A stretch of 64,000 bases of DNA from Flavobacteriaceae bacterium (GTDB lineage: Bacteria > Bacteroidota > Bacteroidia > Flavobacteriales > Flavobacteriaceae), in assembly GCA_022428005.1 (NCBI GenBank), contig JAKMDI010000001.1:1-64000 (forward strand), in the 5' to 3' direction. Shown piece by piece: positions 1 through 64,000 of the stretch. The notes under the pieces are model-generated. The model was not told the origin of the DNA. It did no database searches and saw only the letters and a list, made by a program, of their open reading frames with translations. The position numbers and the translations under genes were made by a program. Within the stretch, counting starts at the first letter, position 1. The number at the start of each line of letters is the position of its first letter.

Positions 1-165
1 GCCGAGTAGCTACGTCGGGAAGGGATAAGCACTGAAAGCATATAAGTGCGAAACCCATCACAAGATGAGATTTCTTTTAAGGGTCGTAGGAGACGACTAC
101 GTTGATAGGTCATAGGTGTAGAGGCAGCAATGTCTTAGCCGAGTGATACTAATTACCCGTAAGCC
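1..165 (+). rRNA. rrl: 23S ribosomal RNA, 3' end (partial)
   Basis: The first ~165 bases match the conserved 3' end of bacterial 23S rRNA: the helix 95-101 region including the tracts AAGTGCGAAACCCATCACAA and GCCGAGTGATACTAATTACC are recognisable. The 5' part lies before the window. The exact 3' end is approximate. A 5-bp hairpin AAGCC/GGCTT followed by T-rich sequence lies at about 161-181, but 5S follows, so it is more likely a processing structure than a full terminator. Confidence 0.93.
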
Positions 166-267
166 TATCGTAGGGCTTTTTCTTTCAAATTGCTTTTGAA
201 AATTCTTTATTTTATTTGTTTCTCAATTTGTCACAATATTATGTAGTGCATATACGCTACGAAAATT

Positions 268-376
268 AAGGTGGTTATAGCGATGGGGCTCACCTCTTCC
301 CTTACCGAACAGAGAAGTTAAGCCCATCAGCGCAGATGGTACTGCCATTTGGTGGGAGAGTATGTCACTGCCTTCC
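268..376 (+). rRNA. rrf: 5S ribosomal RNA
   Basis: The conserved 5S core is visible: GGTTATAGCGATGGGGCTCA near the 5' end, the CCGAACAGAGAAGTTAAGCC block and the GGTGGGAGAGTA segment. The ends pair as AAGGTGGT (268-275) with ACTGCCTT (367-374), giving the usual terminal helix. It sits about 100 bases after the 23S end as in a standard 16S-23S-5S operon. Ends may be off by a few bases. Confidence 0.93.
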
Positions 377-380
377 TCGA

Positions 381-414
381 GACCTCAACAGCAATGTTGG
401 GGTCTTTTTTTTTT
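381..414 (+). terminator. rRNA operon terminator
   Basis: A 10-bp stem GACCTCAACA (381-390) / TGTTGGGGTC (395-404, with a G-T pair) with a GCAA tetraloop is followed directly by ten T residues (405-414). It lies immediately after 5S, so it is the intrinsic terminator of the rRNA operon. Confidence 0.93.
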
Positions 415-442
415 CACTAGATTCTTACAAATTTTTAGACAA

Positions 443-474
443 AAAAAACAGTCCAAGGGAATGAACTGTTTTTT
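443..474. terminator. Bidirectional hairpin terminator
   Basis: A perfect 10-bp stem AAAAAACAGT (443-452) / ACTGTTTTTT (465-474) with a 12-base loop. Because the stem base is A-run/T-run it can act in both directions. It may back up the rRNA terminator or stop minus-strand transcription coming from the ZIP gene at 909-1622. Confidence 0.55.
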
Positions 475-551
475 AAAAAAATAATTATTACAGAAAATAT
501 ATGAAGGTTAAGACATATCAAATGGAATATTTAAAAATTTCTTTTGAAAAA

Positions 552-652
552 AAAGGGGTCTGACACTGTGTGGAGCAATTAAGAATTTATGTGTTTTCAA
601 TGAATTCACATAAGCAGTGTACCAAAAACTAAAACCAAGAATAGACCCCTTT
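552..652. repeat. Nested inverted-repeat element, about 100 bp
   Basis: The outer arms are AAAGGGGTCT (552-561) and AGACCCCTTT (643-652), a perfect 10-bp inverted repeat. Inside are two more arm pairs in nested order: ACACTG (563-568) / CAGTGT (615-620) and TTATGTG (587-593) / CACATAA (607-613). There is no ORF of note inside. The outer GGGGTCTGACA motif resembles sequences that border IS200-like/RAYT transposase genes, but no transposase is present, so this is at most a non-autonomous element or solo repeat. The identity is inferred; the arms themselves are seen directly. Confidence 0.5.
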
Positions 653-908
653 AAAAAACTATGTTTCAAAAGATAAAACTTTTTGTTGATGCAATTCAGA
701 CTTAGAATCGGATTCTTGTCTTGACTACTTTTAGAGCCAAATGTAAAGGGAGGTATAAAATTTGCTGTTTGAATCTTACATTAACATTATTGCTCAAAAT
801 TGACAATAATTATTGTCATATAATAACGTAAAGTAAATATTGGCACTAACAAATTAATATTTGGTAGTAATTAAGTAATAAGTGGAAATTTTGGTACTGA
901 TATTTTCC
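653..908. other. Non-coding stretch between rRNA operon and ZIP gene
   Basis: There is no convincing ORF on either strand. The stretch is very AT-rich and contains the 18-bp palindrome at 801-818 (listed separately) and three loose copies of a TATTGGCAC/TATTTGGTAGT-like phrase between about 838 and 900. Nothing else is recognisable. Confidence 0.5.
801..818. promoter_or_regulatory. Perfect 18-bp palindrome, possible metalloregulator site
   Basis: TGACAATAATTATTGTCA is identical to its own reverse complement. Arm composition resembles Fur/PerR/MntR-type operators (TGA-AAT...ATT-TCA), but spacing differs from the classical 7-1-7 Fur box. It lies 3' of the ZIP metal transporter gene (which reads away from it), so it cannot be that gene's promoter operator unless a different transcript exists. 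Function is unknown; it has no T tract and does not look like a terminator. Confidence 0.4.
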
Positions 909-1622
909 TTACATAAAATATGAAAGCACTATTGCTATAAGAATAACACTCAGTTTCCTTAAATTAAAGTTATGATTTTCAGTACTTTCAAATAATATTA
1001 TTGTGGAAATGTGTAAAAGCATCCCCACCACCCACGAAGTAATTTCCAAGTTGTACCAACTCAGACTTGGAATTAGGCCACTCAACAACATTCCCAAAGG
1101 GGTCATGATGCAAAATAGAAACAAAGCAGTCCATTTGTAAAAGACAGTAATGTTTGTTTTGTCAAGGATCAAATACAAAATTATACCGATTGGAATTTTG
1201 TGAATTAAAATTCCATAACTCAAAGAGTTACTTTCGGACAGCGGAATTCCCTCAACCACAGCATGAAGGCACAAACTAATCCAAAGAGTCATTTGAAAAT
1301 GTTGGGTGTCTTTATGATGAAAATGCCCGTGCTCTGCTCCTTTAGAGAAAAATTCAAGTACGATTTGAAATAATATCCCACCCATCACAAAAGGGGCGAT
1401 ATTCTTACCACCAGTAGAGAAAATTTCTGGCAGTAGTTCAAAAACGATTATCCCCAAAAGGAATGCTCCACTGAATGAAAGTATTAGCTTTAATCCAAGG
1501 TCTTTTACCAATGGAAAAAGTTTGGCAATAGCAATGCCCAACACTGCACCGAAAAAGGGCAGACTAAGATTTGATAATCCGACAAATAACATTTGGTGAT
1601 TTATATCTAATTGTAGCCTCAA
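909..1622 (-). CDS. ZIP family metal cation transporter
   Basis: A 237-residue, strongly hydrophobic protein with about seven or eight membrane segments, as in the ZIP/ZupT family that imports Zn2+ and other divalent metals. The TM4 signature is present as HAVVEG (His120, Glu124). The TM5 signature is HKIPIG (His141), where the usual HxxPEG glutamate is replaced by Ile145. A His-rich loop (H98, H100, H102, H103, H108) sits between TM3 and TM4, as is typical. The start could instead be Met11. It is divergent from the methyltransferase at 1653 with 30 bases between starts. Substrate cannot be told from sequence. Confidence 0.85.
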   Translation of the reverse strand: MRLQLDINHQMLFVGLSNLSLPFFGAVLGIAIAKLFPLVKDLGLKLILSFSGAFLLGIIVFELLPEIFSTGGKNIAPFVMGGILFQIVLEFFSKGAEHGHFHHKDTQHFQMTLWISLCLHAVVEGIPLSESNSLSYGILIHKIPIGIILYLILDKTNITVFYKWTALFLFCIMTPLGMLLSGLIPSLSWYNLEITSWVVGMLLHISTIILFESTENHNFNLRKLSVILIAIVLSYFM

Positions 1623-1652
1623 AAATAGTATTTTTAAACCGAACTACTTTGA

Positions 1653-2813
1653 ATGGAAGATAATTTTGAGATGTTGGCGAAGACCCTATACGGTTTGGAA
1701 CCAACTCTGGCTAAAGAGTTAAAAAACCTCGGTGCTACAGGCGTTTCGGTGGCCAACCGGTTGGTGAGGTTTACTGGGGACAAAGGATTTATGTACAAAG
1801 CCAATCTCTGCCTGAGAACGGCCATTAAAATCCTTAAACCACTACACGAATTTAGGGTTGTTAATGATAATGCTTTATATGACAGCATCTATCATTATGA
1901 TTGGAATACCATTTTAACTGTCGACAGCACCTTTGCAATAGACTGTGTAGTGAGTGGTAGTGTTTTCAATCACAGTCTCTTTGTGACCCAGCGTTGTAAA
2001 GACGCTATTGTGGACCGGTTTAGAAAAGATTTTGGAAAAAGACCTACCGTAGATACCCAACATCCTGATATCAGAATCCACCTTCATATTTTTAACGATA
2101 AATGCAGTATGTCGTTGGATACCTCAGGACGCTCGTTGCACCACAGAGGATATCGGTCCATAACAAACATTGCACCCATCAATGAAGTCCTGGCTGCGGG
2201 TATTATCAAATTATCGGGATGGGATGAAAGGAGGAACTTTTTGGACCCCATGTGTGGAAGTGGTACTTTCCTGATCGAGGCTGCAATGATGGCCTGTAAG
2301 ATTCCAGCCAATCTAAATCGCAATGAATTTGCTTTTGAAAAATGGAGCGATTGGGACGAGACACTTTTTGATAAAATAAAAACATCCCAGCTGAACAGGG
2401 TAGTGGCGCCAGAGGGAAAGATTTATGGATTTGACAAGGCTCCTTCCGCTTATGAAAAAACCCTTTTAAATATTAATAATGCGGGCTTGGAGGATTTTAT
2501 TAAGGTTAACAGGGCCAATTTTTTTAATTCCCAAAAGATTGAAGAAGGAGGACTTCACCTGATTACAAATCCGCCATATGGCGAGCGCCTGGAGGGGGAT
2601 ATCAACACCCTCTACCAGGATTTTGGAGATACCCTGAAAAGATCTTATACAGATACGGACGCATGGATCATCAGCGCCAATTTTGAGGCCCTGAAATTCG
2701 TGGGCTTGCGCCCGAGAAAAAAAATTAAACTTTTTAATGGAAAATTAGAAACACGTTTGTGTTATTTCCCTATTTATAAAGGCACTAAAAAACTCCATAA
2801 ACTAAAAAGTTAA
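1653..2813 (+). CDS. THUMP-domain class I SAM-dependent RNA methyltransferase (RlmL N-half/YpsC type)
   Basis: A 386-residue protein with an N-terminal ferredoxin-like plus THUMP RNA-binding region (about 1-165) and a Rossmann methyltransferase domain. Visible motifs are LDPMCGSGTFLIEA (SAM-binding motif I) and NPPYGERL (motif IV, the N6/N2 base-methylation NPPY). The family methylates the exocyclic amine of a guanine in 23S rRNA (m2G2445 in E. coli RlmL, whose C-terminal RlmK half is absent here). It acts in the cytoplasm. The first ATG is used; Met7 is an alternative. It is monocistronic, with the convergent DUF6048 gene 17 bases downstream. Confidence 0.88.
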   Translation: MEDNFEMLAKTLYGLEPTLAKELKNLGATGVSVANRLVRFTGDKGFMYKANLCLRTAIKILKPLHEFRVVNDNALYDSIYHYDWNTILTVDSTFAIDCVVSGSVFNHSLFVTQRCKDAIVDRFRKDFGKRPTVDTQHPDIRIHLHIFNDKCSMSLDTSGRSLHHRGYRSITNIAPINEVLAAGIIKLSGWDERRNFLDPMCGSGTFLIEAAMMACKIPANLNRNEFAFEKWSDWDETLFDKIKTSQLNRVVAPEGKIYGFDKAPSAYEKTLLNINNAGLEDFIKVNRANFFNSQKIEEGGLHLITNPPYGERLEGDINTLYQDFGDTLKRSYTDTDAWIISANFEALKFVGLRPRKKIKLFNGKLETRLCYFPIYKGTKKLHKLKS

Positions 2814-2830
2814 AGTCGGTAAAACCTAGG

Positions 2831-3580
2831 CTATAGTTTGACAGGAATCGCATAGGTAATCGTATAATTGAATCCTGCTCCCCAAACATTTTCATCTGTT
2901 TTTTTATTAAAACCAGGCAGGTGTAAATTATCAAAATTATCGGGTTGGGTATGATTCAGAAGCCTGTTGAGACGGAGACTAAATCCCATATAAAAGTTAT
3001 TAAACATCTTGACCTTGATTCCTGCTACTACCTCTAACCATCGGGCTTGAAGCTCATCGTGCTCTCTTATCTGATCTCCTTTTTTAATAATCTCGGAACC
3101 CCAAAAGTGATGTAATTGATAGGGTTCATATTCGTTCACCGTTTGCTTGTGGAAGCTGTTTCCCAAACGCATTCCCAAGAAAATTGCATTATTCATTCCT
3201 TTCCAATTCTCATACATATTGTAATCGAATCCAATTTTTAGATAGGAGCCAGAGGTGGTGAAATTGATACGTTCTGACTGTTGTGTTTTTTTTTCATTTC
3301 CCAATTCAACAGCACCATAAAACTCTGAAAAAAGTCTGATGTCTCCCACCAATTCCAAACCAAAAAAATCTTTGTCCATTTGCGCCATCACGGGTTTGGA
3401 AATATCAATTCCAAACCGAATGGTGTAGGGTTTCTTTTCTCTTTTTTTTAAGGTATCAATCGCCTTTTCAATCACATTTGTCTCTTGATCTAAAAGGACG
3501 GTTGGGCTTTGCTGAGCTTGAACCCAAATAATAGAAAATAGGAGACTAATGGTAAATAGCCAAATGCGAACTTTTTTCAT
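2831..3580 (-). CDS. DUF6048 family outer-membrane-like protein
   Basis: 249 residues with a clear Sec signal peptide (about 1-22, ending WVQAQ). The remainder is rich in alternating aromatic/hydrophobic strands and ends in VKL after a β-strand, as in small outer-membrane β-barrels. The sequence fits DUF6048, a Bacteroidota family of unknown role. Its start overlaps the end of the DUF6452 gene by 35 bases and it is last in the rlmD-DUF6452-DUF6048 unit, an arrangement I recall as common in Flavobacteriia. No function is assigned. Confidence 0.75.
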   Translation of the reverse strand: MKKVRIWLFTISLLFSIIWVQAQQSPTVLLDQETNVIEKAIDTLKKREKKPYTIRFGIDISKPVMAQMDKDFFGLELVGDIRLFSEFYGAVELGNEKKTQQSERINFTTSGSYLKIGFDYNMYENWKGMNNAIFLGMRLGNSFHKQTVNEYEPYQLHHFWGSEIIKKGDQIREHDELQARWLEVVAGIKVKMFNNFYMGFSLRLNRLLNHTQPDNFDNLHLPGFNKKTDENVWGAGFNYTITYAIPVKL

Positions 3581-4031
3581 CTGTTAGGGTATCTCTTATT
3601 TTTTCTATACTTTTTATCCAACCGTTGTTTCCTTGCGTTAGAATGTAGTGGAAAGGATTTTCCAAAACAAAAGTTGATCTATAGCCACAGGAACGGTTGA
3701 TGTAGGTGTCATATTGGGTGTGATTAAATTGAATGGAATCAGATAATAGGGTGGGGGATGCAGTGTGCAGGGTGAATTCATATTGTGTGAACTCAAAATT
3801 ATTCCTGAGTGGGATGGCCAAAGAGTCCCCAGAGAAAATTGAAAGCGTATCCTTTTCTTCAAACCCTCGGATAAGCAGTTGGTCTACAGCTTTTTTGGCC
3901 ATAGGGTCTTGATGATCTTTAAAAAGAACCACCAACCTTGCAGTCCCAGGGGTACCCTCTAAACAAATATCATCTTTCTCACAAGAAAAAAGCAGGACAA
4001 CAACAAAGAGAATTACGTTTCGAAGCGCCAT
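3546..4031 (-). CDS. DUF6452 family lipoprotein
   Basis: 161 residues beginning with a lipoprotein signal peptide whose lipobox is LFSC (Cys17), followed by CEKDD-type acidic residues. The body matches DUF6452 in length and in the early CLEGTPGTARL motif. It is probably anchored in the outer membrane, partnering with the overlapping DUF6048 barrel downstream. It starts 3 bases after the rlmD stop, so the three genes are cotranscribed and probably translationally coupled. Function unknown. Confidence 0.75.
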   Translation of the reverse strand: MALRNVILFVVVLLFSCEKDDICLEGTPGTARLVVLFKDHQDPMAKKAVDQLLIRGFEEKDTLSIFSGDSLAIPLRNNFEFTQYEFTLHTASPTLLSDSIQFNHTQYDTYINRSCGYRSTFVLENPFHYILTQGNNGWIKSIEKIRDTLTDEKSSHLAIYH

Positions 4032-4034
4032 GGG

Positions 4035-5441
4035 TCAAATCTTCTCTAAAAGTACGACATTTTCGACATGTTGGGTTTGGGGAAACATATCTATTGCTTT
4101 TGTGCGTGACATTCGGTAATGTTCTTTCATCAGATTTAGGTCCCGAGCTTGGGTGGCATTATTACAACTAACGTACACTATTTTCCTTGGACTCAAAGCC
4201 AGTAACTGCTGAATCACCTCCGGATGCATGCCGTTTCGGGGTGGATCGGTGATTACCACATCTGCTTGGCCATATTGGTTGATGAATTCTGGATTGAATA
4301 CCTTGCGCATATCACCGACTTCAAAATAAGCATTTTCAATTCCATTTTCTTTGGCATTAATTTTTGCTGCATGAACAGCATCGGGTACGGACTCAATTCC
4401 AATCACTTTTTTACAGTCTTTGGCAATGAATTGCGCTATAGTTCCCGTGCCTGTATACAGATCATAGACTACCTCACTTCCTTTGAGTGCAGCAAACTCT
4501 CTTGTGATTTTATAAAGTTCGTAGGCCTGTTCTGTGTTGGTTTGAAAAAAAGATTTGGCATTTATTTTAAATTTTAACCCTTCCATATCTTCGACAATAA
4601 AATTGGTACCGTGATAACAGAAGATTTCTTGATCATAAAGCGTGTCGTTGGCTTTTTCATTGATGCAATAGAGCAGTGATTTGACATCAAATTTTTCCAA
4701 TATGGCTTCCATAAGGGCTTCCCTTTTGGTTTTATCTTCCTTATAAAACTGAATCAGCACCATAAATTCATCCCTGTTAGAGTTTCTAATCATCAAGGTT
4801 CTGAGAAATCCCGATCTTGTTTTAGGATTAAAAAACTCCAAGTTGTTTTTTAGGGCAAATGTCTTGATGAAGTTTCTGATTTTGTTGGCGGGTTCGGGTT
4901 GTAAATGACACTCTTTTATGTCGACGACTTTATCCCACATTCCGGCTTTGTGAAACCCTAAACCTCTTTTTTCAATTTCGGAGGTTTTGTCTATTATCTC
5001 ATCGCTGGTCAGCCAGCGCTGACTGGAAAAACTGTATTCCATTTTGTTGCGATAGAAATAATTTTTTGATGCCGGTATTATTTTCTCTATTTCAGGCAAT
5101 GCCATAGCTGACATATGGGTGAGGTTGTGCGTTATTTCCTTTTGTTTGAATTTCAGTTGTGCTTCATAGGTCAAATTCTGCCACTTACAGCCCCCACATA
5201 CCCCAAAATGGGAACATACTGGAGTGTCTCTGTCGTCAGACGGACGATTGATCTCAATCAATTTAGCTTCGAAATAACCACGTCTTTTCTTAAAAGTCTC
5301 TACACAAATTTGATCCCCGGGAACAACACCCGATACAAAAATCACCTTGCCGTCATCCGATTTTACTACCCCTTTTCCCTTTTGGTTGATGTCGACCACT
5401 TCTAGATCTTCATATCGCTCTGGAATGAATTTTTTTGCCAT
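4035..5441 (-). CDS. rlmD: 23S rRNA (uracil-1939-C5)-methyltransferase RlmD
   Basis: A 468-residue cytoplasmic enzyme that methylates C5 of U1939 in 23S rRNA. It has an N-terminal TRAM domain (about 8-65), a 4Fe-4S ligand set C76-x5-C82-x2-C85 with a further Cys around the CHLQP segment, and a C-terminal SAM methyltransferase domain with DLYTGTGTIAQ, TDPPRNG and the catalytic YVSCNN cysteine. I chose ATG 5441 (MAKKF) rather than the upstream start at 5495, since the extra 18 residues lack family character. It is the first gene of the unit with DUF6452 and DUF6048. Confidence 0.93.
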   Translation of the reverse strand: MAKKFIPERYEDLEVVDINQKGKGVVKSDDGKVIFVSGVVPGDQICVETFKKRRGYFEAKLIEINRPSDDRDTPVCSHFGVCGGCKWQNLTYEAQLKFKQKEITHNLTHMSAMALPEIEKIIPASKNYFYRNKMEYSFSSQRWLTSDEIIDKTSEIEKRGLGFHKAGMWDKVVDIKECHLQPEPANKIRNFIKTFALKNNLEFFNPKTRSGFLRTLMIRNSNRDEFMVLIQFYKEDKTKREALMEAILEKFDVKSLLYCINEKANDTLYDQEIFCYHGTNFIVEDMEGLKFKINAKSFFQTNTEQAYELYKITREFAALKGSEVVYDLYTGTGTIAQFIAKDCKKVIGIESVPDAVHAAKINAKENGIENAYFEVGDMRKVFNPEFINQYGQADVVITDPPRNGMHPEVIQQLLALSPRKIVYVSCNNATQARDLNLMKEHYRMSRTKAIDMFPQTQHVENVVLLEKI

Positions 5442-5609
5442 GTTGCAAAAATAGTATTGTTTTTTTACCCATATCTCAGATTTTGAATAAACCATTGCTC
5501 AATACTTCATTTATTTTTCCGCAGGGCATTTAAACGTTATTAAAGTGGAATTATATTCTTATTTTTACGAAAAATTTGTTGACAATAATAAGTTTAACAT
5601 AGCTGTAGA

Positions 5610-6899
5610 ATGGAAACCACAGAAAAATCACTTCAGGATTATTATTTGGATTTAGAGGCAAAACACGGGGCCCACGACTATCACCCCCTTCCTGTTGTTT
5701 TGGCCAAAGGGTCGGGAGTTTTTTTGTGGGATGTTGAAGGAAAAAAATACTACGACTTTTTATCTGCCTACTCTGCTGTAAATCAAGGTCATTGTCATCC
5801 TTCAATTATTGAAGCGATGAAAGAGCAGGCGGAAACTTTGACATTGACCTCTCGTGCTTTTCACAACAATAAGCTGGGTGCCTATATGAAGTACATCACA
5901 GAATACTTTGGATTTGAAAAAGTACTTTGTATGAACACTGGGGCCGAAGGAGTAGAGACCGCCATTAAGATAGCCCGAAAATGGGGATATCAAAAAAAAG
6001 GGGTCGCTGAAAATAATGCGCAAATTATTGTCTGCAACAATAATTTCCACGGTCGTACCTCAACCATTATCTCATTTTCGACAGATCCCAATTCAAAAGG
6101 CGATTTTGGTCCTTATGCAACAGGTTTTATTCACGTACCTTACGATGATATAGAAGCCCTTGAAGCGGTATTGGAGACCAATCCTAATGTCGTTGGTTTT
6201 CTGGTAGAACCCATTCAGGGAGAGGCGGGTGTCTATACCCCCGCCGAGGACTTTATCAAACGGGCAAAAGCTCTGTGCTCTGAGTATAACGTATTGTTGA
6301 TCACCGATGAAATACAGACTGGTATAGGAAGGACAGGTTCTCTTCTCGCTGTTTGTGGTAATTGTGATTGCCAGCATGCCTGTGAGCAACAAGCGGAAAC
6401 TTATGTTCGTCCCGATATGTTGATCTTAGGTAAGGCCATCAGTGGTGGCACTTATCCTGTTTCTGCAGTACTCTCTGACGCTACTGTTATGGACGTAATT
6501 CAACCCGGGCAGCACGGAAGTACTTTTGGGGGGAATCCCTTGGCAGTATCGATAGCCAAAAAGGCCTTACAAGTTGTGTTAGAGGAGAATTTGGCACAGA
6601 ATGCCAGACGTTTGGGAGTTATTTTCAGGGAGGAAATGAACCGTTACATATCTACAAGTAAGATTGTAAAACTGGTGAGGGGTAAAGGTTTACTCAATGC
6701 GATCGTAATCAACGATGACCCTGAAAGTGATACGGCATGGAATATTTGTTTAAAATTGAGAGACAATGGTCTTTTGGCAAAACCCACCCATGGCAATATT
6801 ATTCGTTTTGCACCCCCATTGGTAATGACAGAGGAGCAACTCAGGGATTGTATATCCATCATTATAAAAACCCTTGAAACCTTTGAGAGCCACGCTTAG
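5610..6899 (+). CDS. rocD: Ornithine--oxo-acid aminotransferase
   Basis: A 429-residue class III PLP aminotransferase that converts ornithine plus 2-oxoglutarate to glutamate semialdehyde plus glutamate in arginine/proline metabolism. PLP-binding Asp233 (ITDEIQTG) and Schiff-base Lys275 (LILGKAISGG) are present, as is the HGRT phosphate-binding segment. Between GRTG and RPDMLILGK there is a Cys-rich insert, C249-x2-C252-x-C254-x3-C258, absent from the classical human and Bacillus enzymes; I believe it recurs in Bacteroidota homologues. The cysteine desulfurase gene follows 29 bases later on the same strand. Confidence 0.92.
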   Translation: METTEKSLQDYYLDLEAKHGAHDYHPLPVVLAKGSGVFLWDVEGKKYYDFLSAYSAVNQGHCHPSIIEAMKEQAETLTLTSRAFHNNKLGAYMKYITEYFGFEKVLCMNTGAEGVETAIKIARKWGYQKKGVAENNAQIIVCNNNFHGRTSTIISFSTDPNSKGDFGPYATGFIHVPYDDIEALEAVLETNPNVVGFLVEPIQGEAGVYTPAEDFIKRAKALCSEYNVLLITDEIQTGIGRTGSLLAVCGNCDCQHACEQQAETYVRPDMLILGKAISGGTYPVSAVLSDATVMDVIQPGQHGSTFGGNPLAVSIAKKALQVVLEENLAQNARRLGVIFREEMNRYISTSKIVKLVRGKGLLNAIVINDDPESDTAWNICLKLRDNGLLAKPTHGNIIRFAPPLVMTEEQLRDCISIIIKTLETFESHA

Positions 6900-6928
6900 G
6901 TTTGGTTATTTAAATTCGAAATAGAGTC

Positions 6929-8065
6929 ATGAAAGTTTATTTCGACAACGCGGCCACAACACCTATTCGAAAGGAAGTCATAGATTTAATGTCCCAAAGC
7001 TTGGAGACAAGTTTTGGAAATCCTTCTTCGACCCACGCTTATGGAAGAAGTGCCAAATCGGCTTTGGAGACAGCCCGTAAAAGTATCGCCAAAGAGATGA
7101 ACTGTGCTCCCCAGGAAATTATATTTACCTCAGGGGGAACCGAATCAGACAATATGATCTTGCGCTGTGCCGTTAAAGATCTTAATGTAAAAACAATCAT
7201 TTCCTCTAAGATTGAGCATCACGCTGTATTACACGCCTTGGATGAATTAGAAGACAATGGTGTAAAGGTTGAGTACATAGCTCTGGATGAATACGGTTCC
7301 CCAAAGCTTGACGATTTAAAGCGTTTATTGCAAAAAGATGATTCCATTAAACTGGTAAGCTTAATGCACGTCAACAATGAAATAGGTAATTTATTGGATT
7401 TGGATCAGGTGGGAGAACTTTGCCAGGCGCACGGTGCTTTTTTCCATACCGATGCGGTTCAAGGTGTTGGACATTTTAGTTTTGATCTAAAATCCCAACC
7501 CATTGATTTTTTAACTGCCGCTGCCCATAAATTCCACGGTCCAAAGGGTATTGGTTTTGCTTACATAAAGAAAAACTCTGGAATGCACTCTTTTATCGTT
7601 GGTGGACCTCAAGAAAGGGGCTTACGCGCCGGAACCGAATCTCTTCACAACATAGTAGGCATGCAAAAAGCTATTGAAATTGCCTATGAGAAGTTGGAGG
7701 AGGAAAGACAATTTATTTTAGATCTAAAAAAATACTTTATTGAAAATTTAAAGGGACTGTTTCCCGAAGTTCATTTCAACGGCCTGTCAGAAAATTTGGA
7801 AAAAAGTACCTATACTCTTGTCAATGTTGCGCTTCCAATAGATTCGTCCAAAGCAGCTTTGCTGAGTTTCCATATGGATTTAAAAGGAATTGCTTGTTCT
7901 AAAGGGAGTGCCTGCCAATCTGGAGCAGCGGAGGGTTCTCATGTTTTATCAGTTCTTCACAGGCCCGAAGACGTAAAAAAATTACCCTCTCTTAGGTTTT
8001 CGTTTTCATCGTTCAACACCCATGCGGAGGTGGACTATGTGATAAAGACCCTTTCAGAATTCTAA
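6929..8065 (+). CDS. Cysteine desulfurase (class V aminotransferase, NifS/IscS type)
   Basis: A 378-residue PLP enzyme that takes sulfur from cysteine for Fe-S clusters or tRNA thiolation. It carries FDNAATTP at the N-terminus, the HNNEIG-like VNNEIGNL segment, TDAVQGVGH, the PLP lysine in AAAHKFHGPKG, and the catalytic cysteine loop SKGSACQSG, which fits the long mobile-loop IscS/NifS class rather than SufS. No isc or suf scaffold genes are next to it, so the pathway is not fixed by context. The first ATG gives a family-like N-terminus. Confidence 0.92.
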   Translation: MKVYFDNAATTPIRKEVIDLMSQSLETSFGNPSSTHAYGRSAKSALETARKSIAKEMNCAPQEIIFTSGGTESDNMILRCAVKDLNVKTIISSKIEHHAVLHALDELEDNGVKVEYIALDEYGSPKLDDLKRLLQKDDSIKLVSLMHVNNEIGNLLDLDQVGELCQAHGAFFHTDAVQGVGHFSFDLKSQPIDFLTAAAHKFHGPKGIGFAYIKKNSGMHSFIVGGPQERGLRAGTESLHNIVGMQKAIEIAYEKLEEERQFILDLKKYFIENLKGLFPEVHFNGLSENLEKSTYTLVNVALPIDSSKAALLSFHMDLKGIACSKGSACQSGAAEGSHVLSVLHRPEDVKKLPSLRFSFSSFNTHAEVDYVIKTLSEF

Positions 8066-8078
8066 AACCTAAGTTTTC

Positions 8079-9794
8079 TTAGTTGTATTTTCTAAAAAAA
8101 ACAGTTTCGTAAATGGATTTGTTCCCCACATTATCTTCGACTTCTATGCGAAGTTCGTGCTTTGCCAAATCAAAATCGTTGTCCGAAAAATCGTAAGTCA
8201 GCAGATTTCGTTTGGGTTCGTACTCAAACAACACCCATTTTCCATTGATGGTTCCTCGATAATTTTTAATCCCAGACATATCGTCGGATATTTTTATGTT
8301 TAAAAACTTAAATTTACTCAACCACTGCTCGGGTTTAAAATTGTAAGCTTTTATTTCGGGCGGTACCGAATCTCTTGCCAGTTTATAGTCTCCCATGTCT
8401 GCTACTTGAGAAACCCAAAAACCGTCTTTTACAACAGTGGGCAAGTAATAATCTTTTTTATCTGTTTTTTTTGCGATGAACGTTTGTCTCAATTGCAGAG
8501 AGTCTTGCTTATTTATCTTAAATCGAATTTCGTAGGGGTTGTCAAAGGGGAACAAGTTAGGGCCAATACTGAGAGTATTTTCCTCTTTTTTAATCTCGAT
8601 AACAGCATCTTCAAAAAAGGTATTTTTTGGAATAAAAACTTCCTGATCATCAAGGGGGGAAAAGTATTCTAAATGCGGTTCAATCAATTTTCCATCCAGC
8701 GGCTTTGCTTTTATTTCCTTTTTCTTCCCTTCAACATACATTTCTACATGGGTCGAATTTCCTGAAAAATCTTTTAAGGTGAGCTTAATTTGGTAAGACT
8801 TCCCAATGACAATATCAATCATACCGTCATTTACCATGGACTTTATAAACGTTAAAGGCTTTTGATTTTGAAAGAATAATTTCACCACTTTGTAGCGTTC
8901 ATTTTTGAATTTTGGATAATCTACTATAACAAAAAGTTTATCGGAATCCGAATAGTTTAAAGTATCAAATTTATAGTCCACTACTTTTTTACCATTGACT
9001 TCCATAATCGCTTGATAGATGCCATTCCTGTTGTAACTAAGGTCCTGTCTGTCAAACATTTGAATCCCCAACCCAATTTTTCCTGAGGTCATTATTAAAG
9101 GAGTTTGATAGGTGCTGTCATTTACTTTTTGAAGGGTCAATCTTTTTGATGGGGTGAGAACACTATTTTGTTGGGGGTAATAAAGGATTAATTTTTGAAT
9201 TTGTGGTCTTTGACGGTCATTAACAGGAAGTCCATACAGTAATGGGTTCAATGGTTTTTGTGAGTCGGTAGCTCTCACTTCAAAATGTAAATGAGGACCA
9301 GAGGAGCTTCCAGTATTGCCAGAGTAGCCGATTACTTCTCCTTGGTCTATTGTGATCTCACTTTTTTTTGGAAATTGTTGAAGGGTGTAGGACTCCTTTT
9401 GGTATTGTAATGTCTTCACTAATTTTTCAACCTTAGGGGCAAATTTTTTAAGGTGTGCATATACTGTGGTAGTTTTATTGGGATGGTCTATATAAAGCGT
9501 TTTACCATAGCCACTGGTACTTACCCTTATTCTGCTTACATAACCGGGTCTGACGCTCTTTACTTCCCAACCCTCTTTGCCTTGTGTTTTAATGTCGACA
9601 CCCAAATGGAAGTGTGTGCTTCTGGGCTCCCCAAAAGTCCCGGATACTGAGAGCGGAATATCGAGAGGAACCAAAGGGTTGTCAATTTCCTGAGCCCACA
9701 GATGCATAGGTGAAGAAAGTAGAGTAAGGAGTGCGAGATGTCGTATATTCTTTAAAACCAAAACAGTAGCTAAAATACATTTTTTAAAAAACAT
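8079..9794 (-). CDS. M23 (LytM/lysostaphin-like) metallopeptidase
   Basis: 571 residues with a long signal sequence (to about residue 34, ending LWAQ). The M23 domain spans roughly 45-195: HFHLGVD supplies the HxxxD zinc ligands and GPHLHFEVR the HxH ligand, with ALLHP-type YAHL between them. The ~370-residue C-terminal part is β-rich and resembles Ig-like domains. The enzyme probably cleaves peptidoglycan cross-bridges in the periplasm. It is convergent with the desulfurase gene 13 bases away. Confidence 0.9.
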   Translation of the reverse strand: MFFKKCILATVLVLKNIRHLALLTLLSSPMHLWAQEIDNPLVPLDIPLSVSGTFGEPRSTHFHLGVDIKTQGKEGWEVKSVRPGYVSRIRVSTSGYGKTLYIDHPNKTTTVYAHLKKFAPKVEKLVKTLQYQKESYTLQQFPKKSEITIDQGEVIGYSGNTGSSSGPHLHFEVRATDSQKPLNPLLYGLPVNDRQRPQIQKLILYYPQQNSVLTPSKRLTLQKVNDSTYQTPLIMTSGKIGLGIQMFDRQDLSYNRNGIYQAIMEVNGKKVVDYKFDTLNYSDSDKLFVIVDYPKFKNERYKVVKLFFQNQKPLTFIKSMVNDGMIDIVIGKSYQIKLTLKDFSGNSTHVEMYVEGKKKEIKAKPLDGKLIEPHLEYFSPLDDQEVFIPKNTFFEDAVIEIKKEENTLSIGPNLFPFDNPYEIRFKINKQDSLQLRQTFIAKKTDKKDYYLPTVVKDGFWVSQVADMGDYKLARDSVPPEIKAYNFKPEQWLSKFKFLNIKISDDMSGIKNYRGTINGKWVLFEYEPKRNLLTYDFSDNDFDLAKHELRIEVEDNVGNKSIYETVFFRKYN

Positions 9795-9859
9795 TGGGCT
9801 GTATTGCTCAAGCCTTTCCCCATCTGTTTTTTTTTTTAAATTGAATAAAATCTTTAAAA

Positions 9860-10282
9860 ATGCCCCTGAATCTAAAAAGTGAATTCTATTTTTTTTACCA
9901 CCCCATTTACGTTAAAAAGCAACTATTGTATTTATTTATATGGGCTTTTTTAGGCCTATTTTTAGTATACATCAGTCCTTATTATTTTTTGAGTTATTTT
10001 GTCTCCTTATTTGGATTTTCACTTTTTATTTACTTTATCGGTGCATACAAAAAGCCTTTTCTATCTATAAAAAACCACACCTTGTTGTACGGAACACTCT
10101 ACAAATCCACCGTAGATTTAAAAAGGGTTTCAAGAATAAAACATTACGGAGATTTATACATCTTCAAAACAGATAATAAAAATTATACCCTATATGCCAA
10201 AACCATCAGAGATGAGGAAAGAGCGCTTTTGCACAACTTTTTCATTAAATACACTTATGCACATGGTGTTATTTTTCCCTGA
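9860..10282 (+). CDS. Small membrane protein of unknown function
   Basis: 140 residues with two strong membrane segments (about 20-40 and 43-63) followed by a soluble domain with β-strand pattern (IKNHTLLYGTLYKSTVDLKR, then LYIFKTDNKNYTLYA), which is reminiscent of bacterial PH-like membrane domains. I do not recognise the family. Phenylalanine and tyrosine are very frequent in the first half. It stands alone between the divergent M23 gene and the zapA unit. Confidence 0.6.
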   Translation: MPLNLKSEFYFFYHPIYVKKQLLYLFIWAFLGLFLVYISPYYFLSYFVSLFGFSLFIYFIGAYKKPFLSIKNHTLLYGTLYKSTVDLKRVSRIKHYGDLYIFKTDNKNYTLYAKTIRDEERALLHNFFIKYTYAHGVIFP

Positions 10283-10396
10283 AGATTAGAATGCATGATG
10301 TGTTAAAATTTTTAAAATAACTCCGCCCAGTTAAATTTATCGAATGGAATCGCTAAATTTGTGTTGTAATGATTATACCGTCATATTTAGGTTGTC

Positions 10397-10681
10397 ATGA
10401 ATAATTTTGATGTCTTAGAGGAGAGAATCGTTCTTTTGCTCAATAGGTTAAAAGAGAATCATCTGTTGATTAATCAATTAAAAACAGATAAAGAACAACT
10501 CCTACGAGAAAACACCTTGCTCCAAAAGCAAATTTTGGAATTTAAAAGTGATAATGATGCCCTTAAGATGGCCAACTCATTACTTGGCAGTAAAGAAAGT
10601 AAAGCAAATACTAAGCGTAAAATAACGAGTTTAATAAAAGAAGTAGATTTTTGCATTCATCAACTATCAGAAATACGGTAA
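10397..10681 (+). CDS. Short coiled-coil protein upstream of ZapA
   Basis: 94 residues, nearly all predicted helix. Residues about 5-65 show a heptad pattern with Leu/Ile at a/d positions and charged residues elsewhere. The stop is 3 bases before zapA, so the two are cotranscribed. Size, coiled coil and pairing suggest a ZapB-like partner of ZapA in the division ring, but sequence identity to ZapB cannot be claimed from reading alone. There is no signal peptide, so it is cytoplasmic. Confidence 0.7.
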   Translation: MNNFDVLEERIVLLLNRLKENHLLINQLKTDKEQLLRENTLLQKQILEFKSDNDALKMANSLLGSKESKANTKRKITSLIKEVDFCIHQLSEIR

Positions 10682-10684
10682 AAC

Positions 10685-10978
10685 ATGAGTGAAAAAATAA
10701 AGATAAAGTTAACTGTTGCAGACCGTGTTTATCCTTTGACCATTTTAGCAGGTCAAGAACAATCTTTGCGGAATTCGGCAAAAAAAATTGATGAAATGTC
10801 CAAGCAGTTGCAGGAAAATTACGCTGTTCGAGACAAGCAAGACGTTTTGGCCATGTGTGCCCTACAGTATGCTGCTCAATTAGAAAATACGCTTGAAAAT
10901 AATACCGTGGAAGGGGAAAGCTCGATCAAAACAAAGGAATTGATTGAATTGATTGACCTGCACCTTTCTAACTACTAA
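10685..10978 (+). CDS. zapA: Cell division protein ZapA
   Basis: 97 residues. The N-terminal ZapA domain (IKIKLTVADRVYPLTILAGQ, about 4-23) is followed by a helix with the conserved pattern around LRNSAKKIDEMSKQ and a coiled coil with MCALQYAAQLE. ZapA binds FtsZ and bundles protofilaments at mid-cell. It follows the coiled-coil gene by 3 bases. As in many bacteria, a 6S-type RNA gene lies directly downstream. Confidence 0.88.
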   Translation: MSEKIKIKLTVADRVYPLTILAGQEQSLRNSAKKIDEMSKQLQENYAVRDKQDVLAMCALQYAAQLENTLENNTVEGESSIKTKELIELIDLHLSNY

Positions 10979-10999
10979 GTTCTTTAAATAAAATACATA

Positions 11000-11167
11000 C
11001 TGCCTGTATTGGTGATTTTTTGATAAACTCAACGAGCTTTAATTTAAAAGAGGTGAGTTATGATTGTAAAAGCAAGCTGTCTTGAACAGATCCTTGATCA
11101 GTTGTGTAGCCTCAAACCTGTTTTTTAGGAGTTTATACAAAAACTCTATGCCAGTACAGGCTTTTTT
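11000..11167 (+). ncRNA. ssrS: 6S-like RNA (Flavobacteria type)
   Basis: An 11-bp closing stem is formed by GCCTGTATTGG (11002-11012) and CCAGTACAGGC (11151-11161; one G-U pair), followed by a six-T tract. Between them lies a long AT-rich interior with an asymmetric region, a small hairpin GAGTTT...AAACTC on the 3' side (about 11129-11146) and an apical hairpin around GATCCTTGATC (11089-11099). This rod with a central bubble is the layout of 6S RNA, which binds the housekeeping RNA polymerase holoenzyme. Position after zapA is the classic ssrS location. Size is about 168 nt. No decoded ORF fills the gap. Confidence 0.75.
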
Positions 11168-11177
11168 AATATAAAAA

Positions 11178-12752
11178 ATGAAACCTATGGAATTAACGAC
11201 CAATATATTTATTCTTATTTCGATTGCCGCTGTCTTAGGGGTTGGCATTGGCATTGTTATCCAAAAACAAAAAAACACCAAGCTCCTTGATGATGCTGAG
11301 ACAAAGGCAAAAGACCTTCTCAGTCAGGCCAAAAGAGAGGGTGATCGGATAAAAAGCGAAAAAATACTCCAAGCGAAAGAACGTTTTATTGAACTGAAGT
11401 CAGAGCACGAAAAGCTAATCTTTAACAGAGAAAAGAAAATTTCGGAGACGGAAAATAGATTGAGAGAAAAAGAAAATAAACTCAGTAAAGAGCTGAATAG
11501 GTCTAAAAGTTTAACCCATAACTTGGATCAAAAAAACGAGTCGTTAGACAAGAAACTCTCCAAATTAGAATCCAAACAAGAAGCGCTGAATCTCCTTCAC
11601 GATTCACAGGTAGAGAAGTTAGAGACCATTTCAGGACTTTCTGCAGCAGCGGCCAAAAAAGAACTTGTTAGCTCCCTAGAAAAGAAAGCACAGTCTGAAG
11701 CAATGGCCTTTGCGCAACAGAGCTTAGAGGAGGCTAAATTGACCGTAGAGCAAGAAGCCAAAAAAATAATTATAAATACGATTCAACGGATTGGTACTGA
11801 AGAATCTATAGAAAATTGCGTTTCTGTTTTTAATTTAGATTCAGATGATGTCAAAGGGAGGATCATTGGACGAGAGGGAAGGAATATACGTGCCATTGAG
11901 GCTGCCACTGGCGTTGAAATCATTGTAGATGACACACCAGAGGCCATTATTCTATCCTGTTTTGACCCTGTTCGTCGGGAGATTGCGCGGCTTTCCCTCC
12001 ACCGACTGGTATCCGACGGCAGAATTCATCCAGCCAGAATTGAGGAGGTAGTAAATAAGACGACCAAGCAAATCCAAAATGAAATTGTGGAGGTCGGAAA
12101 AAGAACTGTAATAGACTTGGGCGTCCACGGCCTCAACCCTGAGCTGATCAAAATTGTGGGCAGAATGAAATACCGTTCTTCCTATGGTCAAAACCTATTA
12201 CAACACTCAAGAGAGGTGGCCAAACTGTGTGGTGTGATGGCTTCGGAGTTGGGCTTGAATCCAAAATTAGCAAAAAGAGCTGGCTTGCTCCACGATATCG
12301 GTAAAGTCCCTGAGGAAGAAACAGAGACTCCCCATGCTATTTTGGGTATGGAATGGGCTGAAAAGTATGGAGAGAAAAAAGAGGTCTGCAATGCCATAGG
12401 AGCCCACCACGATGAAATTGAAATGACATCTTTATTTTCCCCTATTGTACAAGTCTGCGACGCTATTTCTGGTGCGCGACCAGGAGCCCGCCGACAGGTT
12501 TTGGACAGTTATGTTCAGCGACTGAAAGACTTGGAGAACATCGCCTATGACTTTAACGGAGTAAACAAAGCATATGCCATTCAAGCCGGAAGAGAGCTCA
12601 GGGTGATCGTCGAAAGTGAAAAAGTTTCCGATGACCAGTCTGCTGAATTATCATTTCAAATATCTCAAAAAATACAAACTGAAATGACTTACCCGGGACA
12701 AGTTAAGGTTACTGTGATCCGCGAGACCAGAGCAGTTAATGTCGCAAAATAA
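11178..12752 (+). CDS. rny: Ribonuclease Y
   Basis: About 521-524 residues. An N-terminal membrane anchor (about 5-26), a long coiled coil (30-200), a KH domain with [15 protein letters not shown], and an HD domain ([10 protein letters not shown] then LLHDIGK, with AIGAHHDE) in the family order. RNase Y is a membrane-associated endoribonuclease that starts mRNA decay. Translation may begin at 11178 or at ATG 11187 (MELTT). The start lies only about 10 bases after the 6S-like RNA's T tract, leaving very little room for a separate promoter. Confidence 0.93.
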
Positions 12753-13508
12753 TTATTGAAAAAATATTGCAAGTCCACCGATTCCAGTCAATAGAAGAAT
12801 CAACTGGCGGTATTTTTCATTATTTATTTTTTGCACCAAATATATTCCAAGTACAAAACCTATAATTACGGCGGGAATCAAACCCAAACTTATTTGAAGA
12901 GAATCCCAATTGATTGTGCCCCAGGACCAAATGTGGAAGGGAACTTTAAAAAGATTGATGATAAAAAACAGCCATGCAGCTGTTCCAATAAATTCGTTTT
13001 TTGGCAATTTTATCGCTAAAAAATAGATATTGGAAAAAGCGCCTGCTAAATTTCCTACCATGGTAGTAAAACCTGCGAGCATTCCCATAAGGGCGGCAAA
13101 ACTCCAGTGTGAAGGAACTTTTTGTCGGTCCTTGCGTTCCCAATAAAGCATCATAATCACACTGATCAAGATGATCACGGCCATCCCAAATTTAAAGAGC
13201 TTTTCAGGTAAATCCTTGCCTAAAAAAACACCGACCAAAACACCTAAAATCATCCAGGGCAGTAGCTTCAAAAGATAATGCCATTTAACATGCCTTTTGT
13301 AATACAGAACAGCCAAAATATCTCCACAAATCAACAGAGGCATCAAAATCCCAGTAGACTCTTTGGCCCCATATGCCAATGCCAAGCCCGTTACAATTAA
13401 AACCGCCAAGCCTTTTATCCCTGATTTGGCAACCCCAAGAAGGAGCGCACACCCTAAAGCCATTAGAAAAGTTAAACTCAAATAGGGGACCATGGTAGTG
13501 ATTTCCAA
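12753..13508 (-). CDS. TSUP (TauE/SafE) family permease
   Basis: 251 residues with about eight membrane segments in two halves, glycine-rich helices and the GxxxG-like GFTTMVGNLAGA in the second half, as in the TauE/SafE family of sulfite/sulfonate exporters. The substrate cannot be deduced. It ends tail to tail with rny with no spacer. No sulfur-metabolism gene adjoins it. Confidence 0.82.
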   Translation of the reverse strand: MEITTMVPYLSLTFLMALGCALLLGVAKSGIKGLAVLIVTGLALAYGAKESTGILMPLLICGDILAVLYYKRHVKWHYLLKLLPWMILGVLVGVFLGKDLPEKLFKFGMAVIILISVIMMLYWERKDRQKVPSHWSFAALMGMLAGFTTMVGNLAGAFSNIYFLAIKLPKNEFIGTAAWLFFIINLFKVPFHIWSWGTINWDSLQISLGLIPAVIIGFVLGIYLVQKINNEKYRQLILLLTGIGGLAIFFQ

Positions 13509-13624
13509 AGGAAATATGTTTTATTGGTTAAAGCTATAAATTAATTTCTTTAATTAACGGACAATAAAAAAAGAGTTGTGTGGGAGGAAAAAAAAGTCAT
13601 TGCATTGCAGTGGGATTCCATTTT

Positions 13625-14430
13625 CTAAAAATAGTTATCCGTTTGAATTCTTTTATAAAGCCCTCGTGTATTTCTCCTGAACTTACTAAAATCAAAGGTG
13701 AGGTAGAGCTCAAAAATGCTTGGAGCATAGGTTTTTTTAATGTTTTTTATACCAAAATTATAAAGCAAACCTATGTCAAAATTTTCTAAAGATAGCCCAA
13801 CTGAAACTCCGAAATTATTCATTGAAAAACTTTCCAGATGAGAGAATTGCTGATTCAATCCCAATGAGAATCCAGCCAATTGAAGATCCTGAGACAAATA
13901 CATATTGGAGAGATTTCCTTGCTTTGATAAGATAAGGTTCCTGATGTGGTGGAAACAATAGGAATTGGAAGATCAGTTATTACACCTGGTGATGTATTGT
14001 ATACAACAGTCTGATTATGAGTAGGATCTAGAGCTCCAGGGTTAACAGAAATGATTTCAAAATACGTTGTACTTGAGATTCCAACAAGTACAGTAGAGGT
14101 GGCTGTATCGTAGGCCAAAGCATAAAAGCCATCTCCATTTTGAACGCTGTTGGCGGCAGCTCCCAAATCAGTAACTATAGTAAAAAAATTGCTCGGATCT
14201 AAAGGACGAACGACTTCATCAGTACCTCCTCGAATTCTACGAATCTCAAATTCTACCGTACCAGAAAAATGGGGTGGAATAGCAATTGTTACAGTTTCAT
14301 CCTTACGATAGGTGACATTTTCATCGCCACCAAATGCAATATTTATAAGATCACCAACTTGAGCTTGAGTACCAAGAACATGGAATACAAAAAATAGGAC
14401 TAAGTAGTAGCTTAGCTTCGAGGTATGCAT
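13625..14430 (-). pseudogene. Disrupted secreted gene: signal-peptide N-part and PorP/SprF-like C-part in different frames
   Basis: The 5' frame (13855-14430, 191 codons) has a signal peptide ending GTQAQ, then an acidic, Thr/Ser-rich β-type region; after about residue 160 it turns into unrelated sequence (CICLRIFNW). The second frame (about 13625-13975) continues with an outer-membrane β-barrel-like tail (NFGVSVGLSLENFDIGLLY, then FELYLTFDF, ending TDNYF) that resembles the C-terminus of PorP/SprF-type proteins of type IX secretion and gliding. The two frames overlap without a start for the second that would give a whole barrel. The best reading is a frameshift or a deletion that joined two neighbouring genes. 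Confidence 0.5.
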
Positions 14431-14628
14431 TGGGGCGCATTATTAGTATCACAAATATAACGAAAAAATCACCATTTTATTTTCCGTAAAATAATGAAAT
14501 GGCCTTATCACCAATTATTTAGATATGTAAGTTAGAGATTCTATTGGAGCGTATTTTTTGTGTCCCAATCAGACGTAGAATTATGATTAAGTTGTTTTTA
14601 TTACTTTTAGAGCAACAATATACCCATT

Positions 14629-15729
14629 ATGGAAGAAAATAAAACCAGGTTATTGTCTCTTGATATCCTTCGGGGGATGACGATTATTTTTATGATTATT
14701 GTTAACGATCCTGGATCATGGGACCACGTATATGCTCCTTTATTACATGCCAAGTGGAATGGTTTAACCCCGACAGATTATATTTTCCCCACATTTCTTT
14801 TCATTGTAGGGGTATCGATTGTACTGTCATTTACCAAACTTAGGGAGAGGGGCGTGGCCCAAAAAAGTTTGGTTAAAAAAATAATACTGCGCAGTTTAAA
14901 AATTTACGCCGTGGGTATGTTTTTGTGGCTTTGGCCCACTTTTAATTTTGACAGCATTCGATGGGTGGGTGTTTTACCCCGAATTGCCCAAGTATTTTTA
15001 ATATGTGCTTTGATATACCTTTTTATCCAAAAAAAAGCACAGATCATCATCGGTGGTGTGACGCTGATTGTCTATTGGTTGGTCATGGAGTACCTGCCGG
15101 TCCCTGGAATCGGAGTGCCCGACTTGAGCGTGCCCGAAAAAAATTGGGCGAATTATATCGATAAACAATACCTTCCCGGGTACTTGTGGAGGCAAAATTG
15201 GGATCCCGAGGGTATCTTGAGTACATTCCCTGCCGTAGTTACGGGCATGCTCGGAATGATAGCCGGAGGTGTATTGGTCTCAAAAAAGGCGCTTAAGGAC
15301 AAGCTGTTACAGCTTTTTATAATGGCTTCAGTCTTATTGATTTTGGGAGACATTTCTCAATACATCATGCCCGTAAATAAAAGCATATGGAGTAGTTCCT
15401 TCGTGCTTATTGCCGGAGGGATAAGTTGTTTGCTTTTGGCTTCTTTTCTTTATTGGGTGGATGTTAAGGAATATGCACACAAATTCAAATTTGCCCAAGT
15501 CTTTGGTGTCAACGCGATTTTCTCCTATACCCTGGCGGGAATATTATACCCACTGTTCTACGGTGACAAACTCTTTGGAGTTTCGTTGAGTTCCTCATTT
15601 GTTGATCAAGCTATGGCGATGGGTGTGGCGCCTAAATTGGCCTCTTTGACCTATGCTGTTTTTTACGTCTTCATTATTTCGATACCCACCTACCAATTGT
15701 TTAAAAGAAAAATATACATCAAACTATAA
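14629..15729 (+). CDS. Heparan-α-glucosaminide N-acetyltransferase-like membrane protein (NagX/DUF5009)
   Basis: 366 residues with around ten membrane segments. The N-terminus RLLSLDILRGMTI and TPTDYIFPTFLFIVG are the family signatures of bacterial NagX and lysosomal HGSNAT, which move acetyl or acyl groups to amino sugars across a membrane. It is followed by a transporter pair and, further on, a NagB-LmbE fusion, so a role in amino-sugar use is plausible though unproven. Confidence 0.85.
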   Translation: MEENKTRLLSLDILRGMTIIFMIIVNDPGSWDHVYAPLLHAKWNGLTPTDYIFPTFLFIVGVSIVLSFTKLRERGVAQKSLVKKIILRSLKIYAVGMFLWLWPTFNFDSIRWVGVLPRIAQVFLICALIYLFIQKKAQIIIGGVTLIVYWLVMEYLPVPGIGVPDLSVPEKNWANYIDKQYLPGYLWRQNWDPEGILSTFPAVVTGMLGMIAGGVLVSKKALKDKLLQLFIMASVLLILGDISQYIMPVNKSIWSSSFVLIAGGISCLLLASFLYWVDVKEYAHKFKFAQVFGVNAIFSYTLAGILYPLFYGDKLFGVSLSSSFVDQAMAMGVAPKLASLTYAVFYVFIISIPTYQLFKRKIYIKL

Positions 15730-15785
15730 ATTCTGATTTATAATTCTTTATCTATCTTAGGAATCAACTTTTTATCCAAAAATGC

Positions 15786-16034
15786 ATGAACAAGAATGAT
15801 ACTTATTGGAAAACCAACTTAAAGTATTTGGTCATACTCTTATCCATTTGGTTTTCGGTTTCCTTTGGTTTTGGTATTCTTCTTGCAGATACGTTAAATC
15901 AATTTCATTTAGGCGGATTTAAACTTGGTTTTTGGTTCGCTCAGCAGGGAGCCATCTATGTGTTTGTGATTTTGATTTTTGTCTATATCTACTTGATGAA
16001 TCGCTTAGATCAAAAGTTTAAAAACGATAAATAA
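15786..16034 (+). CDS. DUF4212 small subunit of Na+/solute symporter
   Basis: 82 residues with two membrane helices (about 15-37 and 48-70) and a charged C-terminus. The N-terminal YWKTNLKYLVILLSIWF and the FWFAQQGAIYVFV segment are typical for DUF4212, a family always found just before VC_2705-type sodium:solute symporters. The stop codon adjoins the symporter ATG directly, so the pair is translationally coupled. Confidence 0.88.
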   Translation: MNKNDTYWKTNLKYLVILLSIWFSVSFGFGILLADTLNQFHLGGFKLGFWFAQQGAIYVFVILIFVYIYLMNRLDQKFKNDK

Positions 16035-17705
16035 ATGGAGTTACAATATTGGATTTGGATAGCGGTTGGGTTAAGTTTTTCACTTTATATTTTCATTGCA
16101 ATACGCTCAAGAGCCTCCTCCACGGGTGAGTTTTATGTGGCTGGGAAAGGGGTACCACCCATTGCAAACGGTATGGCTACTGCTGCCGATTGGATGTCTG
16201 CAGCCTCCTTTATATCTATGGCTGGAATCATATCGTTTAACGGTTACGACGGCTCTGTTTTTTTGATGGGATGGACGGGTGGATACGTCCTTTTAGCACT
16301 TTTATTAGCGCCCTATCTCAGAAAATTCGGAAAATTTACTGTACCAGATTTTATTGGTGATCGCTATTATTCCAATGTCGCCAGAGCCGTAGCGGTCTTT
16401 TGTGCCTTGATTGTTTCTTTCACCTACATCGCGGGTCAAATGCGTGGTGTTGGTGTTGTTTTTTCTCGCTACTTGGAAGTCGACATCAATACGGGCGTTT
16501 TCATTGGGATGCTCATTGTTCTTTTCTATGCAGTATTGGGGGGGATGAAGGGAATCACCTACACGCAAGTGGCGCAGTATTGTGTTTTAATATTTGCATT
16601 TATGTTACCCGCCATTTTTATTTCACTGATGGTAACGGGCAATGTTGTTCCGCAAATAGGATTTGGTGCCGCCGGAAGTGATGGTGTTTTTCTTTTAGAT
16701 AAACTCGATGGACTGCACCGAGAGTTAGGGTTCCACGAATATACTACGGGAAAAAAGTCCACCTTGGATGTTTTTTTTATTACCGCTGCTTTAATGGTTG
16801 GTACGGCAGGTCTTCCGCATGTTATCGTCCGTTTTTTTACTGTTAAAAAAGTCAGTGATGCCAGAAAATCCGCGGGATGGGCATTGCTTTTTATCGCGAT
16901 TTTATACACAACCGCACCGGCAGTCGCAGTTTTCTCAAGAACCAACCTAATCGAAACCGTAAGCAATCAACCTTATAAAACACTTCCAGAGTGGTTTGGA
17001 AAATGGGAGGCTACCGGGCTTATATCATATGATGATAAAAATAACGATGGCAGGGTTCAGTATGTGGCAGATCCAGCGACCAATGAGTTGAATGTCGATG
17101 CAGACATTATGGTACTGGCCAACCCAGAAATTGCTAATTTACCCAATTGGGTGATCGCCATTATGGCGGCTGGGGCTTTGGCAGCTGCACTTTCCACTGC
17201 TGCAGGTCTTCTATTGGTGATTTCATCTTCTGTTTCGCACGACCTAATCAAGAAAATTATAAAACCAGATGTCAGTGAGAAAGGTGAGCTGGTGGCTGCC
17301 CGCTTGTCAGCGGTGGGTGCTGTTATGTTGGCGGCCTATTTTGGAATCAATCCACCAGGTTTTGTCGCAGCCACTGTTGCCTTGGCCTTTGGGTTGGCTG
17401 CTGCTTCTTTTTTCCCCGCCATCGTGATGGGAATTTTTAGTAAAAAAATGAACAAAGAGGGTGCTGTAGCTGGTATGGTCATCGGCGTTTTATTAATGCT
17501 TTTCTACATGACCAAGTTTAAATTTGGATGGTTCGGTGGGGGAACTGAAAAGGATTGGTGGTTTGGTATTTCTCCAGAAGGATTTGGTTCCTTTGCCATG
17601 ATGGTAAACTTTTTAATAGCAGTAGTCGTATCAAAATTCACACCTGCACCCGACCAAAATATCCAGGAACTTATTGAGAATATTAGAAACCCAAATGATG
17701 AATAG
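16035..17705 (+). CDS. Sodium:solute symporter, ActP-like (VC_2705 subfamily)
   Basis: 556 residues, about 13 membrane segments. The family sequence GEFYVAGKGVPPIANGMATA and the Na+-site region ADWMSAASFISMAG near the N-terminus, and the ALAAALSTAAGLLLVISSS helix are visible. Substrates of relatives are acetate, propionate or lactate. A hydrophilic loop holds an EF-hand-like DKNNDGRVQY around residue 335, which I take as a subfamily trait rather than a sign of Ca2+ control. It is coupled to the DUF4212 gene upstream and followed 2 bases later by the SGNH hydrolase gene. Confidence 0.88.
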   Translation: MELQYWIWIAVGLSFSLYIFIAIRSRASSTGEFYVAGKGVPPIANGMATAADWMSAASFISMAGIISFNGYDGSVFLMGWTGGYVLLALLLAPYLRKFGKFTVPDFIGDRYYSNVARAVAVFCALIVSFTYIAGQMRGVGVVFSRYLEVDINTGVFIGMLIVLFYAVLGGMKGITYTQVAQYCVLIFAFMLPAIFISLMVTGNVVPQIGFGAAGSDGVFLLDKLDGLHRELGFHEYTTGKKSTLDVFFITAALMVGTAGLPHVIVRFFTVKKVSDARKSAGWALLFIAILYTTAPAVAVFSRTNLIETVSNQPYKTLPEWFGKWEATGLISYDDKNNDGRVQYVADPATNELNVDADIMVLANPEIANLPNWVIAIMAAGALAAALSTAAGLLLVISSSVSHDLIKKIIKPDVSEKGELVAARLSAVGAVMLAAYFGINPPGFVAATVALAFGLAAASFFPAIVMGIFSKKMNKEGAVAGMVIGVLLMLFYMTKFKFGWFGGGTEKDWWFGISPEGFGSFAMMVNFLIAVVVSKFTPAPDQNIQELIENIRNPNDE

Positions 17706-17707
17706 AG

Positions 17708-18438
17708 ATGTTAAAAACTAAGATTTTTCACTTTGCGATATGCCTTTTATTAACTCAGCAGTTTTACGCCCAAAAAAAAGATCCCTTAGAGGGGATTGAT
17801 ATCACCGAGACACTAATGTATTTGGACTGGGCTAAAATGGACTTTTTGATACATTAAATCAGGAGGTAGTATTGGGAAATAATTCAGGAAGGGTAGTTTT
17901 TATGGGCAATTCTATCACACAAGAATGGAAACATTATATGCCAGAAATGTTTGACAACCAAACCTATATCAACAGAGGGATTGGAGGGCAGACAACCCCA
18001 CAGATGCTTTTGCGATTTCGCCAGGATGTGATCGCCCACAAGCCTGAAATTGTTGTGATTCTGGCAGGCACCAATGATATTGCAGGAAACACCCCATTAA
18101 AAGATTTAGAAACAGTAGCAGGATATATTTTTTCTATGGCGGAACTGGCTCATGCCAATGGTATTAAAGTGATAGTCTCGTCTGTAATTCCAGCCGCCGA
18201 CTATCCCTGGAGAAGTGGAAAAAATCCAGACGTTGAGATTCCAAAGCTCAACCAGATGATAAAAGATTATTGTATGGAAAATAACTTTAAATATCTCGAC
18301 TACTTTAGCTCGATGACCGATGGTAAAAATGGGCTTATTGAAAGCTATGGTTACGATGGTGTTCATCCCAATAAGAAAGGTTACGAGATAATGACTGTAA
18401 TGGTTGAGGAAGCCATTCAAGATTTACTTTCCCCATAA
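17708..18438 (+). pseudogene. SGNH/GDSL-type hydrolase with a 1-base frameshift near the N-terminus
   Basis: The reading frame from ATG 17708 gives a signal peptide (ends QFYAQ) and the family's early DWAKMD segment, then runs to a stop at 17857. The main body (GNSIT block I, GGQTTPQML block II, GTNDIA block III, DGVHPNKKGYE block V) is open in the +2 frame to 18438. Adding one T to the T5 tract at 17843-17847 would restore a single 243-residue secreted esterase, with FFDTLNQEVV joining the parts. Either the gene is inactivated or this is a homopolymer sequencing error. A TTG at 17872 could start a signal-less protein, but that is unlikely for this family. Confidence 0.75.
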
Positions 18439-18447
18439 ACCCAACAT

Positions 18448-19134
18448 CTACTGGTATTTCTGGGCGCAGCCTACCACCTTTCTAATTGTATTGAGATCGG
18501 CAATCGGTTCTCCCAATTCTGTTTTTTCTTTTCCCTTCCCAGAAAGGTGAATTTCATCAAATCCTTCTTTAAAAAAAAGGTCACAGTTCTGATCATTAAT
18601 ACCCCCTCCCGGCATGACCACCAATTTTCCTTGGGCAATTTGATTGAGTTTATTGAGCAATTCTATTCCTTGCAAAGCAGTTTGCTGTTGCCCTGAAGTA
18701 AGCACCCGGTTAAACCCTAAATCAATAATTTTTTTTAGGGACTCTTCAGCATGAATAACCCGATCAAAGGCTCTGTGAAACGTTAAATCCATTGATTTTG
18801 CAGTAGCCACCCATTTTTTTAAAACAGGAAGTGGAAGGCTTCGGTCTTCGTTTAAAGCACCGATTACTACACCTTGTACACCCATGGATTGTGCCCATTC
18901 TATTTGTTCCTCAACAGTTTTAATTTCTTCATACGAGTAGGTGAAATTTCCTCTTCGGGGGCGGATCAATACGTGAATCGGCAGGTGAGTGGTCTCGATA
19001 ACTTCTTGGAGAAAAGTTGGGGAAGGGGTTAAACCGTCCTCCATCAGGTGCTCACAGATTTCCAACCTTGAAGCACCACCTTTAATCGCATTTTTCAAAG
19101 ACGGAGTGGAGGTGCAACAAATTTCAACAATCAT
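18448..19134 (-). CDS. cutC: CutC family protein (copper homeostasis protein CutC)
   Basis: 228 residues, TIM-barrel CutC family. The N-terminus VEICCTS, then GASRLEICEHL, the PIHVLIRPRRGNF strand and the MPGGGIN loop are characteristic. Once linked to copper tolerance in E. coli, the family's real biochemical role is not settled. It is cytoplasmic. It is convergent with the SGNH gene (9 bases) and divergent from the NagB-LmbE gene. Confidence 0.9.
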   Translation of the reverse strand: MIVEICCTSTPSLKNAIKGGASRLEICEHLMEDGLTPSPTFLQEVIETTHLPIHVLIRPRRGNFTYSYEEIKTVEEQIEWAQSMGVQGVVIGALNEDRSLPLPVLKKWVATAKSMDLTFHRAFDRVIHAEESLKKIIDLGFNRVLTSGQQQTALQGIELLNKLNQIAQGKLVVMPGGGINDQNCDLFFKEGFDEIHLSGKGKEKTELGEPIADLNTIRKVVGCAQKYQ

Positions 19135-19268
19135 AAAAAAAAAATTTAACAGTAAGTTTAAGAAATTTTAATCACTTCAAAACTTTGTGTCAACCCTCAC
19201 AACTTTTGTATTAATTAAATAGGTTTATATTTACGAGTACAATCTTTTTAAAGTCAAACCGGTATTAA

Positions 19269-21191
19269 ATGAAAGAAAACAATATACAATATCAGTTTCC
19301 AGGTGCATTTGAAGAGCACAGATTTGAAAAACTTCACAATGTAGTCTTTAACGACCCCCTTTCTGGTTCCACTGCTGTAGCAGAGGAGATGGCTACGCTC
19401 ATAAGACAGAAACAATCACAGGGAAAACCCTGTGTATTGGGATTGGCAACGGGATCGTCACCGATAAGTGCTTACAAACACTTGATTAAATTGCACCGTG
19501 AGGAAGGGTTGAGCTTTAAAAATGTGATCACTTTCAACCTCGACGAATACTTCGGTCTGGAACCCTCGGATGTCAACAGTTATCATTTCTTTATGAATGA
19601 AAACCTCTTTGATCATGTGGATATTCCAAAGGAAAATATCAATATTCCCTCCGGAACTACACCCCAGAAAACAGTCAGAGAATACTGCAATTCTTACGAA
19701 AAAAAGATTGCTCAGATGGGCGGTATCGATTTCCAATTATTGGGTATAGGGAGGACGGGTCACGTAGGCTTCAATGAGCCAGGGTCCAATATCAATGCAC
19801 AAACAAGATTGGTGAGCTTGGATTACCTCACCCGCTTTGACGCCTCACCGGCTTTTTATGGTATAGAAAACGTTCCTACCAAAGCCATAACCATGGGGAT
19901 CAAAACCATCCTTTCAGCAAAAAGAATTGTTCTTTTGGCGTGGGGAACCAACAAGAGTGAAATCATTCAAAAAGCTGTTGAAGGAGCAATAACGTCGAAA
20001 ATTCCTACAACCTATCTCCAGAAACATGAGAACACCACCCTTGTTTTAGATCAGCAAGCAGCCTCTAAATTGACGCGTATCAAAGCGCCTTGGATTACTG
20101 GAAATTGTGATTGGAGCGACCCCATTAACCAGTGTAAAGCTGTTTATTGGCTGTGTGAAAAAACCAATAAGTCTATCCTTAAACTCACCGAGGAAGACTA
20201 CAACCAAAATGGGATGTATGAGTTGTTGAATTTAGAGGGAAATTATTATGACCTCAATATAAAAATGTTCAACCGCATTCAAAATACCATAACTGGATGG
20301 CCTGGAGGAAAACCAAAAGCCGATGACAGTAAACGTCCCGAACGTGCCATGCCTGAGAAAAAAAGATGTATTGTTTTTAGCCCACATCCAGATGATGATG
20401 TAATTTCAATGGGAGGTACCTTAGATCGGTTGGTTGCGCAGGGACATGAGGTACATGTGGCCTACCAGACTTCAGGGAATATTGCTGTCTCAAACGATGA
20501 AGCTTTAAAGTACTTTGAAGTAATCAAGGACATGACTGAAAATTACATTGAGAATGAAAGCCTAATGGAGGAGTTGATGCAAAAAAAGAAAAATGCATTG
20601 GATTCATTGGCCTTACGTAAACTAAAGGGAGCAATTAGAAAAAGAGAATCATTGGCGGCTACCCGTTACCTGGGCATTCCAGATGAACAAGTTCATTTCT
20701 TAAACTTACCATTTTATGAAAGTGGAAAAATTCAAAAGAACCCACCCTCCCAAGATGATATAGCCATTACCAATACACTCATCAGCAACATAAAACCACA
20801 TCAATTGTATGCAGCTGGTGACTTATCGGATCCCCATGGAACGCACAGAATCTGCCTGAATATAATTTTTGATTCCCTACAACAGCTCAAGTCCAATTCG
20901 TTTATGCAAGACTGTTGGGTTTGGCTCTACAGAGGTGCTTGGCAAGAATTTGAAGTACACGAAATCGAGATGGCCGTCCCCATGAGTCCGGATCAGGTGG
21001 TGCGCAAGCGTAAAGCCATTTTTTTCCACCAGTCTCAAAAAGACAGTGTGATGTTCCAAGGCAGCGACGATAGAGATTTTTGGGTAAGAGCAGAGGATAG
21101 GAATCGAGAAAGTGCTAAGCGTTATAGAAATTTAGGTCTCTCGGATTACCAAGCCATGGAGTTGTTTCAGCGATATTATTTTTTAGAATAA
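19269..21191 (+). CDS. Glucosamine-6-phosphate deaminase-like domain fused to a PIG-L/LmbE deacetylase domain
   Basis: 640 residues. Residues about 20-270 are a NagB domain with NLDEYFG (Asp92, catalytic base) and GIGRTGHVGFNEPGS, in which the E. coli Asp141 position is Thr163 while His165 and Glu170 of the ring-opening triad remain. Residues about 365-640 are a LmbE/PIG-L zinc deacetylase with HPDDD (373-377) and a DPHGTH ligand segment. The fusion suggests sequential deacetylation and deamination/isomerisation of an amino-sugar derivative. The arrangement recurs in Bacteroidota. There is no signal peptide, so it is cytoplasmic. Confidence 0.85.
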   Translation: MKENNIQYQFPGAFEEHRFEKLHNVVFNDPLSGSTAVAEEMATLIRQKQSQGKPCVLGLATGSSPISAYKHLIKLHREEGLSFKNVITFNLDEYFGLEPSDVNSYHFFMNENLFDHVDIPKENINIPSGTTPQKTVREYCNSYEKKIAQMGGIDFQLLGIGRTGHVGFNEPGSNINAQTRLVSLDYLTRFDASPAFYGIENVPTKAITMGIKTILSAKRIVLLAWGTNKSEIIQKAVEGAITSKIPTTYLQKHENTTLVLDQQAASKLTRIKAPWITGNCDWSDPINQCKAVYWLCEKTNKSILKLTEEDYNQNGMYELLNLEGNYYDLNIKMFNRIQNTITGWPGGKPKADDSKRPERAMPEKKRCIVFSPHPDDDVISMGGTLDRLVAQGHEVHVAYQTSGNIAVSNDEALKYFEVIKDMTENYIENESLMEELMQKKKNALDSLALRKLKGAIRKRESLAATRYLGIPDEQVHFLNLPFYESGKIQKNPPSQDDIAITNTLISNIKPHQLYAAGDLSDPHGTHRICLNIIFDSLQQLKSNSFMQDCWVWLYRGAWQEFEVHEIEMAVPMSPDQVVRKRKAIFFHQSQKDSVMFQGSDDRDFWVRAEDRNRESAKRYRNLGLSDYQAMELFQRYYFLE

Positions 21192-21251
21192 TAGATATTT
21201 AAAATATTAAATTTATATTTATAAAAAGACTAACCCAATAAAATAGTTGTC

Positions 21252-22178
21252 ATGAACAGAAAACATTTTTTATCATTAGCTGGAGTTTCTGCCCTAGGAA
21301 TGGCCATCCCTGCTCCAAGTTTTTCAAACTACAGCAGTTTTAAAAATAAAATTTCCTTGGCCCAGTGGTCAATGAATGGTTCATTTTTTTCTAAAAAAGA
21401 AAACATAATGGATTTTGCACTCCTTGCTGCTTCCATGGGATTTTCGGGTGTAGAATATGTTAATCAATTTTTCTTTGACACCCTAAAAAACGGAACTACC
21501 TCCAGCAAAAATGTCAACAAACTTGCAAGAGAGCTCAATATGCGCGCAAATGACAATGAGGTGTCAAATGTTTTGATCATGTTAGACGAAGAGGGAAGTC
21601 TTTCCCACGAATCAAATGCTGAAATAACCAAGGCCATTGAGCAACACAAAAAATGGGTGGAATTAGCAGCCGAATTAGGGTGCGAGTCAGTTAGGGTTAA
21701 TTTATCTGGTACCAGAGATGAAAAGATTTGGATTGATCAGTCTGTAGTCGGCCTTACTGGATTATGTGAGTTTGCAAAACCCATGGGGATCAATGTTATT
21801 GTAGAGAATCACGGTTGTCTTTCCTCCAATGCTGGACTATTGGCCCAAGTGATGAAACAGACCAATTTGGACAACTGTGGAACGCTTCCTGACTTTGGTA
21901 ACTTTTGTCTTGCCTGGGGCAGTAAAGACGGTTGCAAAGCTCGGTACGATATGTACAAAGGGGTAGCCGAATTGATGCCTTATGCCAAATCCGTAAGCGC
22001 CAAAGCTTATGATTTTGATAAAAATGGAAATGAAACAAAAATAGACTACGCCAAAATGATGCAAATTGTCAAAAACAACAATTACAAGGGATATATTGGA
22101 GTGGAATATGAAGGAAGTCGTTTGAGTGAAAAAGAGGGGATTTTAGCTACTAAAAACCTAATTCAAAAATTCATTTAA
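21252..22178 (+). CDS. Sugar phosphate isomerase/epimerase-like TIM barrel, exported
   Basis: 308 residues with an N-terminal export signal (MNRKHFLSLAGVSALGMAIP, a Tat-like pattern with RK instead of RR). The rest is an AP-endonuclease/xylose-isomerase-type TIM barrel: ISLAQWSM, GFSGVEYVNQFF, VIVENHG, LPDFGNF, and a final YIGVEYEGSRLSE, with Glu, Asp, His and Glu in the places expected of the metal site. It follows the NagB-LmbE gene by 60 bases. The substrate is unknown. Confidence 0.8.
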   Translation: MNRKHFLSLAGVSALGMAIPAPSFSNYSSFKNKISLAQWSMNGSFFSKKENIMDFALLAASMGFSGVEYVNQFFFDTLKNGTTSSKNVNKLARELNMRANDNEVSNVLIMLDEEGSLSHESNAEITKAIEQHKKWVELAAELGCESVRVNLSGTRDEKIWIDQSVVGLTGLCEFAKPMGINVIVENHGCLSSNAGLLAQVMKQTNLDNCGTLPDFGNFCLAWGSKDGCKARYDMYKGVAELMPYAKSVSAKAYDFDKNGNETKIDYAKMMQIVKNNNYKGYIGVEYEGSRLSEKEGILATKNLIQKFI

Positions 22179-22232
22179 TTTTAAACAGAATTTATATTGG
22201 GTAAAAGTTACTGGCAGCATTCTGTCAGCGCG

Positions 22233-22826
22233 TTATAAAGGCTTGATGTTTAGGTTTTTCCACTTAACTTTTATACCGCCTCCGTCGTGGATTTGAAGTG
22301 CTATTGACCCTTTTCCCTTACCTATTTTCTCGTCCTGAATAGAAATCATTTTTGTGCCATTGAGCCAAGTAGTAACTTGGTCGCCGACCACTTTAATTTT
22401 CATCTTATTCCAATCTCCCATTTTTAGCACTTTGTCTTTTTTCGGTTCAGGCTTGATAAGCCAACCCCTGCCATAAGATTCATAGACCCCGCCGCTGTCA
22501 TTCCCAGGAGGCGCCACCTCAACTTGCCACCCACTGATTTTTGTGCCTTCCAGGGTGGATCTAAAAAATACCCCACTGTTCCCATTGTCTTCCTGTTTGA
22601 ACTCTAAAGTCAAAATAAAATCATCGTAATATTCTTCAGTAGACAGATAGCCATATTTTTGGTCAGGGCCACTCTCGCATACCAATAAGCCGTCTTCAAC
22701 ATACCACAGTTCAGTGCCGTGGATATTCCAACCACTCAGATCTATACCGTTAAAGAGAGATTCTTTTTGGGCTGTTACAGTAGAAAAAAGCAGTACAAAA
22801 AAAACAGAAATAGATATTTTTTTCAT
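22233..22826 (-). CDS. DUF1080 (3-keto-disaccharide hydrolase-like) secreted protein
   Basis: 197 residues with a signal peptide (to about 20) and a single DUF1080 lectin-like β-sandwich: LFNGIDLSGWNIHG at the start, DFILTLEFKQEDNGNSGVFFR, and W-N-M-K-I-K-V near the end. Family members include 3-keto-glucoside hydrolases/lyases and binding domains. It is convergent with the TIM-barrel gene. It is one of three DUF1080 domains in the window. Confidence 0.88.
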   Translation of the reverse strand: MKKISISVFFVLLFSTVTAQKESLFNGIDLSGWNIHGTELWYVEDGLLVCESGPDQKYGYLSTEEYYDDFILTLEFKQEDNGNSGVFFRSTLEGTKISGWQVEVAPPGNDSGGVYESYGRGWLIKPEPKKDKVLKMGDWNKMKIKVVGDQVTTWLNGTKMISIQDEKIGKGKGSIALQIHDGGGIKVKWKNLNIKPL

Positions 22827-23017
22827 TTTAAATGATGTTTAAGTCAGTAATATAGCCATTTTTTTTGATCTGGATTAAGGCGGTGGGGAAGGCTAAAAAA
22901 GATAAATAGTGACTTTGATTGTTGGTCTAAAATATAAACAAGGCCCAAAAGATGGGTGATGGGATTTAAAATCTGCTACTTACCTGTCGCATTGGAATAT
23001 CCAATACAGCTATTGAG
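22827..23017. other. Non-coding spacer downstream of the tRNA
   Basis: No ORF is supported. It holds a short perfect hairpin ATTGGA/TCCAAT with a 3-base loop (22991-23005) a few bases after the tRNA-Met 3' end on the minus strand. There is no T tract, so it may be a processing or weak termination structure. The 118 bases on the other side of the tRNA (23092-23209) only show AT-rich promoter-like sequence for the gene at 23210. Confidence 0.4.
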
Positions 23018-23091
23018 TAGCGAGAGGGAGACTTGAACTCCCGACCTCCGGGTTATGAATCCGACGCTCTAACCGGCTGAGCTACCTCGCC
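23018..23091 (-). tRNA. tRNA with CAT anticodon (Met, elongator type)
   Basis: A 74-base cloverleaf on the minus strand. The acceptor stem pairs GGCGAGG with TCTCGCT (two G-U pairs), the D arm has AGCTCAGCCGGTTAGAGC, the anticodon loop is TTCATAA with CAT at 23055-23057, and the T arm is GGGAG-TTCAAGT-CTCCC. CCA is not encoded; CTC follows the discriminator A. Elongator Met is most likely, since the first acceptor pair is a G-U rather than the unpaired position of initiator tRNA; Ile2 with a lysidine-modified CAT cannot be fully excluded. Confidence 0.9.
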
Positions 23092-23209
23092 ATTTTGATG
23101 CGCAAATATAATAACTAAAATTTTTAGGAACCCTCTGACATTTAAAAAAATAAGAACTTTAGATTTTACCTATGTTTTTTTTATATATATTACAAACAAA
23201 ACAGCTTGA

Positions 23210-23602
23210 ATGAGTAAAAAGACTTTCTTTTCCGTTGAGTACGATTTTCACGCCTCCCCTCAGTTGCTATTTCAGTATCTGTCCACTCCCTCTGGTTTAT
23301 CAGAGTGGTTTGCCGATAACGTCAATTCCAGGGGTGAAATTTTTGACTTTATATGGGACGATAGTGAGGAGCAAGCCAAATTGATCCAAAAGAAAACAAA
23401 TGAAAGAATTCGATTCCAATGGGTAAATGGAGAATCGGATCAAACAGATTATTATTTTGAGTTTAAAATTGAGGTTGATGAGATCACTAAGGACGTTTCT
23501 CTGGTGATTTCAGATTATGCTGACGATGATGAAGTTGACGAATCAAAGCTATTGTGGGATAACTTAGTTGCTGATCTCAAACAAGTACTCGGGTCTTCCT
23601 AA
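23210..23602 (+). CDS. START-like/AHSA1 domain protein
   Basis: 130 residues forming one helix-grip fold: ASPQLLFQYLSTPSGLSEWFAD, a middle β-sheet (IRFQWVNGES), and the C-terminal helix DNLVADLKQVL. It resembles the Bacteroidota START-like family related to activator-of-Hsp90 proteins. The likely role is binding a small hydrophobic ligand, but none is known. It has no signal peptide. The aminotransferase-like gene follows 12 bases later. Confidence 0.82.
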   Translation: MSKKTFFSVEYDFHASPQLLFQYLSTPSGLSEWFADNVNSRGEIFDFIWDDSEEQAKLIQKKTNERIRFQWVNGESDQTDYYFEFKIEVDEITKDVSLVISDYADDDEVDESKLLWDNLVADLKQVLGSS

Positions 23603-23614
23603 ATTACTTCTTTA

Positions 23615-24451
23615 ATGATTAATTTTGATGGTCATTGTTATTCAAATTTCAATGATGTTCCACAGGGATTGCTTTCTCGTTTGACACAGCTTCCAGTTCA
23701 TACCCAACACTTGCTCTCTTTTAAAGGCAAGATTTCATTACTTGAAGCCCAATATTTCTCGATAATGGCAGCGCTCAGAAGGTATAGGGTTGATATTCCC
23801 ATGCATTATTCTTTGACCTATTTTCAGGAGCAGGCGGTTGCCCTTCAAAAATACACCCAAGATTTATATGATTTTCAGGGTATTAGTATCAAATTTTACA
23901 GAAAAGAAAAACCAAGCTTGGATACCATTATTACGCCCATTTGTTTTGTATTGCAATTTCAAAATGTACCGTGGAATACTGTGGAGACTAATAATTTGAC
24001 CTTGTATAAAGATCATTACATTGGCGCTGCTGCCTACTCTAATCTTTTTCAAACCAATGCCGCTCTGAGAAACCTCAGTCAAGTGTTTGCCTATGAAAAT
24101 GGATTTGGAGCTGCTTTGTTACTGAATCACCACAAACGCCTTGCGGACAGTTCAAACGGTGCTGTTTTTTTAGTAAATAAGGAAAATATTCAAACTCCAG
24201 CGCTTCCAGAAGGTGCTCAAAACACGGTGATAAGAAAGTATCTTATTGATTTTATCGCAAAAGAAAGTAAATTGGAAATAGTCGAGGACGAAATACCTAC
24301 TTTCTCAGTTCAGCAAGCCCACGAAATATTTTTGCTTTCAGAGGAATACGGCTGGACTCAAATCGAGCAATTCAGAAAAAAGAAATTTGATTCAGCAGTT
24401 TCCGAACCCCTTCGCCTTAAATTTACAGACCAACTGGTGAATCAGTTGTGA
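23615..24451 (+). CDS. Class IV aminotransferase-like protein lacking the catalytic lysine
   Basis: 278 residues with the fold-type IV PLP layout (as in 4-amino-4-deoxychorismate lyase and branched-chain aminotransferase): N-terminal domain with MINFDG, then GAALLLNHHKRLADSSNGAVFLV and TPALPEGAQNTVIRK in the C-terminal half. The usual catalytic lysine motif (K-T-x-N) here reads FQTNAAL, with Gln146 (codon CAA, 24050-24052) instead of Lys, and the E-x-x-x-x-N motif is degenerate (ADSSNG). It may have lost transaminase activity. Its 3' end overlaps the convergent YqgE gene by 10 bases. Confidence 0.78.
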   Translation: MINFDGHCYSNFNDVPQGLLSRLTQLPVHTQHLLSFKGKISLLEAQYFSIMAALRRYRVDIPMHYSLTYFQEQAVALQKYTQDLYDFQGISIKFYRKEKPSLDTIITPICFVLQFQNVPWNTVETNNLTLYKDHYIGAAAYSNLFQTNAALRNLSQVFAYENGFGAALLLNHHKRLADSSNGAVFLVNKENIQTPALPEGAQNTVIRKYLIDFIAKESKLEIVEDEIPTFSVQQAHEIFLLSEEYGWTQIEQFRKKKFDSAVSEPLRLKFTDQLVNQL

Positions 24452-24987
24452 TGGGGATTCTCGGGGGTATTGGACCAAACTAAATATTTACCGCCCAGGG
24501 CAATCATCTGATCTTTCCACAGTTCTTGTGTATTGTGAGACAAAATTTGACTTTCGAAAGCGTTATCAACAACTATCCATGAATGGGCGCCAATTTCTTG
24601 CTGTAATTGGTCTTCAGACCAGCCAGAATACCCCAAGAAGAACCGAATGTCCTTTGTGCTTAGAACTCCCTCGTTGACCAGTGCGATTACTTTTTCGAAT
24701 TCTCCTCCCCAAAAGAGTTTATCATCTATTTTAAGACTCCCCGGAATCAAATGACCTGCATTGTGAATAAAAAAGAGGTTGTCTTGATCCACTGGTCCTC
24801 CATAGAACAGCGGAAAGTCTCTTTTTATATCTGTCAATACATCGCTGATGTTGTAGTTAAGAGGTTTGTTGATAATAAATCCTAACAGTCCAGAATCTTT
24901 GTGCTCAGCCATGATGACAATAGACCTATGAAAATTTTGGTCACCGTATACTGAGGGTTCGGCGATAAGAAGTTTTCCTGATTCCAT
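24442..24987 (-). CDS. YqgE/AlgH family protein
   Basis: 181 residues. The N-terminus KLLIAEPSVYGDQNFHRSIV and the GLLGFIINKPL strand are signatures of the YqgE/AlgH (DUF179) family, with LFYGGPVDQDNLFFIH and GYSGWSEDQLQQEI also in place. The family has a compact β-rich fold. Its function is unknown; the AlgH name comes from an alginate-regulation phenotype in Pseudomonas. It sits alone before HU. Confidence 0.9.
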   Translation of the reverse strand: MESGKLLIAEPSVYGDQNFHRSIVIMAEHKDSGLLGFIINKPLNYNISDVLTDIKRDFPLFYGGPVDQDNLFFIHNAGHLIPGSLKIDDKLFWGGEFEKVIALVNEGVLSTKDIRFFLGYSGWSEDQLQQEIGAHSWIVVDNAFESQILSHNTQELWKDQMIALGGKYLVWSNTPENPHHN

Positions 24988-25042
24988 TTTACTTTTATTG
25001 AATCATTTAATTTAGTCAATAATTTAATTTTTCCCAAAAAAA

Positions 25043-25065
25043 AAAGCCTCCCAATGGGAAGCTTT
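25043..25065 (-). terminator. Terminator after the HU gene
   Basis: A stem AAAGCCTCCC (25043-25052) / GGGAAGCTTT (25056-25065) with a 3-base loop and one mismatch; on the minus strand it is followed by about ten T residues (25036-25045 read on the complement). It lies 20 bases after the HU stop codon. Confidence 0.85.
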
Positions 25066-25085
25066 AATTCTTTGGTTTCTTCAAT

Positions 25086-25358
25086 TTAGTTGACTGAACC
25101 TGACAATTCTGCTCCAGCCTTAAATTTTACAACATTTTTTGCTGCAATTTTGATGGTAGCACCAGTTTGAGGATTTCTTCCGTCTCTGGCAGCTCTTTTA
25201 GAAACAGACCAAGATCCAAATCCAACGAGAGAAACGCGTCCTCCGCTTTTTAGAGTGCTTCCTACACTACCAATAAGTGATTCTAACGCTGCTTTTGCAG
25301 CTGCTTTGGAGATGCCAGCATCAGCTGCCATTGCATCAATTAATTCTGATTTATTCAT
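25086..25358 (-). CDS. HU family DNA-binding protein
   Basis: 90 residues. MNKSELIDAMAADAGISKAA starts the helical dimerisation part; VSLVGFGSWSVSKRAARDGR and NPQTGATIKI form the β-arm with the Pro that intercalates into DNA; it ends in the usual AAKNVVKFKAG segment. It is a nucleoid-associated architectural protein. The start is ATG 25358 and not the upstream frame start at 25409, as MNKSEL is the canonical N-terminus. It has its own promoter (25388-25417) and terminator. Confidence 0.95.
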   Translation of the reverse strand: MNKSELIDAMAADAGISKAAAKAALESLIGSVGSTLKSGGRVSLVGFGSWSVSKRAARDGRNPQTGATIKIAAKNVVKFKAGAELSGSVN

Positions 25359-25387
25359 AATCTTAAAAGGGTTATATATTAGATTAA

Positions 25388-25417
25388 CAAATTTATACGC
25401 TTTAACCACAGACCAAA
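25388..25417 (-). promoter_or_regulatory. Promoter of the HU gene
   Basis: Read on the minus strand, TTTG (25417-25414) and TAAATTTG (25395-25388) are separated by 18 bases. This fits the Bacteroidota housekeeping promoter (TTG at -33, TAnnTTTG at -7). The start codon is about 30 bases downstream. Confidence 0.6.
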
Positions 25418-25489
25418 GAAAAATCCCCTCAAATCCCCATTATTGTTAATAAAATGCAGCATTTGTTGATAATGCAGGCACCAATCATA

Positions 25490-26434
25490 TCATTCAACCC
25501 GTATTTGGTCTGAAAATTCTCTCCCGTTAAGAATATCCTTGGCTTCCAATATTTTTTTATTGGGAAACTGCAACAATTCACAATCGATAAAACCTTCCCT
25601 ATGAGCAATTAAAATTTTACGATCCTCTATAATGACTTGTTTTGGTTCAAAACGGTGCGCTGCTTTGACCATTTCTGTTTGGAAAATTTTAATGACAAAT
25701 TCCTTTTGATCATCAATCCATTTTGATTTTGCCCCAGGATAAGGTGACAGTCCTCTTACTTTAGCATTGATGTGTTCCAACGAAAGATCCCAGTCAATAA
25801 ACGTATTCTGCTGATTCAGCTTGGGTGCTATTTTCAAAGGCGTATTTTCTTTTTGTAAACTTGGAGTTATTTTATCTGTAAAAATCCCCTCTATTGTTTT
25901 GCAGACCAAATCACTTCCCTTTAATGCCAATTTATCGTGGAGGCTACCTGCTGTTTCATTCTTGTCAATAGCTATTTTTTCTTGTAATAATATTGCACCG
26001 GTATCTATTTCCTCATTGATAAAAAATGTAGTAATACCTGTTTGTCTTTCCAGATTGATGATTGCCCAATTAATGGGAGCAGCACCCCTATAGTGGGGCA
26101 GGAGTGAAGCGTGTAAGTTAAATGTCCCCTGAGGCGGAATGGACCAAACTTCTTTGGGTAACATTCGAAAAGCAACTACAATCATCAAATCGGGGGCATA
26201 TGCTTTAAGCGCATCAATAAACAATGGATCCTTGAGATTGGTAGGCTGCAATAAAGGGAGTTTGTGTTGTTCTGAAAATTCTTTTACAGCAGATTTGCGA
26301 AGCTGCCGTCCCCTGCCTGAAGGTTTGTCAGGAGCTGTGACCACTGCAATCACTTTAAAATTTTCGGTCACTATTTTTTTTAAACAATGGACAGCGAATG
26401 CTGGGGTACCAAAAAAAATAATGTTTCGACTCAT
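25490..26434 (-). CDS. fmt: Methionyl-tRNA formyltransferase
   Basis: 314 residues. The N-terminal formyltransferase domain has IIFFGTPAFAVHCL and the catalytic NLHASLLPHYRGAAPINWAI (Asn, His) with the following Asp in EEIDTGAIL; the C-terminal domain carries LSPYPGAKS. It formylates initiator Met-tRNA using 10-formyl-tetrahydrofolate. Its ATG overlaps the recQ stop by 4 bases, so it is coupled to recQ. Confidence 0.95.
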   Translation of the reverse strand: MSRNIIFFGTPAFAVHCLKKIVTENFKVIAVVTAPDKPSGRGRQLRKSAVKEFSEQHKLPLLQPTNLKDPLFIDALKAYAPDLMIVVAFRMLPKEVWSIPPQGTFNLHASLLPHYRGAAPINWAIINLERQTGITTFFINEEIDTGAILLQEKIAIDKNETAGSLHDKLALKGSDLVCKTIEGIFTDKITPSLQKENTPLKIAPKLNQQNTFIDWDLSLEHINAKVRGLSPYPGAKSKWIDDQKEFVIKIFQTEMVKAAHRFEPKQVIIEDRKILIAHREGFIDCELLQFPNKKILEAKDILNGREFSDQIRVE

Positions 26435-28320
26435 TTCAGATAAAACTGGTTCAATTCGTTTAGACCGATGATGTTTTCCTCTATCATTTCCTGCAAAGCT
26501 ATTACAATGAATTCATTTGAGACACCAATATTTAAACCGATTTGGTAGGCATTCAGGGGGTCTCTTTGCAATAAGATTTTTATTTCTGAAGGGAGGTCCA
26601 AATCAACTGTTTCCTTTTTTCTACAAGACCTGGCCGAGCATTGTTTGCACAAATCTGACTTTTTTTCACCAAAATAACGAAGGATTTTATTCCTTTTACA
26701 TTCACCGTTATCAAAGGCATAGTCAATCATAAAACCTATTTTATCTGCCTTTTGCTGATGGTGCGCTTTGATTCTTTTCAAAAAAGGATTTAATGTGTAT
26801 TGATCCTCCCTTGGGACTTTCCAGTACAGTTTGAGATCTGTATTATAGTGTTGGAAATCAACGATATTGTCTTTTTTTAAGCCCTCTAATTTTTTTAGTA
26901 TCTCTTCAAAACTAATACCGACTAAATCGACAATCTGACCCAGGTTTATTTTTTTTTCCTTTCGAAAAATCTCCTGGTAGTTCCGCATCAAAAACTGCAG
27001 TATTCGCCCTGCATCATCAACGTTTTCAGCTCTTTGTGAAGCTACGGAAGCGCTTGAAACAATCTTTACATAGGTTTGCGTTTCATAGGCTTGTTGTAAT
27101 TCTAAAACACCCTCTCTGTCCAGAATTTTTAAACATTCAAGGGTTTTTTTTGGATGAAAATTGTAGCGGTCACAAAAATCATTGAGATTCACTTTGAATT
27201 CCTCTCCCGCTCCTTCACCGTATGCAATATTGAGTGTGGTCGTTAGTTTTTCGAAAAAACGCTTTATAAAGCTGGAATCGGGAAGGTGACTTAAAAACTG
27301 ATCATTTAATCGGGTTTTATCTGATGGATGGACCAAGAGTATTGCGGTTGAATCAATCCCATCTCTTCCTGCTCTTCCCGTTTCTTGGTAATAGGCCTCC
27401 ATACTTTCTGGCATCATCAGATGTATGATTTTCCTTACATTGCTTTTATCAATACCCATCCCAAAAGCACTTGTGGCTACCATGATAGGGGTGGTTTCCG
27501 CTTTCCAATCAACGAGCCGTTGTTTTTTTAATGACCCCTCCAGGCCACCGTGATAATAAGAGGCCTTATACCCCCACCTTTTCAGTTGTTGACTCATCAG
27601 CTCTGTTTTCGACCTAGAACGACAGTAAATAATCACAGACTCATTGGGGTCAGAGAGTATTTTTTTTATCTCGCCCATTTTGTCCTCCGCATGGCCAACA
27701 CGGTAGTGGATATTGCTTCTTTCAAATGAGTTTCTGAACACTTGCGGGTGCTCTAAGCCGAGCCCCCCTTTTATGTCCTCAAGCACTTCAGGCGTAGCCG
27801 TGGCGGTTAAAGCCATAAAGGCAACCTTAGGAAAAACCTCCCTCAAGTTTTTTATGGCCATAAATGAGGGCCTAAAATCGTGACCCCACTCCGACACACA
27901 GTGGGCCTCATCAACGGCAATACCAACTATATTAAGGTTTTTTAGCTGTTCTAAAAAAGATCTATTGACCAAGCGTTCAGGGGAAGAATAAATGAGTTTA
28001 AATCCACCATTTCTTGCATTTTCAAATTGGCGATCGATATCATTTTCACCTCTATTACTTTCAAAAAACATGGATTTGATACCCCGTTGATTTAGCTGGT
28101 CTACCTGATCCTGCATCAGCGATATCAGTGGTGAAATCACCAGGGTGAGCCCATCGGATAACAGTGCAGGCAATTGATAACAAATAGATTTTCCTCCACC
28201 AGTAGGCATCAATACCACAGTGTCTTTTGCCATGAGATAATTGGAAATCACCTGCTTTTGAAGTGGTCGAAAGGATTTACTGTTCCAGTAGCGATTCAAT
28301 GCTTCGTGTAATTTATCCAT
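26431..28320 (-). CDS. recQ: ATP-dependent DNA helicase RecQ
   Basis: 629 residues. Superfamily 2 helicase motifs are clear: MPTGGGKSICYQLPA (Walker A), DEAHCVSEWGHDFRPSF (motif II plus the RecQ aromatic loop), TATATPEV, and QETGRAGRDG (motif VI). The RQC part has four zinc cysteines (C in GECKRNK, then CKQCSARSC). No clear HRDC domain follows; the tail is a short winged-helix-like segment. It works in recombination repair. It overlaps the ATPase gene upstream (8 bases) and fmt downstream (4 bases). Confidence 0.94.
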   Translation of the reverse strand: MDKLHEALNRYWNSKSFRPLQKQVISNYLMAKDTVVLMPTGGGKSICYQLPALLSDGLTLVISPLISLMQDQVDQLNQRGIKSMFFESNRGENDIDRQFENARNGGFKLIYSSPERLVNRSFLEQLKNLNIVGIAVDEAHCVSEWGHDFRPSFMAIKNLREVFPKVAFMALTATATPEVLEDIKGGLGLEHPQVFRNSFERSNIHYRVGHAEDKMGEIKKILSDPNESVIIYCRSRSKTELMSQQLKRWGYKASYYHGGLEGSLKKQRLVDWKAETTPIMVATSAFGMGIDKSNVRKIIHLMMPESMEAYYQETGRAGRDGIDSTAILLVHPSDKTRLNDQFLSHLPDSSFIKRFFEKLTTTLNIAYGEGAGEEFKVNLNDFCDRYNFHPKKTLECLKILDREGVLELQQAYETQTYVKIVSSASVASQRAENVDDAGRILQFLMRNYQEIFRKEKKINLGQIVDLVGISFEEILKKLEGLKKDNIVDFQHYNTDLKLYWKVPREDQYTLNPFLKRIKAHHQQKADKIGFMIDYAFDNGECKRNKILRYFGEKKSDLCKQCSARSCRKKETVDLDLPSEIKILLQRDPLNAYQIGLNIGVSNEFIVIALQEMIEENIIGLNELNQFYLK

Positions 28321-28873
28321 CTTTTAAATACTTCAAAAGGGTGGAAACTCTATCCTCAGGGGAGACCAAAGGCAACTCAATGGTGGGAACGTTGAATGCA
28401 GCATACGTTTTTTTTATCTGAGTGTATATACTTGAGGCCTCTTCAAAGTCTTCTCTTCGGAATTCGTCTTTTACGTATATTTCTTTCCAAGGGGGTAGTA
28501 GTACGGCAAAATCATATGAGTATTTACTCAGATCAAAAATCTCTGGATCGTAATCTACCCCCAAATATTTTAAATATGCGACTACATCGTGTTGTCCTCG
28601 GTCAAAGAAAACATAGGGTTCAGCGGGCTTGTATATGGCTTTATCAGCGTCGAAATATTGCAAGTCCCTAAACTTCCACAGCATTTCACTGAATTCAAGC
28701 GGTTGGGAACGGAAGCTGTTTCTGAGATTTTCCTGCGAATCCTCAAAAATCAATTCACGGTAAACCTCGTCCAAGCACTGATGTCCTTTTTCCTTTAATA
28801 ATTCAATCAAAGTTGTTTTACCACTTCCAGGACCACCGCTAATTACAATTTTGGTTGGATGATTTGAAGACAT
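28313..28873 (-). CDS. AAA-type P-loop NTPase (AAA_28, NadR/Ttd14-like)
   Basis: 186 residues with Walker A GGPGSGKTTLIELL at the N-terminus, and FFDRGQHDVVAYL and LLPPWKEIYVKDEFRRE segments that fit the AAA_28 family related to the kinase domain of NadR. It is cytoplasmic. The substrate is not known. It is the first gene of an overlapping set with recQ and fmt; the +strand DUF493 gene starts divergently 46 bases away. Confidence 0.82.
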   Translation of the reverse strand: MSSNHPTKIVISGGPGSGKTTLIELLKEKGHQCLDEVYRELIFEDSQENLRNSFRSQPLEFSEMLWKFRDLQYFDADKAIYKPAEPYVFFDRGQHDVVAYLKYLGVDYDPEIFDLSKYSYDFAVLLPPWKEIYVKDEFRREDFEEASSIYTQIKKTYAAFNVPTIELPLVSPEDRVSTLLKYLKDG

Positions 28874-28919
28874 TTGTTTTCGATATATAGACTATATTTG
28901 CACAAAATAATATTCCTGA

Positions 28920-29210
28920 ATGAATTCAGAGGAAAATCCTGAAGTTTTTTATGACAAATTCCAAAAGCAACTTGAGGCCTCACAGAAATGGCCAGGTCTT
29001 TATATGTTCAAGTTTATCGTAAAATCAAAAAGTGGACAGTTAGAAAAGTTAAAAGAGATCTTCGATAATCCTTCGGATGGAATGTCTCTTGTCAATTCCT
29101 CCAAAAACAGATTTCAGAGTTTAACCGTTACCAAAAAAATGAAATCTCCACTCGAAGTAATCGAGATATATAAAAAAGCGGGACAGATAGAAGGCGTTAT
29201 GATATTGTAA
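28920..29210 (+). CDS. DUF493 (YbeD/UPF0250) family protein
   Basis: 96 residues; the ACT-like fold is indicated by YMFKFIVKS, a middle helix LEKLKEIFD, and KNRFQSLTVTKKMKSPLEVI, the family's SxxGkYxSvtv equivalent. It is a small cytoplasmic protein of unclear role, perhaps regulatory. It is the first of a plus-strand run with DUF4290, murA and a carboxypeptidase-regulatory-like protein. Confidence 0.85.
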   Translation: MNSEENPEVFYDKFQKQLEASQKWPGLYMFKFIVKSKSGQLEKLKEIFDNPSDGMSLVNSSKNRFQSLTVTKKMKSPLEVIEIYKKAGQIEGVMIL

Positions 29211-29289
29211 TAATTAAATATTTAATCTGTCTGTTATTTGAATTTTAGTAAATTGCAAACTGCTTCACTTAAGATAAATTATTCCCTTA

Positions 29290-29934
29290 ATGGAAACCTT
29301 ACTATACAATACTCAAAGATCACCGCTCATTATTCCTGAATACGGAAGACATGTCCAAATCATGATCAATCAAATCATGGAAACTAAAGAGCGTGAGGAA
29401 CGCAATAAAATGGCCAGTGCGGTCATCGGGATCATGGGTAACATGAATCCCCACCTGCGCGACGTTCCAGATTTTCAACACAAGCTCTGGGACCAACTCT
29501 TTATAATGTCCAACTTTGGATTGGATGTGGATTGTCCCTTCGAAAAACCCCTTAAAGAGGTGCTGGAGCAAAAGCCAGAGCGTTTATCTTATCCGCAGAA
29601 AACACCGAAATACCGTTTCTACGGTAACAATATTAAAAGTATGATAACTGTCGCTATGGGCTGGGAAGATGGTGACCTCAAAAATGCCTTGATATTGAAT
29701 ATTGCCAATCACATGAAAAAATGTTTCTTGAATTGGAATAAAGATACTGTCCAAGACGAAGTAATCCTCAATCATCTTTTGGAACTATCTGATCAAAAAT
29801 TGAGGGTTAAAGAAGAAGACCTCCCGCTGACAGATGCTGAAGAGTTCCTCAAATTTAAGTCCAAAAATGGCAATGGATCTAAAAGCAATCACAAGCAGCG
29901 AAACAAAAGAAACAACGGTAGAAAAAGATATTAA
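29290..29934 (+). CDS. DUF4290 family protein
   Basis: 214 residues. The N-terminus TLLYNTQRSPLIIPEYGRHVQ and the NPHLRDVPDFQHKLWDQL segment are typical for DUF4290, a Bacteroidota-specific family; the C-terminus is a basic tail (about 190-214, KSNHKQRNKRNNGRKRY) that suggests nucleic-acid or membrane contact. The stop is 11 bases before murA, a conserved pairing in this class. Function unknown. Confidence 0.88.
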   Translation: METLLYNTQRSPLIIPEYGRHVQIMINQIMETKEREERNKMASAVIGIMGNMNPHLRDVPDFQHKLWDQLFIMSNFGLDVDCPFEKPLKEVLEQKPERLSYPQKTPKYRFYGNNIKSMITVAMGWEDGDLKNALILNIANHMKKCFLNWNKDTVQDEVILNHLLELSDQKLRVKEEDLPLTDAEEFLKFKSKNGNGSKSNHKQRNKRNNGRKRY

Positions 29935-29945
29935 TTCTTGCTTTA

Positions 29946-31259
29946 ATGGGAAGTTTTCAAATTGAGGGAGGGCATCGTTTAAAGGGGAACATTGTGCCTC
30001 AGGGTGCCAAAAACGAAACTTTGCAGATTTTATGCGCTGTTTTACTAACTGGAGACCCCGTCACAATTTCCAATGTTCCCGACATCATCGACGTCAATAA
30101 ACTCATTGGTTTATTAAAAAAAATGGGCGTTGGCGTGTCTAACCCTAAGAAGGGAACTTTTATCTTTAAAGCAGAAGCAGTTGACCTCAATTATCTCGAT
30201 AGTATAGAGTATGTTGAAGAGGCTAAAAAACTCAGGGGTTCTGTGATGCTTGTCGGTCCGATGTTGGCCCGGTATGGAAAAGGGTCAATACCACGACCAG
30301 GGGGAGATAAAATCGGTAGAAGAAGACTCGACACCCATTTTGAAGGGCTCAAATTGTTGGGAGCCCAATTTGAATACAACAAAGAGGAATATTTATATTC
30401 CGTTTCTGCAGCCCGCTTGGAAGGTAATTCCATTTTATTGGAGGAGGCTTCCATCACTGGAACAGCCAATATTTTAATGGCAGCAGTATTAGCCCATGGC
30501 ACTACCACGATTTACAATGCTGCTTGCGAACCCTATTTGCAACAGCTTTGTAAAATGTTGAACCGCATGGGAGCAAAGATCTCTGGAATTGGGTCCAATT
30601 TGCTTACCATAGAGGGTGTTGAAAAATTATCTGGCACCCAACACGAAATCCTTCCCGATATGGTTGAAATAGGAAGCTGGATTGGTCTCGCAGCCATGAC
30701 CCAAAGCGAAATCACCATCAAAAATGTCAGTTGGAATGATTTGGGAATTATACCCAATGTTTTTTCAAAACTGGGCATTGAGTTAAAAAAACAGGGAGAT
30801 GACATCTATGTCCCACCCCATACTGAGGGTTACGAGATTCAAAGCTATATTGATGGCTCTATCCTAACCGTTTCAGATGCCCCGTGGCCTGGGTTTACGC
30901 CAGATCTTCTCAGTATTATTTTGGTGGTGGCAACGCAAGCAAGAGGAAGCGTATTGGTTCATCAAAAGATGTTTGAAAGCAGGTTGTTTTTTGTCGATAA
31001 ACTCATCGATATGGGTGCCAAAATAATTTTGTGTGACCCCCACCGCGCTACTGTAATCGGTCATGACTTTAAATCAAAACTAAAAGCGACCGTAATGACT
31101 TCTCCAGATATCAGAGCGGGAATCTCTTTGCTTATTGCTGCGCTTTCTGCCAAAGGAACCAGTACAATCCACAACATCGAACAAATCGATAGAGGTTATG
31201 AAAATATTGAAGGTCGTCTAAAGTCAATTGGAGCAAAAATCACACGCATAGAAACTTAA
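29946..31259 (+). CDS. murA: UDP-N-acetylglucosamine 1-carboxyvinyltransferase MurA (Asp-type, fosfomycin-insensitive)
   Basis: 437 residues, the first committed step of peptidoglycan synthesis: transfer of enolpyruvate from PEP to UDP-GlcNAc in the cytoplasm. PQGAKNETL has the substrate-binding Lys22/Asn23 equivalents. The active-site loop reads PRPGGDKIGRRRLDTH, with Asp121 (codon 30306-30308) where E. coli has the fosfomycin target Cys115. Enzymes with Asp there are known to be active and resistant to fosfomycin. RPDAR-type MTSPDIRAG near the C-terminus is intact. Confidence 0.95.
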   Translation: MGSFQIEGGHRLKGNIVPQGAKNETLQILCAVLLTGDPVTISNVPDIIDVNKLIGLLKKMGVGVSNPKKGTFIFKAEAVDLNYLDSIEYVEEAKKLRGSVMLVGPMLARYGKGSIPRPGGDKIGRRRLDTHFEGLKLLGAQFEYNKEEYLYSVSAARLEGNSILLEEASITGTANILMAAVLAHGTTTIYNAACEPYLQQLCKMLNRMGAKISGIGSNLLTIEGVEKLSGTQHEILPDMVEIGSWIGLAAMTQSEITIKNVSWNDLGIIPNVFSKLGIELKKQGDDIYVPPHTEGYEIQSYIDGSILTVSDAPWPGFTPDLLSIILVVATQARGSVLVHQKMFESRLFFVDKLIDMGAKIILCDPHRATVIGHDFKSKLKATVMTSPDIRAGISLLIAALSAKGTSTIHNIEQIDRGYENIEGRLKSIGAKITRIET

Positions 31260-31263
31260 AAAT

Positions 31264-32085
31264 TTGAAAGCCCTAACACTTTCGTTTCTTTTATTTACCT
31301 ACACAATCAGCGCTCAATTCATCTCTGGAAAAATTATTGATGCTGTTTCTGATGAGCCCTTACCTTATGTCAATATTGGTATCGTAAACAAAAATATCGG
31401 TACTGTATCCGATAGAAATGGAGATTTTTTTCTGGAGGTTCCCGCAGACTTAGGCAAGGATACCCTTAGGTTTTCTATGGTTGGTTTTAGTAAAAAGGAC
31501 TTTATTTTAAAAGATTATTTAGCCCAACAAAAGTCTGAAAATACCCTGAGACTGGAGGAGAAGATTACCGCTTTAGAAGGGGTAACTGTTGTCCGGAAAA
31601 AAAGTGACAAGTACAAAAGAAAAGTTTTAGGAAATAAGTCAAGGTCAAAAACCATCGTCGGTGGCTTTACTTCTAATTATTTGGGAAATGAAATAGGGAT
31701 TATCACCCGCATTCGAAAAAGTCCCACATACCTCCAAGAGTTCAATATGTTTATTGCTAAAAACACCTATGGTAGTGTGCTTTTCAGATTAAATTTTTAC
31801 AGCCTTAAAGGGGGTATCCCCCATGAAAACATTCTCGAGGAGATGATTGTTATCGAGACCGATATCGAATCTGGTTTGGTATCGGTTGACTTAAGGCCCT
31901 ATGATATCGTTATGGAAAATGATTTCTTAGTGGCCATTGAATGGATTGAAGACTTGGGTATTGGTGATCTTTTTTTCTCAGCAGGTTTTCTTGGATCCAG
32001 TCTCTATGCCAGAGCCACCAGTCAGGGCGAATGGACAAAGATGGGAGTTTCCACTGTGGGAATGAATGTTGAGGTATTGTATTGA
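31264..32085 (+). CDS. Secreted protein with a carboxypeptidase-regulatory-like domain
   Basis: 273 residues, starting at a TTG 4 bases after the murA stop, with a signal peptide (ends TISAQ). Residues about 18-90 are a CarboxypepD_reg-like β-sandwich (ISGKIIDAVSDEPLPYVNIG, then RNGDFFLEVP), the usual N-terminal domain of Bacteroidota outer-membrane proteins. The remaining part is β-rich and not recognised. No TonB-dependent receptor barrel follows. It is probably cotranscribed with murA. Confidence 0.75.
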   Translation: MKALTLSFLLFTYTISAQFISGKIIDAVSDEPLPYVNIGIVNKNIGTVSDRNGDFFLEVPADLGKDTLRFSMVGFSKKDFILKDYLAQQKSENTLRLEEKITALEGVTVVRKKSDKYKRKVLGNKSRSKTIVGGFTSNYLGNEIGIITRIRKSPTYLQEFNMFIAKNTYGSVLFRLNFYSLKGGIPHENILEEMIVIETDIESGLVSVDLRPYDIVMENDFLVAIEWIEDLGIGDLFFSAGFLGSSLYARATSQGEWTKMGVSTVGMNVEVLY

Positions 32086-32133
32086 ACTGCCTTGGGCAGT
32101 ATTTGCATCAAACTGACGGGTTTGTGTCCGCTT

Positions 32134-32421
32134 TTACTTTCTTTTGGAGATTTTGTTGTTGCTGATCCCTCTTTGGCGACTACATTTAAACCGATCTACT
32201 GCTGTAGCAACCTTTTTTAGATGTTTTGTTTTTCTCCCCTGCACACGCGCACGCCACATCTTAAAACTACTCGGTTTCATTTCCCTTCGCATCAGCTTGA
32301 TCACCTCTTTTTCGCTAAGGTCAAATTGTAGGGCTATTGCATCAAAAGGGGTTCGATCCTCCCATGCCATTTCTATGATCCTGTCGATTTGGTCGACACT
32401 AAATTCCTTTTTTTCAATCAT
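32134..32421 (-). CDS. TIGR03643 (DUF2805) family protein
   Basis: 95 residues. [20 protein letters not shown] and [20 protein letters not shown] form a helix-turn-helix-like pair, followed by [18 protein letters not shown], the family core, and a basic tail. Its ATG overlaps the last bases of the photolyase gene (4 bases), and the family is known to occur beside photolyase/cryptochrome genes. It may bind DNA or RNA; function unproven. It is the final gene of the eight-gene light-repair unit. Confidence 0.85.
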
Positions 32422-33905
32422 TGCATTAACTGATTTCGATTGGCCAAGGTATGTTTGGCCAGTATTCGTTTTCCTTCTGTCTTTACCGATCTACTTTTTG
32501 AGAGGGGCCACAAGGTGCTTGTGGCATGTTTTCTTGCAGCTTCCAAATCGACGATGGGTTGTGGATAAGTCTTTCCAGGCTCATAACCATAAACACTGCA
32601 CTCCATTGGTGTGATCTCCCAGGGGGTATGAACCAATTCCTCGGGCAGGTTTTTTAGCTCAGGAATCCACTGCTTTATAAAAGTGCCGTTGGGATCGTGT
32701 TCCTTACTGTTTTTAACAGGGTTGTAGATCCTTAGCATATTGATTCCCGTTACGCCTGCTTGCATTTGTAGCTGGGGATAGTGTATTCCTGCTTCAAAAT
32801 CAAGAAATTGTCTGGCAAGAAAGTGTGCACACGCTTGCCAAGGTTGCCACAGGTGGTGGGTGAAAAATGATACTACAAGGGAACGCATTCTAAAATTTAG
32901 GTAGCCTGTTTCCACCAAACATCGCATTGCAGCGTCAACCAAAGGGACTCCCGTTGTCCCTCTTTCCCAGGCTTCGATGTGTGATTTTCTTATAGGTTGG
33001 TGTAAGGTCTGGTAGCCACTGTTGATATTTTTAAACTCCATCGAACATTCCATTTCGAATTTTTGAATAAAGTGGGACTGCCACCGCAATCGAGAACTAA
33101 AAGCTTTTAGGGAAAAACTTTTGTTTCCTTTTGCCATTTCGTAATTGGTTTTTTGAAGAATTTGACGCATGGAAATATTTCCATAAGCCAAATAGGGGGA
33201 GAGCCGGCTACAACTTCTTCGAGAGAGGTCTGGTTTTGAGATATGTTTTTGATAGTTTCGGAATCTGTCTTTAAAAAATGATTCCATATATCTGTGGGCA
33301 AAGCTTGTCCCTCCACTTTGTCGATTTGGGTGGGTGGGGACATCCAAATCAATGAATTTTAAATGTTTATCAAAACGATTTACGGCTTTGAGTCCGAATA
33401 ATTTACTGCCCTTCAATGGAGTCGCTGCCATGGGTTCTTGCATCAATTGCTCCCATCTTTGTATCCAATCCGATCTGTTTTTTAACCCTCTAAAAACACC
33501 CTGTTGAAGTTTCTCCTCCAATGAGATATACTTATACCGACACCATTTTTTAACCGCTAAATCTCTGACATAAGTGGTGTTGACTCCAGTTTCTTGATGG
33601 GCCCATATTTTTTCAATTTTATATTGGGTACTTATGGTTTCAAACACTTCAATTATGTTTCCTCTTACACTAAGGACTTTACTGTTGTGACTTGCCAGTT
33701 GTGTATTGATGTCCTGCAGCGACTGTTTGATAAAATCAAAGTGGCGTTTGTCATAATGGGGGTCTTCCAAAAGACAGTCTTCCAAAACATAGAGCATCAG
33801 TACACTTTTTTTTGAGTTTAAGGCATGGTGGAGCGGCGGGTGATCCTGCAACCGCAAATCCCTTTTTAACCAAACGATATGGATGGGTTCTCTGCTAGTA
33901 GGCAT
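32418..33905 (-). CDS. Photolyase/cryptochrome family protein, subclass unclear
   Basis: 495 residues. The N-terminal α/β photolyase domain starts [21 protein letters not shown]; the FAD-binding C-terminal half has [43 protein letters not shown] and [16 protein letters not shown]. It is set apart from the other three in this cluster by the MQMQ-like [13 protein letters not shown] segment and does not fit CPD class I or DASH closely. It overlaps the upstream FeS-type photolyase by 11 bases. It binds FAD and either repairs DNA or senses blue light. Confidence 0.85.
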
Positions 33906-35427
33906 CTGGATTTTGAATTATTGACAAAGCCCGTTTTTTTATTTCCGCGCGCTCCATTTCTGGGATCTTATCCAATAAGCGCAGCATCATGGCCATTCGG
34001 TTGTTTTTGGAAAAGTGTTCTTTTTTGTCGTCCAAGAAATTCCAATACAAACTGTTAAACGGACATGCATTTTCCCCTGTTCTTTTGGTTCTATCATAAT
34101 GACACCCAGTACAGTAATTACTCATTTTATGAATGTATGCCCCAGAGGAAACGTATGGTTTTGTTGCAACAATGCCGCCATCTGCCCATTGACTCATTCC
34201 TCGGGTATTGGGCAGTTGAACCCATTCTATGGCGTCAGCATAGATGCCCAAATACCAATTATCTACTTCGTCGGGATGGCATTGTATCAACAGGGCAAAG
34301 TTTCCTGTAATCATCAAGCGTTGTATGTGGTGGGCATAGGCCGTCTCTAAAGAATCAGTTATACTGGATTTTAAACAATTCATTTTGGTAGCTGCTGTCC
34401 AATAGAAATCGGGCAGTTTATTAAAATTGTCCAAATGATTGTTATTCTTGTAAGCAGGCATCTCCTTCCAATAGATTCCTCGCATGTACTCACGCCATCC
34501 CAGAATCTGTCGCACAAATCCCTCTACTTGAGAAATCTCAATTTCATCCGGGTTTTTGTGATAGTGATCGATGACCGTTTCCAATACCTCCAAGGGACGA
34601 AGAATTTTTGAGTTTAGTGCAAATGATATCCTGGAGTGAAATAGGTTTCGCTGTTGGGTGTGCATCGCGTCCTGGTAGTCGCCAAAATGTACCAACAGGT
34701 GCTCACAGAAGTAGTGGAGCTGTGCGATGGCTTCACTGCGACTGGAAGGAAAAAAATATTGTTCAAGGTCAAACCTACCAATGGTTTTGATGTTGGCTTT
34801 GACCACCGCTTCGTGTACGGCTTCAACACCTTCTTTATCCGTGTCGAAAGGAGGGGGTATCGCAGGGGTTTCCTTCCATTTTTTCCGATTGTTTTTATCG
34901 TAATTCCATTGGCCTCCAAGAGGTTTGTCTTGGTACATCAACAGATCATATTTTTTGCGCATATAGCGATAAAAATACTCCATGGTGAGTTGCTTTTTGC
35001 CCTCAAAAAACTTTTCCAACTCATTCCTTTCGGTAAGAAAGTGCTCGGTGTCATAACTGGCTGTAGGAATCCCGATTTGCTCGTAAAACAAATGCAGTTC
35101 CCGATCCAATCGATGCTCATCGGGGAGGAGGTATTCGAATTTCGATATATTTTTCTCTTTGATCAGAATTTTTAAATTCTCTGACAATGTTTTTTTGGAG
35201 GCCTCGGAATTAATGTCGAAATACATTACCTCATGTCCAGCGTTTTTTAGTAGCTGTGAAAAGTGCCTCATCGCAGAGAAAAAAGCTACTATTTTTTGAA
35301 TGTGATGAACCACGTATTGCGCCTCCTGGTGTAACTCAATAAGTACATAAAGGGTATCTTCTTCTTTCTCCTTAAACCAAGAGTGGTTGATATTTAATTG
35401 ATCGCCAAGTACCAGTCTAAGTTTCAT
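33895..35427 (-). CDS. FeS-containing bacterial cryptochrome/(6-4) photolyase (PhrB/CryB type)
   Basis: 510 residues. It begins [12 protein letters not shown], the mark of the deoxyribodipyrimidine photolyase-related (FeS-BCP) group. Four cysteines suited to a 4Fe-4S cluster are present: one in TKMNCLKSS and three in [10 protein letters not shown] and [13 protein letters not shown]-binding segments include [10 protein letters not shown] and [12 protein letters not shown]. The group repairs (6-4) photoproducts or acts as photoreceptor with FAD and a lumazine-type antenna. It shares one base with the DASH gene and overlaps the next gene. Confidence 0.92.
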
Positions 35428-36737
35428 CAGAATAATGTTTTTTGAAGCCAGAGGTTTTGGAATTTACCATTGCTGTCGTAGCGTTCAGCCTGCCATTGAA
35501 CATCAAATTTCCGATCTCTTGGATCATTCCCAACACCGGCAACATACATCCAGTTACCATAATTGCTGTGCACGTCGTAGTCCAACAAAAGCGATTCAAA
35601 ATAGGCTGCTCCAATTCGCCAGTCTACATTTATTTCTTTGGCCAAGTAACTCGCCACGTTTTGTCGCCCGCGATTACTCATCCAACCAGTTTTATTGAGT
35701 TCAACCATGTTGGCATTTACAAAGGGTTCTGTTGAATTTCCTGATGCCCAACTTTTGAAAAGTGCTTCATCTGTACGCCAATGGTAGTCCCGCTCAAGAA
35801 TCCCCCCAATTTTAAAAATTTTGTTACCGTGCTTAAGGGAGATGTACTTAAAATAATCCCGCCATACCAGTTCAAAGAAAAGCCAGTAGGTAGATTGATT
35901 CTTTTTAACTTCTTTTTCGTAACGTTTTATTTCCCAATAAATCATTTTAGGGGAAATACTTCCATTGGCCAACCATGGGGAAAACTTGGAACTATAGTCC
36001 TCTCCCAATAAACCATTGCGGGTGTTTTTGTAATAGGACAATTTTTTTGTCTTCCAAAAATAGTGGTCCAGTCTATCCTTTGCTGCTGTTGTTCCGCCTT
36101 TATTGGGAAAAGCCGATCGATAATCTTTTTCAAAAGAATCCAAACCCAAATCAGCCAATGTGGGAATAACTTGATCAGTATCCACAAGATTCGACAGGGG
36201 CAACGGATTCAATTTTGACTCCAGCGGATTTATTTTTAATTCTTTTTCACATCTTTTTCTAAAAACACCAAAAACCTCGGGGAGGGAGGATAGGGAGTAG
36301 GGGAGCGCATCGGGATGAAAAAGAAATTGTTCGTAGTGTCTTATCCAAACAATTGAAGGATCAATTTTTTCGGCCACGGCATTTTCTTCCTCTATTTCTT
36401 CTTGTGTCCATTCTTGTTGAAGATAGATTTCAATCACCCGATGCTGTTGGATCAATTCGGGAAGACTTTCCCCAGGCGTTTTTAAATCAATGATGAGGGA
36501 AATATTCAATGCCTTTAACTCCCTTTGAAGGGCACTGACGCTCTCGATTAGGAATTGTGCCCTGTAGCGCTCTGTTTTTTTGAAGCCCCACATCAGGGTC
36601 TTGAAGTGATCGGGATTAAAGGTATAGTAGGCAATTACTTGATTTCCGCTTTCGATGGCTTTTTTTAAACCTTGATGGTCTTCGGTTCTCAAGTCATTTC
36701 TAAACCAAACCAAAGATTTTTTTACTGTTGCTGACAT
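35427..36737 (-). CDS. DASH family cryptochrome
   Basis: 436 residues. The N-terminal SLVWFRNDLRTEDHQGL and the long FNPDHFKTLMWGFKKTERYRA-type antenna region (seen in pieces) fit Cry-DASH, as do LVWRDYFKYISLKHG, GWMSNRGRQNVASYL, and the C-terminal NYGNWMYVAGVGNDPR. Cry-DASH proteins bind FAD and a folate antenna and repair CPDs mainly in single-stranded DNA. Its start codon lies within the end of the DUF2256 gene (16-base overlap), so translation is probably coupled. Confidence 0.92.
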   Translation of the reverse strand: MSATVKKSLVWFRNDLRTEDHQGLKKAIESGNQVIAYYTFNPDHFKTLMWGFKKTERYRAQFLIESVSALQRELKALNISLIIDLKTPGESLPELIQQHRVIEIYLQQEWTQEEIEEENAVAEKIDPSIVWIRHYEQFLFHPDALPYSLSSLPEVFGVFRKRCEKELKINPLESKLNPLPLSNLVDTDQVIPTLADLGLDSFEKDYRSAFPNKGGTTAAKDRLDHYFWKTKKLSYYKNTRNGLLGEDYSSKFSPWLANGSISPKMIYWEIKRYEKEVKKNQSTYWLFFELVWRDYFKYISLKHGNKIFKIGGILERDYHWRTDEALFKSWASGNSTEPFVNANMVELNKTGWMSNRGRQNVASYLAKEINVDWRIGAAYFESLLLDYDVHSNYGNWMYVAGVGNDPRDRKFDVQWQAERYDSNGKFQNLWLQKTLF

Positions 36738-36856
36738 TTTTTACTACAATATTTTACATCGTTCCAGTGGCGTTCCCATTTTTTCCTCCACCGGAAGGGA
36801 CGTTGACAACGTACACATATCTTTTCTGGTAGGTGTTCTTTTTTGACTCCCCTCAT
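36722..36856 (-). CDS. DUF2256 family zinc-finger-like microprotein
   Basis: 44 residues, read by me directly from the minus strand between two photolyase genes: it starts MRGVKKEHLPEKICVRCQRP and ends KYCSKKCQQQ. The paired cysteines CVRC and CSKKC with Arg/Trp-rich sequence between (FRWRKKWERHW) fit DUF2256, a tiny family found next to photolyases. It probably binds zinc and nucleic acid. Its ATG overlaps the TGA of the upstream photolyase (ATGA) and its 3' end overlaps the DASH gene start by 16 bases. Such a short gene is easily missed by automatic annotation. Confidence 0.9.
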   Translation of the reverse strand: MRGVKKEHLPEKICVRCQRPFRWRKKWERHWNDVKYCSKKCQQQ

Positions 36857-38157
36857 GCAGTGTTTAGTGCTGTTTTGTATTCTTTCAAGCAGCGCTCTCT
36901 GGCATATTTATGTTCAACGATTGGAGCGGGGTAAGACATCTCATTCAGGTCCTCTACCCACCGATTGATGTACTGGTGTTGTTGGTCAAATTTTTGAATC
37001 TGAGCATGGGGATTAAAGATTCGAAAGTAGGGGGCAGCATCTACGCCACTTCCAGCAGCCCATTGCCAGTTACCAACATTACTGGCCATTTCATAATCAA
37101 AAAGTTTTTCTGCAAAATAAGCCTCTCCCCAACGCCAATCAATAAGCAAGTGTTTGCACAAAAAGCTGGCCACCAACATCCGCACGCGATTGTGCATAAA
37201 ACCCGTTTTGTTGAGTTCCCTCATACCAGCATCTACCAGCGGATAACCGGTTTCTCCCTCACACCATTTTTTGAATTCAGTTTCGTCGTTGCGCCACTGA
37301 ATTCGGTCGTATTGTTTCTTAAAGCTTCGCTCCTTGGTATGGGGAAAATGCCAAAGTATTTGCATAAAAAATTCCCTCCATATCAATTCCTTTAGAAAAG
37401 TAGGATTTTTACTACCCGCACTCTTGGTCACCAAATCCCTGATACTTTGCGTTCCAAACCTCAAGTGAACACCAAGACGGGAGGTGCTGTCGGTGGCAGG
37501 AAAATTTCTGGTAGCCTCGTATTGGTCAATCAATTGATCATCGAATTGATAGGCTTTCGGGACCAAAGAAGCCGGGCTAAAACCCATTTCGGTGGTGGTA
37601 ATTTCTGGAAGTTTTTTTTCGTGGTATAAATTGTCCAGTAGCGACTCTGACGGGTAGTTTTCTATTCCTTCCTCCTCAAATTTAGCGATCCATTTTCTCG
37701 AGTAAGGCGTGTAAACTACATAGGGTTTACCATCGTCTTTAACGACTTCATTTTGCTCGAAAATCACCTGGTCTTTAAAGGTGATAAATTCAACTCCAGC
37801 GGACTCTAATAATTTTTTAACCTCAAGATCTCTGGCTAATGCATAGGGCTCGTAATCGTGGTTGGTGTAGACCTTTTCAATCGGGTAGTCCTTGATCAGT
37901 TGATTGAAAATAGCCTTGGGAGTGCCCCTAAAAGTTCCCAGCGCGCATCTGTTCCTCTTCATAACTTTATTGATGCCACCCAAGGCATTTTCAATGAATG
38001 TTAATCTGTGATCATTCTTTTTTAACTTATTGGTGATTTCCGTATCGTAAATAAAGATTGGAATCACGTTATTTTTGTCTTTTAGCGCTTCATAGAGTCC
38101 TCTATTATCATGGGTTCTCAGATCTCTTCGAAACCAAAAAACATTTATTTTTTTCAA
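36853..38157 (-). CDS. Class I CPD photolyase (deoxyribodipyrimidine photo-lyase)
   Basis: 434 residues. INVFWFRRDLRTHDNRGLYEAL begins the antenna-binding domain (quoted in part: FWFRRDLRTHDN). The FAD/DNA-binding half has TSRLGVHLRFGTQSIR, ELIWREFFMQILWHFP, GYPLVDAGMRELNKTG, MHNRVRMLVASFL and NVGNWQWAAGSGVDAAPYFR, all class I signatures including the Asn/Asp facing FAD N5. It repairs cyclobutane dimers with blue light. It lies 5 bases after the SDR gene and ends in an ATGA overlap with DUF2256. Confidence 0.93.
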   Translation of the reverse strand: MKKINVFWFRRDLRTHDNRGLYEALKDKNNVIPIFIYDTEITNKLKKNDHRLTFIENALGGINKVMKRNRCALGTFRGTPKAIFNQLIKDYPIEKVYTNHDYEPYALARDLEVKKLLESAGVEFITFKDQVIFEQNEVVKDDGKPYVVYTPYSRKWIAKFEEEGIENYPSESLLDNLYHEKKLPEITTTEMGFSPASLVPKAYQFDDQLIDQYEATRNFPATDSTSRLGVHLRFGTQSIRDLVTKSAGSKNPTFLKELIWREFFMQILWHFPHTKERSFKKQYDRIQWRNDETEFKKWCEGETGYPLVDAGMRELNKTGFMHNRVRMLVASFLCKHLLIDWRWGEAYFAEKLFDYEMASNVGNWQWAAGSGVDAAPYFRIFNPHAQIQKFDQQHQYINRWVEDLNEMSYPAPIVEHKYARERCLKEYKTALNTA

Positions 38158-38162
38158 GGCAC

Positions 38163-38861
38163 TTAACTTTTTATACTTCCAATTCCTCCATCGACAGTGA
38201 GGGTCTGTGCAGTCATCCAGCTGCTGTGGTCACTCAATAAAAATTTTGTCAGCGCTGCAATCTCAGTGGCATTCCCCACCCGTTGTAATGGATGCCGACC
38301 TGCGGCATTGCTTTTCTTGGCGTCGTTGTTTAAAAACTTAGCTGCCAATGGGGTATCTACTAACGAAGGTGCGATAACGTTAAACCTGATCTTGGGAGCA
38401 AATTCTGCTGCCAGTGATCTGGAAAGCCCTTCCAAAGCACCTTTTGCTGCAGCCACTGAGGCGTGAAAAGGCATGCCTGTCTGAACGGCTACGGTGCTGT
38501 AAAAAACAATACTGCTCATGGTTTCTCCGTTTTGTAATTGGGGTAACAAGGACTGAATGGTCTTGATTGCCCCCATTACATTGATGGAAAAGTCTTGTTC
38601 AAAAACCTCGGGTTTTAGCCCTTTAAAAGGCCTGAGGTTAATCGTACCTGGACAGTACACCAAACCATTGATGGCATCAGGCAAAAGGCTTGTATCCAAT
38701 GCATCGGTCTCTACATCGTAGGGGATGTGGGTTACCGAGAGGCCACTCAAACTATCGTTTGATCGGGAAGCGACGAACACTTGGTTATCTTCACTGAGGT
38801 CCTTGGCCAATGCCAGACCTATCCCTGAACTTCCACCTACGATTAATGTATTTTTTTTCAT
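38163..38861 (-). CDS. Short-chain dehydrogenase/reductase (SDR)
   Basis: 232 residues, classical SDR Rossmann fold: VGGSSGIGLALAKDL (nucleotide binding), the NAG-like position replaced in YCPGTIN, Ser and Tyr of the catalytic site are shifted: FYSTVAV is followed by HASVAAAKGALEGLSRSLA, where the usual YxxxK tyrosine appears as His/Ser and only the Lys (AAAKG) is clear. It ends with the LTVDGG segment. The substrate is unknown. SDRs of this kind recur in photolyase operons. It lies 4 bases after the SRPBCC gene. Confidence 0.88.
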   Translation of the reverse strand: MKKNTLIVGGSSGIGLALAKDLSEDNQVFVASRSNDSLSGLSVTHIPYDVETDALDTSLLPDAINGLVYCPGTINLRPFKGLKPEVFEQDFSINVMGAIKTIQSLLPQLQNGETMSSIVFYSTVAVQTGMPFHASVAAAKGALEGLSRSLAAEFAPKIRFNVIAPSLVDTPLAAKFLNNDAKKSNAAGRHPLQRVGNATEIAALTKFLLSDHSSWMTAQTLTVDGGIGSIKS

Positions 38862-38865
38862 GTCT

Positions 38866-39333
38866 TTAACTTTTATAAGTTCCGAACAGCTCCTCTAATT
38901 TCATTGTTCTGTAATCGAATATTTCTTTGAGTTTGGGTTTTACGATGATGGGGTGAACCATTTGTCCTAAGATGCCAAAGGGAATTTTATAATCAACGAT
39001 ATCCTCCATCTCAACGCCATTTTTTACCGGTCGAATAAAATGCTTGTGATGCCACAATGCATAGGGACCAAAACGTTGTTCATCTACAAAATATTCTTCC
39101 TCCTTAACGTGGGTTATTTCTGTTACCCACTGAGTTGGAATTCCCATAACAGGCGTCACAATATATTTGATGATCTGACCAGGATACATTTTCCTGTCAT
39201 CACCTCCCAAAATCTCAAAACCCATATAGTCCGGGGTGATGGTTTTTAAATTTTTGGGGTCACAAAGAAATTCCCAAGCTTTTTTGATGGTTATGGGCAG
39301 TTGTTGCGTTTTGTGTAAGCGATATATTCTCAT
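38866..39333 (-). CDS. SRPBCC family protein, first gene of the photolyase operon
   Basis: About 155 residues of the START/Bet v 1-like (SRPBCC) fold: IYRLHKTQQLPITIKKAWEF at the start, CDPKNLKTITPDYMGFEIL, and a C-terminal RTMKLEELFG helix. Relatives are annotated as ligand-binding or cell division inhibitor-like proteins and recur beside photolyase and SDR genes. I chose ATG 39333 over the TTG at 39339. It is probably a lipid/isoprenoid-binding protein, but this is inferred only from fold. Confidence 0.85.
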   Translation of the reverse strand: MRIYRLHKTQQLPITIKKAWEFLCDPKNLKTITPDYMGFEILGGDDRKMYPGQIIKYIVTPVMGIPTQWVTEITHVKEEEYFVDEQRFGPYALWHHKHFIRPVKNGVEMEDIVDYKIPFGILGQMVHPIIVKPKLKEIFDYRTMKLEELFGTYKS

Positions 39334-39347
39334 GATCAATATTAATT

Positions 39348-39404
39348 CAAAGATACAATATGTTTAATGATTTTGAATAAATAATAAACAAAATATAAAC
39401 ACTT
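39348..39404 (-). promoter_or_regulatory. Promoter and 11-bp repeat operator of the photolyase operon
   Basis: On the minus strand TATCTTTG (39355-39348) is a perfect TAnnTTTG -7 box, giving a start site only about 10 bases before ATG 39333. Upstream, over the expected -33 region, the plus strand carries TAAACA at 39385-39390 and again at 39396-39401, exactly 11 bp apart, preceded one period earlier by the weaker TGAATA (39374-39379). Three 11-bp direct repeats with a TnnACA core over the -35 region describe the operators of B12-dependent CarH/LitR repressors as I know them. The match is suggestive only in AT-rich DNA. Confidence 0.4.
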
Positions 39405-39435
39405 TATTAAGAGGTCGGATTTAAATCAAGTTTTT

Positions 39436-39443
39436 TACATTTG
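39436..39443 (+). promoter_or_regulatory. -7 box of the divergent DUF2911 gene
   Basis: TACATTTG fits the Bacteroidota -7 consensus TAnnTTTG. It lies 16 bases before ATG 39459 and supports that start over the TTG at 39441, which is part of the box. No clear TTG is found at -33. The 11-bp repeats at 39372-39404 lie between this and the photolyase promoter, so both genes might share control. Confidence 0.4.
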
Positions 39444-39458
39444 AAAAAAATATTCATC

Positions 39459-40304
39459 ATGAAACGTTTACATTACTTTTTGTTATTGAACATTATGTTT
39501 TTCAGTGCAGTAGCACAAGTATCTGTTCCGCAACCAAGCCCCCGATCCACCATTAATCAAATTGTAGGCTTAACGACTGTTGAAGTAGATTATTCTCGAC
39601 CCTCAACTCGGGGTAGAAAAGTTGTGGGAGGATTGGTTCGATATGGAGACCTGTGGAGAACGGGTGCCAACAAGAACACGACTGTCTACTTTTCCGACGA
39701 CGTCAAGATCGCTGGAAAGTCCTTAGCGGCAGGAAAATATGCACTTTATACCCGTCCTTCTCAAGAGCTATGGGACGTATATTTTTATAAGAAGAACGAC
39801 ATGGGGGATGTCACCAGAAATTGGGAGGAGGATCAGGTGGCCCTTACAGTCAAAGTTCCTGCTTTTTATTTTGAACCTATGATAGAAACTTTTACCATTT
39901 CCTTTTCTGACTTGAAAAGTGAAGGAGCTTACATGAACCTGTTGTGGGAACACACTGTAGTGCCCATTCCCATCGAGGTACCCACAGAGTCCAAAGCCAT
40001 GCAAAGCATTAAAAAGACCCTTTCTGCCAAACCCAAATCAGGTGATCTCTACCAGGCAGCTGTTTACTACCTCCAAGCAGGTAAGGACCTGAACCAAGCG
40101 CAGGCATGGATAGAAAAAGCGCTGGACATGCGTAAAGAACCGGCCTACTGGATGTACCGGCAGTATGCGCTTATCCTCGCCAAACAAAGCAATAAAGCAG
40201 AGGCGATCAAAGCTGCAAAGAAGTCTTTAGCGCTGGCTGAAAAGGCGGGTAACAAAGATTATATTATCATGAACAACGCGTCAATTGCGGAGTGGAGTAA
40301 ATAA
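39459..40304 (+). CDS. DUF2911 domain protein with a TPR-like C-terminus
   Basis: 281 residues from ATG 39459, with a signal peptide (ends FSAVAQ). Residues about 20-165 are DUF2911: VEVDYSRPSTRGRKVVG, LWRTGANKNTTVYFS and AGKYALYTRPSQELW. Residues about 195-280 look like two helix-turn-helix TPR repeats (AWIEKALDMRKEPAYWMYR, then AIKAAKKSLALAEKAG). It is a secreted, Bacteroidota-specific protein of unknown role. A paralogue without TPR lies at 51866-52396. Confidence 0.85.
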   Translation: MKRLHYFLLLNIMFFSAVAQVSVPQPSPRSTINQIVGLTTVEVDYSRPSTRGRKVVGGLVRYGDLWRTGANKNTTVYFSDDVKIAGKSLAAGKYALYTRPSQELWDVYFYKKNDMGDVTRNWEEDQVALTVKVPAFYFEPMIETFTISFSDLKSEGAYMNLLWEHTVVPIPIEVPTESKAMQSIKKTLSAKPKSGDLYQAAVYYLQAGKDLNQAQAWIEKALDMRKEPAYWMYRQYALILAKQSNKAEAIKAAKKSLALAEKAGNKDYIIMNNASIAEWSK

Positions 40305-40362
40305 ATTGTCAATAGTTGAGTACCTGTTAAGTTACTTGCCAACCAATATTTACAATTTTTTT

Positions 40363-42024
40363 TTATTTAACCTTTAAAAACCGTTGGGTCAGTGAAGCCA
40401 TCACTATCATCAGTACAGCCCCGATTACATTAAGCCAAAGGAAACTTACCATGTCTTGATTGAATACGATCAATACGATTGCCTCGGTGACAAGGGCTGC
40501 CCAAAAAACAGCATTGGCTTTGATTGTCTTAAAAAAGATGGCGATCAGGAAAATACCCAAAATGGTCCCATAAAACAGTGAACCGATGATATTGATCAAT
40601 TGAATGAGGTTTTCAAATAGATTTCCTACCAACGCAAAACCTATGGCGATACAACCCCAAAGTAGGGTAAAGGTCTTTCCTGCCCATACATAGTGTTTTT
40701 CATCTTTTGGGCCTTTAAAACGCTTGTACAAATCGATGACTGTGATCGCCGACAGTGCGTTGATTTCTGAGGCGGAGGAACTCATGGCAGCAGAGAGGAT
40801 GACCGCCAGCAATAATCCGATCAGTCCTTGAGGTAAATGATTGATTATAAAATAGATAAATACATAATCTTTATCATTGGATTCTATTTGGGGAGCATTG
40901 GTCTCGATGATTTCTTTGGCTGCTGTTCGATTTCTTTGGGTCTGTTTTTCTAGTTGAAGGTATTTGGCCTGTGAGGACGGATTGGTGAAGAAATCCTTTT
41001 GTTGGAGTTGTTTTTGTTTCTCTTGGTGGATGATATCGTTGGCAATTTCTAAGGCCTTAAACTGCTCTCTTCCTTCGGATGTCTTTATTTTTTCAATCGC
41101 ATAGGGGTTAAAGTGCAGGGGTGCTTTTTCGTATTGGAAAAAAACAAAAACCAAAACCCCGGTGAGCAGGATAAAAAATTGCATCGGAATTTTTAAAAAC
41201 CCATTCATGATCAAACCTCTCTGACTTTCACCCAAAGATTTTCCAGAGAGATAGCGTTGGACCTGACTTTGATCCGTACCAAAATAGGAGAGCGCCAGAA
41301 ACAATCCTCCAGTAATTCCACTCCAAAAAGTATATCGGTTGTTGGGATCAAAACTAAAATCGAGGACATTGAGTTTTTCATTCATTCCCGCCAGTTGGAG
41401 GGCATTGTTAAAGGTTAGGTCTTCTGGGAGTGCCTGGACGATAAAAATAAAAGCGGCGATCATACCAGAGAAAATGATAAACATCTGTTGTTTTTGGGTC
41501 ACATTTACCGCCTGCGTTCCCCCAACAAAGGTGTAGAGTACAACCAAAAGACCGATGATTACTACAAGTATTTTGAGGTTCCAGCCCAATACAACACTCA
41601 GGATGATGGCCGGGGCATAGATGGTTATGCCTGCCGCCAAACCGCGTTGAATGAGAAACAATACTGCCGTTAGGGTTCGGGTTTTAAGGTCAAAACGATT
41701 TTCCAAAAACTCGTAGGCGGTAAACACCTTAAGTTTGTGGTAAACGGGCAGAAAAAAGAGACAGATGATCACCATAGCAAAGGGCAAGCCAAAATAGAAC
41801 TGTACAAATCCCATCCCGTCGTTAAAGGCCTGACCTGGTGTCGATAGAAAGGTAATGGCACTGGCCTGTGTAGCCATAACCGATAGCCCCACAGTTAACC
41901 ATGAGGCTTGGTTCCCACCCCTTATATAGTCCTTGATATTTTTATGGGAGTTGTTTTTCCAAATACCATAAACAATAATAAAAACCAAGGTAAAGGCCAG
42001 TATGGTCCAGTCGATAAGTTCCAT
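40363..42024 (-). CDS. Sodium:solute symporter (SSS family)
   Basis: About 553 residues, 13 or so membrane segments. The N-terminus contains the family's IKDYIRGGNQASWLTVGLSV and MATQASAITFLSTPGQA around the sodium site; the later ALSYFGTDQSQVQRYLSGKS is the SSS signature. A long hydrophilic, Gln/Lys-rich loop (about 325-385) interrupts the membrane part. Its ATG (42024) overlaps the stop of a 31-codon ORF, and PIG-L is upstream of that, so it probably imports a sugar or derivative that relates to the PIG-L enzyme. Confidence 0.88.
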   Translation of the reverse strand: MELIDWTILAFTLVFIIVYGIWKNNSHKNIKDYIRGGNQASWLTVGLSVMATQASAITFLSTPGQAFNDGMGFVQFYFGLPFAMVIICLFFLPVYHKLKVFTAYEFLENRFDLKTRTLTAVLFLIQRGLAAGITIYAPAIILSVVLGWNLKILVVIIGLLVVLYTFVGGTQAVNVTQKQQMFIIFSGMIAAFIFIVQALPEDLTFNNALQLAGMNEKLNVLDFSFDPNNRYTFWSGITGGLFLALSYFGTDQSQVQRYLSGKSLGESQRGLIMNGFLKIPMQFFILLTGVLVFVFFQYEKAPLHFNPYAIEKIKTSEGREQFKALEIANDIIHQEKQKQLQQKDFFTNPSSQAKYLQLEKQTQRNRTAAKEIIETNAPQIESNDKDYVFIYFIINHLPQGLIGLLLAVILSAAMSSSASEINALSAITVIDLYKRFKGPKDEKHYVWAGKTFTLLWGCIAIGFALVGNLFENLIQLINIIGSLFYGTILGIFLIAIFFKTIKANAVFWAALVTEAIVLIVFNQDMVSFLWLNVIGAVLMIVMASLTQRFLKVK

Positions 42025-42119
42025 CAACTATACTTTTTCATAAACAAATAATAGCAGGTCCAAAAGACCGGTTGGGTCAACAGCAGTATCCAATAAATTT
42101 TAGAGGCTTGTTTTTTCAT
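42024..42119 (-). CDS. 31-residue single-pass membrane peptide
   Basis: An ORF read directly from the minus strand: MKKQASKIYWILLLTQPVFW followed by TCYYLFMKKYS. It has positively charged ends and one hydrophobic helix (about 9-26). Its ATG overlaps the TGA of the PIG-L gene (ATGA, 42119-42116) and its TGA overlaps the symporter ATG (TGATG). This double translational coupling argues that it is a real gene, perhaps a small subunit of the symporter comparable to DUF4212 for the other SSS gene. I do not recognise the family. Confidence 0.7.
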   Translation of the reverse strand: MKKQASKIYWILLLTQPVFWTCYYLFMKKYS

Positions 42120-44554
42120 GGTTTTGCGATAAGATTAAAAAATAAACGGTAGGCTCCGGGGACACCTGCAGGAAGTTGTCGAAAAAAACTCAAACCGGTA
42201 TAGACCAATCTGCCTTTTCCGTATTGGGCAACGAGGAGTGCTCCTTTCTTTGGAGACTCACCTTCATCATTCATTTCAAAAAGGGGTGTAAATTTTGAAT
42301 CCCATTGATTGGGGAAATACAATCCTCTTTCTTGCACCCATCCTTCAAAATCTTCCTCCGTTATGGAATTGGGTTGGTTTAAAATCGGATGATTGGGGTG
42401 GAGAATTTTTACCACGGCTTTTTCGTTAGAGACCCGATCTCTTGAAAGATTTAAGTCGAGTGGGGACAGTTCGTTTGTCTTTAACCTTCGGCTGGTATTG
42501 TATTGGATCAAAAGATTCCCTCCAGCAGCAACATAGTCCCAGAGTATTTTGTTTTTATAGGCCAATGCTTCTTTAACATTAAATGCGCGAATACCGACTA
42601 CCACAGCATCAAAGTTATTTAATCGTTCAAGGGTAATGTTTGCTGCGTCCATTGTTTCCACTTCAACCCCCAATGCCGTTAAAGCATCAGGTATGAGGTC
42701 TCCAGCACCCTCAACGTATGCAATCTTTTTTACTCCCATCTTTAAATTCAGCGCTACAATCTTTGCCGATGCAGGAGAGACAAGGTATTGCTTGGGGATG
42801 TGGTCGTAGGAAATTTCTTGGAGTGAAAAATTGATACTTTGACCATCACTTACCAATGAGGGTTTTAATAAACCTACAGTTGATTTTTGGGGCGCTTTGA
42901 CCTTAAAGTAGTAGTCAACCTCATTTCCTTTCCCTTGCAGTTTTACGGGTACAGAGCTGGGAGTTACTTCCCACGATTGTGGGGCTTTTAACCGGAGTGT
43001 TCCTGTGATCGAGGGACCTAAGTTTTTTACGGTTACTTTGACTTTGCGACTTTCTCCATGGGCAAATAAGCTTACGGGGGCATTCAGTTTAAGGCTGGCT
43101 TTGGGGAGCACCTGAAAAGGGGTCACTACCTCTCCTCTGACGGGGTCTGTAGATCTGTGTTGCAGGGGGAGTGTAGCACTAAATTTTTTACCTTCTATTG
43201 AAAAAATAACTGCTGCCACATAGGGGTTGGGGGTATTGGCCTTTCCTATCCAATCCTTATTTTTGGTAGGGTACATGCCCGGGGTTCCGCTTTCCAAAAG
43301 CCAATAGGGACTGCTGATGGCTCCCGTTATATCGGTATCGATATTTTTACTGAACAATTGGTTTTGACCCAAGGTTTTATTTAAATCGAGCACCGCTTCT
43401 AACCATTGTACTTTTTCTATTTTGACGGTCACGGGACTGGGGTTGTTGACCAAAAACTTTACAGGTAATTTTTCACCCCTTACTCCAAAAGGAATTCCCG
43501 CATTGAATTGGACTTCCATTCCCAAACAAGCCACAATAATTTTATTGATTTCCTCGATTTTAATTTGTTTCCAATGTTCCTCTTCCAACTGATCCAGCAT
43601 GGCTTTTACCTCAACCAATGCCAATGCACTTTTATAGGGGGCAGAAAAATCAAATCCGTCAATTATTTTTTGAATGGCCTCACCAATAGCAGCACCTCCT
43701 TTTAGTCGTGTCCAACTCGTGTTGATGCCCTCAAAGGGGTCATTTTGGGACAATTGCTTTCCTTTTACTAATTCCAGATACTCAATTCGTTCTCCAAAAG
43801 AAGGGGCACTTCCAAAGCCCTGAGATTTGTGCTGACTCCTGCTCATGGCTGCAATTTCCGCATTGGTTTTTCCAGTTATTGGATCGAAAACTCCCATATC
43901 AATGGCCAACATTCCCTTTTTACTTGCCCGCTCAAAATTCTCTCTACTGCCATAAAAAAACCAAGAGGTGTTGTGAAATAGCCGTTGGGGATGCCATGCA
44001 TTTTCATCGCGCTGCAATTGATCAAAAACCCATTCGCTGATCATGGCGGAGGCCGTGTGGTGACCGTGAGTTCTTCCTCCACTATCACTACTAAAACGGT
44101 TGATAATTACGTCGGGTTTGAATTGTTGGATTCTCGATAATGTTTGATCCAATACCTGTTCTTTGTCCCAAATAGAAAGCGTTTCCTCCGGATTTTTTGA
44201 ATAGCCAAAGTCATTGGCCATCGTAAAATATTGTAAACCGCCATCTACATTCCTTGCTGCCATCAACTCTTGGGTACGAATCAATCCCAAACCCTCCCTG
44301 AGTTCTGAACCAATCAGGTTTTGACCCCCATCACCACGGGTCAGAGAGAGGTAGGCAGTTCTCGCCAACACATGGTTGGAGAAATACGATATCACTCGGG
44401 TATTCTCGTCATCGGGGTGTGCTGCCAAATAGAGCACAGAGCCTAAAAAATTTAACTTCTGAAGTTGCTTGTAGATTGCTGAGGAGGACTGTGCGTTGCT
44501 TGTTCCCAGAGAAAACAATGCCAGAAAGAAAAATATTAAGAAACGTATTTTCAT
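42116..44554 (-). CDS. PIG-L family deacetylase, large secreted form
   Basis: 812 residues with a signal peptide (ends TSNAQ). The LmbE/PIG-L zinc deacetylase domain is at about 30-290: LAAHPDDENTRV (HPDD zinc and catalytic residues), DVIINRFSSDSGGRTHGHH with the HxxH ligand. The middle (about 330-610) is β-rich, NEW3/galactose-binding-like. The last 180 residues look like a class I amidotransferase/ThuA-like domain (VVVGIRAFNVKEAL, AAGGNLLIQYNTS). It probably removes N-acetyl groups from a sugar outside the cytoplasm. Confidence 0.88.
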   Translation of the reverse strand: MKIRFLIFFFLALFSLGTSNAQSSSAIYKQLQKLNFLGSVLYLAAHPDDENTRVISYFSNHVLARTAYLSLTRGDGGQNLIGSELREGLGLIRTQELMAARNVDGGLQYFTMANDFGYSKNPEETLSIWDKEQVLDQTLSRIQQFKPDVIINRFSSDSGGRTHGHHTASAMISEWVFDQLQRDENAWHPQRLFHNTSWFFYGSRENFERASKKGMLAIDMGVFDPITGKTNAEIAAMSRSQHKSQGFGSAPSFGERIEYLELVKGKQLSQNDPFEGINTSWTRLKGGAAIGEAIQKIIDGFDFSAPYKSALALVEVKAMLDQLEEEHWKQIKIEEINKIIVACLGMEVQFNAGIPFGVRGEKLPVKFLVNNPSPVTVKIEKVQWLEAVLDLNKTLGQNQLFSKNIDTDITGAISSPYWLLESGTPGMYPTKNKDWIGKANTPNPYVAAVIFSIEGKKFSATLPLQHRSTDPVRGEVVTPFQVLPKASLKLNAPVSLFAHGESRKVKVTVKNLGPSITGTLRLKAPQSWEVTPSSVPVKLQGKGNEVDYYFKVKAPQKSTVGLLKPSLVSDGQSINFSLQEISYDHIPKQYLVSPASAKIVALNLKMGVKKIAYVEGAGDLIPDALTALGVEVETMDAANITLERLNNFDAVVVGIRAFNVKEALAYKNKILWDYVAAGGNLLIQYNTSRRLKTNELSPLDLNLSRDRVSNEKAVVKILHPNHPILNQPNSITEEDFEGWVQERGLYFPNQWDSKFTPLFEMNDEGESPKKGALLVAQYGKGRLVYTGLSFFRQLPAGVPGAYRLFFNLIAKP

Positions 44555-44619
44555 GATGTTCTGAAAAATTCAAATGATCCTAAGCACAACTATGCTCATT
44601 CCAAATTACAATTTTTGCA

Positions 44620-45213
44620 TTAGTTACGCTCAGCAGCTGCAATTAAATCTTCAATTTTTTCTTTTACGCGGGGGAGTGGGAGACCAACGACATTGGTGTA
44701 GCTGCCTTCTATTTTGACAATCCCCACCTTCCCAATCCAATCCTGAATGCCATAGGCCCCAGCTTTGTCGAGTGGCGGAGCTAACTGAAGGTAATGATCA
44801 ATTTCACTTTCCTTTAATTTTTTAAAATATACTTGGGTTGTTTCTGTGAGGACCTCAAATGTGCGCGCGGTAAGAAAACCCACCGCTGTTATCACCTCGT
44901 GCACCTTTCCCGATAAAAATTCCAACATCTCTTTTGCCTCAACGATGTTATTGGGTTTTCCCAAATAGCGTTGATCACACCAAACAATCGTATCCGCTGT
45001 AATGATAATTTGTTTGGGTTTTACGATTTTAGTAAAAGGAGCATTTTTTTTCTTTACAATGTGCTCCGCGATAAATTTCCCCTTTAGTGATAACGGAAAA
45101 ACTTCATCCACGGGAATGGTTTTAACTGTAAAAGGAATGTTTAACTGCTCCATAAAGGCTTTTCTTCTCGGAGACCCAGATGCCAGTATGATTTCGTGTT
45201 GTTGGTAAAGCAT
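44620..45213 (-). CDS. maf: Maf family nucleotide pyrophosphatase
   Basis: 197 residues. ILASGSPRRKAFMEQL is the Maf N-terminal signature (SPRRKE-like), TADTIVWCDQRYLGKP and the SGKVHEVITAVGF and DKAGAYGIQ segments complete it. Maf proteins hydrolyse dTTP/UTP or modified nucleotides to monophosphates and are linked to septum control. It follows the KdsC-like gene by 15 bases. Confidence 0.93.
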   Translation of the reverse strand: MLYQQHEIILASGSPRRKAFMEQLNIPFTVKTIPVDEVFPLSLKGKFIAEHIVKKKNAPFTKIVKPKQIIITADTIVWCDQRYLGKPNNIVEAKEMLEFLSGKVHEVITAVGFLTARTFEVLTETTQVYFKKLKESEIDHYLQLAPPLDKAGAYGIQDWIGKVGIVKIEGSYTNVVGLPLPRVKEKIEDLIAAAERN

Positions 45214-45228
45214 TTTAAATGGTTTGAT

Positions 45229-45747
45229 TTACAATTCCGAAAATTCCCATTTTTGTTGAACTCGCATTACCTGTTCGATAATTTCTCTAACACAGCCATA
45301 TCCCCCTTTTTTGTGCGACACATAGTCGGCGATGCTCTTGACATCGGTCACCGCATCTTGGGGACAAGTTGCTACGCCTACTTTCTTCATTATGGGAATA
45401 TCAGGAACATCATCACCCATATACAGTACTTCCTCAGGTACCAAATCATAAGTCTTCATAAAATCATTAAACGCTGGACCTTTTTCATGGGCTGCCAAGT
45501 AAACCTTGTTAACACCCAAAAGTTCAAGTCTTTTTTTCACCCCTTGGTTTGTACCTCCCGAAATGATTCCGATTTTATAGCCCTTGGTCAACGCGTATTT
45601 TAAAGCAAAACCATCGCGCGTATCCATGGCCCTGTACATATCTCCTTCTGAGGTAACCAACACCTTTCCGTCGGTCATTACCCCATCAACGTCAAAAATA
45701 AAAGTAGTGATATTGTTGAGTAGTATTTTATAGCTGTTTTTGCTCAT
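45229..45747 (-). CDS. kdsC: KdsC-like HAD phosphatase (Kdo-8-phosphate phosphatase)
   Basis: 172 residues of the type C0 HAD fold with no cap: FDVDGVMTDGKVL (nucleophile Asp and acid Asp), GIISGG (motif II Ser) and GDDVPDIPIM (motif IV acids). It matches the length and layout of KdsC, which hydrolyses Kdo-8-phosphate during LPS core synthesis. Its start overlaps the Rossmann-protein gene by 20 bases and it precedes maf. Confidence 0.9.
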   Translation of the reverse strand: MSKNSYKILLNNITTFIFDVDGVMTDGKVLVTSEGDMYRAMDTRDGFALKYALTKGYKIGIISGGTNQGVKKRLELLGVNKVYLAAHEKGPAFNDFMKTYDLVPEEVLYMGDDVPDIPIMKKVGVATCPQDAVTDVKSIADYVSHKKGGYGCVREIIEQVMRVQQKWEFSEL

Positions 45748-46492
45748 TTCTTTTTTGAATTGAAGTGGTTAAATTTAAATATAGTTTTTTTAAATCATGT
45801 GATTCCAGCATGCTGAGGTGTTTGTCCAAGGTCTGCTGATCATTTCTTTTTGCGGGTCCTGTTTGGGTGTGTTGAGGTCCCATCGCAACAGCCTTTTCAT
45901 AGGTTTCTTTTATAAGGGGTCCAAATATATCAAAAGGGATGTTGTTGTGCTCCGACAGTTCACTTCCAAGCTGTAACAGATGATTTCCAAAATTATTGAT
46001 CACTACGGCAATCAAGTGTATTAGGACTCTTCTTTCACTGTCAACTTTATGGGGATTCCCTCCGAGCAAAAGCGCTAATTTTTCTAATAATTCAAAATCT
46101 GTTTCGATGGCGGATTCCAAACAAAAGGGAAGTCGGTCAAAACGCAGTTCGCGTGTTTTAGTGAATGTTTGTAAAGGATAAAAAACACCGTGGCGGGGGT
46201 GATTAGAAAGCACTTCCATGGGGACACTGCCTGCACAATGTACGACCAGCCCCGTAACGTTTATCTTATTACTAATATCGGGAATGGCACTATCAGATAC
46301 ACAAATGAGGTACAAATCGGCTGCCTTTAGCTTTGGGATTTGGTCTGTGATATCAACAGTTTTTTCGGCAAACTTTATTTTTTCAATGGAACGACTGTAC
46401 CATTGCTTCAGAACGACTTTCTTACAGCGGCTGATCTGCTCCTGGAAATGAAAAGCCAGATGCCCTGCTCCAATAAGGACGATTTTTATCAT
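45728..46492 (-). CDS. DUF2520/Rossmann-like NAD(P)-binding protein
   Basis: 254 residues. An N-terminal nucleotide-binding domain (IVLIGAGHLAFHFQEQI) and a helical C-terminal DUF2520 domain with VIHLIAVVINNFGNHLLQL and the GPLIKETYEKA region. Its relatives are annotated as pyrroline-5-carboxylate- or F420-dependent reductases, but no substrate is proven. It is the first gene of the unit with kdsC and maf. Confidence 0.87.
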   Translation of the reverse strand: MIKIVLIGAGHLAFHFQEQISRCKKVVLKQWYSRSIEKIKFAEKTVDITDQIPKLKAADLYLICVSDSAIPDISNKINVTGLVVHCAGSVPMEVLSNHPRHGVFYPLQTFTKTRELRFDRLPFCLESAIETDFELLEKLALLLGGNPHKVDSERRVLIHLIAVVINNFGNHLLQLGSELSEHNNIPFDIFGPLIKETYEKAVAMGPQHTQTGPAKRNDQQTLDKHLSMLESHDLKKLYLNLTTSIQKRNEQKQL

Positions 46493-46550
46493 ACTTCAAA
46501 ATTACATAAAGATATTTTGCCTAAATTTATAACACCCAAATCTTTCTAAC

Positions 46551-46835
46551 ATGAGCGTTTTTTCTTTTTTCCGAGAACAATTTTATTCAAAATTTTACTT
46601 GATGATTCCACTGTCCATTATCGTTTTGGCATGTCTGGGATCTGCAGTAGCCTATTTTATTGCTTTAAAAGGCAACTCCCCATTCAATCTATTTCAAATG
46701 TTTGTCTGTGTTGCTGCAGCAATGTCCTATCTCGCTGTCCTATTGGGACAGTTCAAAAAAAAAGTATTGATAAAAGTGTTGGCATGGGCACTGATCACAG
46801 AATCACTTTTATTAGTTATTAATTTGGCCTTTTGA
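46551..46835 (+). CDS. Small three-helix membrane protein, unknown
   Basis: 94 residues with three membrane segments (about 17-38, 47-66 and 73-92). I do not recognise the family. The gene lies 60 bases before ccsBA on the same strand; a promoter-like element exists between them, so cotranscription is not required. Basic residues between TM2 and TM3 (QFKKKVLIK) point that loop to the cytoplasm. Confidence 0.65.
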   Translation: MSVFSFFREQFYSKFYLMIPLSIIVLACLGSAVAYFIALKGNSPFNLFQMFVCVAAAMSYLAVLLGQFKKKVLIKVLAWALITESLLLVINLAF

Positions 46836-46861
46836 ATGTATTAAAAGTCGATTTCATCCGG

Positions 46862-46869
46862 TATCTTTG
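46862..46869 (+). promoter_or_regulatory. -7 box upstream of ccsBA
   Basis: TATCTTTG matches the Bacteroidota -7 consensus TAnnTTTG perfectly and sits 27 bases before the ATG. There is no good TTG at the expected -33 place (a TTTG lies 27 bases upstream, too far), so it may be weak or activator-dependent. Confidence 0.45.
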
Positions 46870-46895
46870 TACTCTGTTTTAGAGGTGATGATGGT

Positions 46896-49800
46896 ATGAA
46901 AGAAAGGTTACTAAAATATTTGTTCTCCAATCAGTTGATGGCACTTTTGTTTATAGCCTTTTCCACGGCTATGGCATTCGGAACTTTTATTGAAAGCTGG
47001 TACAGCACAGATACCGCCAAAATATGGGTTTACAACGCCTGGTGGTTCGAATTGATATTGGTGTTGTTCATGGCCAATTTTTTCGGAAATATTTTTAAAT
47101 ACAGGCTTTTAAGAAAAGAAAAGTGGGCCATTTTAATGATTCATTTGTCTTTTATTCTCATCATCTTCGGTGCTTTTGTTACCCGATACTTTGGTTATGA
47201 GGGCGTAATGCCCATTCGAGAAGGCGCTACGGAATCTGTCTTTTTATCGGAAAAAACTTATCTAACAGTTTATGTAGAGGGAGAAATAGATGGTGTTCCA
47301 AAAAGAAAAACCTTAGAGAAAGATTTTCTTTTCTCCGAGTATGTTGACAACGATTTTATTTGGGAAAACGAATTTAATGGCCAGCCTTTTTCCATTGGAT
47401 TCTCAGATTATAAGGAAGACGTCACCGAGCAACTGGTGTTGGATGATCAGGGGGAACGTTACCTGAAAATTGTGGAATCTTCCTCGGGAAGTCGACACGA
47501 TCACTACCTTAAAGAAGGAGAAGTGGCCAACATTCACAACATCATTTTTACCTTAAACAACCCCATCAAAGGGGCAATAAACATTCGCTCAGAAGGGGGA
47601 TTACATTTTATCACAACTCCCTTTGATGGAAGCTATCTTCGTATGGCAGATCAACAGTCGGGGAATGTCCAAGAGAACGTTGAGGAACCTTTACAACTGC
47701 GCTCGCTTTACAATCTAAAAGGGTTTCAGTTCGTTATTCCGGAGCCTCCACTTCGTGGAAATTTCGATTGGATAAAGTCTGAAGATGGAACCGGCGAGGG
47801 TCAGGACGCCCTTCAACTACAACTATCAACCAATGGTATTCAACAATCTTTAACCGTAGTAGGAGGTAAGGGGCTGGTTAACAACATGAAAAAAATTAAC
47901 CTTGGAGGTTTGGATTTCTTTATCAAATATGGCTCCAAAAAATTAGCACTTCCCTTTGCCATTCAATTAAACGATTTTATTGCCGAAAAGTACCCGGGTA
48001 CAGAAAAAAGCTATGCCTCTTTTATGAGCAAAATAACAGTGCAAGAGGAAACGCCTTTTGACTACGACATATTCATGAACCATGTATTGGATCACAAAGG
48101 CTATCGTTTTTTCCAAGCCTCTTTTGATCCAGACGAAAAAGGAACGGTACTTTCTGTAAATCACGATTTCTGGGGAACTTGGATTACTTACGTTGGATAT
48201 ATTTTACTTTACCTGAGCATGATGGGAATTTTCTTTATCGGAAAAACAAGGTTTAAAGATCTTTCTAAGGCCTTAGAAAAAATAAAACAAAAAAAGAAGG
48301 CACTGGCCACTATTGCTTTAATGCTTTTTACCGTGGTCTTGAATGGGCAATCACACGACCATGATCCGAACGGTGGCTTTAACTTTGATTCCTTGGTCAA
48401 TGCCAACACCATAGACGTTAATCACGCCAAAAAATTTGGAAGCCTGGTGATTCAAGATTTGGGGGGTCGTATGAAACCTGCCAATACATTTTCCTCTGAA
48501 TTACTCCGAAAAGTAAGTAAAAGCGACCGCTATGGTGAGCTCAACGCAGATCAGGTATTGATGTCCATTGTGGAAAGCCCCGCCCTTTGGTACAATGTAC
48601 CCATCATCTATCTCAAAAGAGGTAACGACAGTCTTCGAAAAATTGTGGATGTTGATGAAAAGCAAAAATACACCTCCCTCCTTTCATTTTTTGACAACCA
48701 AGGGAATTATAAAATATCGTCCCAGTTAGAGGGGGCCTACAGAGCCGCCGTTCCTAACCAATTTCAAAAGGACTTTATAGAGGTCGACAAAAGGGTGAAT
48801 TTACTGTACTCGGCTTTGGAGGGTAAAGTATTGAGAATTTTCCCCATTCCCAATGAACCTAATAACAAATGGGTGTCCTACCCGGAGTTGGCCGAGGCAG
48901 ATTTTAAAGGAAAGGATTCACTCTATGTCCACAACATTTTACCCTTGTATTTTAATGCACTAAAGTTGGCCAGAGAAGATGGGGACTATGCGCAAGCCGA
49001 TAACTTGCTTGAAAGTATTGAAGGCTATCAGAAAAAATTTGGAGCGACAGTGATGCCTTCAGCCGATAAAATTGAAGCTGAAATCCTTTACAACAACTAC
49101 GATGTTTTTAAAAAACTGTTCAGTTGGTACCTCTATGCAGGGCTTATCCTTTTTATCTTATTGATGGTCAAAATTTTTAGAGGAGGTAAAATTTTAGACC
49201 TTAGTATTAAGCTATTTAAAGGGGCGATTTTTTTACTTTTTGTCGTGCACACCGCTGGATTAGTAGCTCGGTGGTTTATATCTGGTCATGCTCCGTGGAG
49301 CGACGCCTACGAATCCATGATATATGTGGCTTGGGCTACCTTATTTTTTGGTTTGGTCTTTGGTAGAAAATCTGACTTAACCATGGCCGCAACGGCTTTT
49401 GTTTCCTCGATGATATTGATGATCGCCCACTGGAACTGGATGGATCCTTCTATAGCAAATCTTCAACCTGTTTTGGACAGCTATTGGCTGATGATTCATG
49501 TGGCAGTCATTGTAGGGAGCTACGGACCCTTTGCCCTGAGTATGATCATCGGCGTGGTAGCCTTGCTCTTGATTTCTATTGCTGGAAAAAAGAAAAGAAA
49601 AAAAATTGAATTAAATGTCAAAGAGTTGACCATAATCAATGAACTTTCTTTGACCGTAGGTTTAATAATGTTGACCATTGGAAACTTTTTAGGAGGAATG
49701 TGGGCCAATGAAAGTTGGGGACGGTATTGGGGCTGGGATCCCAAAGAGACCTGGGCTTTGATCAGTATTTTGATTTACGCTTTTGTGATTCATATGCGAT

Positions 49801-50027
49801 TTGTCCCCGGGCTTCGTGGTGCGTGGACGTTCAATTTTATGAGTATTGTCGCTTTTGCCAGTATATTGATGACCTATTTCGGGGTAAATTTCTACCTGGT
49901 GGGCTTGCACTCCTATGCCAGTGGTGATAAAATCATTACGCCCAGCTTTGTGTATTATGCAGCCGTCATAGTCGCCCTGCTGGGCGCTTTATCTTATTGG
50001 AGGTATCAAAAGGTTTTTAAATCCTAA
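46896..50027 (+). CDS. ccsBA: Fused cytochrome c biogenesis protein (ResB-CcsA, system II)
   Basis: 1043 residues. The ResB/CcsB half has several N-terminal membrane helices (about 10-110) and a long periplasmic part. A helix near 430-450 is followed by a second large periplasmic region (about 480-740). The CcsA half (about 750-1040) has the tryptophan-rich heme-binding motif WGRYWGWDPKETWAL near residue 940 and conserved histidines (SGHAPWSDAYE, MIHVAV, GLHSYASGD). It exports heme and attaches it to apocytochrome c CxxCH sites. The fusion is usual in Bacteroidota and epsilon-proteobacteria. Confidence 0.94.
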   Translation: MKERLLKYLFSNQLMALLFIAFSTAMAFGTFIESWYSTDTAKIWVYNAWWFELILVLFMANFFGNIFKYRLLRKEKWAILMIHLSFILIIFGAFVTRYFGYEGVMPIREGATESVFLSEKTYLTVYVEGEIDGVPKRKTLEKDFLFSEYVDNDFIWENEFNGQPFSIGFSDYKEDVTEQLVLDDQGERYLKIVESSSGSRHDHYLKEGEVANIHNIIFTLNNPIKGAINIRSEGGLHFITTPFDGSYLRMADQQSGNVQENVEEPLQLRSLYNLKGFQFVIPEPPLRGNFDWIKSEDGTGEGQDALQLQLSTNGIQQSLTVVGGKGLVNNMKKINLGGLDFFIKYGSKKLALPFAIQLNDFIAEKYPGTEKSYASFMSKITVQEETPFDYDIFMNHVLDHKGYRFFQASFDPDEKGTVLSVNHDFWGTWITYVGYILLYLSMMGIFFIGKTRFKDLSKALEKIKQKKKALATIALMLFTVVLNGQSHDHDPNGGFNFDSLVNANTIDVNHAKKFGSLVIQDLGGRMKPANTFSSELLRKVSKSDRYGELNADQVLMSIVESPALWYNVPIIYLKRGNDSLRKIVDVDEKQKYTSLLSFFDNQGNYKISSQLEGAYRAAVPNQFQKDFIEVDKRVNLLYSALEGKVLRIFPIPNEPNNKWVSYPELAEADFKGKDSLYVHNILPLYFNALKLAREDGDYAQADNLLESIEGYQKKFGATVMPSADKIEAEILYNNYDVFKKLFSWYLYAGLILFILLMVKIFRGGKILDLSIKLFKGAIFLLFVVHTAGLVARWFISGHAPWSDAYESMIYVAWATLFFGLVFGRKSDLTMAATAFVSSMILMIAHWNWMDPSIANLQPVLDSYWLMIHVAVIVGSYGPFALSMIIGVVALLLISIAGKKKRKKIELNVKELTIINELSLTVGLIMLTIGNFLGGMWANESWGRYWGWDPKETWALISILIYAFVIHMRFVPGLRGAWTFNFMSIVAFASILMTYFGVNFYLVGLHSYASGDKIITPSFVYYAAVIVALLGALSYWRYQKVFKS

Positions 50028-50068
50028 ATTGGAATAGAATTTGTAGTTAATGACCAAAAGCCCTCTTC

Positions 50069-50497
50069 ATGAAAAAGATAAGCTTGCTTGTTTTGATTTG
50101 TCTGTTTTTTGCTTGTAAAAAAGAAAAAAATGAAAATTTATCGGAATTACAAACCAATAAAATTAAGTGGGAACAATGGAACCTAAATGACTACTCCTAT
50201 ACTTTTGGGATCAGTTGTTTTTGCCGTTATGAAGTTACCCTTCCCAGACAAATTCAAGTTGAAGAAGGATCGGTAGTATCTGTGAATGGGGAGCCCTACA
50301 ACACCGATATACATTGGGGTGTGTTGACCATATCAGACCTTTTTGATAGGGTGGAGCAGGCCCAGCAGAGCAATGCTTTTGTTGTTGAGGTTGAATACCA
50401 TAAAGAGCGCGGTTATCCTATTGAAATTTATATCGATGAAAATGAGATGGTCGCAGACGAGGAGATCGGCTATTCTGTTTATAATTTAAGTGACTGA
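50069..50497 (+). CDS. DUF6174 family lipoprotein
   Basis: 142 residues with a lipoprotein signal, lipobox LFFAC (Cys16) followed by Lys-rich sequence. The core WNLNDYSYTFGISCFCRYEV and the VVSVNGEP region with a CFC motif fit DUF6174. It is an envelope protein of unknown role, 41 bases after ccsBA on the same strand. Confidence 0.8.
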   Translation: MKKISLLVLICLFFACKKEKNENLSELQTNKIKWEQWNLNDYSYTFGISCFCRYEVTLPRQIQVEEGSVVSVNGEPYNTDIHWGVLTISDLFDRVEQAQQSNAFVVEVEYHKERGYPIEIYIDENEMVADEEIGYSVYNLSD

Positions 50498-50533
50498 GGC
50501 CGGTTATCTCATCTTACCGAAGCCCATTTATTT

Positions 50534-51763
50534 TTATAGCTTGGGGGTAGTGGTGTACTCAAAGCACTCCAACTTGAAAAAGGGAATTGCAGCCAATAAA
50601 TGATCAAAAATATCGGACATTATTTGTTCGTAGTTCGCCCAAATTTTATCCTTTGAGAAAACATATACTTCAATGGGTACCCCATCCGAGGTAGGTGCCA
50701 ATTGCCGAACCATCAACGTCAAATCCTTATTGATCTCGGGATGGTTTTGCAGGTAGGCGAGTGCGTAGCGCCTAAAAAGTCCGATATTCGTCATGTTTCG
50801 GCCATTGATTAGTAGTGATTTATCACTGCCATTAGCACGGTTTTCGGCCTTAATTTCTTCTTTTCTTTGCTTTATAAATGTTGCTATTCTCTCAATTTTT
50901 TCTAATTCCTCAAGGTGGTTTTCGTCTACAAATGCAATGCTTGAAACCCGAACCAATATCGCCCTTTTGATTCTTCTCCCTCCAGACTCGCTCATTCCCC
51001 TCCAATTCACAAATGAATCTGACACCATCTTATACGTGGGAATGGTAGTTATTGTGTTATCAAAATTTTGAACCTTCACCGTGGAAAGGTTAATTTCTAT
51101 CACGTCACCATCCGCATTAAAGCTGCTCATGCTGATCCAATCTCCAATTCTAACCGTATCGTTAATCGTAACTTGCATGCTGGCGACGAACCCGAGTATC
51201 GTGTCCTTAAAAATCAATAAGATAACTGCAGAGAGCGCCCCTAAGGTCGCCAAAAAAGTACCGATGTCTTTTCCCGTTAGGATGGAGAAAATAATCATTA
51301 TACCCACAAACCATACAAATATCATTACTACTTGTATGTAGCTATCAACAGGCTTGTCTTTAAAGTTTTTAAGTGTTTTGAGGTAGTCTTTTAATGAATT
51401 TAGTAAACGCCTTACCAATACGATACTTACTATGGTGATTGAGGCACTTAAAACGGCGCCTCCCATTTTCACCAATCCAGGGAATGGACTTAAAATCGTG
51501 GGAATAAAACTGTCAAATAAAAATAGGGACGGGAAATAAGATAGGGTTTCGGGGATTTTATTGTGAATAAAATAGTCGTCAAGTTTAGATTTAGTGCTTC
51601 TCGATATTTTTAAAAAAATCATACCGAGGAATCTTTTACTAAACCACCAGAGCAGGAGTGCTACCAATGAAACGATAAGCAGATAGGTTATGGATTCTAA
51701 ACTTTGGGACATCTGGTCATCGATCCCCATTTTTTTATAAAAATCCAGTAGAAATTGTTTCAT
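50534..51763 (-). CDS. Mechanosensitive ion channel family protein (MscS/YbdG type)
   Basis: 409 residues. Several N-terminal membrane helices lead to the MscS pore helix, TGKDIGTFLATLGALSAVILL, then FKDTILGFVASMQVTINDTV and IGDWISM at the β-domain start (EINLSTVKVQNFDNTITTIP). The C-terminal domain is longer than in MscS and resembles YbdG/MscM. It relieves osmotic stress in the inner membrane. A bidirectional terminator lies on its upstream side. Confidence 0.9.
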   Translation of the reverse strand: MKQFLLDFYKKMGIDDQMSQSLESITYLLIVSLVALLLWWFSKRFLGMIFLKISRSTKSKLDDYFIHNKIPETLSYFPSLFLFDSFIPTILSPFPGLVKMGGAVLSASITIVSIVLVRRLLNSLKDYLKTLKNFKDKPVDSYIQVVMIFVWFVGIMIIFSILTGKDIGTFLATLGALSAVILLIFKDTILGFVASMQVTINDTVRIGDWISMSSFNADGDVIEINLSTVKVQNFDNTITTIPTYKMVSDSFVNWRGMSESGGRRIKRAILVRVSSIAFVDENHLEELEKIERIATFIKQRKEEIKAENRANGSDKSLLINGRNMTNIGLFRRYALAYLQNHPEINKDLTLMVRQLAPTSDGVPIEVYVFSKDKIWANYEQIMSDIFDHLLAAIPFFKLECFEYTTTPKL

Positions 51764-51820
51764 AAGTAAAATGTTATTTCCAAAATTACTTTAAAAATAG
51801 GAGCAGCTTTTAGTGGTCTA

Positions 51821-51850
51821 AAAAAAAACCCCTAAACAGGGGTTTTTTTT
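51821..51850. terminator. Perfect bidirectional terminator
   Basis: AAAAAAAACCCC (51821-51832) pairs perfectly with GGGGTTTTTTTT (51839-51850) around a TAAACA loop. It lies 16 bases after the DUF2911 stop on the minus strand, so it ends that transcript. Confidence 0.92.
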
Positions 51851-51865
51851 AAGTTGTAAAGGGTT

Positions 51866-52396
51866 TTACAAAACTGTGAAAGGGATTTCAAGCCTTACAC
51901 CTGCCCAAGCTGCATGAAGGACTGCATTGTTGCCTTCACCAGTGAATGCCATGGAAAAAGCCTCCACATAGTTCATAGACTCTATGTAGGGGACCTCAAA
52001 TCTTGCGACATCTTTTGTTTTGTCATAGTTGTAAGCACCCCAAACGTTAGTTGCAGAGTTGATGATGATTTCGGAACCAGAATCTTTTGGATAGGAATAA
52101 AGGCTATAAGTACCTGCTTTTATAACCTTATCACCGAGCTTAACCGATTTGTAAAACCTGATTTCAGTGGCTTCATTAGCACCTGTTCTCCATACCTCAT
52201 AGGTGGGAACTATAGCGCTGACATCTCTTCCATTCAGTTGAGGACGACTATAGGTTACTACAATCGCTTTGTCAGAAACACGATTGGAAGTAGGATAAGC
52301 GACACGATCCATAGGACTTTTATCCAACCCTTTGAACTCTTGTGCGAAAGATAGTGTTGCTGTAAATACAAAAAGGAGTGTAAATAGTTTTTTCAT
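51866..52396 (-). CDS. DUF2911 domain protein
   Basis: 176 residues with a signal peptide (ends LSFAQ), then a single DUF2911 domain: AIVVTYSRPQLNGRDVSA, EVWRTGANEATEIRFY and AGTYSLYSYPKDSG. It is the short paralogue of the protein at 39459 and likely a secreted or outer-membrane-associated β-sandwich of unknown role. The zinc-ribbon gene upstream ends 30 bases before it. Confidence 0.9.
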   Translation of the reverse strand: MKKLFTLLFVFTATLSFAQEFKGLDKSPMDRVAYPTSNRVSDKAIVVTYSRPQLNGRDVSAIVPTYEVWRTGANEATEIRFYKSVKLGDKVIKAGTYSLYSYPKDSGSEIIINSATNVWGAYNYDKTKDVARFEVPYIESMNYVEAFSMAFTGEGNNAVLHAAWAGVRLEIPFTVL

Positions 52397-52426
52397 TTTG
52401 AAAGATTAATTTAATTGTTATAATTA

Positions 52427-52618
52427 TTAAAGGTTACAGACCATTTCAGCGCCACAACAAGAGGGTGATTTGATCTTGCCCTCACAGTCAGGGCATCTGG
52501 AAATTTGGACTTCTGTGCCATCATCCAGTTTAAGTATGTCGTCCACTAATGGACGGTCACATTTGGCGCAACTTGCGTTGACGGCCATACCACATTGTTT
52601 ACATTCGTATGTTGCCAT
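52427..52618 (-). CDS. Small Cys-rich zinc-ribbon protein
   Basis: 63 residues with nine cysteines: pairs C6/C9 (CKQC), C17/C20 (CAKC), C42/C45 (CPDC) and C54/C55, C61 near the end. The first two pairs can form one zinc ribbon and the others a second. There is no signal peptide. Its function is unknown; similar proteins are found in many Flavobacteriia. It could be cotranscribed with the DUF2911 gene. Confidence 0.85.
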   Translation of the reverse strand: MATYECKQCGMAVNASCAKCDRPLVDDILKLDDGTEVQISRCPDCEGKIKSPSCCGAEMVCNL

Positions 52619-52672
52619 TTTTTATTTAAAGTTATTATGTTTTGCAATATAATTAATTAATATCATGTTAAT

Positions 52673-54979
52673 TTATTTGACCTCAAGGATATGACGACCC
52701 GCCGGGAAGTTTTTTAAATGAAATGATCCTCTTTTTTCAGATTGTTCGGATAGCGCTCCGTTGATGTAGAGTTTCTTGTTTCCTTTGGTTGCAGGGATCA
52801 ATAAATCACCTTTAACCCCACCAGGAATTTCAACCTCTAGAGCATAGGATTTGTCGGTTTGATTGCAGGCTACTGTCACAGCTCCTGTTATAAAACTGGT
52901 TTTGAGGGCAGCAGATTTAATCTCTCCAATTTTTGGGTGAATCTTTATGGTTTGTGCCCCGGGTGTTAAAGGTTCTACCCCCATCATCTTTCTTACAATG
53001 ATATTTGCAGGTGCTCCACCCCAAGCATGGTTCAAATCTAAATTCGGCTTATATCTTTTGTCCCAGGCTTCCATGGTAATCGTGGAACCATATCGAATCA
53101 TGTTGTACCAGCTTCTCTCTGTTTTTGCTGCCATAAGATCAATCCCGTGCTGATCTCCACCATAATCAAACAATCCTTCCAATAATATTTGCGATCCATA
53201 GACGCTACAAGACATATTTTTCTCCTTCACATAGTTCACGACACTTTCAATGTCTTTATCTGGTATCAAACCAAAAGTTAGCGCGAACATATTGGCATGT
53301 TGGGATTTGTGTGAAGTATCTTCTCCATCATTGATCAAACCACTTTTTTTATCTTGAAAGGTTGCTATGAATGCTTTTTTGACCTTTTCAGCCTGATTGC
53401 GATACATGGCGCTGTCTTCTTTTTGATCCAAAGCAGCTGCAATTTTTACCATCACATTCAACGTTCCATAATAAAGCGCATTCACCACCGCATTATAGGT
53501 CTGGTAGACATAACCATCATTTTCTCCAGGATATTGCTTTTCAGTTCCTGTGAAGTCCGATAAGTCGGTGTATCCTCCTGGTGGTCTAGACTGTGGCCAA
53601 TCCACAATGTCTCTTAGATTGTTGTTTTTACCCCAGTGGTTTTTGTGTAATTTCTTAAAGAAATCCTCTGTTTGTTTTCCTGTTAAGGTGCTGATTAAGC
53701 CCGTATTATCCGATAGATCCGTCAAAGTTTTAATCTTTAATTCGGAATAATATTTTTCGATAAAACGGTCGTCACCGGTGTACAAATAATCATACCATGC
53801 CATCAAAATATTGTACAAGGTCCATTCGGTAGGCCAAGTAGGATTAAACAATAGGTGTTTCATACTACCACGGGCAATACCGTATTCTGAATCTACTGCA
53901 TAATGCGATAATTGATTGATAAAGGCATCGGCCTCATAGGGAATCCTCTCTCGATCACCATCTACATAGTAGCCACAAAAGCTCGTCGCCTTCATGGAAT
54001 ATTTGCAGAATTCCCAAATTTCGTTTAATACCTCATTACTGGAGGAAAAGTTAGAGGCATTTTCATCAAAAGTGTAATTCACCATCGTTCTTACCACTTG
54101 TTTTGGATTTAGATTCCCCTTATAATTTTTTATTTCTAAATACCTGAAGGGGTAGACCTCTCCGATATAATTTGGCATTTTGATCACAAAAGGGTTACTG
54201 GCCCTTTTTGAGTTCCTCGGCCACGCAATCTCATACCAATGGGTACCCGATTTTAGCGCCAACTCGGTTTTGTAATACCTGATGTTTCTGCCTTGTAGAG
54301 AATCTATGCTCAGATGGTCTTTGTTGACCATTTCACCAACGGTAACAACTACAGACTCCGCTCCAGTTCCTGTTAATTCTATTTTGAGTTTGGCAAAAGC
54401 AGCTTTTTTGAAATCTATAAATAATCTGCTTTGTTGTTGATCAATTTTTTCTGGCATCTGATCTGTGGCGATCAGCGGTTCTTGGGAAAATTTTTCAATG
54501 TCGCTGTCCGGAGCAACAACAAACGCCTGCGGATCGGAATAGGCGGAAACCTTTTCCTGATCTTCCCAGTAGCGAACTTTCCAATAGTACACTTTTTTGT
54601 GTTGAAGCGGAAGGCCATTGTAAAGCACGGAGGCATTAGCAGAGTTTATTTTTCCACTGTCCCACAGATCTCCTTGGTCTTTTTTTAGTTTTATGAGATC
54701 ACTGCTTACCAAAACTTGAAAAGCAACAGCGTCTTGAGATTGATCGTCCAATACCCAATTCAGTAATGGTTGCTCTGATTGAACCATAGGAACTTCATAA
54801 CGGGCCTCTGCCAAGAGGTCATCATTGAGCGGCAGGGATTGTTTTACTCCATTGAGACCGACATAGTCTGAATAGCGCATCAAATCTGTTCTCAATCCTT
54901 TGGGTTGGGGTTCGGAGGGGGAGCAATTGAATAAAAGAACAGCAATTAACGAAAGTAGTGGTATAGATGTTTTTTTCAT
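52673..54979 (-). CDS. GH78-type α-L-rhamnosidase lipoprotein
   Basis: 768 residues. Lipoprotein signal with lipobox LLFNC (Cys19). The N-terminal β-sandwich (about 40-160) carries the usual NPLGxx-like sugar-binding layout with GDLWDSGKINS; the (α/α)6 catalytic part starts near 320 with YYVDGDRERIPYEADAFINQ, the DGDRER motif of GH78 rhamnosidases, then GSMKHLLFNPTWPTEW. C-terminal β-domain from about 690. It would release terminal rhamnose from plant or algal glycans such as ulvan at the outer surface. Last gene of the unit with SASA and the phosphatase. Confidence 0.8.
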   Translation of the reverse strand: MKKTSIPLLSLIAVLLFNCSPSEPQPKGLRTDLMRYSDYVGLNGVKQSLPLNDDLLAEARYEVPMVQSEQPLLNWVLDDQSQDAVAFQVLVSSDLIKLKKDQGDLWDSGKINSANASVLYNGLPLQHKKVYYWKVRYWEDQEKVSAYSDPQAFVVAPDSDIEKFSQEPLIATDQMPEKIDQQQSRLFIDFKKAAFAKLKIELTGTGAESVVVTVGEMVNKDHLSIDSLQGRNIRYYKTELALKSGTHWYEIAWPRNSKRASNPFVIKMPNYIGEVYPFRYLEIKNYKGNLNPKQVVRTMVNYTFDENASNFSSSNEVLNEIWEFCKYSMKATSFCGYYVDGDRERIPYEADAFINQLSHYAVDSEYGIARGSMKHLLFNPTWPTEWTLYNILMAWYDYLYTGDDRFIEKYYSELKIKTLTDLSDNTGLISTLTGKQTEDFFKKLHKNHWGKNNNLRDIVDWPQSRPPGGYTDLSDFTGTEKQYPGENDGYVYQTYNAVVNALYYGTLNVMVKIAAALDQKEDSAMYRNQAEKVKKAFIATFQDKKSGLINDGEDTSHKSQHANMFALTFGLIPDKDIESVVNYVKEKNMSCSVYGSQILLEGLFDYGGDQHGIDLMAAKTERSWYNMIRYGSTITMEAWDKRYKPNLDLNHAWGGAPANIIVRKMMGVEPLTPGAQTIKIHPKIGEIKSAALKTSFITGAVTVACNQTDKSYALEVEIPGGVKGDLLIPATKGNKKLYINGALSEQSEKRGSFHLKNFPAGRHILEVK

Positions 54980-54983
54980 TTAT

Positions 54984-55802
54984 TTATGGTAGTTTTTTAA
55001 AATATTCCTTGAATTTTTTGTAAAACCGCAACCCTAAAGTATCCAAGCTTTGATGGTCGAAATGCGTACCGTCGTAGGTAGAGGTATTTTTAGCTTTTAC
55101 AGTCGCTGCGTGGGGAATTTCATCCTCGAGTCTCGACAACATTTTTTTAAATATATCATTTTCAGGACGTTCCTTTCCCAATTCAGCGGCGATGAAAATC
55201 ATTTGTTCATTTTCAAACTCTGCCCTTAACCCCAGAACAATAGATTTGAGCTTTTCAAAATAGATTTTAAATTCTGGATCATCGTCTCCTAAATTACTTT
55301 CCCCCTGAAGCCAGAAGGTCGCAATTACTTTACCATTTGTTCCAGCGGCTATTGTACCCCTTCTGACCGCCTCCTGATAAAAATGTGCCCCAGGAACCCA
55401 TTGATTGATATTGGTTCCGCCTTTGGCGTTTACGACCAAACCAGTATTGCTAAAGTTTCCGTCTTCCGACAATGCTTTTGAAAAGTTGTAACCGAGATTA
55501 TACCGTTGCATGCCTTTAACTTTTCGGATGGAGGAGTGGAGGTTGAGGGGATTTTTTAGGGGGATCCATCGATCCGTACTGTCCAATAAAAAAACATTAG
55601 CGACAATTTCTGTATCTCGGGCCTCCAATGCTGCCCGACCCGCCATATTGGATTGGCCAATCAGCAGAATGATTTCTTCGGGTTTAACAGCTTGGGTTTG
55701 CGCTGTCGTTCGGATTATTGATGTGAATAAAAAAAGAAAACACGCTACTGTAAACTTAAGTGTTCGGGAAATGAGGTGTATTTCTATTTCGAATCTATTC
55801 AT
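54984..55802 (-). CDS. SASA/CE6-type carbohydrate acetylesterase
   Basis: 272 residues with a signal peptide (to about 34). IILLIGQSNMAGRAALEA holds the SGNH-type catalytic serine motif GQSNM, KGGTNINQW the Gly of block II, FWLQGESN the QGE motif, and DGTHFDHQS the catalytic Asp/His. These are the hallmarks of the sialate O-acetylesterase-like family acting on acetylated polysaccharides. The stop lies 4 bases from the rhamnosidase start. Confidence 0.9.
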   Translation of the reverse strand: MNRFEIEIHLISRTLKFTVACFLFLFTSIIRTTAQTQAVKPEEIILLIGQSNMAGRAALEARDTEIVANVFLLDSTDRWIPLKNPLNLHSSIRKVKGMQRYNLGYNFSKALSEDGNFSNTGLVVNAKGGTNINQWVPGAHFYQEAVRRGTIAAGTNGKVIATFWLQGESNLGDDDPEFKIYFEKLKSIVLGLRAEFENEQMIFIAAELGKERPENDIFKKMLSRLEDEIPHAATVKAKNTSTYDGTHFDHQSLDTLGLRFYKKFKEYFKKLP

Positions 55803-55819
55803 ATCATTTATAAAGTTGA

Positions 55820-57142
55820 TTAATCAATATATATATTTTTCCCATTTTTTTTGTGGAGTTCAAAACGATCAAACAAGGCTCCAGTGGCATCAAACGATTG
55901 ATAAATAAGACGATCACCATCAATACTTATGTGCTGGAATAATTGAATTCGCTCCCCCTTTTTTCCAATAGTTGCCCCATAGGGACCCCAGCCTTTTTCG
56001 CTGAGAGAATACATCTTTCCACCGCTAACAGACACTACATATACGGGCCCTAACACCGTTTTCTGATCTTTATCTCGTTCCATTGCAATTGGTTTTTCAT
56101 AAACCGCTCCGCGGGAATAACTGTGGTCATGACCTTGTAACGCCAAATCCACTTGGTGTTTTTCAAATATGGGTTTCCAAAGGGACCTCAGCGTCTCATT
56201 GTCCCTTCCAGTAGAGGCTGAAAATACGGGATGATGATAGGTCAAGACCGTCCACTTTTTTTCATTTTCTGACAACACTTTGTCAAGCCATTGGGCTTGT
56301 TGCTCAATTTCTCGATTACTGTTCAGCGCAATAAGTCTCATATCGGGGTAATCCACGTAGTAGCAGGTCTCTTCTAATCCTTTGGGTCCATTGGTGGGAA
56401 AATTAAATTGGGCATTCCATTGGACGGAAAGCTCCCGATTTTCACGAGGGTTTTTATAATCGAGTCCTCGATATTCGTGATTTCCCGGTACCGCAACGGC
56501 AGGGATTTCACCGTGAATAAAGCTGCCCGCAGCAAACCATTCATTCCATTCGCTTTCGTCATGCGCCGCATTGACCAAATCTCCGGCATGAATAAAAAAA
56601 TCAGCCTCTGGGGCTTTTTTGTAAGCATTCCTTATCACCCTAGACCACAGTTCTAATATGTAGTTTTGAGCATCGCCAACGTATAGGAAAGACAAGGGAG
56701 AGGGTGTTTCTTTGGCTGTTGAAAATTGGTGCCACTCACTTTTAAAATCATCATTTCCTACCCTGTAAGCATAGAGTGTGTTTGGGATCAATTGATCCAA
56801 CTGCACTTCAAAAAAAGAAGCCGCAAAACCATCTTTGGTTGCCTCTGATGAGTTGATCACCACTCTTTTGGCAGGGATTTTTTCACTGCTATTTTTGAAG
56901 TCTGGACCGGGACCAGCTTTGGCAATTTCAACATATCCTGCCGTGTTTTCCACATGGGTCCTCCAATTAATACCAATGGCGTGGGCAGGATCTTCAGAAG
57001 CACTCAATATCACATGGTCGGGAAATTCATTTGGAGCTGCCCAAGCTTTAATAATTTCATCTAACGCTGCTTGTCCATCTTGGCTGTAGCCGAGGTTAAC
57101 AAAAGATAAAATGATAACAATAGATAGGTTGATTTTTTTCAT
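55820..57142 (-). CDS. Purple acid phosphatase-like metallophosphoesterase
   Basis: 440 residues with a signal peptide (ends NLGYSQ). Residues about 30-150 form a fibronectin-like PAP N-domain. Metal ligands are visible in LYVGDAQ, HAGDLVNAA, VPGNHEY, YHHPVFS and GHDHSYSR. It cleaves phosphomonoesters outside the cytoplasm. It starts the downstream unit with SASA and GH78; a terminator at 57164-57205 separates it from the DUF6807 gene. Confidence 0.9.
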   Translation of the reverse strand: MKKINLSIVIILSFVNLGYSQDGQAALDEIIKAWAAPNEFPDHVILSASEDPAHAIGINWRTHVENTAGYVEIAKAGPGPDFKNSSEKIPAKRVVINSSEATKDGFAASFFEVQLDQLIPNTLYAYRVGNDDFKSEWHQFSTAKETPSPLSFLYVGDAQNYILELWSRVIRNAYKKAPEADFFIHAGDLVNAAHDESEWNEWFAAGSFIHGEIPAVAVPGNHEYRGLDYKNPRENRELSVQWNAQFNFPTNGPKGLEETCYYVDYPDMRLIALNSNREIEQQAQWLDKVLSENEKKWTVLTYHHPVFSASTGRDNETLRSLWKPIFEKHQVDLALQGHDHSYSRGAVYEKPIAMERDKDQKTVLGPVYVVSVSGGKMYSLSEKGWGPYGATIGKKGERIQLFQHISIDGDRLIYQSFDATGALFDRFELHKKNGKNIYID

Positions 57143-57163
57143 TCTTAAATATAATTTAAAAAA

Positions 57164-57205
57164 AGTACCGCCAACTGAATTTTTTAAAATAAAGATGGCG
57201 GTACT
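57164..57205 (-). terminator. Terminator between the DUF6807-DUF1080 and phosphatase genes
   Basis: On the minus strand AGTACCGCCA (57205-57196) pairs perfectly with TGGCGGTACT (57173-57164) across a 22-base loop, and seven T residues follow. The stem begins 24 bases after the DUF6807-DUF1080 stop codon. It separates the cluster into two transcription units, though readthrough is possible. Confidence 0.8.
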
Positions 57206-57229
57206 GCTTTAAATAGTTATGTAGGGCTC

Positions 57230-58855
57230 TTAGAAACTTGCTATGTCGATTGATTTATACCAAATTTCCATCTGTCTGTTGCTGTGAAGCTGAATCCCTA
57301 CAGGTCCCTTTAAATTGGCATCCTCCAAAATGTAATCCATTACATGGTCTCCATTGAGCCATACCCTGTATCGGTTACCTACGGCTTCAGCAACCATATT
57401 GTTCCAATCATCCATTTTAAGAAGTGATTTAACTTTGGTCGCCTCTTGTGGATATCCTTTTTTCGGCACATAGGGTGAACAAGTCATGTCTCTTTTTAAT
57501 GAACCTGATACACCAATTTGAATTTGAGGATTTAACTGATCACTTCCTCTCATAAAAACTCCAGAGTCTATGTTTCCACTGATAAATTTGAATTCAAGAC
57601 GAACTCTAAAATTATCGAACGAATCTTTTGTCCAAAGCGTAGAACCTTTTTCATCAGGTCCATTTTTCACTTTCAACAAATTGTCCTCAACGGACCACCA
57701 GATGTTATCGGCAGTATCAATCTCATTTACTACAACACCCTCAGCTTCTCCTCTTCTAGTTTTAATCTCCCATTGAGAAAGATCAGAACCGTCAAAGTAA
57801 TTCTTGTATTTGGTATCAACTAAAGAGAACTCGCTGATGTCTTCCGCATTGAGTACTGAACCATTGTGGACCAACATTCTGTAGTGGAAGGTTACAGATG
57901 CACCGCTTTCTAAAGCAAAATTTAAAGCTTCCTTGCCTTTAGAAAAAACCTCTTGACCCAATGGATTTGCGGAGAAAAGACCATAGTCTCTCGCATGCCA
58001 ATAAGTAGGATAGCCTACATTGTTGGGATTGTCCAGTATGGTGATAGAAACGGGTTCCTCATCTATGGTACTGTAAAGCTTTACCCATTCAGCTCGGGTT
58101 CCCCAAACATCGTTTCCTTCAAGGCCTTCGCTGCTCAAGTAATTTCCATTGACGCCGGTGTTGTCCAAAACCTTTACTTCTGTGGGAATGCCTTGGGCAT
58201 CAACAAAAATTGCTGGTTTTTTGGCGGGTAACTCCATGGCGCGGGTAACTCGAACACCAAAAACACCTTCTTTATTGTCCTTGAATGAAACGTCCTGAAG
58301 TGCTGTAAGCGTTGTAAAACGGTCTACGATTCTGGTATTTCCTTCTTGGGAAAATTTAAAAACGGTGGCTTCGTCAAGTAAGGGCTCTCCAGCCGAATTT
58401 TGCCAACTGCTTTTTGTGCTCAAACTTCCATTATCAGAATCGACTTTCACAATTTCGCTGTGAACGATCTTACCGTAGTTTTCGAGTCGCTCCTCGGGTA
58501 TGGCATCTGAATTGTTCCAAAAATCAAGTCCATTGACATCTCCATAGTTAAACCAATGTCCCATATGGTGTGGGTGATCGACGCGTTCTCCAGGTTGTGG
58601 ATCTATAGGAAATCCTCTGGTTAACGTCTTTCCACTCGCAGTTACCAAAGGAAATAATACTGGTTTTGGAAGTGAAGATTGATAATGGTAACTGGTAAAT
58701 AATGAACCATTAAGTTTTACATCAATCTTTTGGTTAGCAGCGTCTTCAACAAAAACTACCGAAGCGGATTCTGCTTCGGTAGCCTTGGGTTGTCCTTCAC
58801 AAGAACTCATGAATACCATTAGGCTGCTCATTAAAAAAAAAGCTCTAATCATCAT
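57230..58855 (-). CDS. DUF6807 (PmoA-like)-DUF1080 fusion lipoprotein
   Basis: 541 residues. Lipobox MSSC (Cys19). Residues about 40-335 are DUF6807 (methane oxygenase PmoA family): LVTASGKTLTRGFP, DHPHHMGHWFNYGDVNGLDF with conserved His-Pro-His-His, and WHARDYGLFSANPLG. Residues about 350-541 are DUF1080 with LSQWEIKT, SGNIDSGVFMRG, and WNNMVAEAVGNRYRVWLNG. Two domains usually encoded by separate genes are joined. It is likely a surface or periplasmic glycan-processing protein. It lies 7 bases after the Gfo/Idh gene. Confidence 0.88.
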   Translation of the reverse strand: MMIRAFFLMSSLMVFMSSCEGQPKATEAESASVVFVEDAANQKIDVKLNGSLFTSYHYQSSLPKPVLFPLVTASGKTLTRGFPIDPQPGERVDHPHHMGHWFNYGDVNGLDFWNNSDAIPEERLENYGKIVHSEIVKVDSDNGSLSTKSSWQNSAGEPLLDEATVFKFSQEGNTRIVDRFTTLTALQDVSFKDNKEGVFGVRVTRAMELPAKKPAIFVDAQGIPTEVKVLDNTGVNGNYLSSEGLEGNDVWGTRAEWVKLYSTIDEEPVSITILDNPNNVGYPTYWHARDYGLFSANPLGQEVFSKGKEALNFALESGASVTFHYRMLVHNGSVLNAEDISEFSLVDTKYKNYFDGSDLSQWEIKTRRGEAEGVVVNEIDTADNIWWSVEDNLLKVKNGPDEKGSTLWTKDSFDNFRVRLEFKFISGNIDSGVFMRGSDQLNPQIQIGVSGSLKRDMTCSPYVPKKGYPQEATKVKSLLKMDDWNNMVAEAVGNRYRVWLNGDHVMDYILEDANLKGPVGIQLHSNRQMEIWYKSIDIASF

Positions 58856-58862
58856 TCAAAAG

Positions 58863-60245
58863 TTAGTATTTAAATACTTTTCCACCGGCCAATACTTCCT
58901 GATTTACTTCGTCAAAGGTGGCTTTAAGTCCAGTTCTCATGGAGGCAGTGGTCATAATATTTGCGATGGAATGGTTGTATCCAGCTTCTACAGGTGCGTT
59001 AGTTTTTTCTCTAGATCGAATACACTCTAACCAGTTCAGCATGTGATTGGAAGTCATATTGTCCACACCAGTGTTGGCTGAAGTAACTACTTTAGTTTTG
59101 ATATCAGATAATGAAAACTCATCCAATTGGTTGGATTTCATGTCCATGGCCTTGGAATAACGTTCAGTAAGCCCACCATTAGGGGTTACTTTGTTGGTTT
59201 TCATGTTCAGTTCACCTCCGTTGGAGTAGTAGATTTCTTTTGTTCCACCCGCAGAGTTTGTAAAGCGAGAGGAGTAAACTACTTGGAATCCTTTATTGGC
59301 GTCGTTGGTGGGTCCGTAATCGAACACTGCAGTCATGGTATCAAAGTTAGACCTTCCGTCTTTCCACAAATAAATTCCTCCATTAGCAGCTACACTTCTC
59401 GGGTGATCCAATCCAGTGAACCAATGTACTGTATCAATTTGGTGGGCCATCCATTGTCCAGGAATTCCAGAGGAGAAAGGCCAGAATAGTCGGTATTCTA
59501 AATATTTTCTTGGATCCCATTCGTGGTATGGACGGTTCATCAGATATCTTTTCCAATCGACATCAGATTCTTTGATGTCGCTAACTTTGTTAGGATATAC
59601 CCTCCAACGTCCAGGTTGATTTACATTCCACGACATCTCAACCATAACAATATCACCAAAGGCTCCAGATTTAACGTATTTGTCTGCAGCGTGGTAATTT
59701 TTTCCACTTCTTCGCTGCGAACCTACCTGAAGTATAATCCCTGCATCGTTAGCTGCTTTTTTACCCAATCTTGCGTCTTCCATGGTTTCTGCAAATGGCT
59801 TTTCAACGTAAACGTCTTTTTTAGCTTCTGCAGCTTCTACCGTGTGAAGGGCGTGTTGGAAATCAGCAGTGGAGATGATGACAGCATCAATTTCGTTTTT
59901 GTCATACATTTCCTCATTGTTACGCCATGTTTTGATTTTATTTCCAGTCTTCTCTTCTAAGAAAGCCTTCCCCTCATCTCTTCTGCGGTTCCAGATGTCA
60001 GAGACACCTATTATTTCACAATTTTGTGCTTTGGAATGACCCTGAAAAGCGGGGATTAAGGATCCTTTTGCCCTCCCGGAGAACCCTACAATTCCGACAT
60101 TCAGTCGGTCATTGGCACCAATAATTTTTCTGTAACTCTGAGCACTCATAGCAGTACTGGCAGCACTAACACTGCCTACCCCTGCGATAACCCCAGCGGA
60201 AACAAGTGATGCATCCTTGATAAATTTTCTTCTGTTTAAATCCAT
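58863..60245 (-). CDS. Gfo/Idh/MocA family oxidoreductase, Tat-exported
   Basis: 460 residues with a twin-arginine signal (NRRKFIKDASLVSAG). The Rossmann domain has NVGIVGFSGRAKG, then VDAVIISTADFQHA and VYVEKPFAE, the family's EKPxA motif with the catalytic Lys. The C-terminal half has the α/β sheet domain and HQIDTVHWFTG. It oxidises or reduces a sugar with bound NAD(P) in the periplasm; acting before the DUF1080 domains, a 3-keto-sugar route is conceivable. Confidence 0.9.
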   Translation of the reverse strand: MDLNRRKFIKDASLVSAGVIAGVGSVSAASTAMSAQSYRKIIGANDRLNVGIVGFSGRAKGSLIPAFQGHSKAQNCEIIGVSDIWNRRRDEGKAFLEEKTGNKIKTWRNNEEMYDKNEIDAVIISTADFQHALHTVEAAEAKKDVYVEKPFAETMEDARLGKKAANDAGIILQVGSQRRSGKNYHAADKYVKSGAFGDIVMVEMSWNVNQPGRWRVYPNKVSDIKESDVDWKRYLMNRPYHEWDPRKYLEYRLFWPFSSGIPGQWMAHQIDTVHWFTGLDHPRSVAANGGIYLWKDGRSNFDTMTAVFDYGPTNDANKGFQVVYSSRFTNSAGGTKEIYYSNGGELNMKTNKVTPNGGLTERYSKAMDMKSNQLDEFSLSDIKTKVVTSANTGVDNMTSNHMLNWLECIRSREKTNAPVEAGYNHSIANIMTTASMRTGLKATFDEVNQEVLAGGKVFKY

Positions 60246-60275
60246 TGATTAAATCTTTATTATTAGTTTGAAATT

Positions 60276-60306
60276 GTGTGCGCACACGAACTTATTATCA
60301 AAAATA
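60276..60306 (-). promoter_or_regulatory. Promoter with LacI-type operator before the Gfo/Idh gene
   Basis: On the minus strand a perfect -7 box TATTTTTG (60306-60299) is followed after 11 bases by the perfect palindrome GTGTGCGCACAC (60287-60276). The palindrome has the central CG of LacI/GalR-family operators and would overlap the start of transcription, as expected for a repressor. No clear -33 TTG is seen. No regulator gene lies in this window. Confidence 0.5.
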
Positions 60307-60362
60307 AAATATTTTTTGAATATTAAAACCTTTACAACATTTTAAATTGATGAAGGTGTATC

Positions 60363-62267
60363 TTATTTCACCGTATTAGAGGTACCATATAATTTGTTAA
60401 GCCCTCTGTTAAGCACCCTGACTACATATTTGTTGTAATCTTGTTTGATACTTTTCTTTGCTGCTGGGACGAGTTGTTTTAGCGCAGTCTCAAAATCGTC
60501 CAAAACCAGAGCGGTTTGCAGCCGAGTCCATTCATTTTCGGCTTCAAGCCCCTCGGCTAAAATTTTAATGACTTCTTTTGAAGAATCCCCTTGTCGCAAT
60601 AACGCTCTTGCAGCGCTTATACTCACATTTATAACTGTGTCGTCTAAAGTTTTTTTCAACTGTTTTAAGGTAGCTGGCTTCACCTTAGTCTTTAAGTTAT
60701 AGAGCCCCTGACCTGCCCAATACCGAACGGCTTCGTTATCATGATTCAATCCTCTATACAAAATATTTTCATCTTCAGTTGAGGACATCATCAGCAGTTC
60801 ATCATAGAAATTCTCCTGTGACCGGATCCAATTGTAAATGGGCTGATCATTATCTGTTTCCCAAGTCCTCATGATGGGCTCTGGCAAGAGTCCAACATCC
60901 ATGATGTCCAACATCCATCGGTCGTGGACCGCCCTCATTTTTTGCAAGGTATCTTTCATTTTCGGATCGCGCGCAAGATCATTTAGCTCCAATGGATCAT
61001 TGACCAAGTCAAATAGTGATTCTGTGGGTTTTGTTTTTGCGACCATTTGCCAACCAGCGTCGTTTAAGTTTCCCTTTTTTTCGGCCTTTCTTATTTCCGT
61101 CATCAAAGGGCCTCCCTCTGGGGTATTCATAAATTGCATAAACGGTTTGTTGGGCTCGTAGTAGCGGAGGTATTTAAACTGTTTACTGCGGACCCCTCGT
61201 TGCATGTCATAGCGTTCATCCATCCTGCCACGTGCAATGTATACATAGGGATTTTCTTCTTTGTTTTTCCCCAAGAAAACTTTTCCCTGCATATTTTCTG
61301 GAATGTCAGCTCCTGCCAAATCAATTACCGTAGGGGCCAAATCTATAAAGCTGATCAATTCGTCAACCGTACTTCCAGGAGCAGCTGGATAAAGGGATTG
61401 GTAAGCCTCTGGAATGTATACAATAAAAGGAACTTTAACCCCGGTGTCAAATAGCCACCGTTTGTGACGGGGGAGTCCAGTGCCGTGATCGGAATAAAAA
61501 AACACGATGGTGTTTTCCTTTTCTCCGGCATCTTCCAACTCCATAAGAAGCTTTTCTACCACACGGTCCATTTGTGCAATATTGTCGTAATGTCTTGCCA
61601 AAAGAGTTCTCACCTCAGCTGTATCGGGATAGTAGGGGGGGACGTCAATGCTTTTGGGGTCTGTTCTCAGTTCGGAGGGAAGGTCTTCGGTGAGCCTTTG
61701 GTGCTTTTCCAAGTTGTTGATACAGCTTTCGTGGGTCAGGGTCAGGTTAAAAACTGAGAAAAAAGGAGTGGTTTTGTCAGGTCTATTTTTCCAGTGTGAT
61801 TGATTGCTCGAAGCATCCCAAATGTCCCTTTTTAAATCAAAATTATAATCTTCCTTCACATTATTTGTACAGTAATACCCTGCTCTCCTCAGCACCTCAG
61901 GGTACAATTGTATTTCTTCTGGAATTCGACCAGATGTTTTCATAGCATTAGAGAAAGACCGCATGTGAAGTGTTCCCAAAGAGGAAGGATACATACCTGT
62001 GATGATCGCATTTCTGGCTGGAGCACAAACCGGAGCATTGGCAATTGCATTGGTGTACATAAATCCATTTGATGCCAGTTTGTCCAATGTTGGGGTGTGG
62101 GCAATGGGATCACCGTAACAACCCAAGTCTGGACTGATATCTTCCACGGAAATCCACAAAATATTTGGGCGTTTTTTAACCGTTTTAGATTCTTCACCAC
62201 AACTGAGAAACACAGACAAGCTCAGAATGAAAAATAGACTGGGGATTTTTAAAAACTTGATCACCAT
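60363..62267 (-). CDS. Sulfatase, formylglycine type, with HEAT-like C-terminus
   Basis: 634 residues. Lipobox LSC (Cys23). The arylsulfatase/N-sulfoglucosamine sulfohydrolase-like domain starts with WISVEDISPDLGCYGD (metal ligands) and has the active-site CAPARNAIITG, with Cys81 converted to formylglycine (C-x-A-R type). FFYSDHGTGLPRHK gives another metal-site motif. The last ~150 residues (about 485-634) are helical repeats of the HEAT type. It would remove sulfate from glycan residues. The operator region at 60276-60306 follows its stop. Confidence 0.9.
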   Translation of the reverse strand: MVIKFLKIPSLFFILSLSVFLSCGEESKTVKKRPNILWISVEDISPDLGCYGDPIAHTPTLDKLASNGFMYTNAIANAPVCAPARNAIITGMYPSSLGTLHMRSFSNAMKTSGRIPEEIQLYPEVLRRAGYYCTNNVKEDYNFDLKRDIWDASSNQSHWKNRPDKTTPFFSVFNLTLTHESCINNLEKHQRLTEDLPSELRTDPKSIDVPPYYPDTAEVRTLLARHYDNIAQMDRVVEKLLMELEDAGEKENTIVFFYSDHGTGLPRHKRWLFDTGVKVPFIVYIPEAYQSLYPAAPGSTVDELISFIDLAPTVIDLAGADIPENMQGKVFLGKNKEENPYVYIARGRMDERYDMQRGVRSKQFKYLRYYEPNKPFMQFMNTPEGGPLMTEIRKAEKKGNLNDAGWQMVAKTKPTESLFDLVNDPLELNDLARDPKMKDTLQKMRAVHDRWMLDIMDVGLLPEPIMRTWETDNDQPIYNWIRSQENFYDELLMMSSTEDENILYRGLNHDNEAVRYWAGQGLYNLKTKVKPATLKQLKKTLDDTVINVSISAARALLRQGDSSKEVIKILAEGLEAENEWTRLQTALVLDDFETALKQLVPAAKKSIKQDYNKYVVRVLNRGLNKLYGTSNTVK

Positions 62268-62283
62268 CAGAATATTAGTTTTT

Positions 62284-63828
62284 TTAATTAGAGAATTGTT
62301 GGGCCCAAGCAGTGTATTGTTTTTCTAATGCAGCTGCTTTTTCAGGCTCTCGATCAATGAGATTAATTTCCTCAACGGGATCATTTTTGAGATTGTAGAG
62401 TTCCCAGACATCACGATGGGCTACCAATTTCCAATCTCCCTCTCGTATGGCTTTACCATGGCGCCACTCCCAAAAAATCGGTCCATCTCGCTCCTGAGAT
62501 CCTTTTCCTAACATTTGCGACAAAAAACTCTGACCTGGACCCGGAAGGATACTTTCTCCATTAAAATTTTTAGGATATGCCGCGCCAATAACTTCTTGCA
62601 AGGTGGGCATGAAATCAATCAGGTGAACTGGTTTGTGAACAATACTTCCTTTGTTTTTGATTTTATCAGGCCAATAGGCAATTAGCGGGGTTTTGATCCC
62701 ACCTTCATGGCTCCAGTTCTTGTACTCACGGTATGGCGTGTTACTCACATTGGCCCAATTTTTACCCAAAGACTTCCAGTTGGTAAGACTGCCAATGGCA
62801 CCCGTCCCTCCAGAAATGTTGACCACTTCACTCGACCCCCCATTATCAGAGGTAAAAAGAATAAGGGTATTGTTGAGTTTGCCCTGATCCTTCAAGGTCT
62901 TGATCAACCTGCCAATATTTTGATCCAAGCGGTCTATCATTGCAGCATACACGGCCATGGTTCTGATTTCATCCTTTTTTTCAGAATCAGATAGCGCCTT
63001 CCACGGTTGGTATTCTGGTTTTGACAAAGAAGTATTTTCGGCAATGATTCCCAGTTTTTTTTGTTTTTGGTATCGTTCTTGACGGATGGCTTCGTATCCT
63101 ACTTCATAACGATTTTTGTATTTTTCAATGTCATCTGGCCAAGCCATAAGTGGGTCATGGGGAGCGGTGTAGGAGAGGTACAGAAAAAAAGGAGTGTCAG
63201 CAGCCATTTCGTCCATCCATTGGAGGGCGTAGTCCGTGAAAACATCCGTAGAGTAAAAATCTTTTGATGTTGGGGTATAAGGATTAAAAACTTCTCCTTC
63301 GATGACCCAGTTTCTGTAAGTCGTGGGATTGTTTTTTAAGCCCTTTTGTGCGGGTTGCCCTTCTCCATCGCGCTGCAGCCCTGGGTTAAAGTGATTGGAG
63401 GCCCCATCCAGCAATCCACTGTAATGGTTAAAACCCCGATTTATGGGGTTTTCAGTGCTGTGGTGTTTGCCTGACCATAGGGTAGTATATCCTTGCGATT
63501 GAAACAATTCTCCCAAGGTGATGGCATTGCGCATGGGCTGGCGAAAGCTTTGGTGGTAGCCCGTTTGCTGGGAATAAAGACCAGTGATGAGCGCTGCACG
63601 GGAGGGAAAGCATTTTGAAGTGTTGTAGGCATTGGTAAAACGTACCCCTTCGAATGCCAAAAGATCCAAGTTTGGGGTCGCTACTTCACTGCCATAAGAG
63701 CCCAAATCCGAAAAACCCATGTCATCGACCAATATGACGATTACATTGGGCAGGTTTTTCGGATTTGGAACTTCTTTACAGCTAATAGAAATTAGTGAAA
63801 CTAAAGAAAGTAAAACTCTAAAATTCAC
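62284..63828 (-). CDS. Arylsulfatase family S1 sulfatase, formylglycine type
   Basis: 514 residues. Lipobox ISISC (Cys17). VILVDDMGFSDLGSYG (metal-binding Asp-Asp) and the active-site CFPSRAALITGLY with Cys73 (C-x-P-S-R) are clear; TSDNGGSSEV is the later metal motif. The family removes sulfate esters from carbohydrates at the surface or in the periplasm. Its ATG overlaps the upstream DUF1080 gene's end by 11 bases. The two sulfatase genes are 16 bases apart. Confidence 0.92.
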   Translation of the reverse strand: MNFRVLLSLVSLISISCKEVPNPKNLPNVIVILVDDMGFSDLGSYGSEVATPNLDLLAFEGVRFTNAYNTSKCFPSRAALITGLYSQQTGYHQSFRQPMRNAITLGELFQSQGYTTLWSGKHHSTENPINRGFNHYSGLLDGASNHFNPGLQRDGEGQPAQKGLKNNPTTYRNWVIEGEVFNPYTPTSKDFYSTDVFTDYALQWMDEMAADTPFFLYLSYTAPHDPLMAWPDDIEKYKNRYEVGYEAIRQERYQKQKKLGIIAENTSLSKPEYQPWKALSDSEKKDEIRTMAVYAAMIDRLDQNIGRLIKTLKDQGKLNNTLILFTSDNGGSSEVVNISGGTGAIGSLTNWKSLGKNWANVSNTPYREYKNWSHEGGIKTPLIAYWPDKIKNKGSIVHKPVHLIDFMPTLQEVIGAAYPKNFNGESILPGPGQSFLSQMLGKGSQERDGPIFWEWRHGKAIREGDWKLVAHRDVWELYNLKNDPVEEINLIDREPEKAAALEKQYTAWAQQFSN

Positions 63829-64000
63829 GAATTTTTACATTTTTAAACCAAACATCGCCCGGACTGTGATCTTGCAATAGAATTCTTCCGTTTGCACCTA
63901 CGCCATAGCCCTTGTGTTTGTTGTATTTACTTTTCTTAATAAGGTTTTTCATGCTTTGAGAAAAGCGATTGTATTCAACCACTTTAATGTTATTGATCCA
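63818..64000 (-). CDS. DUF1080-type protein, C-terminal 60 residues (cut by window edge)
   Basis: I read this frame directly: it is open from the window edge to a TAG at 63818-63820. It includes WINNIKVVEYNRFSQS, then GYGVGANGRILLQDHSPGDV and FKNVKIREF, which is the ending typical of DUF1080 domains (short strand with LQDHG-like motif, then FRNIKIRE). It precedes and overlaps the sulfatase gene. The rest of the protein lies beyond the window. Confidence 0.75.
   Translation of the reverse strand, partial: WINNIKVVEYNRFSQSMKNLIKKSKYNKHKGYGVGANGRILLQDHSPGDVWFKNVKIREF

Follow-up and report, generated by a model that had tools for sequence, protein, structure and literature searches.

A clustered set of photolyase/cryptochrome genes in Flavobacteriaceae, with a candidate operator upstream and an apparently unclassified photolyase-like subfamily

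The window analysed here is a stretch of 64,000 nucleotides from a member of the Flavobacteriaceae, and a check of its open reading frames confirms the place and strand of eight minus-strand genes at positions 32134-39333. In order of transcription, the block begins with an SRPBCC-like (Polyketide_cyc-type) protein of 155 aa (38866..39333), followed by an SDR oxidoreductase of 232 aa (38163..38861), a CPD-type photolyase of 434 aa with a TTG start (36853..38157), a small DUF2256 protein of 44 aa with a Cys4 (CxxC...CxxxC) arrangement (36722..36856), a Cry-DASH of 436 aa (35427..36737), an FeS-type bacterial cryptochrome/(6-4) photolyase (FeS-BCP) of 510 aa (33895..35427), a fourth photolyase-like protein of 495 aa that defines the PHR4 subfamily (32418..33905), and a small basic DUF2805/TIGR03643 protein of 95 aa (32134..32421). 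Only two junctions are gaps, of 4 bases (SRPBCC/SDR) and 5 bases (SDR/CPD); the other five are overlaps, of 4 bases between CPD and DUF2256, 16 between DUF2256 and DASH, 1 between DASH and FeS-BCP, 11 between FeS-BCP and PHR4, and 4 between PHR4 and DUF2805. A previous sequence-only reading of this DNA had described eight tightly packed genes with gaps of no more than 5 bases, with which the coordinates agree, and six overlaps, a number which has to be corrected to five. That reading had also recognized four photolyase/cryptochrome (CPF) proteins of different kinds, and four distinct CPF lineages are indeed seen.

The assignment of the individual proteins varies in precision. Cry-DASH scores well above the curated cut-off of TIGR02765 (488.8 versus 317.05 bits), with PDB entry 1np7 as a solved relative (3e-117). 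FeS-BCP is recognized by PF04244 (DPRP; 248 bits versus a cut-off of 22.1), and it closely matches the solved enzymes PDB 7ykn/8a1h, named FeS-BCP 6-4 photolyase (E 1e-155). By eye, the stretches NCL, YCTGC, and ACPF can be read in its sequence, and they may contain the four Cys residues that hold the 4Fe-4S cluster in such enzymes. The first photolyase of the block (PF03441, 248.8 bits, plus PF00875) can be placed in class I or III, as its best solved relatives are 4u63 of class III (8e-80) and, level with it, 1owl of class I (2e-78), while it stays below the cut-offs of the class I models (TIGR03556, 340.1 of 884.6 bits; PRK10674, 319.3 of 506 bits); in the alignment it holds N, W, and W at the equivalents of N378, W382, and W384. 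The SDR is matched by PF13561 (132.6 bits). No Pfam model exceeds its cut-off in the SRPBCC protein of the window (best 17.6 of 23.4 bits); Polyketide_cyc is matched by 16 of 20 members of its family at E <= 0.1 (best 0.00038), and a WHHKHF stretch is invariant in the family alignment.

The conservation of the block was computed over the 80 best-matching named loci, those nearest to the PHR4 of the window. The identical order of the eight genes recurs in four of them (L125, L126, L144, and L148), so the arrangement is not due to chance. All eight families lie within ~13 kb in 17 of the 80 loci, and all four CPFs are present in 18. Clustering in relatives, the lack of which had been named beforehand as a refutation of the proposed unit, is thus kept, and the clustering of photolyase genes in Flavobacteriia is already in print (PMC5932025). 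The idea of a complete light-repair set stands only in part: four lineages are clustered in a conserved manner, but the set is not fixed, and in many relatives the photo genes are scattered over several loci. At the level of genomes (119 genomes of the order), DUF2256 is found in 45 and FeS-BCP in 41, together in 40 (p 6e-25), and both DUF2256 and DUF2805 are present in all 24 DASH genomes (p 4e-12 for DUF2805 with DASH), with p-values that ignore shared descent. In our own sorting, DASH (24/119) and a short photolyase-like protein, SHORT (21/119), never occur in the same genome. PHR4 is present in 28 of the 119 genomes, 26 of which also encode FeS-BCP.

The two small proteins are clear members of their families, DUF2256 with 71.9 bits against a PF10013 cut-off of 25, and DUF2805 with 120.3 bits against a TIGR03643 cut-off of 66.55 (126.4 bits for PF10985). 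The four Cys residues of DUF2256 are invariant in 24 sequences, and from this pattern the protein looks like a Cys4 zinc ribbon. The AF2 model of DUF2805 shows helices in residues 9-60 (pLDDT about 85-92) and a tail below 60; Foldseek returns only weak helix-turn-helix-like matches, and judging from the model the protein looks like a helix-turn-helix protein. It could be argued that both are simply passengers, or else serve some unrelated general function, in what would merely be a convenience cluster of UV genes. For half (6/12) of the plasmid DUF2256 genes sampled, which were taken one per genus from 133 records with 3 kb on each side (except L254), the stretch examined contains no CPF match. 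Moreover, a Nostoc plasmid carries DUF2805 with no annotated photolyase within 6 kb, one genome (G045) holds a DUF2805 frame with a stop and no other listed family member, and a metagenome correlation study linked DUF2805 to translation-related domains (PMC3597751, in the text available). Against this stand the co-occurrence values given above and the recurrence of the adjacency in other phyla: FeS-BCP or DASH lies within 100 bases of DUF2256 in six of the sampled plasmid genera, DUF2805, DUF2256, and FeS-BCP are adjacent on an Acinetobacter plasmid, and PHR4-DUF2256 gene pairs exist in Salinivibrio and Tritonibacter. We consider the passenger explanation improbable. On four of the plasmids (L244, L247, L249, and L253), DUF2256 lies beside FeS-BCP or DASH with no adjacent SDR or SRPBCC match, and the earlier suggestion that SRPBCC, SDR, DUF2256, and DUF2805 act together gains no support from them.

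PHR4 belongs to the photolyase superfamily by its PF00875 and PF03441 matches (215.9 bits for the latter) and by its fold, as its AF2 model (pLDDT 94.1) is a confident two-domain photolyase with an FAD domain. Nevertheless, it passes the cut-off of none of the NCBIfam class models searched (DASH, 167.6 of 317.05 bits; plant CRY, 156.6 of 603.85; PRK10674, 153.9 of 506; 8-HDF, 144.1 of 884.6; phr2, 45.2 of 550.05), and a Salinivibrio homologue likewise falls below every class cut-off. Its identity to solved CPF chains is 18-24% among the 50 matches listed. The flavin positions of PHR4 read His/no Trp/Met: the equivalent of N378, the position of the Asn at flavin N5, is His in 104 of 104 sequences, and Trp is found at the equivalent of W382, the flavin-proximal position of the triad, in none of the 104. 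Asn and Trp occupy these two positions in all CPD (34), DASH (48), SHORT (13), and reference (5) rows, the last of which include neither plant CRY nor class II. PHR4 forms a clade with full support (100/100), and its range takes in Bacteroidota and plasmids of Pseudomonadota. The known classes considered were CPD I/II/III, DASH, plant CRY, animal CRY/(6-4), FeS-BCP, SPL, and bifunctional enzymes; PHR4 has the two-domain fold and the FAD domain in common with them, and departs from them in its scores, identity, and flavin-site residues. The text available of PMC9649867, which names ten CPF clades, describes none with these features, while a distinct photolyase-like clade in marine Flavobacteriia was noted in 2009 (PMC2668756). 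PHR4 is a separate photolyase/cryptochrome subfamily, apparently unclassified.

Two readings of its function have been weighed. PHR4 may be a non-FeS (6-4) photolyase, an ordinary repair enzyme of the type that PhrAHym from Hymenobacter represents in Bacteroidota, with odd residues that alter the photochemistry little. The conserved fold is consistent with this, some photolyases repair without need of the Trp triad, and Drosophila (6-4) photolyase is both the nearest reference to PHR4 in the tree (95/89) and its top phmmer match, although the tree flags long branches meeting at that very point. FeS-BCP is, however, already present in nearly all PHR4 genomes, and the five reference rows all keep the Asn that PHR4 has replaced by His. 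We regard this as a serious possibility, short of an even chance. Somewhat more tentatively, PHR4 could represent a new CPF class, with its own flavin chemistry, a flavin reductase and DUF2256/DUF2805 as partners, and a separate photolesion or sensing role. As parts of that same tentative reading, the invariant His would face flavin N5, the electron wire would be broken beside the flavin, and the target would be a DNA or RNA photolesion beyond those of the other three enzymes, unless the protein were a light sensor. A flavin reductase is encoded in 24 of the 28 PHR4 genomes, but also in 32 of the 41 FeS-BCP genomes, and its gene lies directly before PHR4 in only 9 of the 80 loci.

Upstream of the block, at a distance of 28 bases, lies an inverted repeat, GTTTAW-N16-TTAAAC (39362..39389), which is a candidate operator. 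It differs from GTTTAA-N16-TTAAAC by one arm mismatch and is the only site in the 64 kb window with at most one such mismatch. The repeat is found at the matching place in five of six relatives compared (L125, L126, L144, L148, and L154). When spacers of 6-26 were scanned in the 80 loci, 37 exact sites were obtained at 16 and no more than 3 at any other length, and 35 of those 37 lie within 160 bp of the start of a photo gene. Across the source genome, the strict motif GTTTAA-N16-TTAAAC is absent, and a relaxed one occurs at 6 places versus 5 for the reversed pattern, with no enrichment. Between the repeat and the first gene, TATCTTTG (39348..39355, minus strand) is a possible -7 element by its match to the Bacteroidota consensus TAnnTTTG; the match is weak on its own because the two strands of the window together contain 76 copies of TAnnTTTG. 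In some relatives, the repeat of the block is also found in front of carotenoid pigment genes.

Two regulators are candidates to read this repeat. The strict motif occurs at 53 places in 27 genomes, and 12 of these places, in 11 genomes, are within 700 bases of a CarH/LitR-like MerR gene. In these 11 loci, picked on purpose for inspection, the motif sits between MerR and a gene of ~490 residues (phytoene desaturase in L219), which is followed by crtB. MerR is present in 26 of the 27 motif genomes; the strict motif is missing in 36 of 62 MerR genomes, and two inspected MerR-crtB loci (L233 and L238) hold no exact copy. The MerR protein of the source genome (G000:C2) adjoins phytoene synthase and matches PF13411 (50.1 of 21.6 bits) and the B12-binding_2 domain PF02607 (41.4 of 23 bits), with no PF02310 match at E <= 0.01. 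Its best NCBIfam match is CarH, far below the equivalog cut-off (50.9 of 400 bits), and it contains DEIHELG, a candidate for the DxHxxG-type motif of the lower-axial His in CarH/LitR. No clear motif site is present in the gap between this MerR gene and crtB, and upstream of MerR there is a degenerate one at most.

The motif is also found upstream of a TetR gene, and TetR is present in 20 of the 27 motif genomes; with this second association, either regulator may be the one that reads the motif. The repeat could be read by this TetR_C_23 regulator (encoded with an ABC1/AarF kinase gene) instead of MerR, with a photo-oxidation product or another ligand as inducer. The motif is immediately followed by the TetR gene in the source genome (L212) and in L116, L118, L121, L138, L146, L151, and L234. 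Six of the 80 named loci contain TetR, where it heads the longer cluster, and its association with the motif has a p of 2e-10 versus 3e-8 for MerR, both values ignoring shared descent. The motif is nonetheless absent from all four genomes with TetR and no MerR, whereas six motif genomes have MerR and no TetR, and in G030, G003, G014, and G026, which lack TetR, it still sits between MerR and crtB. We hold control by TetR to be unlikely. The CarH/LitR-like MerR, together with the shared repeat, predicts a B12 light switch, with a candidate site and a candidate regulator.

The proposal as a whole, that Flavobacteriaceae have a light-induced photoprotection regulon in which a MerR-B12 switch governs a four-CPF repair set and its accessory factors, seems to us fairly probable. 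We infer that the eight genes would be transcribed as a single light-induced unit. In the dark, the CarH/LitR-like MerR repressor with its B12-binding domain would occupy GTTTAW-N16-TTAAAC immediately ahead of the promoter, and light would release it. As is established for their families, the class I/III photolyase would mend cyclobutane dimers in duplex DNA, Cry-DASH dimers in single-stranded DNA, and FeS-BCP (6-4) lesions. Because the flavin-proximal Trp is missing, PHR4 probably cannot photoreduce its own FAD by the usual route and would use cellular reductants; several relatives have a flavin reductase gene next to PHR4, and its product is a plausible source. DUF2256 and DUF2805 probably bind nucleic acids and serve as accessory factors by which FeS-BCP, DASH, and PHR4 are loaded or guided. 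SDR and SRPBCC probably process a small molecule or a pigment that has been damaged by light or oxidation.

CarH/LitR-crt carotenoid switches are known in Myxococcus and Thermus. As in those, a MerR-B12 gene lies beside phytoene synthase with the repeat between them in the 11 inspected relatives; unlike them, the source MerR scores far from the CarH equivalog, and the repeat is shared by photolyase blocks. The LitR-type regulons of Pseudomonas (PplR/PmlR, class II LitR) provide a partial likeness, with a MerR-type repressor holding a B12-binding domain and with photolyase, FeS-type CryB, and folE in one light-induced set with an SDR nearby: phrB, cryB, and folE are included in the P. putida regulon, and the pmlR1 region of P. 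mendocina contains an SDR (PMC9758184, as far as its available text goes). Their repeat is TGTACA-N12-TGTACA instead of GTTTAA-N16-TTAAAC, and the flavobacterial block brings four CPFs together, with PHR4, DASH, and DUF2805. In Synechococcus PCC 7335, a short overlap also joins two photolyase genes, whose co-transcription and UV-B induction have been demonstrated; the second of them is of the PhrSph98 type (PMC9649867), whereas the flavobacterial block holds four other types and four more genes. Photolyase and related genes also lie close together in proteorhodopsin-bearing marine Flavobacteriia, where photolyase genes track a light-exposed life (PMC5932025, PMC2668756); the available text of these two papers names no operator, regulator, DUF2256/DUF2805 link, or residue features of a fourth type. 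For Dokdonia MED134, PMC9040609 cites control of cryptochrome and photolyase by light.

Beyond the sequence-only reading, the analysis adds the upstream operator-like repeat with its candidate light regulator and the recognition of PHR4 as a separate subfamily. The flavin site of PHR4 would offer a direct test of what the Trp wire and the conserved Asn are required for. If the proposal is true, DUF2256, DUF2805, and an unclassified photolyase-like subfamily would become components of a single light-repair system that are open to testing, and the Flavobacteriia would gain a concrete candidate for a light-switch site that unites pigment making and DNA repair.

All eight minus-strand open reading frames (ORFs) that the sequence-only reading had assigned to a photoreactivation operon are present at 32134-39333 in the ORF listing. 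In transcription order, they encode SRPBCC, SDR, CPD photolyase, DUF2256, Cry-DASH (DASH), the FeS-type protein FeS-BCP, a fourth photolyase-like protein (PHR4, 32418-33905) and DUF2805 (TIGR03643). The junctions are tight, as described, with two gaps of 4 and 5 bases, but the overlaps number five (4, 16, 1, 11 and 4 bases) and not six. The proposal of four distinct proteins of the photolyase/cryptochrome family (CPF) is supported. Three of them fit known groups: DASH lies above its class cut-off, FeS-BCP has the (6-4) enzyme 7ykn/8a1h as its best solved relative, and the first photolyase can be placed only as class I/III. PHR4 passes no class cut-off. PDB sequence searches with the DUF2805 and SRPBCC profiles gave no usable match, and a promoter and terminator scan found 17 sigma-70 promoters (16.5 in shuffles) and nine terminators (8.6 in shuffles).

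Searching named genomes with the PHR4 alignment gave at least 594 matched stretches, at least 591 of them confirmed relatives, from which the best 80 were kept; these loci are the nearest to the PHR4 of the window, so their shares do not represent the relatives as a whole. Judging by their titles, we take them to be Bacteroidota, except L155 (uncultured bacterium). The expected conservation of the cluster was borne out, since among these best 80 of at least 591 relatives all eight families occur together in 17 loci and all four CPFs in 18. The exact gene order of the window is found in L125, L126, L144 and L148, where the junctions, computed from longest-ORF starts, range from -97 to +6 bases. 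Loci from Polaribacter, Winogradskyella, Algibacter and Hyunsoonleella hold a longer cluster, in which the same genes are accompanied by those for ABC1 kinase, flavin reductase, GTP cyclohydrolase I and glutathione peroxidase, as well as by SDR-DUF2867 and TspO genes in the two or three loci examined in detail. That photolyase genes cluster in marine Flavobacteriia has already been published (PMC5932025). Genes for GTP cyclohydrolase I and/or 6-pyruvoyl tetrahydropterin synthase also appear in the light clusters of L152, L223, L224, L226 and L229, which hints at the supply of a pterin or folate antenna. A protein of ~142 residues, whose gene separates those for PHR4 and DUF2805 in Polaribacter-like loci, is encoded at L139:7601-8029 and in 15 further loci; for the one copy tested, neither Pfam nor NCBIfam gave a match, and the inverted repeat described below lies just upstream of the gene in 13 loci.

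PHR4 was compared at the flavin site in an alignment of 104 PHR4 rows (the best matches to that of the window), 34 CPD, 48 DASH, 13 short and five reference rows, using the E. coli residues N378, W382 and W384, whose numbering and roles are assumed here. All 104 PHR4 proteins carry His at the N378 position, where every row of the other groups has Asn; Trp at the W382 position is found in none of the 104 and in every other row; and the W384 position is Met in 104/104. Three homologues encoded on plasmids of Vibrio, Salinivibrio and Pseudoalteromonas have His, Phe and Met at these positions. Lacking the Trp next to the flavin, PHR4 is unlikely to photoreduce itself along the usual chain. In the tree, 23 sampled PHR4 proteins and the three plasmid homologues form one clade (100/100) on a long branch, whose neighbour is the Drosophila (6-4) photolyase, a placement to be read with a long-branch warning. 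PHR4 could be the non-FeS (6-4) photolyase of Hymenobacter. The AlphaFold model (pLDDT 94.1) matches several CPF classes alike, with TM 0.69-0.85 and 18-24% identity among the 50 matches shown. Identity with the bifunctional PhrSph98-type photolyases was rejected, because class II-type chains were matched only weakly and those enzymes are described, in the portion of PMC9649867 available, as sisters of class II. No described CPF with His at flavin N5 was found in the literature searched, which is no proof of absence, and a literature search for CPF subfamilies yielded nothing relevant; a distinct photolyase-like clade had been noted in 2009 (PMC2668756). On a Deinococcus plasmid (L240:5001-7265), the PHR4-like match and a gene with a uracil-DNA glycosylase annotation overlap, which may reflect a fusion or a misannotation.

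Family counts were made in 119 genomes drawn from the order of the window, with hits sorted by hand; PF03441 classes were assigned on the basis of score band and frame length in the matches listed, leaving out 11 listed matches at 30.7-41.2 bits, weaker unlisted ones and one sub-cut-off PF04244 match. Among the matches listed, the carriers are 48 genomes for DUF2805, 45 for DUF2256, 41 for FeS-BCP, 24 for DASH, 28 for PHR4 and 66 for CPD photolyase. DUF2256 accompanies DUF2805 in 41 genomes (within 10 kb in 12), FeS-BCP in 40 (within 10 kb in 32) and DASH in 24 of 24 (within 10 kb in 23), with Fisher p values of 5e-20, 6e-25 and 4e-13 that ignore shared descent. A diverged DUF2805 copy (75-84 bits) is the second copy in genomes G048, G056, G064 and G114 and the sole one in G002 and G018. 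DASH (24 genomes) and a shorter photolyase-like protein of ~360-380 residues (21 genomes) never coexist in the 119 genomes, so that one seems to replace the other. The short proteins, such as L082:6947-8074 and L122:3374-4492, have the FAD domain first and then ~150 conserved residues, and are probably SPL-type. Their C-terminal part may tentatively be a moved antenna domain; a circular permutation is not claimed, as the last 150 residues gave against the CPD antenna domain an hhalign probability of 5% (E 0.008).

DUF2256 exhibits four invariant Cys residues and a basic, Trp-rich core, and PMC4047054 assigns it to the TRASH clan, whose domains bind metal. In a plasmid sample of 12 genera out of 133 records, FeS-BCP or DASH lies within 100 bases of DUF2256 in six genera, one of them also with PHR4 within 700, while the stretch taken around DUF2256 in the other six has no CPF match. 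Salinivibrio, Tritonibacter and Acinetobacter are further cases, found via PHR4 or TIGR03643. On the Acinetobacter plasmid (L244), DUF2805, DUF2256 and FeS-BCP are encoded side by side, which indicates that the three can move together. The DUF2805 model has a fairly confident helical core, and its helix-turn-helix reading is a weak one given that the best Foldseek E is 0.7 and the HTH-like matches are weak. DUF2256 and DUF2805 are putative nucleic-acid-binding helpers; no photolyase-linked function was found for either in the literature searched, as far as its available text goes.

An inverted repeat upstream of the operon is common to the window and five of the six relatives compared. Across the 64 kb of the window, a single site (39362-39389) departs from the repeat by no more than one arm mismatch; it precedes the first start codon by 28 bases. 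Loci L064-L203 hold 53 repeat matches with spacers of 12-18, versus 4.9 in mononucleotide shuffles. When spacers of 6-26 were scanned in the best 80 of at least 591 loci, 37 sites were found at 16 and at most three at any other length, and 35 of the 37 are no more than 160 bases from the start of a photo gene; the reversed pattern gave eight sites at spacer 16, seven of them inside the conserved CPD photolyase gene. In the own genome, the relaxed pattern is not enriched (six places versus five for the reversed control); it is found at the operon, at a pair of TetR (TetR_C_23) and ABC1 kinase genes, at a divergent Rieske-protein/TonB-receptor pair, upstream of a SusC-like gene (named by eye) and twice inside ORFs. 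The Rieske-protein and TonB-receptor genes are possible further members of the regulon. Between these two divergent genes lies an exact GTTTAA-N16-TTAAAC (L213:5552-8497, C19 of the own genome), and the photo cluster in L152 contains a receptor-like gene, also named by eye. The literature searched yielded no comparable operator.

The strict motif occurs at 53 places in 27 of the 119 genomes. It could be read by the TetR regulator, which is encoded in 29 of the 119 genomes and in six of the best 80 of at least 591 loci, or by a CarH/LitR-like MerR protein with a B12-binding domain, found in 62 (E <= 0.001). Both associate with the motif, TetR being present in 20 and MerR in 26 of the 27 motif genomes. 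Their dissociations favour MerR, since the four genomes with TetR and no MerR all lack the motif, while six genomes hold the motif and MerR without TetR; reading by TetR is kept as a rival. At 12 of the 53 places, spread over 11 genomes, the MerR gene is at most 700 bases away. In 11/11 of the corresponding loci (L219-L229), chosen on purpose, the motif is located between MerR and a gene of ~490 residues (phytoene desaturase in L219), followed by crtB; two further MerR-crtB loci, L233 and L238, have no exact motif. The own-genome MerR gene adjoins that for phytoene synthase, and its product has CarH as best NCBIfam match, far under the equivalog cut-off. According to PMC9758184, phrB, cryB and folE belong to the LitR-type regulon of P. 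putida, behind a TGTACA-N12-TGTA(C/T)A-type site, and PMC9040609 refers to reports that cryptochrome and photolyase are regulated by light in Dokdonia MED134. The operon is proposed to be under light control through this MerR protein.

A flavin reductase gene directly precedes PHR4 in nine of the best 80 of at least 591 loci, and adjoins it on a Vibrio pelagius plasmid; the own genome has one flavin reductase, elsewhere than in the operon. Orthologues, defined by a match of >=88 bits (45 genomes), accompany PHR4 in 24 of its 28 genomes, but they also accompany FeS-BCP in 32 of 41, so this enzyme may serve the entire repair set.

The eight genes form a real block for light repair that is conserved and belongs to a known kind, in which the new testable points are the operator-like repeat, the two small partner proteins and the remodelled fourth photolyase-like subfamily.
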